Below, piece by piece: positions 1-37,288 of a DNA stretch of 37,288 bases; position 1 is the first letter of the stretch; each line of letters begins with the position of its first letter. Source of the DNA: Candidatus Agathobaculum merdavium (lineage in GTDB: Bacteria > Bacillota > Clostridia > Oscillospirales > Butyricicoccaceae); contig DXDE01000094.1 of the NCBI GenBank assembly GCA_019115615.1, forward strand, positions 1 to 37,288. The letters are read 5' to 3'. The notes beneath the pieces are model-generated. The model made no database searches. It was not told where the DNA came from and saw only the letters and a list, made by a program, of their open reading frames with translations. A program made the translations under genes and the position numbers.

Positions 1-149
1 GACCTCACTTCCGAGCGAATAGGAAACAGTGCGTTATCAACGCAGCAGATATCGGAAAGCATCAGACCGAGGGTCCCGAAACAGGAAAACCTCTTACACA
101 TGGGAAAAGTCTCCGTTTCGTAGTGTACTGGGCTTTTCTTGCATTTGAT
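1..149 (-). ncRNA. Candidate structured non-coding RNA, truncated by the window edge, reading leftward
   Basis: Minus-strand promoter TTGCTT-16 nt-TATAAT (183..156) precedes a stretch without a convincing ORF. It contains a TGCGTT/AACGCA hairpin inside a wider CTTTCCGA/TCGGAAG inverted repeat. Confidence 0.3.
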
Positions 150-155
150 GATTCT

Positions 156-183
156 ATTATAGTGATTTTATATAAAAAAGCAA
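156..183 (-). promoter_or_regulatory. Sigma-A-like promoter directing transcription leftward
   Basis: Reverse complement reads TTGCTT, 16-nt spacer, TATAAT. Confidence 0.5.
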
Positions 184-366
184 GTATAATTTTGTTTAAT
201 GTTCCTGTTGTTTTTCGGAAATTATTGTGCAATGCGACAATGAAACGCGATCTGGATTAGATGGTTCGCACAATAGATGATGGCGCTAGGGCGATTTTGC
301 TGCATGGGTACGGGAACAATCGGGCGTTCCATTCCGTGTTGATGGCAGAAAGGAGGAGAGAGCAGG

Positions 367-906
367 ATGCAAAACGATATGCGCTCAGACGCATTTCTGT
401 CGGATGCGATGGAGCAATATGGCGACGCAGTCTATCGGTTGGCATTGTGCCGGATGGACAGCCGCGCGGACGCGGAAGACGTCTTTCAGGATGTGTTTCT
501 GCGCCTGCTGCGCGATAAGACTGAATTCCGGGATGGTGAGCATCTCAAGGCATGGCTGCTGCGCGTGACGGTCAACTGCTGCAACGACCTGCGCCGGTCG
601 GCGTGGTTCAAACGCACGGCGCCACTGGAAGCCGCACCCGATGCTGCGGCGCCGATGCCGGAAACGAACAGCGAGCTATGGCAGGCGGTGCATGCGCTGC
701 CGGATGACCTGCGCACCGCGGTTTGGCTGCACTATGTGGAGGGCTACGGTACGGACGAGATCGCATCTCTTGTGGGCTGCCGCCCGGCGACCGTTCGCAC
801 CCGTCTGCACCGCGCCCGCAAACGCTTGAAATTCGAACTGGAGGGATCTGACGATGAACAACCGGAACAACTGGGAACAGATGAAGAATATCAAAGCGCC
901 CGATGA
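367..906 (+). CDS. RNA polymerase ECF-type sigma factor
   Basis: sigma70 region 2 (DAEDVFQDVFLRLL...FRDGEHLKAWLLRVTVNCCNDLRR) and region 4 (GYGTDEIASLVGCRPATVRTRLHRARKRLK). Confidence 0.9.
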   Translation: MQNDMRSDAFLSDAMEQYGDAVYRLALCRMDSRADAEDVFQDVFLRLLRDKTEFRDGEHLKAWLLRVTVNCCNDLRRSAWFKRTAPLEAAPDAAAPMPETNSELWQAVHALPDDLRTAVWLHYVEGYGTDEIASLVGCRPATVRTRLHRARKRLKFELEGSDDEQPEQLGTDEEYQSAR

Positions 907-1789
907 ACTGAAGGAAAGGACGCTCGCTGCTGCGCGGCAGGCACGCCGCGAGGAACAGCAGGATGTGCCGCAGCATCTGGCGGTTGTGCCGCGCCGCCGG
1001 TTTGGCATGGCAAAACGGATCGTGGCTGTGGCGTGCGCGTTCGGCGTGGTGGTCGGCGGTACGGCGGTCTGGAAATCACAGCAAAGCGGACAGCCCGCGT
1101 CCGACGCAGTGGCCGAGGCGGTCGCGCACTCGTTCGGCATCGTGGCATACGCTGCAGATACGGGGGAGACGATCGAACCCAAGGGCAGCAAAGTCGTGTT
1201 TGACATCGCGTCGGGCGGCAAAGACAGTGCAACCAAAGGGTTTTTCAGCGGCTGTCTGTTCCGCGTGACCGGTGACAATATCAAGACGGTCAGTGCATCG
1301 ATGGACAAGGGCGGCTTGTACCGGTCGGAACGGGTGAATATTGAAGAAGCGGATGTCGAAGCGATCCTGCAGGGCACCAGCGAAGTGACTGCGGGCGCGG
1401 ACGACATGATGGTGCAATCGGAGCCGGAAAAGGGACTATGGTGGGTGGATATCAGCCGCCGTGTAGAGAATGGCTTTGTGGACGCGTATGATCCGGAAGT
1501 CAGTTACGGCCTGTGGGGCGAGCCTAAGCCGGTCGATATGGCACAGGAGGGCGATTTACAGGATGCGTGGCAGACGCGCATCGATGAATTTGAAGGCGCA
1601 ACCCTGACTGTCACCGTTACCTTCACCGACGGCACGACCGACACCCAGACGCTCACCCTGCATACCGGCAAGCTGGGCTGCGAATATGTAGATGGTGAAC
1701 ACAGTCCGCAGCTGACCGGCGAGGTGCTTACCGATGAGCAGGCCGAAGCACAGGGTTATGTTTACGGTGTTTACGCGGAAATTGCATAA
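854..1789 (+). CDS. Anti-sigma-factor-like membrane protein (DUF4179-like) partner of the ECF sigma factor
   Basis: Overlaps the sigma gene; N-terminal cytosolic helix region, a single TM (IVAVACAFGVVVGGTAVW), then an extracytoplasmic domain. Confidence 0.6.
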   Translation: MNNRNNWEQMKNIKAPDELKERTLAAARQARREEQQDVPQHLAVVPRRRFGMAKRIVAVACAFGVVVGGTAVWKSQQSGQPASDAVAEAVAHSFGIVAYAADTGETIEPKGSKVVFDIASGGKDSATKGFFSGCLFRVTGDNIKTVSASMDKGGLYRSERVNIEEADVEAILQGTSEVTAGADDMMVQSEPEKGLWWVDISRRVENGFVDAYDPEVSYGLWGEPKPVDMAQEGDLQDAWQTRIDEFEGATLTVTVTFTDGTTDTQTLTLHTGKLGCEYVDGEHSPQLTGEVLTDEQAEAQGYVYGVYAEIA

Positions 1790-1802
1790 CAGGACGTTAT
1801 TA

Positions 1803-1838
1803 TCCCTCGATCTTTTTCGATCGGGGGATAATTTTTTG
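1803..1838 (+). terminator. Rho-independent terminator
   Basis: CCCTCGATC-tttt-GATCGGGGG hairpin followed by ataatttttt. Confidence 0.6.
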
Positions 1839-1917
1839 CGGAAAAACCCGCAAACAGCTTGAAAAAAACATATAAATCGCCTAAAATAAAGAAAGCTTTG
1901 GAAATGAGGAGAGACCC

Positions 1918-2403
1918 ATGCTGCATATTGTTCTGGTCGAGCCGGAGATCCCGCAAAACACCGGCAACATTGCCCGTACCTGCGCGGCGACGGGCTGCGT
2001 GCTGCATCTGGTCGAGCCGCTCGGCTTTGCGATCGACGATAAACGGATGAAGCGCGCGGGGCTGGATTATTGGCACCTGCTCGACGTCCGCATGTACAAA
2101 AACCTGAATGAATTCTTCGAAAAAAACCCGGATGGGCGTTATTTTTATGCGACCACAAAAGCGCCGCATGCCTATCATGAGGTGGAATATCGCGACGGGG
2201 ACTATCTGATGTTCGGCAAGGAGACAAAAGGGCTGCCCGAAAGTCTGCTGGTGGAGCATCCCGAGCGCTGCGTGCGCATCCCAATGCGCGAGGGGGCGCG
2301 CAGTTTGAACTTGTCCAATTCGGTGGCGGTGATCGTGTTCGAGGCGCTGCGGCAGACCGGCTTTGCGAACCTGCAGCTCGCCGGCCCGTTCCCGCAGGGG
2401 TAA
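1918..2403 (+). CDS. trmL: tRNA (cytidine(34)-2'-O)-methyltransferase (SPOUT family)
   Basis: MLHIVLVEPEIPQNTGNIARTCAATGCVLHLVEPLGF and the C-terminal RIPMREGARSLNLSNSVAVIVFEALRQ motif. Confidence 0.92.
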   Translation: MLHIVLVEPEIPQNTGNIARTCAATGCVLHLVEPLGFAIDDKRMKRAGLDYWHLLDVRMYKNLNEFFEKNPDGRYFYATTKAPHAYHEVEYRDGDYLMFGKETKGLPESLLVEHPERCVRIPMREGARSLNLSNSVAVIVFEALRQTGFANLQLAGPFPQG

Positions 2404-2421
2404 AAGGGATAAGGAGGAGAC

Positions 2422-3297
2422 ATGGAAAAGATACATATTCTGACCGATTCGTCTGCGGATATCCCGCAGGAGCTGGTCGAGAAATACGGTATTGAGATTG
2501 TGCCGATCACGCTGACGCATGAAGGGCGCACAATCCGTGAATACTACGATATCACACCCGAGGAATACTGGAAGCTGCTTGCGGAAAGCCGCGAGATCCC
2601 GACGACCGCCATGGTCACGCCGACTGTGTTCCTCGATTCCTACCGTCGCGCGGCTGAGCGCGGCTGCACGCACCTGCTGGGCGTATTGATCAACGCGAAC
2701 GGTTCAGGCACCTATCAGGCAGCCTGCCTTGCGCGCGACATGTTCCGCGAGGAATATGGCGATAAGATGCAGATCGAGATTTTCGATTCGGCGACCTACA
2801 CCTATATCTATGGCCACATTGTCGCGATCGCGGCGGCCATGCGTGAGCTGGGCGATAGCTACGAGGCGATCCGCGCGGTCGTTGCCAGCCGTCTGGGACG
2901 CGTCGAGGCGTTCCTCGGCGTGTACAGCCTCAAACACCTGAAAAAATCCGGCCGCATTTCAGGCGGCGCGGCGTTTGTCGGCGAAGCGCTCGGCCTCAAG
3001 CCGATCAGCCATGTGTACGGCGGCGCCGTCACGGTGTGCGACAAGGTGCGCGGCGACAAGGCGCTGGTGTCCGGCCTGATCCGCAAGGTGTCCAGCCGTG
3101 TGCAGCAGCCGGAGAAGCAAACGGCGCTCCTGCTTTACGGCGATGTGCCTGCCGCCCGTATCGACGAACTGGAAAAACGCCTGCGCACCGAGATCGGTTT
3201 TAAGGGCGTGCTGCGCAGCCCGATCGGGCCGTCGGTTATCACCAATACCGGACCGCAGGCGCTGGCCGTAGCCTTCTATGGGCCGTCCCGCGGATAG
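2422..3297 (+). CDS. DegV family fatty-acid-binding protein
   Basis: N-terminal HILTDSSADIPQELVEKYGIEIVPITLT is typical of DegV; domain size also fits. Confidence 0.92.
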   Translation: MEKIHILTDSSADIPQELVEKYGIEIVPITLTHEGRTIREYYDITPEEYWKLLAESREIPTTAMVTPTVFLDSYRRAAERGCTHLLGVLINANGSGTYQAACLARDMFREEYGDKMQIEIFDSATYTYIYGHIVAIAAAMRELGDSYEAIRAVVASRLGRVEAFLGVYSLKHLKKSGRISGGAAFVGEALGLKPISHVYGGAVTVCDKVRGDKALVSGLIRKVSSRVQQPEKQTALLLYGDVPAARIDELEKRLRTEIGFKGVLRSPIGPSVITNTGPQALAVAFYGPSRG

Positions 3298-3313
3298 GGT
3301 TAATTGGGCATAT

Positions 3314-3331
3314 TGTTTAATATTTCACAAT
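3314..3331. promoter_or_regulatory. Candidate Rex operator
   Basis: TTGTTTAATATTTCACAA differs at two positions from TTGTGAAATATTTCACAA, a sequence fitting the Rex consensus TTGTGAAnnnnTTCACAA. A second half-site TTTCACAATT lies at 3384-3393. Confidence 0.4.
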
Positions 3332-3397
3332 TATTCACGGCAAAACGCAAATTTTCGCTGAAAGAGAACGGAAAGACAAGGTTTTTCACAATTCTGC

Positions 3398-3426
3398 TTG
3401 CGTAGCACGGCAGAAACGAGTATAAT
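3398..3426 (+). promoter_or_regulatory. Sigma-A-like promoter of the glycolytic cluster
   Basis: TTGCGT-17 nt-TATAAT upstream of pgk. Confidence 0.5.
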
Positions 3427-3517
3427 TTTGTAATGGAAGCGGAATTCTTCATATCGGAAGACCGCTAAAATGCTCCGTATCGCTAACTTTTACATTCAGA
3501 AAGGGAGAGGGATATTT

Positions 3518-4708
3518 ATGCAGTACAACAAGAAGAGCGTCGAGGATATCGACGTAAATGGCAAGAAGGTTATCGTCCGCTGTGACTTCAACGTTCCGCA
3601 GGACGAAAACGGCAACATCACCGATGACAAGCGCATCCGTGCGTCACTGGAGACCATCAAGTACCTGCTCGGCCACAATGCGGCCGTCATTCTTTGCTCG
3701 CACCTCGGCCGTCCGAAGGGCGAAGTCAACATGAAGTATTCGCTGGCTCCGGTTGCTAAGCGCCTGAGCGAGCTGCTCGGCCAGGAAGTCAAGCTGGCCG
3801 CTGACGTTGTCGGCGAGAGCGCCAAGAAGCTGGCCGCTGAGGTCAAGCCGGGCGAGGCTGTTCTGCTCGAGAACGTCCGCTTTGAAAAGGGCGAGACCAA
3901 GAACGATCCCGCGCTGGCTAAGGCGTTTGCCGACATGGCGGAAATCTACGTCAACGACGCGTTCGGCACCTCGCACCGTGCGCACGCTTCGACCGCTGGT
4001 ATCGCGGATTACCTGCCGGCTGTCTGCGGCTTCCTGATCAACAAGGAAATCTCCATCATGGGCAAGGCGCTGTCTGACCCGGCCCGTCCGTTCGTTGCCA
4101 TCCTCGGCGGCGCGAAGGTTTCCGATAAGATCAACGTTATCAACAACCTGATCGACAAGTGCGACACTGTTATCATCGGCGGCGGCATGGCTTACACCTT
4201 CTCCAAGGCGCAGGGCGGTTCGATCGGCACCTCGCTGTGCGAGGAGGACAAGCTCGATCTGGCACTCGGCCTGATCAAGAAGGCGGAAGACAAGGGCGTT
4301 AAGCTCCTGCTGCCGGTCGACACCGTTTGCGGCGACCACTTCGGTGCAGACGCTGAGCCGGTCGTATACGACGCCGGCAAGCTGCCGGACAACATGATGG
4401 GCATGGATATCGGCCCGAAGACCGTTGCGCTGTTCTCTGACGCTGTCAAGAACGCGGGCACGGTTGTTTGGAACGGCCCGATGGGCGTATTCGAGTTCGA
4501 CACCTTCGCAGTTGGCACCAAGGAAGTTGCCAAGGCGATCGCGGCTTCCGGTGCGGTTTCCATCATCGGCGGCGGCGACTCCGCGGCGGCTGTTGAGAAG
4601 CTCGGTTTTGCCGACAAGATGACCCACATCTCCACCGGCGGCGGCGCTTCCCTTGAGTTCCTCGAAGGCCTCGAGCTGCCGGGCATCGCCTGCCTGCAGG
4701 ACAAGTAA
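3518..4708 (+). CDS. pgk: Phosphoglycerate kinase
   Basis: [33 protein letters not shown] and the [14 protein letters not shown]-terminal motif. Start set to the ATG at 3518 after AGGGAGAGG. Confidence 0.97.
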
Positions 4709-4713
4709 GTCCC

Positions 4714-4757
4714 GCACATGTGCTTTATACCGGGGCACACCCGTGCCCCGCTATAAT
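4714..4757 (+). promoter_or_regulatory. pgk-tpiA intergenic regulatory cluster: palindrome, hairpin and -10-like TATAAT
   Basis: Palindrome GCACATGTGC (4714-4723), hairpin GGGGCAC/GTGCCCC (4732-4749), TATAAT (4752-4757). Confidence 0.4.
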
Positions 4758-4816
4758 ACATAATTTTGAACCGGACGGGCTGGCCGTCCCAAAGTTTGAA
4801 AGGGGTAAAAACCAAA

Positions 4817-5587
4817 ATGAATCGCAGATACCGTAAGACCATCATCGCTGGCAACTGGAAGATGAACAAGACGCCGAGCGAGGCGAAGGCCCTCATCGAG
4901 GAGATGAAGCCGCTGCTTTCCAAGACCAAGTGGTGCGAAATGGTTCTTTGCGTACCGTTCACTGATATCCAGGCTGCTGTCAAGGCTGCCAAGGGCTCCA
5001 AGATTGCTATCGGTGCGGAGAACATGCACTTTGAGAAGTCCGGCGCGTTCACCGGCGAGATTTCTGCCGATATGCTCAAGGAACTGGGCGTCAAGTACGT
5101 TATCATCGGCCACTCTGAGCGCCGTCAGTACTTCAACGAGACCGACGAGGCTTGCAACAAGAAGGTTCTGGTTGCATTGGAGAACGGCCTGCGCCCGATC
5201 CTGTGCGTTGGCGAGAGCCTGACCGAGCGCGAGCAGGACGTGACCATGGAAGTCATCCGCAAGCAGATCAAGATCGCCCTGCAGGGTGTTGCGGTAGAGG
5301 ATATCAAGAAGGTCGTTATCGCTTATGAGCCGATCTGGGCGATCGGTACCGGCAAGACCGCGACTGCGGAGCAGGCCGGCGAGGTCTGCGGCGCGATCCG
5401 CGACTGCCTGCGTGAGAAGTATGGCGCGCGTGCGGCCCGTGGCATCACCATCCAGTACGGTGGCTCCATGAACGCCAAGAACGCGGCCGAGCTGCTGGCC
5501 CAGCCCGATGTGGACGGCGGCCTGATCGGCGGCGCCTCCCTCAAGAGCGCTGATTTCGCGACCATCGTGGAAGCAGCCAATCAATAA
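4817..5587 (+). CDS. tpiA: Triose-phosphate isomerase
   Basis: [44 protein letters not shown] motifs. Confidence 0.97.
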
Positions 5588-5597
5588 GATAAGGAAT

Positions 5598-5623
5598 ACG
5601 GTGGGGGCTTGCTCCCGCACCGT
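5598..5623 (+). promoter_or_regulatory. Intergenic hairpin between tpiA and gpmI
   Basis: ACGGTGgGGG cttgct CCCgCACCGT inverted repeat with no T-run. Confidence 0.4.
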
Positions 5624-5694
5624 GCGTGCGGGAGGGGACATCGGAAAGAGCGTTGTCCCCTTTCGTCCGCTTCCGAAAAGGAGTTTATAGCACT

Positions 5695-7533
5695 ATGAAG
5701 AAACAGAACGTGTCCGCCGCGGCGGAGACCGAGGCGGCAAAGGCCGCGCCGGCGGCTGTCAAGGCGGAAGTAAAGCCCGCGGCCAAGGCCGAGGAGAAGG
5801 TCGCTGCCAAGGTTGAGACCAAGGTGGAAGCCAAGCCCGCAGCCAAGGCTGAGGAGAAGGTTGCCGCTGCGGTTGAGGCTAAGGCGGAGACCGAGGAAAA
5901 GGTAGCGGCTAAGGCTGCGGCAAAGAAGCCTGCAGCGAAGAAGGTCACGACTGCCAAGAAGACCACTGCGGCCAAGAAGACTACGACCCGTAAGACCGCA
6001 GCCAAGAAGGCGGACGAGCCGAAGAAGCCGACCGCGCTGATCATCATGGACGGCTTCGGTCATCGTGATGAGGTCAAGGGCAACGCTATCGAGGCGGCAA
6101 AGACCCCGAACCTCGACCGCATCTTCAAGGAAAACCCGCTGGTCTATATCGGCGCTTCCGGTCTGGACGTTGGTCTGCCGGACGGCCAGATGGGCAACTC
6201 TGAGGTTGGCCACACCAACATCGGTGCGGGCCGCATCGTTTATCAGGAGCTGACTCGTATCACCAAGTCCATTCAGGACGGTGATTTCTTCTCGAATGAA
6301 GCGCTCATGAGCGCAATCAACCAGTGCAAGTGGTTCAATTCCACCCTGCACATCTTCGGCCTGCTGTCCGATGGCGGCGTACACTCGCACATCGACCACA
6401 TGTTCGCGCTGCTCGAGTTGGCGCGCCGCAACGGTCTGCGCAAGGTATGCTTCCACTGCTTCATGGACGGCCGCGACACCCCGCCGCAGTCCGGTATCGA
6501 GTATATCGACCGTCTGCAGGCGAAGATCGACGCGGTAGAAGTGGGCTGCATTGCGACCATTTCCGGCCGTTACTACGCGATGGACCGCGACAAGCGCTGG
6601 GACCGCGTAGAGAAGGCTTATCAGGCGATCGCCGAGGGCATCGGCGAGCACGCGGCTACTGCGCATGAGGCGATGAAGAAGTCTTATGACGCAGGCGTCA
6701 CCGACGAGTTCGTCGTTCCGGTTATTGTGACCGAGGGCGCGACCGTGCAGGACGACGACGCGATCATCTTTGCCAACTTCCGCCCCGACCGCGCGCGTGA
6801 GATCACCCGTGCGTTCGTCGATCACGAGTTTGACGGCTTCAAGCGCCAGCGCCGCAACATCCACTACGTCTGCATGACGCAGTATGACGCGACGATCGTC
6901 GGCGTGGAGGTTGCCTTCAAACCGCAGAGCCTGAAGAACACCTTCGGCGAGTATATCTCGGACAAGGGTCTGACCCAGCTGCGCATCGCAGAGACCGAGA
7001 AGTACGCGCACGTCACCTTCTTCTTCAACGGCGGCGTTGAGAAGGAGTATCCGGGCGAGGATCGCGCGCTGATCCCGTCTCCCAAGGTGGCCACCTACGA
7101 CCTCCAGCCGGAGATGAGCGAGCCTGCCGTGACCGAGGAGTGCGTAAAGCGCATCCTGTCCGGCAAGTACGACGTAATCGTTTTGAACTTTGCTAACTGC
7201 GACATGGTCGGCCACACCGGCGTGTTCGATGCTGCCGTCAAGGCGATCGAAGCGACCGATGACGGCGTGGGCAAGGTCGTGGACGCCATCCTCAAGATGG
7301 GCGGCCAGTGTCTGATCACCGCTGACCATGGCAACGTTGACCAGATGCTTGACGCGGACGGTGTGACCCCGTTCACCGCGCACTCCACCAACCCTGTGCC
7401 GCTCGTTATGGTCGGCCATGAGGGCAAGCTGGCGGAAGGCGGCGTGCTGGCGGATCTGGCGCCGACGCTGCTCGAGATGATGGGCCTGCCGCAGCCGGAG
7501 GAAATGACCGGCCACAGCCTGCTCGTCAAGTAA
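5695..7533 (+). CDS. gpmI: 2,3-bisphosphoglycerate-independent phosphoglycerate mutase with Ala/Lys-rich N-terminal extension
   Basis: Catalytic core from PTALIIMDGFG; LPDGQMGNSEVGHTNIGAGR, CFMDGRDTPP, ADHGNVDQM motifs. About 111 residues of low-complexity A/K/E/T sequence precede the core. Confidence 0.95.
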   Translation: MKKQNVSAAAETEAAKAAPAAVKAEVKPAAKAEEKVAAKVETKVEAKPAAKAEEKVAAAVEAKAETEEKVAAKAAAKKPAAKKVTTAKKTTAAKKTTTRKTAAKKADEPKKPTALIIMDGFGHRDEVKGNAIEAAKTPNLDRIFKENPLVYIGASGLDVGLPDGQMGNSEVGHTNIGAGRIVYQELTRITKSIQDGDFFSNEALMSAINQCKWFNSTLHIFGLLSDGGVHSHIDHMFALLELARRNGLRKVCFHCFMDGRDTPPQSGIEYIDRLQAKIDAVEVGCIATISGRYYAMDRDKRWDRVEKAYQAIAEGIGEHAATAHEAMKKSYDAGVTDEFVVPVIVTEGATVQDDDAIIFANFRPDRAREITRAFVDHEFDGFKRQRRNIHYVCMTQYDATIVGVEVAFKPQSLKNTFGEYISDKGLTQLRIAETEKYAHVTFFFNGGVEKEYPGEDRALIPSPKVATYDLQPEMSEPAVTEECVKRILSGKYDVIVLNFANCDMVGHTGVFDAAVKAIEATDDGVGKVVDAILKMGGQCLITADHGNVDQMLDADGVTPFTAHSTNPVPLVMVGHEGKLAEGGVLADLAPTLLEMMGLPQPEEMTGHSLLVK

Positions 7534-7563
7534 ACTATTGCGTATCCCCAAATTTTCAAATAA

Positions 7564-8898
<1,335 letters not shown>

Positions 8899-8911
8899 GT
8901 TTCCGTAAAAT

Positions 8912-8947
8912 AAAAGACGTGCATCCTCTGGATGCACGTCTTTTTTT
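8912..8947 (+). terminator. Rho-independent terminator after eno
   Basis: AAAAGACGTGCATCC-tct-GGATGCACGTCTTTTTTT. Confidence 0.9.
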
Positions 8948-9034
8948 GCATGAAAAATCAATTTTGCCAGTTGGAAAGGAAAGGTTACATAATGGTACAT
9001 AAAAGAAAAAATACAAGTATCTGGCATTAAAGTG

Positions 9035-9063
9035 TTGACCTGAGAGGGCACATGTGCTACTAT
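9035..9063 (+). promoter_or_regulatory. Sigma-A-like promoter with a 10-bp palindrome in the spacer
   Basis: TTGACC (9035-9040), 17-nt spacer containing GCACATGTGC (9048-9057), TACTAT (9058-9063). Confidence 0.55.
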
Positions 9064-9120
9064 GTACTTAGTAAAATGACAAAACATAACCAAGAATACA
9101 TCAAATAGAAGCACGGGTTT

Positions 9121-9135
9121 CCCTTTTCAGGCTTG
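9121..9135 (+). repeat. Left copy of imperfect direct repeat flanking the phage cassette (candidate att-like site)
   Basis: CCCTTTTCAGGCTTG; 14/15 identical to 17387-17401. Confidence 0.4.
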
Positions 9136-9224
9136 TTTTTCTATTTTGCCCATACCTTCATTTCTTTTAGGCCGGTCTCTGCGCTTGTCGTAGGGGCCGG
9201 CCGTTTTATGCAGTGGAACGCATA

Positions 9225-10154
9225 TCAATACCAATAGCCGGCTTTCCATTTCTGCAGCGCGAGGCTGGCGTTTCGATAGCTGACATCCGCCGTCGGTGTG
9301 CCGGCCGGCACGCCGAGGATGGCAGCATCACCGGACTGCACATAGCCGGTGGTTTTCCAGCGGGTGAGTGCCTGCTCGTAGGCGTCAGTCTGCGCCTGAC
9401 TGGTCAAACTGGACGCGTATTGACGGTATTCCAGTGTGGGCAGGCCGTTCAGGAAACCCGTTAGACCGGCCAGAGACAGGCTGTAATCCCGGTCGGCGTT
9501 GTATTGCGACAGGGTCATCTGCGCTTGTTGGAGCGCTGCATTTTCGGCGGCGGTATAGTATTCGCTTTCGAGCGCAGCCTCCTGTGAAGCTGCGTTGTCC
9601 TGCGCAGCGGCGCGTGCGGTCAGACGTGCCTGTCCCAGTGCATTCAGATCGCTGCGGTACTGGTTATCGATCGCAATGCGGCTGGTTTCGGCAGCACCCG
9701 AGGTGGCTGCCGCACCGCGCGCACCCATGTTCAGACCAAGCGCTGCCATCTTTTCTTCGTTGGTGAGGACGGACTGCCGTGCGTTGATATCAGTCTGCGT
9801 CATGCCGGCGACATAATCGTTCTCAATCGAGGACAGGTTGCTGGCAAGCTGCTGCTGGATGCGCTGGCGCGCGGCCTCCAGACGCTTGAGGCGTGCGGCC
9901 TCTGCCGCTTCGTACAGCTGACTGATCGAGCTGCCGCTGTTACCGCTGCCGCCGGATGAGCCGGACGAGACCGAATACGGCTGGTAGTCACCGTTCCATG
10001 TTGCAACTGCTTCGTTGGAAGGAACTTTGCCCGCAAGCCCCTCCGCATCGATCTTATTTTGGCGCTCGGTCAGCAGCTGTTCGCGCTCGGCAGCGTCCTG
10101 CGTATTCGCGATTGCTTCGGAATAGTCGAAATCCTCTCTGTAATTCAGAGCCAT
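9225..10154 (-). CDS. Phage coiled-coil/Ala-Gln-rich structural protein (possible internal or ejection protein)
   Basis: Last gene of the cassette; N-terminal DYSEAI...REQLLTERQNKIDAEGL, Gly/Ser linker, long Ala-rich helical region. Confidence 0.5.
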   Translation of the reverse strand: MALNYREDFDYSEAIANTQDAAEREQLLTERQNKIDAEGLAGKVPSNEAVATWNGDYQPYSVSSGSSGGSGNSGSSISQLYEAAEAARLKRLEAARQRIQQQLASNLSSIENDYVAGMTQTDINARQSVLTNEEKMAALGLNMGARGAAATSGAAETSRIAIDNQYRSDLNALGQARLTARAAAQDNAASQEAALESEYYTAAENAALQQAQMTLSQYNADRDYSLSLAGLTGFLNGLPTLEYRQYASSLTSQAQTDAYEQALTRWKTTGYVQSGDAAILGVPAGTPTADVSYRNASLALQKWKAGYWY

Positions 10155-10169
10155 GATGCTCCTCCTTTC

Positions 10170-11990
10170 TCAAATGATGGTCGGCCCAGCTGTCCACCGG
10201 ATGGTGAGCGCGAGCAGGCCGAAGGGCTCGTCGATCCGGTCGTTGCCGATGCGTACGGCGAGCAGCGGCATGCGGTGCTGGCGGTAACGGGTACGGTAGC
10301 TGATCGCACCGGGGATACACCGGAAAGAAAAACGTGAAAAGTCCAGCGTCTTGAATGAAAATAGATCCATGTTGCGCGACATGGCGAGCGTTTTGCCGTC
10401 CTCGCTTTCGTACTGCACGGTAGCGCCGGAGCGTGAGTGCGGCATAAGCGTCGGTATCACGTCGCGCACGGTTTTGACCCGTCCCCAATCCTCAAGCGGC
10501 AGGGTGGGGGTGCGCCAGTAGGCGTCGATGGCTGCGTCGTCATCGCGGTAGGCGCCGTCCTCTTCTGCCAGCGAGAAGCGGCACAGCCGACCATCCGCCG
10601 TGCCGAACCACAGCCTTCCATCCAGCTCGGCAAGGCATTGGGCGGGTACGTTTGCCCAGTAGAACCATGCCGGATCGCCGTTCGGTTCGGTCAGCTTGCC
10701 GTCGGCAATGTATACATGGTCGTTTATCGCCAGATAGTATTTGTCCTCAAATACGATCGCACAGGCGTTTTCCAATCCGGCTTCGTTTTCCAGTCGGGGG
10801 ACAATCGCGTCGGATACTGACCGGATCGTGCGCTGCTCGGCAACCGTTGTGCCGAACACACCCTGCACGCCGCGTGCAGACAGGAACAGCGGCAGATCGC
10901 CGAGCGAAGCAAAGCTGCGCGGGCAGACCGCGCCCGTGCCCTGCGCGCCCTGTGTGAGCGGGTAAAGCGCCGTGCCGTCGTCCGAAAGCAGGAAGGTGCG
11001 GCGGTAGCTGGTGGATTCCTGCGCGCCGCCCTCTTTGACAATCAGCTGGCTTTCGTACTGCTTGAGGTAGCCAACGATTGCCGACGCGTCCGTACCCATG
11101 CGTGTGTAGCCGGTGTCAGGGAAGTAGGTCGGGTCGTACAGACCGCTCTGCCAGTCACAGGCAGGCTCGTCCGGGTTGCCGGCGAGAAACACACGGGTGT
11201 CGTTCTTGCCGCCATACAGCCCTGCGAAGCGGCAACGGTTGATCTTGTCGGCGTAGCCTTCGACCGTTTTGGAAAAGGTGATGGCGACATTGGCCAGTCC
11301 ATTGCCGTTTTCGGGTGCAGCGGCAAGGGTCACCAGTCCGGTTTCGCGGTTGACCGAGGAAACCGTCACGGTCTTGTCGTTGACCGCGGCAGTCACCTCT
11401 GTGTCGTCTAGCTCCTTTGCGTCTACTTGGAACTGGGTGGCCGTGCCGTTGCCGATGAAGGTATTGATGCGCTTGGGGGTCAGCAGATTGACCGCTTCGT
11501 AGCTTGTGCCGCCGCCGGTCGGCTGCGCGGAGATAGTCGTGGTCGGCACATAGGCGATGTCCTGCACGCGTACGGCTTCCCAGGCATCGTCCGCTTCGGT
11601 GCGGCGCACCGCGCGGAAGGTCTGGCCGTCGAGCAGATAGAGCACGCCGCCCATGACGAATGACTGTGAGAATGTTTCGTTCATGTCGGTGCATAGTGGA
11701 GTCTGCGCGCCGTCATCTGCGCGGACAAACAGTGTTTTCCCCGCGTGTACGACGCAGCCCGTCCCGTCGGGCAGGGGAAATAGGCCGTAAATGGGTGCGC
11801 CGTAGTTGTGCTGCGTTTGCCAGCCGGTGCGTTTTACCAGATAGTCGTTCTGGTCGCAGATCATGTTCTGCATGTCGGGCGAGCGGGACAGCGGCAGCTT
11901 GGTCGGGTGGGTGCGGAAGTCTACGCCGCCGAAGCTGCTGACCACGGTCTCGCGCACGGTTTCGGGTTGCGGGAAACAATAAGCACGCAT
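10170..11990 (-). CDS. Phage tail hub/stabilisation-like protein (P22 gp10-like, beta-propeller type)
   Basis: Position after the connector; MRAYCFPQPETVRETVVSSFGGVDFRTHPTKLPLSRSPDMQNMICDQNDYLVKRTGW; repeated beta-rich segments. Start set at the ATG at 11990, overlapping the upstream stop (TGATG). Confidence 0.5.
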   Translation of the reverse strand: MRAYCFPQPETVRETVVSSFGGVDFRTHPTKLPLSRSPDMQNMICDQNDYLVKRTGWQTQHNYGAPIYGLFPLPDGTGCVVHAGKTLFVRADDGAQTPLCTDMNETFSQSFVMGGVLYLLDGQTFRAVRRTEADDAWEAVRVQDIAYVPTTTISAQPTGGGTSYEAVNLLTPKRINTFIGNGTATQFQVDAKELDDTEVTAAVNDKTVTVSSVNRETGLVTLAAAPENGNGLANVAITFSKTVEGYADKINRCRFAGLYGGKNDTRVFLAGNPDEPACDWQSGLYDPTYFPDTGYTRMGTDASAIVGYLKQYESQLIVKEGGAQESTSYRRTFLLSDDGTALYPLTQGAQGTGAVCPRSFASLGDLPLFLSARGVQGVFGTTVAEQRTIRSVSDAIVPRLENEAGLENACAIVFEDKYYLAINDHVYIADGKLTEPNGDPAWFYWANVPAQCLAELDGRLWFGTADGRLCRFSLAEEDGAYRDDDAAIDAYWRTPTLPLEDWGRVKTVRDVIPTLMPHSRSGATVQYESEDGKTLAMSRNMDLFSFKTLDFSRFSFRCIPGAISYRTRYRQHRMPLLAVRIGNDRIDEPFGLLALTIRWTAGPTII

Positions 11991-12358
11991 CAGATCATCT
12001 CCTGTATGGCGGATAGCTGCGCGGGGCAATGGCGCAGCAAGCGATCGGCGTATTCCGAAGCCGCCCAGTTGAATTTCGCTTTGTCATCGTCTGCGACCAG
12101 CAGCGCGGCCAGTCCGTATGGCAGGCACTCGGCCGCAAGGTGTTCGTCTGCCGGGATATCCTCGTCCAGTGCTGTCATATGCGGCGGGGCTGCCAGTGCA
12201 TCTTCGCCGTGCGAAAGCCGCACAGCATTGATCTCGCGCAGGCTGTTCACCAGCAGCTGATTGAGCGCACCGAGCGCAAACTGCTCGTAATACGCACCGG
12301 TGTCGCGCGTTTCGCTCAGCAGGTTCAGCGCCGCACGATAACATTCCGTTCCGGTCAT
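11990..12358 (-). CDS. Head-tail connector/adaptor-like phage protein
   Basis: 122 aa, helical, starting MTGTECYRAALNLLSETRDTG, between capsid and tail hub genes. Confidence 0.5.
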   Translation of the reverse strand: MTGTECYRAALNLLSETRDTGAYYEQFALGALNQLLVNSLREINAVRLSHGEDALAAPPHMTALDEDIPADEHLAAECLPYGLAALLVADDDKAKFNWAASEYADRLLRHCPAQLSAIQEMI

Positions 12359-12379
12359 AGAGATCCTCCTTTCAGAATA

Positions 12380-12408
12380 GCTCCCAGCCTGTTTGACAGG
12401 CTGGGAGC
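12380..12408 (-). promoter_or_regulatory. Strong hairpin between major capsid and connector genes
   Basis: Perfect 12-bp stem GCTCCCAGCCTG-5 nt-CAGGCTGGGAGC; no T-run in the transcript direction. Confidence 0.6.
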
Positions 12409-12441
12409 CTGCTTATGCCGTCCTATGGGCGGCTTTTCCAT

Positions 12442-13476
12442 TTAGCCCGCTGCAACCGGGGACGGGTATTTGCCTTCCTCAATCGCATAGGCACGGATCT
12501 GACAGCCTTCGTCTGCGGTCAGAACGGTTTCCGCCACATAATCCTTAGCGGAATCCGAGTAGCGCGGGTCAGAGCCGTCCAGCGTGTAGCGGATGGTGGT
12601 GCCGGTGGCCGTGATCTTACCTTCGGAGATGGTCGGTGCAGCCGAGATCGAACCGGTTGCAACCAGCGCATACACGCCGCCGCACTTCGCGCCCAGCACG
12701 TAAGCATCGTAGTAGTGACGGCCTTCGATCAGCGCACCGGACACGCCGACCGGGTCCTCATGCACCTTGGCATCCGCGATCTTGTACGGCATGAGCACCG
12801 CGTCCTTGTGGGCAACGAGGAAGTAAACATTGTCCGGCAGGTAGGACTTCGGCACGCGCACGACGTTCATGCCGAATACCTCGCCGCATACGCCTTTGGC
12901 GATCGACTGACGCGCCAGCACATCCACGCCCGCGAATTCATCCGAGGTGCAGACCAGCTTGTACATTTCGCTGGTCAGGTACAGATAGCGGTTGTCGTCC
13001 GGCACGAGCGCGTCGTCCAGCGCCTGCGAAGCGTTCGCGATCTTGGAGATAATGTTGGACTTGGTCGGCTTTTCGCTTTCCGCCAGCGTGCCCGCCATGG
13101 TGACAAAACGCTGGAACGCATATTTGTCTGCTGCCGGCGTGGACTTTTCGTTCAGCTGCAGGCGCAGCATGTCGGCGGCGTTCTTGACTAGGTTCTGGTC
13201 GAGGTTGTTGCCCTTGTCGATCGTCAGTGTGAACGCTTTGTCCTGCGTCATGGTCAGCTCCTGCACAACGTCCTGCATTTCAGTCACGTCGCCGTAGCGC
13301 TTGAGGCCGCCGTCGCGGTCGTAATCGACCTCTTCCACCGTGATCGGCGTGTAGACCTTGAGGGTTTTCACGCCCGTCAGGTCAAAGGTTTCCGCGGTTT
13401 TGCCCTTGATGAAGGATGCGCGGGTGAAAACTTCCGCAATCTGGTCGGAGTATTTGGTAGCAAGATTGATAGCCAT
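12442..13476 (-). CDS. Major capsid protein with C-terminal chitobiase/Ig-like domain
   Basis: MAINLATKYSDQIAEVFTRASFIKGKTAETFDLTGVKTLKVYTP...; position downstream of scaffold; C-terminal SISAAPTISEGKITATGTTIRYTLDGSDPRYSDSAKDY...IRAYAIEEGKYPSP. Confidence 0.75.
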   Translation of the reverse strand: MAINLATKYSDQIAEVFTRASFIKGKTAETFDLTGVKTLKVYTPITVEEVDYDRDGGLKRYGDVTEMQDVVQELTMTQDKAFTLTIDKGNNLDQNLVKNAADMLRLQLNEKSTPAADKYAFQRFVTMAGTLAESEKPTKSNIISKIANASQALDDALVPDDNRYLYLTSEMYKLVCTSDEFAGVDVLARQSIAKGVCGEVFGMNVVRVPKSYLPDNVYFLVAHKDAVLMPYKIADAKVHEDPVGVSGALIEGRHYYDAYVLGAKCGGVYALVATGSISAAPTISEGKITATGTTIRYTLDGSDPRYSDSAKDYVAETVLTADEGCQIRAYAIEEGKYPSPVAAG

Positions 13477-13508
13477 AAGTATAATACCTCCTGTTTATAC
13501 GATTTGTG

Positions 13509-14051
13509 TTATCTGCCGAGCAGAGCAAGCGTTACCGGATCGACGCCTGCCGGTTCGCCATCGCTTTGCGCCGGGCCGACCGCTGCACGGCGGTTTTTCT
13601 GGTTCATTTCGAGCGCGGCCAGCTCGTCCTTCAGTTCGAGGATCTCCCACTTGCGGTAGGCCGAGACGAGCGAGCCTTCCTGCTGCGCCCACTGCCATAC
13701 CTGCTGCGGGATCTCTTCCGGGCGTACGTCCGGGTATTCCTCAACAAAGGCGGCGTAGATTTGGCCGTTCGGCATGCCGTTTGCCGCGCGGTTGCGGCGG
13801 ACATAGGCATTCTGCTTGGACAGGCCGAGGCTGGCCGCTTCGATCAGCTGCTCGAGCGTCAGCTCGACCGTCTGCCCGTCCACTGGGACGGGAACGGTCT
13901 GCTGGCCGCCCTGCGCAGCCTGTGCCGCCGGGTCTCCCGTGTTCTGTGCGGGCATGCTCTGCGCAAACGGGTCGGCGGCGGCCGGGACAGTCTGTGCGCC
14001 CTGCGCCGGTACGGACACCGGGTTACTGGTCGTTTTGCGTTTGGTTTGCAT
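13509..14051 (-). CDS. Phage scaffold-like protein
   Basis: Between portal and capsid genes; Pro/Gln/Ala-rich N-terminus and a charged helical region (LEQLIEAASLGLSKQNAYVRRNRAANG). Confidence 0.5.
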   Translation of the reverse strand: MQTKRKTTSNPVSVPAQGAQTVPAAADPFAQSMPAQNTGDPAAQAAQGGQQTVPVPVDGQTVELTLEQLIEAASLGLSKQNAYVRRNRAANGMPNGQIYAAFVEEYPDVRPEEIPQQVWQWAQQEGSLVSAYRKWEILELKDELAALEMNQKNRRAAVGPAQSDGEPAGVDPVTLALLGR

Positions 14052-15585
14052 TTGTATTAGCCTCCTTTTGCTGCTGTCGCTGCATGCGGAGTGCGTGCAG
14101 CAGATCGTTTTTGCCGCGCACCTGATAATCAGGTACGTTTTCCAGATAGATCAGCGGGTCGGTGATGACGCCGCTTTCAAGCAGGTGATCGTTTGTCGTG
14201 GTCTGCATGGTCTCCGACCAGTAGCTTGCCGCGCCCACATCCACCTGCAAGCGCAGATCCTGCCCGGCAAGCGTTGAGAAGTCAAAGCTCTGCCGGTAGG
14301 GCGTTTCGCCCGGCTCGTCCGCGACAACCAGCGTGCGCACGCCGTAGTGCGCGCCCATCAGGTCGAGGAAGATACGCGCCCAGTCCTCGGTGAAGCGGTA
14401 AAACTCCATCTTGGTCAGTTCAAGCGGGGCAGCGGTTGCATTCTGCACCGCTACGATCGCCGAAGTGTTGTCCGGCTTGACCGTACCAAGCGCGGCTTCG
14501 CTCGCGCCCATCAGTTCGGCGGTGTCGTTCATCATTTGTTTGAGCAGCGCCAGCACCTGTGAGGAGATGTCGGGCGCCTTGAACGCGGTGGCAATCGCTT
14601 CGTTCGGGTTGCCGCGCATGCCGACCGCCTTGCCCACATCGTTCGACCAGCCGTTGGGGAAACGGGTCATGTCGTAAATGATTTTGGGGAAGGCCACCTG
14701 TTTGATGCACTGCACATACATCGAATACAGCTTGTTGATGGCGATTTGGTTGGGGATGGCTTCGGTCAGCGGGCTTTCGCCGTGGCACGAGCCGCGCACG
14801 CGGTTCCAGCACAGGTGTGTGACCGGATAATAACGGTAGGGCAGCTCTTTTTCGCGCATGACAGTCGCGGTGCGCGTGGTTTTGGTAAACGCCACACCAT
14901 GCTCGGTTTTGCGCATGTGCAGCAGCACGGTCACGCGGTCGTTTTCGCCGTTTAAGCGATAGCGCAGATAGTCCTCGGTGTCGTCCGGCACGATGGCCTC
15001 CGCTTCAGCGGCAGACAGACCGTTTGCGCGTGCCTCTTTGCGTACTTCATCCACATCGCGCCGCATGGCGAGAATCAGATACGGCTGGCGCTGCACCTCA
15101 TCGCAGGCCGGGTTGCCGAAGCAGATATTAGTCGAATCAATCAGCTCGGCCACGATATCGCCCTTAACCGCCTGCCCGGTTTCGAGCGCAGGGTCAAAGT
15201 GCATGTAAAAGCAGGCGTCGCCGTCTACGCAGGCGTTTTTAAGCAGCGGGCGGCCGAGCGCCTTGACACCCGAGCGTTCGATCGCCGACGCAAAGGCATG
15301 TTCCAGCACACGGGCGGTCTTGCGCCCGTCGCCATCCATGTCAAACGGCTGGGCGCGTACCGCGACATCGTCCGAGACCAGCATGGACACAAACAGGTTG
15401 ACGCAGCGGCGCAGCACATTGAAGATCAGCGGGTCGAGCGACTGCACGCGCAGCCCCTCCCACTGGCGGCCGAGGTAAAACGCCTCATTGCGGCGCACGC
15501 GGTCGTATAGGCCGATCGAACGCTTGTAGTCGCGGTCGCGCTCATATTTGCGCCAGATGGCGGTGGGGGACGGATCAAATTTCAT
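14023..15585 (-). CDS. Phage portal protein (P22-like/podoviral type)
   Basis: MKFDPSPTAIWRKYERDRDYKRSIGLYDRVRRNEAFYLGRQWEGL...; ~520 aa, adjacent to terminase and scaffold. Confidence 0.75.
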   Translation of the reverse strand: MKFDPSPTAIWRKYERDRDYKRSIGLYDRVRRNEAFYLGRQWEGLRVQSLDPLIFNVLRRCVNLFVSMLVSDDVAVRAQPFDMDGDGRKTARVLEHAFASAIERSGVKALGRPLLKNACVDGDACFYMHFDPALETGQAVKGDIVAELIDSTNICFGNPACDEVQRQPYLILAMRRDVDEVRKEARANGLSAAEAEAIVPDDTEDYLRYRLNGENDRVTVLLHMRKTEHGVAFTKTTRTATVMREKELPYRYYPVTHLCWNRVRGSCHGESPLTEAIPNQIAINKLYSMYVQCIKQVAFPKIIYDMTRFPNGWSNDVGKAVGMRGNPNEAIATAFKAPDISSQVLALLKQMMNDTAELMGASEAALGTVKPDNTSAIVAVQNATAAPLELTKMEFYRFTEDWARIFLDLMGAHYGVRTLVVADEPGETPYRQSFDFSTLAGQDLRLQVDVGAASYWSETMQTTTNDHLLESGVITDPLIYLENVPDYQVRGKNDLLHALRMQRQQQKEANTNANQTQNDQ

Positions 15586-15769
15586 CGGTCATGTCCTCCC
15601 GTCCGTAAGCCATCAGCGCAGCCAGATCGCGGCTGAGCGCATCGTCCACAGGCGTGGGCGTGTTGCTGTCGCCCTTGGTCGGACGCTGCGGCAGCCGCAG
15701 ACCGCCGGACACGACCGCGCCGGTCAGCACCAGCAGCGCCGCGCCGATGCAGTAAAGTAAAATGGTCAT
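15575..15769 (-). CDS. Small single-TM protein of unknown function
   Basis: 64 aa MTILLYCIGAALLVLTGAVVSGGL...; AAAGGAGGAACCC ribosome-binding site directly upstream; overlaps the portal start. Confidence 0.55.
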   Translation of the reverse strand: MTILLYCIGAALLVLTGAVVSGGLRLPQRPTKGDSNTPTPVDDALSRDLAALMAYGREDMTDEI

Positions 15770-15783
15770 AGGGTTCCTCCTTT

Positions 15784-17082
15784 TCAGTACGCGAGAAAAT
15801 CCCCGACTTCGCAGTCGTAAGCCGTAGGGGAAACAGGTGCGGGCGGCTCGTACACCGTCGCAGCGTAGCCGCGCAGCGCGTCGGGCGCGTGGGTCAGCTC
15901 GTGCGGTGTGTTTGCCACGTCGGACGGATTGCGCGCATCGTGCTGCAAAGCGGGCAGCGTGCGGATCAGGTTGCGGCAGGTGTCGAAGACGGTCAGGTGC
16001 GGGCGCGGTTGACCTTGTTCGTCCTTGCGCGGGGCGAGCAGTTCATGCAGCGCCAGCCAACCGGCAACACGCTCGTTGCAGCTTTTGTCGAAATCCAGTC
16101 CGCAGTCCGCGAACAGCTCGACTGCGCTTTTGCCGGTCTCCTGCCGCCGGTTCCACAAATCGGGTGGTGCCAGACGGCAGTCAATGTGCTCGCCGGACAG
16201 TTCGCAGGCGAGAATCGCCGCTGCGGCTTCCGAGATAATCAAACTGGACTGATATAACTCTCTGTATACTACGCTGTACCCGTCCGGGCTTTGCGCAATC
16301 CAGAGCGCCGCCAGCATGTCCAGTCCGTAGTCGATGGTCAGATACCGCCGCCAGTCCTTTGGGATGGCGTGCGGTTTGACAACATGCAGGTCGGGGCTAA
16401 ACTCGCTGAAGTATCGGCCTTCGTCCAGTTCCCACACGCCGTCGAGCAGCGCGCGCCGGTCGCGCACGGAGAGCAGCCGCAGCCGCTTTTCGTAGCCCGC
16501 GTCCGCACGATGCAGGAAAGGGTTATCCGTGAGCCGCGCGGGCAGGAACAACCGTGAGCCGCCGTCGAACTCGGTTTCGGTGTCGGGCGGCATCGGATCG
16601 ATGTAGCGCTTTTTGACCCATTGATGACCGACCCCGCCCGGATTAGTCGTACTCTTGACCTGCTTGGGATAGCCGTTTGCCCCGCGCACGCGCGAGATCA
16701 GATAGGTGAACTGGCTTTCGGTGAAATGGGTCAGCTCATCGAACCGCAGCACATCGTATTCCGCACTCTGGTACTTGGTCACATCGCTTTCCGCGTCGCA
16801 GTAGCCGAACTCGAGCGTCGAACCGTTTGCAAACTGCCACAGATGCTCGCTGACCTTGTAACTGGCAATCGACTGCGGGAACAGCCGCAGCGAAGCGGGC
16901 ACGAGTGAGCGTTCCAGTTCGGGCATGGTGCGGCGCAGCATCAGCTGCCGCGAACCGGGGTAACAGACAGCGAACCGCAGCGCGTCGAGCAGTTGCCCGT
17001 GGCTTTTGCCGCCGCCTGCTGCGCCGCCGAACAGCGTTTCGAACGCGTCCGACTGAACGAACGCAGCCTGCCGGGGGGTTAT
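15784..17082 (-). CDS. Phage terminase large subunit
   Basis: ITPRQAAFVQSDAFETLFGGAAGGGKSHGQLLDALRFAV (Walker A), VLRFDELTHFTE (Walker B-like), YLTIDYG nuclease motif. The ORF is open to an ATG at 17370, but homology-like sequence begins only at EITPRQ; proposed start is ATA at 17082-17080. Confidence 0.75.
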   Translation of the reverse strand: MTPRQAAFVQSDAFETLFGGAAGGGKSHGQLLDALRFAVCYPGSRQLMLRRTMPELERSLVPASLRLFPQSIASYKVSEHLWQFANGSTLEFGYCDAESDVTKYQSAEYDVLRFDELTHFTESQFTYLISRVRGANGYPKQVKSTTNPGGVGHQWVKKRYIDPMPPDTETEFDGGSRLFLPARLTDNPFLHRADAGYEKRLRLLSVRDRRALLDGVWELDEGRYFSEFSPDLHVVKPHAIPKDWRRYLTIDYGLDMLAALWIAQSPDGYSVVYRELYQSSLIISEAAAAILACELSGEHIDCRLAPPDLWNRRQETGKSAVELFADCGLDFDKSCNERVAGWLALHELLAPRKDEQGQPRPHLTVFDTCRNLIRTLPALQHDARNPSDVANTPHELTHAPDALRGYAATVYEPPAPVSPTAYDCEVGDFLAY

Positions 17083-17336
17083 TTCGTATCCGATCGTGCG
17101 TCTACGATCCGGAACACGATTTCGACTGGCTCGGGATTTTGCACCTCGCCGCCCAGCATCGTGCCCTTGCCGACTGTCCGGTCGAGGATCTCCTTGATCG
17201 CACTCAGGCGGCTGTTGGCCGGTGCTTCCGCGTCGTCCGCAATGTCGTACAGCATCCGGATCAGATCGTCCGGCTGCTTCTTTCTTGGCACAATGGCATC
17301 CGCTCCTTTCGGGAAAAGATTTGCTTGTCTTCCCAT
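17079..17336 (-). CDS. Phage small-terminase-like/DNA-packaging protein
   Basis: Directly upstream of terL; ...PRKKQPDDLIRMLYDIADDAEAPANSRLSAIKEILDRTVGKG. Start uncertain: ATG 17336, or GTG 17291 preceded by AAAGGAG. Confidence 0.5.
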   Translation of the reverse strand: MGRQANLFPKGADAIVPRKKQPDDLIRMLYDIADDAEAPANSRLSAIKEILDRTVGKGTMLGGEVQNPEPVEIVFRIVDARSDTK

Positions 17337-17386
17337 GCCGATAAGAATAGCGGCAAAAGCGATATTCCACAAGAACAAATGTTTGA

Positions 17387-17401
17387 CCCTTTGCAGGCTT
17401 G
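17387..17401 (+). repeat. Right copy of imperfect direct repeat flanking the phage cassette
   Basis: CCCTTTGCAGGCTTG; 14/15 identical to 9121-9135. Confidence 0.4.
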
Positions 17402-17459
17402 CAATTTATTGCCCGGTGCGGTATCCTGAATACGGATTGAAATGCAGGGAGAGGAAAAT

Positions 17460-18284
17460 ATGATGCAAAAGATCAAGCTGATCGCGCTCGATCTGGATGG
17501 AACAGCGCTGACGCCGGACAATGATGTTTCGCCCGCGACCATGGACGCGGTGCGCCGTGCACGCGAAGCGGGCATACATGTGGTGGTGTCGACCGGCCGT
17601 ATCTGCGGCGAGGCAAGCGAGTTTGCCGTCAAGCTGGGTGCGGACGATCTGATGGTTACGGCAGGCGGCGCGTCGCTGTCGCGCGTGTCGACCGGACAGT
17701 GCACCATGCGCATGTCCATGCCGTGGGAGGACGCAGTGCGCGCGGCCGCAGCGGTTGAGCGTATTGGCCTGACCGTCATGGTCTATGTGGGTGAAACGCT
17801 GCTCATCACGCCGTATGACGAGATGGAGTTCGGAAAATACAAATCCAACGAGGGTTTCCTTGCGGTCAAGCGGGTCGTGCCCTCGATCGCGGAATATATC
17901 GCGGATGGACATGTTTCGGTCGATAAGATTTTTGCCCGCAGCAATGATCCGGTCATTCTCCGTATGGCGCGGGAAAAAATTGAGCAAATCCCGGGCGTGC
18001 GCGTGATGAGTTCCGCGACGGATAATATTGAGGTCGTTACCCCTGCGGCGGATAAGGGCAATGCGCTGGGCATGCTGTGCCGCCAGCTGGGTACGGATCT
18101 TGCGCATGCCGCCGCGATGGGCGACAGCGAGAACGATCTTGAAATGCTGCGCGCGGTCGCGCTGCCGATCGCGATGGGCAACGCCAATGATGCGGTCAAG
18201 GCGATCTGCAAGCGGGAGACGCTGACCAATGCCGAGGACGGCGTTGCCGCCGCAATCGACCGTATTCTTGCTGAAAATGAATAA
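17460..18284 (+). CDS. Cof-type HAD-IIB family hydrolase
   Basis: KLIALDLDGTALTPDNDVSPATMDAVRRA; MGDSENDLEML. Confidence 0.93.
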   Translation: MMQKIKLIALDLDGTALTPDNDVSPATMDAVRRAREAGIHVVVSTGRICGEASEFAVKLGADDLMVTAGGASLSRVSTGQCTMRMSMPWEDAVRAAAAVERIGLTVMVYVGETLLITPYDEMEFGKYKSNEGFLAVKRVVPSIAEYIADGHVSVDKIFARSNDPVILRMAREKIEQIPGVRVMSSATDNIEVVTPAADKGNALGMLCRQLGTDLAHAAAMGDSENDLEMLRAVALPIAMGNANDAVKAICKRETLTNAEDGVAAAIDRILAENE

Positions 18285-18308
18285 GGTGCTGTACAAGACA
18301 GCCTTTTT
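18283..18308 (+). terminator. Possible Rho-independent terminator
   Basis: AAGG-tg-CTGT acaag ACAG-CCTTTTT imperfect hairpin with short T-run. Confidence 0.4.
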
Positions 18309-18392
18309 GCGGAAAACGGTGGTATTCGGCGTGTGGATATGCTATAATAAATCCGTATGTAAAATTTACCCCGTCAGAAGGAGACATATTGC

Positions 18393-19226
18393 ATGAGTCT
18401 ATGGTTTGCCATTTTACAAGGCGTTGTGCAGGGCCTGACCGAGTTCCTGCCGGTTTCGTCCTCCGGCCATCTGGTGTTGGTGCAGACGCTGTTCGGCGCG
18501 AGCACGGAGAGCAATTACATGCTGTTCAATGTGCTGCTGCACTTCGGCACGCTGCTCAGCGTCATCGTGGCGTTTTGGAAGGACATCAAGGAACTGTTTG
18601 TTGAGTTTTTCGGCTGGATTCGGGATGGTTTCAAAATCAACGGCCATCCGCATCGCCGGTTTATCGTCATGCTGCTGCTGACGATCGTGCCGATGTTTGC
18701 AGTCCTGCCGATCAAGAGCAAGCTGGAGGGGGCTTTTTCCTCGCCGCTGCTGGTTGGCCTGCTGCTGCTCGTGACAGCGGCCATTCTGTTCCTGTCGGAA
18801 AAGGCGCCGAAAAAGCACAAGACCGAGGAAAATGCGACCTGGCTGGACGCGTTGATCGTCGGCATCAGCCAGTGCTTCGCGGTGCTGCCCGGCCTGTCGC
18901 GCTCGGGTACCACGATCTGCACCGGCCTGTTCCGCGGCTTCTCGCGTGACTTCGCCGTGCGTTTTGCGTTTATCATGTCGCTGCCGGTTATTCTGGGCGC
19001 GAACATTTTGGAACTGGTCGACGTGGTCAAGGACCCTGCCGCCGCCATGGGCGACGTGACTGTGGCTTGCTGCATCGTTGGCATTCTGGCGGCTATGCTG
19101 AGCGGCCTTGCGGCCATCCGCATGGTGCGTTTCGTGTCGAAGCGCGGCAACTTCCGCCCGTTCGTGGTGTACTGTACGCTGATCGGTACGATCACGATCG
19201 TTGCGAGCCTGATCAAGATGGTTTGA
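18393..19226 (+). CDS. uppP: Undecaprenyl-diphosphatase
   Basis: GVVQGLTEFLPVSSSGHLVL and PGLSRSGTTICTGLFRGF motifs. Confidence 0.96.
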   Translation: MSLWFAILQGVVQGLTEFLPVSSSGHLVLVQTLFGASTESNYMLFNVLLHFGTLLSVIVAFWKDIKELFVEFFGWIRDGFKINGHPHRRFIVMLLLTIVPMFAVLPIKSKLEGAFSSPLLVGLLLLVTAAILFLSEKAPKKHKTEENATWLDALIVGISQCFAVLPGLSRSGTTICTGLFRGFSRDFAVRFAFIMSLPVILGANILELVDVVKDPAAAMGDVTVACCIVGILAAMLSGLAAIRMVRFVSKRGNFRPFVVYCTLIGTITIVASLIKMV

Positions 19227-19250
19227 TGCGCCTGAAGGCGTATCGGAGAG

Positions 19251-19281
19251 GAAAAGTTCCGGACACCGGGACTTTTCTTCG
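19251..19281 (+). terminator. Rho-independent-like terminator after uppP
   Basis: GAAAAGTtCCGG aca CCGGgACTTTTC hairpin. Confidence 0.5.
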
Positions 19282-19366
19282 CACTTATCCGAAAAATCCC
19301 GGAAGCGTCTGGGGGAGGTCCGCGCTGTTTCGCGCGGCAAAGCAAATGAATTGAGGGAAAAACACT

Positions 19367-21886
19367 TTGGCTGCAAAAAAGACCACAACGAAAAAAAGCG
19401 CGCCGCGCGGTAAGACGGCGGCGCGTGCACCCGAGCCGGAACCGGCGCTGTCGCGTGCCGCTTGGGGCGCGATCTGGGCGGTAGTCGGTCTGCTGTGCCT
19501 GCTCGCGATTTTGCCGATCGACGGCGTGCTGACCAACTGGCTGCACCGCGGTATCAGCGCACTGATCGGCAAGGGCAGCTACCTGCTGCCGTTTGCGCTG
19601 CTGGCGTTGGCTGCGCTGTTGTTTGCACGGCAAAAGGGGCCGGTGCGTCTGCGCGGCGTGAGCATTGCGGTGCTGCCGCTGCTGATCGGCGGTATCGTGC
19701 ATGCGTTTACCAGCGCGAATGATTACGGTTTTTCAATGAAAACGCTGTTCGACCTGCTCAAAACCGGCATGGAAGGGAAGTCCGGCGGCCTGCTCGCGGG
19801 CGGGCTGTACATGGTGCTCGAATGGGCGTTGTCCTCGGTTGGCGCGCTGCTTGTGCTGCTGTTGCTGACCGTCGTGGCGATCTTCGCGGCCTGCCGCATC
19901 ACGCCGCAGACGCTGATAGAGATGTTCCGTACGCCGGATTATGAGTATGAGGACGAAGAGGAGCGCGCACGCTATGAAGCGCCCGCCAAGCTGCCCAACG
20001 TCCATGAGGTCGCGGCGGCACATGCGCAGAAGCGTGAGGAGCGCCGCGCCGCGCGCCGCAAGGCGGATATCGATATCCCGATCGATACCGACCCGCCGGG
20101 TGAGGATAAGCCGGGCGCCGATCCGGATGCGCCTGTACGCCATGTGCGCGGCGGCAAGCCGATGGCGCCGGACGAATACCTGCGCTCTTTGAAGGAGGAA
20201 ACCACGGGCGAACAGGTGAGCATTCTCGATCTGGTTGAAAACCGCGAGGAGGAGCCGCCTGTCGAGCACAGCGAGCCAGCCCCCAAGGCTGAAAAGCCGG
20301 CCAAGGCGGAGAAACTGACCGAGGACGAGCAGGCCGCGCTCAGCGAGCAGATGGACGAGAGCCAGAAGGCGCCCGTGCCGGTGTATGATTACCCACCGAT
20401 CGACCTACTGGAAAAGGGCAAGCGCACCTCGGTCGCCGGGGCGGAGACCGAACTGAAGGAAAACTCCGAGTGCCTGCTCGATACGCTCGAATCTTTTAAT
20501 ATCGATGCGCAGATCATCGGCATCGTGCGCGGTCCATCGGTCACACGTTTTGAGCTGACCATCCCGCGCGGCATCAAGATCTCGCGCATTACCGCGCTTT
20601 CGGACGATATCGCGCTGTCGCTCGGCGCAGCAAATGTTCGTATTGCACCCATCCCGGATAAGATCGCTGTCGGCATCGAGGTGCCGAACAAGACGGTCAA
20701 CACGGTCTATATCCGTGAGTGTATCTCCAGCCCCGCGTTCACCAATGCGCGCAGCCATCTGTCCTTTGCCGTCGGCAAGGACATCACCGGCAAGCCGGTC
20801 ATCGGCGATATTGCTAAGATGCCGCATATGCTGATCGCCGGTACAACCGGTTCGGGTAAATCGGTGTGCATCAACTCAATGCTGATCTCGCTTTTGTATA
20901 AGTCCACGCCCGAAGAGGTGCGCCTGATCATGGTCGACCCCAAGATGGTCGAGCTGGGCAACTACAACGGCATCCCACACCTGCTGATCCCGGTTGTGAC
21001 CGACCCGAAAAAGGCGGCCGGGGCGCTCGGCTGGGCGGTCGGCGAGATGGAGCGGCGTTACAAGCTGTTTGCCGACCATCAGGTGCGCAACCTTGTCGGC
21101 TATAACGACCTGATGCGTGCTGAGCGCGCCAAGGCTGAAGCCGAGGAGAGTGATGCACCCGAGCAGTATCAGGTATTGCCGCAGATTGTCATTGTTATCG
21201 ACGAGTTGGCCGACCTGATGATGGTCGCGGCCAAGGAGGTCGAGACCTCGATCTGCCGTATCGCGCAGAAGGCGCGCGCCGCGGGCATGCACCTTGTCGT
21301 TGCGACGCAGCGTCCGTCGGCTGACGTTATCACCGGCATCATGAAGGCCAACATCCCGTCGCGCATCGCGTTTGCGGTGGCAAGCCAGATTGAAAGCCGT
21401 ATCATTTTGGACACGACCGGCGCGGAAAAGCTGATCGGCAAGGGCGATATGCTGTATGCGCCGCTTGGCGAGGGCAAGCCCACCCGCGTGCAGGGCTGCT
21501 TTATTTCGTCGGATGAGATCGAATCGGTCATTGCGCATATCAAGCAGACGAGCACCGCCGAATATAATGAGGAGATCCTTGAGCATATCGAGCGGCAGGC
21601 CGAGCAGATGGATGGCAAGGGCGGCGGTTCGTCTGGCGACCCCGGCGAGGATGAGGACGAGATGATCGAGGAAGCGATCGACGTCATTATGGATTGCCGG
21701 CAGGCGTCCACGTCCATGCTGCAGCGTCGTCTCAAGGTGGGCTACTCACGTGCCGCGCGCATCATCGACCAGATCGAGGAGCGCGGCATCATCGGCCCGT
21801 TCGAGGGCTCCAAGCCGCGTCAGATTCTGATCTCCAAGGAGGAGTGGCAGGAAATGAAGATGCGGCGCAACATGCCGCTTGAGTAA
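19367..21886 (+). CDS. FtsK/SpoIIIE family DNA translocase
   Basis: N-terminal multi-TM region, acidic linker, MLIAGTTGSGKSVCINSML (Walker A), IVIVIDELADLMM (Walker B), C-terminal gamma domain. Likely TTG start. Confidence 0.95.
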   Translation: MAAKKTTTKKSAPRGKTAARAPEPEPALSRAAWGAIWAVVGLLCLLAILPIDGVLTNWLHRGISALIGKGSYLLPFALLALAALLFARQKGPVRLRGVSIAVLPLLIGGIVHAFTSANDYGFSMKTLFDLLKTGMEGKSGGLLAGGLYMVLEWALSSVGALLVLLLLTVVAIFAACRITPQTLIEMFRTPDYEYEDEEERARYEAPAKLPNVHEVAAAHAQKREERRAARRKADIDIPIDTDPPGEDKPGADPDAPVRHVRGGKPMAPDEYLRSLKEETTGEQVSILDLVENREEEPPVEHSEPAPKAEKPAKAEKLTEDEQAALSEQMDESQKAPVPVYDYPPIDLLEKGKRTSVAGAETELKENSECLLDTLESFNIDAQIIGIVRGPSVTRFELTIPRGIKISRITALSDDIALSLGAANVRIAPIPDKIAVGIEVPNKTVNTVYIRECISSPAFTNARSHLSFAVGKDITGKPVIGDIAKMPHMLIAGTTGSGKSVCINSMLISLLYKSTPEEVRLIMVDPKMVELGNYNGIPHLLIPVVTDPKKAAGALGWAVGEMERRYKLFADHQVRNLVGYNDLMRAERAKAEAEESDAPEQYQVLPQIVIVIDELADLMMVAAKEVETSICRIAQKARAAGMHLVVATQRPSADVITGIMKANIPSRIAFAVASQIESRIILDTTGAEKLIGKGDMLYAPLGEGKPTRVQGCFISSDEIESVIAHIKQTSTAEYNEEILEHIERQAEQMDGKGGGSSGDPGEDEDEMIEEAIDVIMDCRQASTSMLQRRLKVGYSRAARIIDQIEERGIIGPFEGSKPRQILISKEEWQEMKMRRNMPLE

Positions 21887-21932
21887 GCGGTTCCTGCCTG
21901 TAAATGCTACCAACCAAGAGGAGGAATTTCCC

Positions 21933-22436
21933 ATGTCTTTCACCAAAATCAATATCGATAAGCAGTCTTTTAACCCGTTCGACCTGATCGGAAAGCAGTG
22001 GATGCTCGTTTCGGCCGGTACGGAGGAAAAGTGGAACACCATGACCGCCAGCTGGGGCGGCGTAGGTGTGATCTGGGGCAAGCCGTCCGCGACCTGCTAT
22101 ATCCGCCACAGCCGTTACACCAAGGAGTTTGTTGATAACTCTGAGTATTTTACACTGTCTTTTTTACGAGATGGCTACCGCGACGCACTGAGCGTGCTGG
22201 GCAGCAAGTCCGGCCGCGACATGGATAAGATGCACGGCAGCGGCTTGACACCGACGTTTGTCGACGGTCAGCCCACCTTTGCTGAGGCAGAGCTGGTGCT
22301 GGTATGCCGCAAGCGCTGCAAGAGTGAAATCGCACCCGAGGATATCTTGCAGCAGGAGACGCTTGACAAGTGGTACGGCGATCAGGATTACCACACCATG
22401 TACATTGGCGAGATCGTCGCAGCCTACCGCGGCTGA
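21933..22436 (+). CDS. Flavin reductase-like (flavoredoxin) family protein
   Basis: LIGKQWMLVSAGTEEKWNTMTASWGGVGVIWGKPSATCYIRHSRYT; GAGGAGG RBS upstream of ATG 21933. Confidence 0.85.
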   Translation: MSFTKINIDKQSFNPFDLIGKQWMLVSAGTEEKWNTMTASWGGVGVIWGKPSATCYIRHSRYTKEFVDNSEYFTLSFLRDGYRDALSVLGSKSGRDMDKMHGSGLTPTFVDGQPTFAEAELVLVCRKRCKSEIAPEDILQQETLDKWYGDQDYHTMYIGEIVAAYRG

Positions 22437-22535
22437 AATTTGCAAACGTCACAAATTGTTCACCAAACCGACAACCGTTTGGGCGTATACTGAGGTAAGG
22501 CCGACCAGGCCAGCCCGAAAACGGAGGAACTACCA

Positions 22536-24164
22536 GTGAAAAAACGAATTTGCAGCCTGCTGCTATCTGTCGCATTGCTGTTTGGCATGCTGCCGACAGC
22601 GCTTGCAGGCTATGAAAACTTCACCATACAGGCAACCTATACCCCCGGCCAGTTTACCGATGTGGCCGATGATGCGTGGTATGCGGAAAATGTGCGTGCT
22701 TCGTATGAATACGGCCTGATCAACGGCCAGTCGGATACGCGTTTCGCGCCGGACAGCGAGCTGACCGTGGCGGAGGCGATCAAGCTTGCCGCCTGCCTGC
22801 ACAGCATCTACCATACCGGCAGCGCGGACTTCACGGAAAGCCAGCCGTGGTACCAGACCTATGTTGATTACGCGCTGGAGAACCGCATCCTGACCGCGGC
22901 GCGGTCGGACTATACGCAGCCTGCGTCGCGCGCGGTGTTTGCGTCCGTATTGGCTGCGGCGCTGCCGGAGGAAGCCCTGACCGAGATGAACACCGTCGCG
23001 GATGGTGCGATCCCGGATGTTTCCACCTCCGCGTCTTATGCTGATGCGGTATACCTGCTGTACCGCGCGGGCGTGCTCACTGGTTCGGACAGCGCGGGCA
23101 GCTTCCGCCCGACCAGCACGATACGCCGCAGCGAAGCGGCGGCGATCGTCACCCGTATGGCTGACCCGTCCCTGCGGCAGACATTCACGCTGAGTGTGTC
23201 CGCAGAGCTGACCTCCAGCGAGGTGTTTGACCGCTGTATCCCGGCGGTGTTTAAGCTGTATTCCTATGATGCGCGGGGGAATGTGCTCAGCGTGGGCAGC
23301 GGCGTCGTGCTCAGTTCGGATGGTGACGCGGTGACCTGCGGGCATATCGCCAATGGCGTATATCGTTTGGTCGCGGAGATGTATGACGGCACTAAGCGCG
23401 AGGTCAGCATTTATGACATCGATACGACCGCGGATATCTCGCATATCCGCGTGGTTGGCAGCGGTCTGGCATATCTGGAAACCTCTACCGATGTGCAGAC
23501 CGGCGATACCGTGTATGCGCTCGGCTATCCGGGCGGCGGTGCGGCCAAGATCACTTCCGGCAAGGTCACCGACCCGAAAAACGGCGATTACCTGACTACG
23601 CTGATCGAATCGACCGCGACGGTAATCAGCGGCAATTCGGGCGGCGCATTGGTCGATGCACAGGGACGATTGGTCGGTATCACCGTCAGCAGCCGTAGTA
23701 ATGGTTCCCCCTCGTATTCCGTGCCGGTTTCGGTGCTGGAAACGCTGGAGGGTAGCGCGGCGCTCACACCGGCGCAGTATACTGCTTCGCACCAGCCGGA
23801 TGCGTCCACGTGCTATGCAAAGCTGTATCCCGTACCGGATTTCGGCGCGATTACCGGGGTTCCGCTGCTGGGCAGCACGAAGGATCGCGGTACGACCTGC
23901 TTCTATTATCGCCTGTCCGATTTGACGGGCGACGGTACGGCACAGCTGCTGCAATACTATGCGGCACTCAACCACAACACTTTCTATCAGTTCTCGGATG
24001 GTGCGTTTACCTCCTCGGCGGGGTATCTGCTGTCCGTCAAACTGGTTGAAACCACATATCAGGGACAGGAAGTGCTGGGCGTTTTCGTTTCCGGCATTGC
24101 CTCACAGCCGATCGGCGGCCTTGTACAGGCCGTCGATCTTTCTTTTGCAGGGAATTGTTCATAA
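22536..24164 (+). CDS. Secreted SLH-domain, trypsin-like (HtrA-type) serine protease
   Basis: Signal peptide; SLH repeats (FTDVADDAWYAENVRASYEYGLINGQSDTRFAPDSELTVAEAIKLA; TIRRSEAAAIVTRMA); protease triad candidates H in TCGHIANG, D in TTADISHIRV, S in ISGNSGGALV. Confidence 0.85.
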   Translation: MKKRICSLLLSVALLFGMLPTALAGYENFTIQATYTPGQFTDVADDAWYAENVRASYEYGLINGQSDTRFAPDSELTVAEAIKLAACLHSIYHTGSADFTESQPWYQTYVDYALENRILTAARSDYTQPASRAVFASVLAAALPEEALTEMNTVADGAIPDVSTSASYADAVYLLYRAGVLTGSDSAGSFRPTSTIRRSEAAAIVTRMADPSLRQTFTLSVSAELTSSEVFDRCIPAVFKLYSYDARGNVLSVGSGVVLSSDGDAVTCGHIANGVYRLVAEMYDGTKREVSIYDIDTTADISHIRVVGSGLAYLETSTDVQTGDTVYALGYPGGGAAKITSGKVTDPKNGDYLTTLIESTATVISGNSGGALVDAQGRLVGITVSSRSNGSPSYSVPVSVLETLEGSAALTPAQYTASHQPDASTCYAKLYPVPDFGAITGVPLLGSTKDRGTTCFYYRLSDLTGDGTAQLLQYYAALNHNTFYQFSDGAFTSSAGYLLSVKLVETTYQGQEVLGVFVSGIASQPIGGLVQAVDLSFAGNCS

Positions 24165-24404
24165 GGGGATACAAAGCGCATATCTTCCGGCATTTATTCG
24201 TTTGATTTCACAAAATATGCGATAAATGGAGTGCATATCGCAGAATTGTTAATTTTTTTGGTGAAAAACGCAAAAGAAATGCTAAAGCAAACAAGAAGCA
24301 TTGCGTATTTTTTGTGAAAAAAACGGGAATATATAGCATGTTGCACAAGAAGGACTTGCCAAATCGGTGGATTTCCACAATGGAACAGCGCGCGTCCGGC
24401 ATGC

Positions 24405-24410
24405 TATAAT
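24405..24410 (+). promoter_or_regulatory. -10 element of probable ppdK promoter
   Basis: GCTATAAT upstream of ppdK; -35 weak. Confidence 0.4.
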
Positions 24411-24472
24411 ATTCATGCGTGATTGAAGTGTGTTTTGAGAGAGCACCAAACGAAATGGAGGAAAAGACCCAA

Positions 24473-27106
24473 ATGAAGAAGTACGTTTACATGTTCCCGG
24501 AAGGCAACGGAAAAATGCGTGAGCTGCTTGGCGGCAAGGGCGCCAATTTGGCCGAAATGACCGGACTTGGCATGCCCGTACCGCAGGGCTTCACCATTAC
24601 GACCGAGGCCTGCACCCGGTATTACGAGGACGGCAAGACGATCTATCCGGACATTCAGGATCAGATCCTTGAGTACCTCGATAAATTGGAGAAGGTTACC
24701 GGCAAGACCCTCGGCGATCCGGAGAAGCCGCTTCTGGTTTCCGTTCGTTCGGGTGCGCGTGCTTCCATGCCCGGCATGATGGACACCATCCTCAACCTCG
24801 GTATGAACGATGAGATCTGCGAGGCTGTTGCCAAGCTGACCAATAACCCGCGTTTTGCGCGCGACTCTTACCGCCGTTTCATTCAGATGTTCTCTGACGT
24901 CGTTATGGAGCTGCCCAAGTCCACTTTCGAGACCTTTATCGATCAGGTCAAGGACAAGAAGGGCGTCAAGATGGATAACGAGCTTGATGCGGACGATATG
25001 AGCGAACTGATCGTCCTGTTCAAGGATCACTATAAGAAGTCCCTCGGCGAGGACTTCCCGCAGGACCCCAAGAAGCAGCTGATGGAAGCTGTCCGTGCAG
25101 TATTCCGCTCTTGGGACAACCCGCGCGCCAACACTTACCGCCGCATGAACGATATCCCGCACTCCTGGGGTACTGCCGTCAACGTCCAGTCGATGGTATT
25201 CGGCAACATGGGCGACACCTCCGGCACGGGTGTTGCATTCACCCGCAACCCGGCAACTGGTGAAAAGAAGCTGTACGGCGAGTTCCTGATGAACGCGCAG
25301 GGCGAGGACGTCGTAGCCGGCATCCGTACCCCGCAGCCGATCTCGGCGCTGGCAGACACCATGCCCGAGGTTTATCAGCAGTTTGTCGACATTTCCTCCC
25401 GTCTGGAGCAGCACTATGGTGACATGCAGGACATGGAGTTCACCATTGAGAACGGCAAGCTTTACATGCTGCAGACCCGTAACGGCAAGCGCACCGCGCA
25501 GGCTGCGCTGAAGGTCGCGGTTGACCTCGTTGACGAGGGCGTCTGCACCAAGGAGCAGGCTATGATGAAGGTTGAGGCCAAGCAGCTCGACGCGCTGCTG
25601 CACCCGACGTTCGTTCCGGCTGCCCTTGCGGCTGCCAAGCCGATCACTTCCGGCCTGCCGGCTTCCCCCGGCGCTGCTTGCGGCGCGGTTTACTTCACCG
25701 CAGAAGAGGCTGCTGCTGCGCACAAGACCGGCATGAAGGTCGTTCTGGTCCGTCAGGAGACCAGCCCGGAGGATATCGACGGTATGGCTGTTTCCGAAGG
25801 CATCATGACCGCTCGCGGCGGCATGACCTCGCACGCAGCGGTTGTTGCGCGCGGCATGGGCACCTGCTGCGTCGCCGGTGTAAACGGCATCAAGGTTTCC
25901 GAGGAAAACAAGACCCTGACCTTTGCTGACGGCACGGTTGTCAAGGAAGGCGAGTTCATCTCGCTCGACGGCTCGACCGGTAACGTATACCTCGGCAAGA
26001 TCGATACGCAGGATGCAGAGCTGACCGGCGATTTCGGCCGCTTCATGGGCTGGGCGGATGAGATCCGCACGCTGCATGTCCGCACCAACGGCGATACCCC
26101 GCGCGATGCAACGCAGGCGCGCAAGTTCGGCGCGGAAGGCATCGGCCTGTGCCGCACCGAGCATATGTTCTTTGAGACCGAGCGCATTAAGGCTGTGCGC
26201 GAGATGATTATTTCCGATACTGTTGAGCAGCGCAAGGCAGCACTGGCTAAGATCCTGCCGATGCAGCGCGGCGACTTCGAGGCGATTTATCGCGCGATGG
26301 GCGGCCTGCCGGTAACCATCCGTCTGCTTGATCCTCCGCTGCATGAGTTCCTGCCGCAGGAAGATGCGGACATTCAGGAACTGGCAAATGAGATGGGCGT
26401 GCCGTTCGACAAGCTCAAGGCTAAGGTTGCCGACCTGCACGAGTTCAACCCGATGCTCGGCACCCGCGGCTGCCGTCTGGACGTTCTGTATCCGGAAATC
26501 GCTGAGATGCAGACCGAGGCCATTATCTCCGCGGCGATCAACGTCTGGAAGGAAGACGGCCTGCACATCACGCCTGAGATCATGGTTCCGCTGGTATCCG
26601 AGATCAACGAGTTGCGCTTCGTCAAGAAGGTCATCAAGGCCAAGGCTGATGAGCTGATCGAAGCTTCTGGCCTGAAGATGAAGTATATGATCGGTACGAT
26701 GATCGAGACCCCGCGTGCCGCAGTCACTGCAAACGAGATCGCTGAGGAAGCCGAGTTCTTCTCCTTCGGCACCAACGATCTGACCCAGATGACCTACGGC
26801 TTCTCGCGTGACGACGTCGGCCGTATCCTTGAGACCTACTTCGAGAAGAAGATCCTCGAGTCCGACCCGTTTGCCCGTCTGGATCAGAACGGCGTTGGCA
26901 AGCTGATCCGCTTTGCCGTAGCGGAAGGCCGCCGCACCCGTCCTGACATCAAGCTGGGCATCTGCGGCGAGCACGGCGGCGACCTGTCCTCCGTCGAGTT
27001 CTGCCACAATGTCGGCCTGAACTATGTCTCCTGCTCGCCTTTCCGTGTGCCGATCGCCCGCCTCGCTGCGGCGCAGGCCCGCGTCAAGGAGCTGGGTCTG
27101 GCATAA
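24473..27106 (+). CDS. ppdK: Pyruvate, phosphate dikinase
   Basis: GKGANLAEMTGLGMPVPQGFTITTEAC; GGMTSHAAVVARGMGTCCV; GTNDLTQMTYGFSRDD; CGEHGGD motifs. Confidence 0.97.
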   Translation: MKKYVYMFPEGNGKMRELLGGKGANLAEMTGLGMPVPQGFTITTEACTRYYEDGKTIYPDIQDQILEYLDKLEKVTGKTLGDPEKPLLVSVRSGARASMPGMMDTILNLGMNDEICEAVAKLTNNPRFARDSYRRFIQMFSDVVMELPKSTFETFIDQVKDKKGVKMDNELDADDMSELIVLFKDHYKKSLGEDFPQDPKKQLMEAVRAVFRSWDNPRANTYRRMNDIPHSWGTAVNVQSMVFGNMGDTSGTGVAFTRNPATGEKKLYGEFLMNAQGEDVVAGIRTPQPISALADTMPEVYQQFVDISSRLEQHYGDMQDMEFTIENGKLYMLQTRNGKRTAQAALKVAVDLVDEGVCTKEQAMMKVEAKQLDALLHPTFVPAALAAAKPITSGLPASPGAACGAVYFTAEEAAAAHKTGMKVVLVRQETSPEDIDGMAVSEGIMTARGGMTSHAAVVARGMGTCCVAGVNGIKVSEENKTLTFADGTVVKEGEFISLDGSTGNVYLGKIDTQDAELTGDFGRFMGWADEIRTLHVRTNGDTPRDATQARKFGAEGIGLCRTEHMFFETERIKAVREMIISDTVEQRKAALAKILPMQRGDFEAIYRAMGGLPVTIRLLDPPLHEFLPQEDADIQELANEMGVPFDKLKAKVADLHEFNPMLGTRGCRLDVLYPEIAEMQTEAIISAAINVWKEDGLHITPEIMVPLVSEINELRFVKKVIKAKADELIEASGLKMKYMIGTMIETPRAAVTANEIAEEAEFFSFGTNDLTQMTYGFSRDDVGRILETYFEKKILESDPFARLDQNGVGKLIRFAVAEGRRTRPDIKLGICGEHGGDLSSVEFCHNVGLNYVSCSPFRVPIARLAAAQARVKELGLA

Positions 27107-27128
27107 GCTATACTTTTCCTGCAAGCAA

Positions 27129-27162
27129 AAGCCCTGCTGCGGTTATGCCGCAGCGGGGCTTT
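27129..27162 (+). terminator. Rho-independent-like terminator after ppdK
   Basis: AAGCCCtGCTGCGG-ttatg-CCGCAGCgGGGCTT. Confidence 0.7.
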
Positions 27163-27238
27163 GTCCTGCCTTTGCCGTTGCAGGGCGGGGGATAAGTATG
27201 GTATAATCAATGCAATCTAAAAAAGAGAGGGAAAGACG

Positions 27239-27967
27239 ATGAAAACCTATCTCAACCAGATTTCCGGCATCGACGACGCGATCGTATCGATGTTTATGAG
27301 TAAGCGCTCTTGGACGCGCGAAAAAGAGCTGCACATCCGCGATATCTGCCGCACCGTGCTGCGGCCGGACGGCGGCCTGAAGGCGTACGACGCGGCACAG
27401 GCGGATGCCTTCGCTGAATTTGACGACTGGCTGGACAAGCTGACCAAGTGGGGCTGGAAGCACACGACCATGCTGCGGTTTATCGATATGTCGGTCACGG
27501 TTGAGGGCTTGCACCGCGCCGGGCAGGACGACTGGGACGCGCATGCCAAGCGTTTCAACAACCGCATCATCCGTTCGAGCACGCGTCTGGCGTCGTTCTC
27601 CTATGAGATGTCCGATTGGTACACCGGCAAAATCATGCCGACTGATCTGGCGCTGCAGGCGCTCGGCCTGTCCGTACCGGAAACGTTCGAGCATGATGGC
27701 GTGCAGTATGTCAAGGCGGTCAACGGCTATATCCGCGCGGATATGGCGGACGATCCGGACGTTAAGCGCGGCCTGTACATGCTCAGCATCCCCAGCAACT
27801 TCATCTTCAAGATCGACCTGACCGAGTGGGGGCATGTGTTCAAAGAGCGCAATGCCAAGGGCTCGGCAAATCCGGAGGTCAAGCAGTGCTGCGAGAGCAT
27901 TGCGGATCAGATCGAGCAGTTCCACAGCCGCTTTAACCGGGAATTGTTTCTGAAAATCCTGAACTGA
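27239..27967 (+). CDS. Protein of unknown function, possibly divergent ThyX-like
   Basis: Clean ORF with promoter-like TATAAT at 27202 and a GAGAGGGAAAG RBS. LYMLSIPSNFIFKIDLTEWGHVFKERNAKGSANPEVKQCCESI resembles the ThyX C-terminal region; RHRxxS signature absent. Confidence 0.45.
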   Translation: MKTYLNQISGIDDAIVSMFMSKRSWTREKELHIRDICRTVLRPDGGLKAYDAAQADAFAEFDDWLDKLTKWGWKHTTMLRFIDMSVTVEGLHRAGQDDWDAHAKRFNNRIIRSSTRLASFSYEMSDWYTGKIMPTDLALQALGLSVPETFEHDGVQYVKAVNGYIRADMADDPDVKRGLYMLSIPSNFIFKIDLTEWGHVFKERNAKGSANPEVKQCCESIADQIEQFHSRFNRELFLKILN

Positions 27968-27996
27968 TAGGGTCATCCCGTCAGGGATGCGACAGA

Positions 27997-28033
27997 AACG
28001 AGGGCTTCGGATATCATCCGAAGCCCTCGTTTT
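27997..28033 (+). terminator. Rho-independent terminator
   Basis: AACGAGGGCTTCGGATatCATCCGAAGCCCTCGTTTT. Confidence 0.85.
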
Positions 28034-28155
28034 GTATTTGCATGGGAAGTGCAGATAGGGCTGCGACGGCACTGCTGCACAAAGCGAAAAAGGAACGATA
28101 GTTCTATCCCTGTCCGCTGACGCATAGGCTATATCATGCGAAAGGGGGCGTGCGC

Positions 28156-28860
28156 ATGACAGGAAAACGGCCGGTGCGTAAGAAAACGAGCAGCGGCAGG
28201 GGGATGCTCGTAATCGTGGCGCTTGTGCTTGCCGCAGGCGTGGTCAAATATTCGGACGCGCCTTTTGCTGCTGCCGCACGGGAAAAGGTGTCGGATGTGC
28301 TTGTGGGCGCGCCCGGGGTGGACAACATGCTGACTGTATTCGGCGGGGCGGAAGAACCGGCGGATACCGGGGAGGAAGCCTATGCCGCGTCTTCCGGCGG
28401 GGCAGAGGATGTGCTTGGCCGCGAGCAAAGCCTGTTTCCGGATACAGTGGATGATGCAGTGCATGCGATGAGCTTTGACCACGTCCTGCCGGTCGAGGGT
28501 GTGCTGACTTCGCCGTTTGGCAGCCGTGTCAGCCCGACGAGCGGCGAGCAGGCGTTCCACTACGGCCTTGACCTTGCAGCCGACGAGGGGACGCCGATCA
28601 CGGCCTTTGCCGATGGTATGGTACGCGAGGTGGGCGAGTCCAATTACGGCAATTATCTGATTGTCGACCACGCGGGCGGTTTTTCCACGTTGTATGCGCA
28701 CTGCAGCAGCATCCTTGTGGGTGTGAATGACGAGGTGAAGTGCGGCAGTGAGATCGCGCTCGTCGGACAGACGGGGGACGCGACCGGCCCGCACCTGCAT
28801 CTTGAGCTATGGAAGGATAGTATGGCGCTCGACCCGGCGGATTATCTGGATGTGACGTGA
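28156..28860 (+). CDS. M23/LytM-domain membrane protein, SpoIVFA-like
   Basis: N-terminal TM; FHYGLDLAADEGTPI and GPHLHLELW (M23 zinc-ligand motifs); immediately upstream of an M50 protease gene. Confidence 0.7.
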   Translation: MTGKRPVRKKTSSGRGMLVIVALVLAAGVVKYSDAPFAAAAREKVSDVLVGAPGVDNMLTVFGGAEEPADTGEEAYAASSGGAEDVLGREQSLFPDTVDDAVHAMSFDHVLPVEGVLTSPFGSRVSPTSGEQAFHYGLDLAADEGTPITAFADGMVREVGESNYGNYLIVDHAGGFSTLYAHCSSILVGVNDEVKCGSEIALVGQTGDATGPHLHLELWKDSMALDPADYLDVT

Positions 28861-29420
28861 CGCGCGGACGGGTTGAGGTGCAGGACGGGTTTATCGTGCT
28901 GCTGGCCGCGCTTTGGTGCGCGGATACGACGAATGTGCTGCCGCTTGTGCTATTGGCTGCGGCGGTGCACGAAGGGGGGCATCTGCTTGTGCTGCACTTG
29001 TCAGGTGGGCGGTTGCACCGGCTGACGCTGACCGCCTGCGGTGCGGTGCTGCACTGCGCGCTGCCGCCCGGACGGTGTGCGCGGGCGGCGGTATGCCTTG
29101 CCGGTCCGGCGGCGAGCTTTGCGCTGACCGCGCTGGCTGCTTCCTGCGGCTGGTGGCGGCTCGCGGGTGCGAGTGCGCTGCTCGGCTTGTTTAATTTGCT
29201 GCCGCTGCCGCCGCTTGATGGCGGGATGGCGCTTTCGCACCTGTGCGCGGGACGGTTTGGCCTGCTGCGCGGGCTGCTTGCAGGGGGGAGCGCCGCCGGA
29301 CTGGCGCTTGGCGGAATACGGCTGTGGCAAATGGGCGGCGGCATCTGGCTGCTGCTGATTGGTGCGCTGATTTGTGCAAAAACGGTGAAAAACCTTGCCA
29401 AAGACCGCGCTATGGTGTAA
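28857..29420 (+). CDS. M50 family intramembrane metalloprotease, SpoIVFB-like
   Basis: HEGGH (HExxH) and NLLPLPPLDGG motifs in TM segments; 4-nt overlap (GTGA) with the upstream M23 gene. Confidence 0.75.
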   Translation: MTRGRVEVQDGFIVLLAALWCADTTNVLPLVLLAAAVHEGGHLLVLHLSGGRLHRLTLTACGAVLHCALPPGRCARAAVCLAGPAASFALTALAASCGWWRLAGASALLGLFNLLPLPPLDGGMALSHLCAGRFGLLRGLLAGGSAAGLALGGIRLWQMGGGIWLLLIGALICAKTVKNLAKDRAMV

Positions 29421-29423
29421 ACT
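29395..29423 (+). promoter_or_regulatory. Promoter candidate for carD-family gene
   Basis: TTGCCA-17 nt-TAAACT. Confidence 0.4.
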
Positions 29424-29461
29424 GAAAAAGATAACAGAGGCTTGCTGGAAACGGAGGCATT

Positions 29462-29941
29462 ATGTTTCAGATCGGCGACAAGGTCGTCCATCCTCTTCAC
29501 GGTGCAGGCGTAATCACGGATCTGGTCGAGCGCACGATCGATGGTGCAGGCGCGACTTATTATGCCCTGACCCTTGCGATGGACGAAACGCAGCTGTTCA
29601 TCCCGATTGACGCGTGCGAAAAGCTGGGTATCCGGCCGGTATGCTCGCATGCCGAAGCGGAGGAATTTGTGCGTGGGCTGGACAGCATCACCTGCGGCGA
29701 GGATAAGGGCTGGAACCAGCGCTACCGCGAGAATATGCTGCACCTTCGTTCGGGGGATTTGCATGAAGTCGCGCAAGTGATCAAAAGCCTTGCCGCGCGC
29801 AACCGCGAACGCGGCCTGTCGACCGGGGAGAAAAAGATGCTCGCCTCGGCGCGGCAGATCTTGGAGTCCGAGCTTGCCTATGCGCTGGACAGCAGCGCGC
29901 AGGAGATCGCGGCGCTTGTGGAAAAGCATCTGTGTCAGTGA
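29462..29941 (+). CDS. CarD family transcriptional regulator
   Basis: MFQIGDKVVHPLHGAGVITDLVERTI...YYALTL...LFIPID typical of the CarD/CdnL N-terminal domain. Confidence 0.92.
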   Translation: MFQIGDKVVHPLHGAGVITDLVERTIDGAGATYYALTLAMDETQLFIPIDACEKLGIRPVCSHAEAEEFVRGLDSITCGEDKGWNQRYRENMLHLRSGDLHEVAQVIKSLAARNRERGLSTGEKKMLASARQILESELAYALDSSAQEIAALVEKHLCQ

Positions 29942-29949
29942 AAAAATAC

Positions 29950-29981
29950 AAAAGGCTTTGCGGTAAAGCAAAGCCTTTTTT
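29950..29981 (+). terminator. Rho-independent terminator
   Basis: AAAAGGCTTTGCggtaaaGCAAAGCCTTTTTT. Confidence 0.85.
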
Positions 29982-29998
29982 CAAAGGAAGGATTTATC

Positions 29999-30715
29999 AT
30001 GCAGGGAAAACGGAAAAAGAAATCTGTACCCGCGGCGGTGTGCGCCGTGATCGTAGCAGCGGGTTCGTCGCAGCGCATGGGCGGGGAAAACAAGCTGCTG
30101 CTGGAACTGGCGGGCGTGCCGGTGCTGACGCACACGCTGGCGGCATTTGAAAAATGTGCGGCCATACGCGATATTGTGTTGGTTTGCCGTGAGCAGGATA
30201 TTTTGCCTTATACCGAGCTGGCGCGCGCGGCGGGTATCGAAAAGTTGCGCACGGTCACGCGCGGAGGGGATAGCCGTACGGCCTCCGTGCTGGCGGGCAT
30301 TTCGGCAGCACCTGCGGATACTGTGCTGGTCGCAGTGCATGACGGCGCGCGGCCGTTGGTTTCCGAAGCGGTCATTGCGGAAGCGGTGTACGCCGCAGCA
30401 GAGACGGGCGCTGCTGCGCCAGTCGTACCGGTTAAGGACAGCATCAAGCGCATTGAGAACGGCTGCATCGCAGCGGACGTGCCGCGCGATACGCTGGCGG
30501 CTGTGCAGACACCGCAGGTGTTCCGGCGCGAGACGCTGCTGCGCGCATTGAACGCTGCCGTGCGGCAGGGACGTACGTTCACCGACGACTGTGCGGCGGT
30601 CGAGGCGATGGGACAAGCCGTTGCCGCCACACACGGCAGCTATGAGAACATCAAGATCACTACGCCTGAGGATCTGCTGATTGCAGAGGCATTTTTGCAG
30701 AAGGGGGCGGAGTGA
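29999..30715 (+). CDS. ispD: 2-C-methyl-D-erythritol 4-phosphate cytidylyltransferase
   Basis: [34 protein letters not shown]; adjacent to ispF. Confidence 0.95.
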
Positions 30716-30716
30716 T

Positions 30717-31208
30717 ATGCGTATCGGACACGGTTATGACGTACACCGGCTCGTGCCGGGACGGAAATGTATCATCGGCGGGGTGGATATCCCGCACGAA
30801 ACCGGGCTGGACGGCCACTCGGATGCGGACGTGCTGGTGCATGCGGTGATGGATGCGCTACTGGGCGCGCTGGCGCTGGGCGATATCGGCAAGCACTTCC
30901 CGGATACCGACCCACGCTATAAGGGCGCGGACAGTGTGGCGCTTCTGCGCCATGTGGCGGCGCTGATCGAGCGGGAGGGCTATGCCCTCGGCAATCTGGA
31001 CGCGACTGTGCTGGCGCAGGCGCCCAAGCTGGCCCCGCATATTGACGCAATGCGTGAGAATATTGCCGCGGCGCTCGGCTGTGAGGTCGGGCGTGTGTCT
31101 GTCAAGGCTACGACTGAGGAAAAACTCGGCTTCACAGGCGCAAAGCAGGGTATCGCGGCGCATTGCGTGTGCCTGCTGATGCCGCGCATACCGGAGGTGT
31201 CCGCCTGA
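30717..31208 (+). CDS. ispF: 2-C-methyl-D-erythritol 2,4-cyclodiphosphate synthase
   Basis: [63 protein letters not shown]. Confidence 0.97.
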
Positions 31209-31470
31209 GACGGACGCATGCAAAGAAACCTGCCGGACGGGCATTTGGCTGCATGATTCCTTGCACCGCGGACAAATGTTTTTCAGTAGAAAGCACAAAA
31301 TCAGCGTTTTTACCCAAAAGATAATCGGTGTTTTCTCTAAAATTGCACACAATATTGAAAAAGACGGTGCCGGAGGCACAAAAGCGTAGTATAATAGAAG
31401 ACAATCCGAACGCCCTTTGGGCTGTATGGCGCGTGGGGCGGGAAAGATGAAAGAAAAGGAGAAGATAACC

Positions 31471-32649
31471 ATGAAGAAAAGTCTCAGCATGCTCCTGGCC
31501 GGTATGATGCTGGTCGGCACTCTGGCTGGCTGCGGCGGCAACACTGCCAGCACTGACAATGCGGGCTCCGAAGACGGCAGCACCGCTTCCGGCGCGGCTT
31601 TCAAGATCGGCGGCACCTCTCCGCTGACCGGCGATGCGGCGATCTACGGCAACGCGGTAAAGCGCGGCGCGGAGATTGCAGCTGAGGAGATTAACGCCAA
31701 GGGCGGCGTGCAGATCGAACTGAAGTTCGAGGACGACGAGAACAACACCGAGAAGGCTGTTAATGCGTACAACACCCTGAAGGACTGGGGCATGCAGCTG
31801 TCGCTGGGTTCGGTTACCTCCAAGCCCTGCGAGGCGATTTCGACCGACCTGAATGCGGATCGTATTTTCGCGCTGACTCCGTCTGCTTCCTCTGTGGCTA
31901 CCACCGAGGGCAAGGACAACGTGTTCCAGATGTGCTTTGCTGACCCGAACCAGGGCACCGCTTCCGCAGAATATATCGCGGATCAGAAGCTCGGCACCAA
32001 GATTGCGATCATCTGGAAGAATGACGACGTATACTCCACCGGCATCCACGACAAGTTCGTCGCTGAGGCTGAGGTAAAGGGTCTGGAGATCGTTTCCGAC
32101 ACCACCTTCACCGATGCTTCCGCAACCGACTTCTCGGTTCAGCTGAACGATGCAAAGGATAAGGGCGCGGATCTGGTGTTCCTGCCGATGTACTACACCC
32201 CGGCTTCCCTGATCCTGACCCAGGCCAATGCAATGGGCTACGCTCCCAAGTTCTTCGGCGTGGACGGCATGGACGGCATCCTGACGGTTGAGAACTTTGA
32301 CAAGTCTCTGGCTGAAGGCGTTATGCTGCTGACACCGTTCAACGCGGACGCAACCGATGACAAGACCGTCGCTTTCGTCACCAAGTACAAGGAACTGTAC
32401 GGCGAGGTTCCGAACCAGTTTGCGGCCGATGCGTATGACTGCGTTTACGCTTATGCACAGGCGCTCGAGGCTGCCGAGGTTACCCCGGATATGTCCGCTG
32501 AGGAACTGTGCACTGCGATGATCGAGCAGTTCACCTCCATGACCTTCAACGGCCTGACCGGCGAGAACATGACTTGGGATACCACCGGTGCGGTTTCCAA
32601 GAGCCCGAAGGGCATGGTCATCGAGAACGGCGCTTACGTCGGTATGTAA
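31471..32649 (+). CDS. Branched-chain amino acid ABC transporter substrate-binding lipoprotein
   Basis: Lipobox LVGTLAGC; FKIGGTSPLTGDAAIYGNAVKRGAEIAAEEINAKGG; upstream of LivHMGF genes. Confidence 0.93.
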   Translation: MKKSLSMLLAGMMLVGTLAGCGGNTASTDNAGSEDGSTASGAAFKIGGTSPLTGDAAIYGNAVKRGAEIAAEEINAKGGVQIELKFEDDENNTEKAVNAYNTLKDWGMQLSLGSVTSKPCEAISTDLNADRIFALTPSASSVATTEGKDNVFQMCFADPNQGTASAEYIADQKLGTKIAIIWKNDDVYSTGIHDKFVAEAEVKGLEIVSDTTFTDASATDFSVQLNDAKDKGADLVFLPMYYTPASLILTQANAMGYAPKFFGVDGMDGILTVENFDKSLAEGVMLLTPFNADATDDKTVAFVTKYKELYGEVPNQFAADAYDCVYAYAQALEAAEVTPDMSAEELCTAMIEQFTSMTFNGLTGENMTWDTTGAVSKSPKGMVIENGAYVGM

Positions 32650-32723
32650 AACCAGTCTGAGAGGGGCTTCCTCTCCGGCTATCGGAAAAGGTGCGCACGG
32701 CGCACATAAGACGTAATGGGAAG

Positions 32724-32761
32724 CAAAGGAGGGCGCCGTAGGTTACGACGACCCTCCTTTG
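32724..32761 (+). terminator. Hairpin downstream of the substrate-binding protein gene (attenuator/terminator candidate)
   Basis: CAAAGGAGGG...CCCTCCTTTG 10-bp stem followed by tccgtttt. Confidence 0.55.
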
Positions 32762-32794
32762 TCCGTTTTCCCGCTTTCCCTGCATTTATGGGGT

Positions 32795-32833
32795 GGGGCG
32801 ACGGCTTGACGGAGGCTGCCAAGCCACCGCCCC
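32795..32833 (+). promoter_or_regulatory. Second strong hairpin in the livJ-livH gap
   Basis: GGGGCG-a-CGGCTTG / CAAGCCa-CCGCCCC inverted repeat. Confidence 0.45.
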
Positions 32834-32882
32834 ATCGCACAAACGGACAAGAGAAATATAAAAGATTTGAGGTGTATCAACC

Positions 32883-33764
32883 ATGAGCTTGCTTACGCAT
32901 CTGATCAACGGCATCAGTTTGGGAAGCATTTATGCGATCATCGCGTTGGGCTACACGATGGTCTACGGCATCGCCAAGATGCTGAACTTTGCCCATGGCG
33001 ACGTTATCATGGTCGGCGGCTACATGTGCTTCTGTGCCACGACCTATCTCGGCTGGCCGCCGATCGCGGGCGTGCTGCTTGCGGTCGTAGTGTGCACAGC
33101 GCTGGGTGTGGTCATCGAGCGGCTGGCGTATAAGCCGCTGCGCATGGCGCCCGCGCTGGCTGTACTGATTACGGCGATCGGTGTTTCCTATTTCCTGCAG
33201 AACGCGGCGCTGCTGATCTGGGGCTCTAGTACCAAGAGCTTTTCTTCGGTCGTCACCGGCGACCCGATCCAGCTGTTTGGCGGTCAGCTGACGATCACGC
33301 GCGTGACGATCGTGACGATCGTGGCCTGCGTGGTTATCATGGTCGCGCTGACGCTGTTCACCGGCAAGACCAAAATGGGTACGGCAATGCGCGCGGTATC
33401 CGAGGATAAGGGCGCGGCGCAGCTGATGGGCATCAACGTCAATACGACGATTTCGCTGACCTTCGCCATTGGCTCCGGCCTTGCCGCAATCGCGGGCGTG
33501 CTGCTCTGCTCGGCCTATCCGACCCTGCTGCCGACGACCGGTTCGATGCCCGGCATCAAGGCGTTTACGGCGGCGGTATTCGGCGGCATCGGTTCGATTC
33601 CGGGCGCGCTGCTCGGCGGTATCCTGCTGGGCGTGATCGAGATTTTTGCCAAGGCGTATATCTCGACCCAGCTGTCGGATGCGATCGTGTTTGCGGTGCT
33701 GATTATTGTGCTGCTGGTCAAGCCGGACGGCCTGCTCGGCAAGCGCGTCAGTGAAAAGGTTTAA
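32883..33764 (+). CDS. livH: Branched-chain amino acid ABC transporter permease LivH
   Basis: GISLGSIYAIIALGYTMVYGIAKMLNFAHGDVIMVGGY; AAVFGGIGSIPGALLGG. Confidence 0.92.
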   Translation: MSLLTHLINGISLGSIYAIIALGYTMVYGIAKMLNFAHGDVIMVGGYMCFCATTYLGWPPIAGVLLAVVVCTALGVVIERLAYKPLRMAPALAVLITAIGVSYFLQNAALLIWGSSTKSFSSVVTGDPIQLFGGQLTITRVTIVTIVACVVIMVALTLFTGKTKMGTAMRAVSEDKGAAQLMGINVNTTISLTFAIGSGLAAIAGVLLCSAYPTLLPTTGSMPGIKAFTAAVFGGIGSIPGALLGGILLGVIEIFAKAYISTQLSDAIVFAVLIIVLLVKPDGLLGKRVSEKV

Positions 33765-33778
33765 GGGGGCGGTACAAT

Positions 33779-34855
33779 ATGAACAAACTGAAGAAATACG
33801 CCTCTACCCGCAGCGGACGCGATACGCTGCTGTCTTTTGGTATTGTTATTGTCGCGTTCATTGTGGTACAGACGCTGGTGCTGACCGGCAGCCTTTCCAG
33901 CTCGATGAAGGGTCTGCTTGTGCCGATCTGCTCGTATATCATCATGGCGGTATCGCTCAACCTGACGGTCGGTATCTTGGGTGAGCTGTCGCTCGGTCAC
34001 GCGGGCTTTATGTCGGTCGGCGCGTTTGCGGGCATTGTAGTTACCACAAGCCTTGCGGACACGGTGCCGTCGGGCACTGTGCGCCTGATCCTTGCGATCA
34101 TTGTCGGTGCGATCTGTGCCGCGATTGCAGGCGTCATCGTCGGCGTTCCGGTGCTGCGCCTCAAGGGCGACTACCTTGCGATCGTTACGCTGGCGTTCGG
34201 CGAGATCATCAAGAACATCATCAACGTGCTGTATGTCGGCAAGGATGCGTCCGGCCTGCACTTCAGCATCCTCGAGCAGAAGTTTGAGCTGGCCGAGGGC
34301 GGCAAAATGATCATCAACGGGCCGATGGGCGTGTCTGGCGTGTCCAAGCTGTCCAGCTTCACGGCGGGCTTTGTGCTCATCCTGATCACGCTGTTCATCA
34401 TCCTCAACCTGATCAACAGCCGCGCGGGACGTGCGATCATGTCGGTACGCGATAATAAGATCGCAGCTGATTCGATCGGCATTTCGACCACGCATTACAA
34501 GCTGATGGCCTTTGTTATCTCCGCGGCGTTTGCGGGTATGGCGGGTGCGCTGTATGCGATGAACTACTCTACGATCACAGCTGCCAAGTTCGACTTTAAT
34601 ACCTCGATCCTCATTCTGGTATTCGTCGTACTGGGCGGTCTGGGCAATATCTGGGGTTCGATCATTGCGGCGACCCTGCTGACGCTGCTGCCTGAGCTGC
34701 TGCGTGCGGTCAACACCTACCGTATGCTGATTTATGCGATCTTGCTGATCGCGATGATGCTGTTCAATAACTCTTCGCTCAAGCAGCGCCTGCTCGAAAA
34801 GCGCGGCATGAAGCAGATGAGAAAGCTTGAGCAGCAGGAAAAGGGGGGCGCGTAA
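33779..34855 (+). CDS. livM: Branched-chain amino acid ABC transporter permease LivM
   Basis: LNLTVGILGELSLGHAGFMSVGAFAG; RLKGDYLAIVTLAFGEI. Confidence 0.92.
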   Translation: MNKLKKYASTRSGRDTLLSFGIVIVAFIVVQTLVLTGSLSSSMKGLLVPICSYIIMAVSLNLTVGILGELSLGHAGFMSVGAFAGIVVTTSLADTVPSGTVRLILAIIVGAICAAIAGVIVGVPVLRLKGDYLAIVTLAFGEIIKNIINVLYVGKDASGLHFSILEQKFELAEGGKMIINGPMGVSGVSKLSSFTAGFVLILITLFIILNLINSRAGRAIMSVRDNKIAADSIGISTTHYKLMAFVISAAFAGMAGALYAMNYSTITAAKFDFNTSILILVFVVLGGLGNIWGSIIAATLLTLLPELLRAVNTYRMLIYAILLIAMMLFNNSSLKQRLLEKRGMKQMRKLEQQEKGGA

Positions 34856-34856
34856 T

Positions 34857-35615
34857 ATGGCAATGCTGGAAGTAACCTCGCTTGGCATTTCGTTCGGCGG
34901 CCTGCGCGCCGTCGATGAACTGAGTATGAAAATCGAAGAGGGCGGTCTGGTCGGTCTGATCGGGCCGAACGGCGCGGGCAAGACCACCGTGTTCAACATG
35001 CTGACCGGCGTGTATCGCCCGACCGATGGCGGTATCCGTCTGGATGGGCAGAACCTGATCGGCAAAAAGCCGCACGACATCTGCAAGATGGGTGTGGCGC
35101 GTACGTTCCAGAATATCCGCCTGTTTTCCAATCTGTCGGTCCTGGACAACGTAAAGACCGGTCTGCACAATGAGATCACCTATACGCTGGCGGAAAGCCT
35201 GCTGCACATCGGCTCGTACCGGAAAAAGGAACGTGCAATGGATGGTCGGGCGATGGAACTGCTCGAAGTGTTTGATTTGGTAAGCGTTGCCGACTATAAG
35301 GCGGCGAATCTGCCGTACGGTAAGCAGCGCAAGCTGGAGATCGCGCGTGCGCTCGCGACCGATCCCAAGCTGCTGCTGCTGGACGAGCCGGCAGCTGGTA
35401 TGAATCCGAACGAGACCGAAGAACTGATGGAGACCATCGAACTGGTGCGCAAAAAGTTCGGCGTGACCGTTCTGCTGATCGAGCACGATATGAAGCTGGT
35501 TTCGGGTATCTGTGAATACCTGTATGTGCTCAACTTCGGCCGTCTGCTGGCCGAGGGCACGCCGAGTGAAGTGCTGAGCAATCCGGAGGTCGTCACGGCC
35601 TACCTCGGCGAATAA
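34857..35615 (+). CDS. livG: Branched-chain amino acid ABC transporter ATPase LivG
   Basis: GLIGPNGAGKTTVFNMLTGVY; LLLLDEPAAGMNPNE. Confidence 0.93.
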   Translation: MAMLEVTSLGISFGGLRAVDELSMKIEEGGLVGLIGPNGAGKTTVFNMLTGVYRPTDGGIRLDGQNLIGKKPHDICKMGVARTFQNIRLFSNLSVLDNVKTGLHNEITYTLAESLLHIGSYRKKERAMDGRAMELLEVFDLVSVADYKAANLPYGKQRKLEIARALATDPKLLLLDEPAAGMNPNETEELMETIELVRKKFGVTVLLIEHDMKLVSGICEYLYVLNFGRLLAEGTPSEVLSNPEVVTAYLGE

Positions 35616-35634
35616 GAAAGGAGGAAACCAACCA

Positions 35635-36342
35635 ATGGCAATGCTGGAAGTCAAGGGCATTAACGTGTATTACGGCCTGATCCATGCCCTGCGCGACGTT
35701 TTCTTCGAGGTCAATGAGGGTGAGGTCGTCGCGCTGATCGGCGCGAACGGCGCAGGCAAAACCACAACGCTGCACACGATCACCGGCTTGCTGCCCAGCA
35801 AGGGCGGTACGGTGACGTTTGAGGGCAAGGACATCACCAAGAAGCCCGGCCATGAGATTGTGCGTCTGGGTATGAGCCACGTGCCGGAAGGTCGCCGCGT
35901 GTTCGCGGGACTGACTGTGCGTGAGAACCTGCGCATGGGTGCGTATACCCGTCCTAAGGGCGAGGTTGAGGCATCGCTGGCCGATGTATATAAACGTTTC
36001 CCGCGTTTGGAGGAACGCAAGAACCAACCGGCAGGCACGTTGTCCGGCGGTGAGCAGCAGATGCTCGCGATGGGCCGTGCGTTGATGGCAAAGCCCCGTA
36101 TCCTGCTGCTGGACGAGCCGTCCATGGGTCTGTCGCCGCTGTTTGTCGGCGAGGTGTTCAAGATCATTCAGGAGGTTTCGGCTGCTGGTACGACCGTGCT
36201 GCTGGTTGAGCAGAACGCTAAGAAGGCGCTCTCGATCGCGGATCGCGGCTATGTGCTGGAAACCGGCAAGATCGTCAAGAGCGGCAAGGCGTCCGACCTG
36301 CTGAACGATGACGCAATCAAGAAAGCATATCTGGGTGAGTAA
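35635..36342 (+). CDS. livF: Branched-chain amino acid ABC transporter ATPase LivF
   Basis: ALIGANGAGKTTTLHTITGL; LSGGEQQMLAMGRALM; LLLDEPSMGLSP. Confidence 0.93.
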   Translation: MAMLEVKGINVYYGLIHALRDVFFEVNEGEVVALIGANGAGKTTTLHTITGLLPSKGGTVTFEGKDITKKPGHEIVRLGMSHVPEGRRVFAGLTVRENLRMGAYTRPKGEVEASLADVYKRFPRLEERKNQPAGTLSGGEQQMLAMGRALMAKPRILLLDEPSMGLSPLFVGEVFKIIQEVSAAGTTVLLVEQNAKKALSIADRGYVLETGKIVKSGKASDLLNDDAIKKAYLGE

Positions 36343-36357
36343 AAGGGGGAGACAAAG

Positions 36358-36984
36358 ATGAAGCCGTATATCATCACCATCGCCCGCCAGTATGGTTCGG
36401 GCGGCAAGACGGTTGGCAAGATGCTGTCCGACCGGCTGCACATCCCGTATTACAACCGCGAGATCATCACCATGGCATCTGAGGACAGCGGCATCAACGC
36501 GATGCTGTTTTCCGACGAGCGACTTAAACCCGATCTGCTGACCCGTTTGAAAAGCCGGTATAAGAGCGAGTTCCCGCTGCCGAGTGACTCCTCTAAGGCG
36601 TACCTGCGGGATGACGCGCTGTTTGACTATCAGGCCAAGATCATCCGTCAGCTGGCGGATCAAGGCCCGTGCGTGCTCATTGGCCGATGCGCGGACTATA
36701 TCCTCAAGGGGCGTCCGGATGTTGTGCGTGTGTTCGTGCATGCAGACCCGGATTTCTGCCTGCAGGAGGCAATGAAGGTCGACTCGCTGCCCGAGGAAGA
36801 AGTGGTGCGTAAGATTGCTGAGATTGACGAGTATCGTGCTAAGTATTACAAGCACCATACCGGACACGATTGGTATGACGCCCGTAACTATGACCTGTCG
36901 ATCAACAGCGGTGTGCTGGGCTTCGAGGGTGTAGTCGAAGAGATCGTGCAGTATATGGAAGTGCGTTCGCGTTTTCAGGATTGA
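36358..36984 (+). CDS. Cytidylate kinase-like family protein
   Basis: ITIARQYGSGGKTVGKMLSDRLHIPYYNREII; CVLIGRCADYIL. Confidence 0.9.
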   Translation: MKPYIITIARQYGSGGKTVGKMLSDRLHIPYYNREIITMASEDSGINAMLFSDERLKPDLLTRLKSRYKSEFPLPSDSSKAYLRDDALFDYQAKIIRQLADQGPCVLIGRCADYILKGRPDVVRVFVHADPDFCLQEAMKVDSLPEEEVVRKIAEIDEYRAKYYKHHTGHDWYDARNYDLSINSGVLGFEGVVEEIVQYMEVRSRFQD

Positions 36985-37002
36985 GTCTTTAGAAGTATGT
37001 GA

Positions 37003-37040
37003 AAACAGCCCCACGCCGTATGGCATGGGGCTGTTTTTTT
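37003..37040 (+). terminator. Rho-independent terminator
   Basis: AAACAGCCCCAcGCC-gtat-GGCaTGGGGCTGTTTTTTT. Confidence 0.9.
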
Positions 37041-37101
37041 AACTGTATAGATGCTTCAAAAGAAAATAGAAAAAGTTCGCAAGTTGCAATATTAAAGGTA
37101 A

Positions 37102-37138
37102 CTAACAATTTTAGATATTGACAAATCAGAATTGTTAG
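37102..37138. promoter_or_regulatory. Inverted repeat flanking a TTGACA -35-like element (operator candidate)
   Basis: CTAACAATT...AATTGTTAG with TTGACA at 37118-37123. Confidence 0.4.
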
Positions 37139-37166
37139 TGTTGCATATAAGCATACGCATAATAGA

Positions 37167-37188
37167 CAAAAAGACATACGTCTTTTTG
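37167..37188. repeat. Hairpin CAAAAAGAC-atac-GTCTTTTTG nested in ATAAGC/GCTTAT
   Basis: Perfect 9-bp arms; outer arms at 37147-37152 and 37188-37193. Confidence 0.5.
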
Positions 37189-37288
37189 CTTATTTCCAGA
37201 CACGGCAAATAGGAACCGTCTATCCAGACCGCTCCTAAGGGAAAAATATTCTGTTGTTTACGGGGTTATTGCTTATCGAACCATGGGC

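Follow-up and report, generated by a model that had tools for sequence, protein, structure and literature searches.

Between eno and a HAD hydrolase gene, the genome of Candidatus Agathobaculum merdavium carries a compact block of phage-like capsid and packaging genes. This arrangement raises the question of whether the block is the residue of a decayed prophage, a satellite that builds its own capsid or a domesticated, GTA-like particle system, the options put forward in an earlier note on this DNA. We analysed a window of 37,288 nt, which is the whole stretch of DNA under study (contig DXDE01000094.1, GCA_019115615.1), and compared it with the genomes of relatives, in which g9, g10, g12, g31 and g55 are codes for genera, f17 and f19 are codes for families, and G and L numbers denote genomes and loci.

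Gene content and packaging genes

All nine tightly packed minus-strand ORFs of the cassette were recovered in an ORF check with intact frames and in the order claimed before, TerS-TerL-TM-portal-scaffold-capsid-connector-hub-coiled-coil (Table 1). The position between eno and the HAD gene was borne out and the coordinates given earlier were right except for the start of TerS, which had been set at 17336 (-) and is probably a GTG at 17291, making the protein shorter. Between the two host genes there is, as had been stated, no integrase, replication, lysis or tail gene, and the GC content of the cassette equals that of the flanking host genes, in agreement with its reported host-like composition. 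Neither tRNA genes nor matches to Rfam families were found within the window.

Table 1. Coordinates of the cassette genes, the promoter region and the flanking host genes in the window
Feature	Position	Strand	Remarks
eno (flanking host gene)	7579..8898	+	
Coiled-coil virion protein, predicted long helical hairpin	9225..10154	-	in related prophages the homologue lies among fibre, holin and amidase genes
Neck/tail hub-like virion protein (phrog_3287)	10170..11990	-	family match
Head-tail connector-like protein	11990..12358	-	position and homology
Major capsid protein, C-terminal Fn3-associated domain	12442..13476	-	family matches
Scaffold-like protein	13509..14051	-	position between portal and capsid
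Portal, P22-like	14023..15585	-	Pfam and homologous cassettes
Small predicted transmembrane protein (TM)	15575..15769	-	position conserved
Large terminase TerL	15784..17073	-	start codon non-canonical; homology starts here or a few codons upstream
Small terminase TerS, ~70 aa, no HTH domain	17079..17291	-	likely GTG start after AAAGGAG
Promoter: -35 TTGTGG, 17 bp spacer, invariant -10 TATTCT	17344..17372	-	
LexA/SOS-operator-like box AAACATTTGTTC	17373..17384	-	lies immediately before the cassette promoter's -35
HAD hydrolase (flanking host gene)	17442..18284	+	

Family matches were obtained for TerL (Pfam Terminase_6N, 2.5e-11; phrog_979, 4e-45), the capsid (phrog_422 major head protein, 5e-39; C-terminal Fn3-associated domain, 2e-7), the hub (phrog_3287 virion structural protein, 4e-28) and the portal (P22_portal, 3.7e-13), and the last of these upholds the earlier description of a P22-like head module as far as the portal is concerned. 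As TerS, TM, scaffold, connector and coiled-coil protein gave no convincing family match, their roles were assigned from position and from homologous cassettes and prophages. The naming of the hub as gp10-like could not be established, since it had no Pfam or PDB match and its structure model was of low confidence and unusable (pLDDT 40); sequence relatives in the PDB were found for none of hub, portal and capsid. The coiled-coil protein was modelled (pLDDT 68) as a predicted long helical hairpin, and the model had no match in the PDB.

Two stretches beside these genes were also recorded. In some species (L045, L046, L048, L054) an insert of roughly 500 nt lies between capsid and connector and encodes, on the opposite strand, a protein of 94-104 aa with a hydrophobic N-terminus and a conserved C-terminal AVKxLREQTG motif. 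The + strand of the gap that separates eno from the cassette end (window 9035-9205) has a promoter-like TTGACC-N17-TACTAT, antisense to the cassette and similar to promoters in L044, L048 and L060, with a terminator-like hairpin ~130 nt after it; the stretch has no Rfam match and might encode a small RNA.

Among the packaging genes, TerL shows no change in its Walker A, Walker B and nuclease motifs across 19 species. The cassette TerS is ~70 aa long with no domain match, whereas the TerS proteins of related prophages, which served as positive control in the Pfam search, have 150-228 aa and HTH matches; judged by sequence, the cassette TerS is without the DNA-binding domain found in its prophage counterparts. 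The missing domain is a trait proposed for TerS of the GTA type and reported for RcGTA (PMC6854486), and the TerS of FpGTA is likewise reported to have no obvious DNA-binding domain (PMC12946183). The start of TerL is unusual, as most Agathobaculum have no ATG, GTG or TTG close before Walker A (window 17073-17100; L038-L063) and show ATA or GTA over the TerS stop at the start site, with GTG in three species; g10 cassettes, prophages and G044 have ATG at the corresponding place. We also weighed whether translation slips by -1 from terS into terL and set this aside, no conserved slippery heptamer being seen.

Distribution, selection and inheritance of the cassette

The capsid gene was present in 23 of 25 Agathobaculum species, 89-97% identical and with all frames open. 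HAD, uppP and ftsK lie beside the cassette in every locus long enough to tell and eno on the other side in most, so that the check proposed earlier, a search for the same cassette at this place in relatives, found it mostly at the same locus. None of the relatives examined had a full-length prophage there, the finding by which the present copy would have been a mere deletion derivative. Outside the genus, the cassette occurs in g12 (2/2 species) and in one g9 species at roughly 50-75% identity, and 11 of 12 g10 species have a homologue whose main proteins are 46-67% identical, at one conserved locus of its own. By these comparisons the cassette extends to the sister genera, and a genus further removed has fixed a homologue at a locus of its own. 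Broken copies comprised a frameshifted capsid gene in one g12 cassette (G047; L064, L076) and one g10 cassette that appears split at about capsid codon 83, with the head and tail halves apart (L145, G107).

In the cassette-less genomes G011 and G024, the HAD gene lies directly beside a gene for a 624-aa protein, ~100 bp apart. As this gene also follows the coiled-coil gene immediately in Agathobaculum G002, g12 and G044, the simplest ancestral order is HAD-cassette-624-aa gene; G011 and G024 would then have lost the cassette, the alternative being recombination, and eno would have become its neighbour later in most Agathobaculum. The eno gene of G011 is in two frames (L107/L158), reflecting either a frameshift or a sequencing error.

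Selection was estimated by the Nei-Gojobori method as median omega over pairs with dS below 1. The values were 0.095 for capsid, 0.11 for portal, 0.13 for TerL, 0.15 for hub, 0.19 for connector, 0.20 for scaffold, 0.21 for the coiled-coil protein, 0.36 for TM and 0.41 for TerS, and the host neighbours gave 0.15 (HAD), 0.15 (uppP), 0.145 (ftsK) and 0.03 (eno). The dN/dS comparison suggested in the earlier note thus places the main structural genes at 0.09-0.21 against ~0.15 for the flanking HAD, uppP and ftsK. The cassette is under purifying selection, and its main genes are as strongly constrained as these neighbours. When trees for seven proteins of the cassette were set against trees for five host proteins, the latter all encoded by neighbouring genes, 7 of 14 splits agreed, several of them at 100% support. 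As some of the conflicts between the two were strongly supported, segments of the cassette may have recombined, and the pattern fits long vertical inheritance with some recombination.

SOS-type operator and standalone fibre genes

The promoter region between HAD and TerS is conserved across the genus. The sequence RAACAYTTGTTC was found there in 19 of 19 loci, and the box R-AAC-AYTT-GTTC is kept in all 19 Agathobaculum loci; the promoter keeps the 17-bp spacing to the invariant TATTCT in 18, and L056 has its box shifted 9 bp upstream. The -35 element in most relatives is TTGACT or similar. Read on the opposite strand, the box of the present genome, AAACATTTGTTC, gives GAACAAATGTTT, the core of the C. 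difficile recA operator, which served in LexA binding assays (PMC4234289). Each of four Agathobaculum genomes contains 5-9 copies of the motif, some of them upstream of genes for RarA, a Y-family polymerase and a UvrD-like helicase. GAAC-N4-GTTC boxes precede the cassette in G044 and g12 too; none were seen upstream of g10 cassettes and none were found upstream of the fibre genes. As the box equals the core of a recA operator and recurs upstream of the RarA, polymerase and helicase genes, SOS control of the cassette is likely from its sequence.

In related prophages, a large fibre, a holin and an amidase surround the homologue of the coiled-coil gene, and we searched the family genomes with a profile of the N-terminal anchor of the prophage fibre. 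Standalone fibre genes of ~180-260 aa were obtained, with an anchor of 62% mean identity that matches the phage fibre anchor phrog_14469 (6e-21) and a tip diversified to 26%. Among 87 family genomes they were present in 29 of the 37 with a cassette and in 0 of the 50 without (Fisher 4e-16, a value that ignores kinship). One profile match, in G007, was a prophage fibre and was left out of the count. The profile search found no fibre in 8 of 23 cassette-bearing Agathobaculum, the isolate G008 among them; contigs end at the locus in two of these eight (G014, G007), five also lack the neighbouring ligase gene, and in G008 the ligase gene is followed by other genes.

In Agathobaculum, g12 and G044, most fibre genes stand tail to tail with a gene for an S-layer homology protein, and in several species the fibre and S-layer genes occur in multiple inverted copies, in places around a tyrosine recombinase. 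In G019 such a recombinase lies between two inverted fibre and S-layer pairs, whose inverted arms measure 658 and 384 nt (93%), and in the genome studied here fibre copies are found on contigs C23 and C106. The g10 genomes have one copy of the fibre gene, and a DEAD-box helicase gene is often close by. The cassette-less G011 and G024 keep the paired S-layer genes, and no fibre was found there. From the tail-to-tail genes, the multiple inverted copies and the recombinase, we tentatively raise the possibility that fibre and host S-layer gene form a linked switching pair, although we regard this as rather doubtful. Inversion would then change surface and particle specificity together, and gene exchange would be directed at cells of matching surface type.

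Explanations and known systems

We consider it probable that the cassette supplies the head and packaging genes of a domesticated, SOS-induced, GTA-like particle system. This was the last of the options in the earlier note and agrees with a locus shared among relatives, purifying selection, the lack of any full prophage and a clean empty site. The genomes document the operator and the fibre linkage along with several of the traits by which a GTA is recognised, namely fixed and vertically inherited head and packaging genes, no self-propagation genes at the locus, purifying selection and a TerS devoid of HTH. Counted against a GTA-like system are the want of a conserved lysis module in the PF05105 holin search, the fibre missing in 8 of 23, the non-canonical TerL start, the supported tree conflicts, the frameshifted g12 capsid and the split g10 cassette. 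In that search the holin, the sole lysis family covered, was present in 11 of 25 genomes and absent from that of Ca. A. merdavium and from G018.

In such a system, DNA damage would free the cassette promoter from LexA, and portal, scaffold and capsid would build small heads. TerS and TerL, devoid of pac-site specificity, would load these with pieces of the host chromosome, and connector, hub and coiled-coil protein would close a short tail. The fibre from the second locus would attach to the particle and bind the surface of kin cells, probably the S-layer, where the DNA would be delivered. These steps, from the forming of particles and their host-DNA content to release and delivery, are drawn by analogy from FpGTA, and the particles would most likely carry pieces of the bacterium's own DNA.

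The main rival is a PBSX-like killer, induced by the SOS response and packing host DNA without delivering it, whose fibre would target the S-layer of competitors and kill them. The SOS-type promoter and a fibre tip of only 26% mean identity beside S-layer genes are compatible with it, SlpA, an S-layer protein of C. difficile, is reported to act as a phage receptor (PMC10100898), and the authors of the FpGTA study left this option open (PMC12946183). We nevertheless hold it to be unlikely, as connector and hub are kept, which is consistent with DNA passage, and there are no contractile or tail-shaft genes; sequence cannot in itself tell delivery from killing. A capsid domesticated for another use, as a storage shell or for packaging a specific element, could explain why no genus-wide holin came up in the PF05105 search, and a TerL with so unusual a start might package little. 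The TerL motifs are invariant in 19 species, a storage shell needs neither portal nor hub and the fibre tracks the cassette, all of which make this use very unlikely. An encapsulin nanocompartment, an HK97-fold shell that holds a cargo protein and has neither portal nor terminase, was ruled out by the presence of both these genes.

The remaining options are more improbable still. A capsid-forming satellite resembling cf-PICI, or a mobile element repeatedly inserting at one site, would account for the own capsid, portal and terminase and for the occurrence of some tree conflict. The integrase and own replication or excision genes of a cf-PICI were not found at the locus, which is fixed and whose trees are largely congruent in a mostly vertical pattern; moreover, the empty site is a simple gene junction and no phage record came closer than 46% in any tested protein, and the satellite option is accordingly held to be highly improbable. 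Least probable of all is a decayed prophage remnant that looks intact by chance. The locus does lack integrase, replication, lysis and fibre genes, and occasional broken copies exist outside Agathobaculum (G047, G107). Decay is rejected, as the frames are intact in 23 species under genus-wide purifying selection like that on neighbouring genes, an omega near 1 being what a remnant would be expected to show, and promoter and operator are conserved.

The GTA-like reading has its closest parallels in systems already described. In Faecalibacterium, the FpGTA operons I and II (PMC12946183) likewise encode a TerS with no obvious DNA-binding domain, along with TerL, portal, scaffold, capsid and other genes of phage type; FpGTA is podovirus-type, fixed across a genus of gut Clostridia and has its fibre/RBP at a second locus, the likeness being one of layout. 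Its two-locus layout, a head and packaging operon with a separate fibre locus, was found here as well. The two differ in that FpGTA II has a holin and an endolysin, neither found with the Agathobaculum cassette, and in that the present fibre lies beside S-layer genes in another host, Agathobaculum/Butyricicoccaceae. Purified FpGTA particles measure about 40 nm and hold about 9 kb of DNA (PMC12946183). Compared by organisation, RcGTA of Rhodobacter capsulatus also has a vertically kept head and packaging cluster, an HTH-less TerS (PMC6854486) and dispersed parts. It differs in being siphovirus-like with tail genes in the cluster. Its regulators are CtrA and GafA, unlike the regulation predicted for the cassette. 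PBSX of Bacillus subtilis is likewise domesticated, is induced by DNA damage and packages host DNA in a Gram-positive host, but it has a long contractile tail, kills and carries its own lysis genes. It has been called the first Gram-positive GTA-like system (PMC12946183).

Podovirus-like prophages of Butyricicoccaceae (L071-L074, L153-L157) have homologous TerL, portal, capsid, hub and coiled-coil genes in the same order, and differ by an HTH-bearing TerS, a large fibre, holin and amidase and a hub 25-40% identical to that of the cassette. A prophage-like relative of the cassette is also present on contig C159 of the genome studied here (L065), with TerL 54%, capsid 68% over 258 aa and hub 33% identical and with an HTH-bearing TerS. 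The nearest named isolates are the Bacillus megaterium phages Pony, Page, Pavlov and Palmer (portal 28%, hub 31% identical), which are complete podophages of another host and very distant. In an order-wide search, related hub genes were detected in 141 of 397 genomes. In the f17 genera g31 and g55 (L295-L298), one-piece clusters comprise a TerS without domain match, TerL, hub, anchored fibre, coiled-coil and a holin-like protein, with an additional M23 peptidase in g31; they are flanked by host genes at either end, no integrase was seen, and these compact clusters are candidate complete GTA-like clusters. Several genera of f19 (L289-L294, L299, L300) have TerL-portal-scaffold-capsid-connector-hub-coiled-coil clusters beside host genes without a fibre, which could include the published FpGTA lineage. 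From the few examined, the f17 and f19 clusters may be the same kind of system as the cassette.

GTAs are known in few lineages, and January 2026 saw the first report of one from gut Clostridia. The kind of system proposed here, a podovirus-like GTA of gut Clostridia, is thus known, and what is new is the host family, the SOS-type operator and the fibre beside S-layer genes. Butyricicoccaceae would be a second gut family with such a cassette fixed and under selection. The predicted inducer is DNA damage acting through LexA and the predicted receptor class is the S-layer, which would make particle production and gene exchange directly testable in the culturable butyrate producers A. desmolans, A. 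butyriciproducens and A. massiliense.
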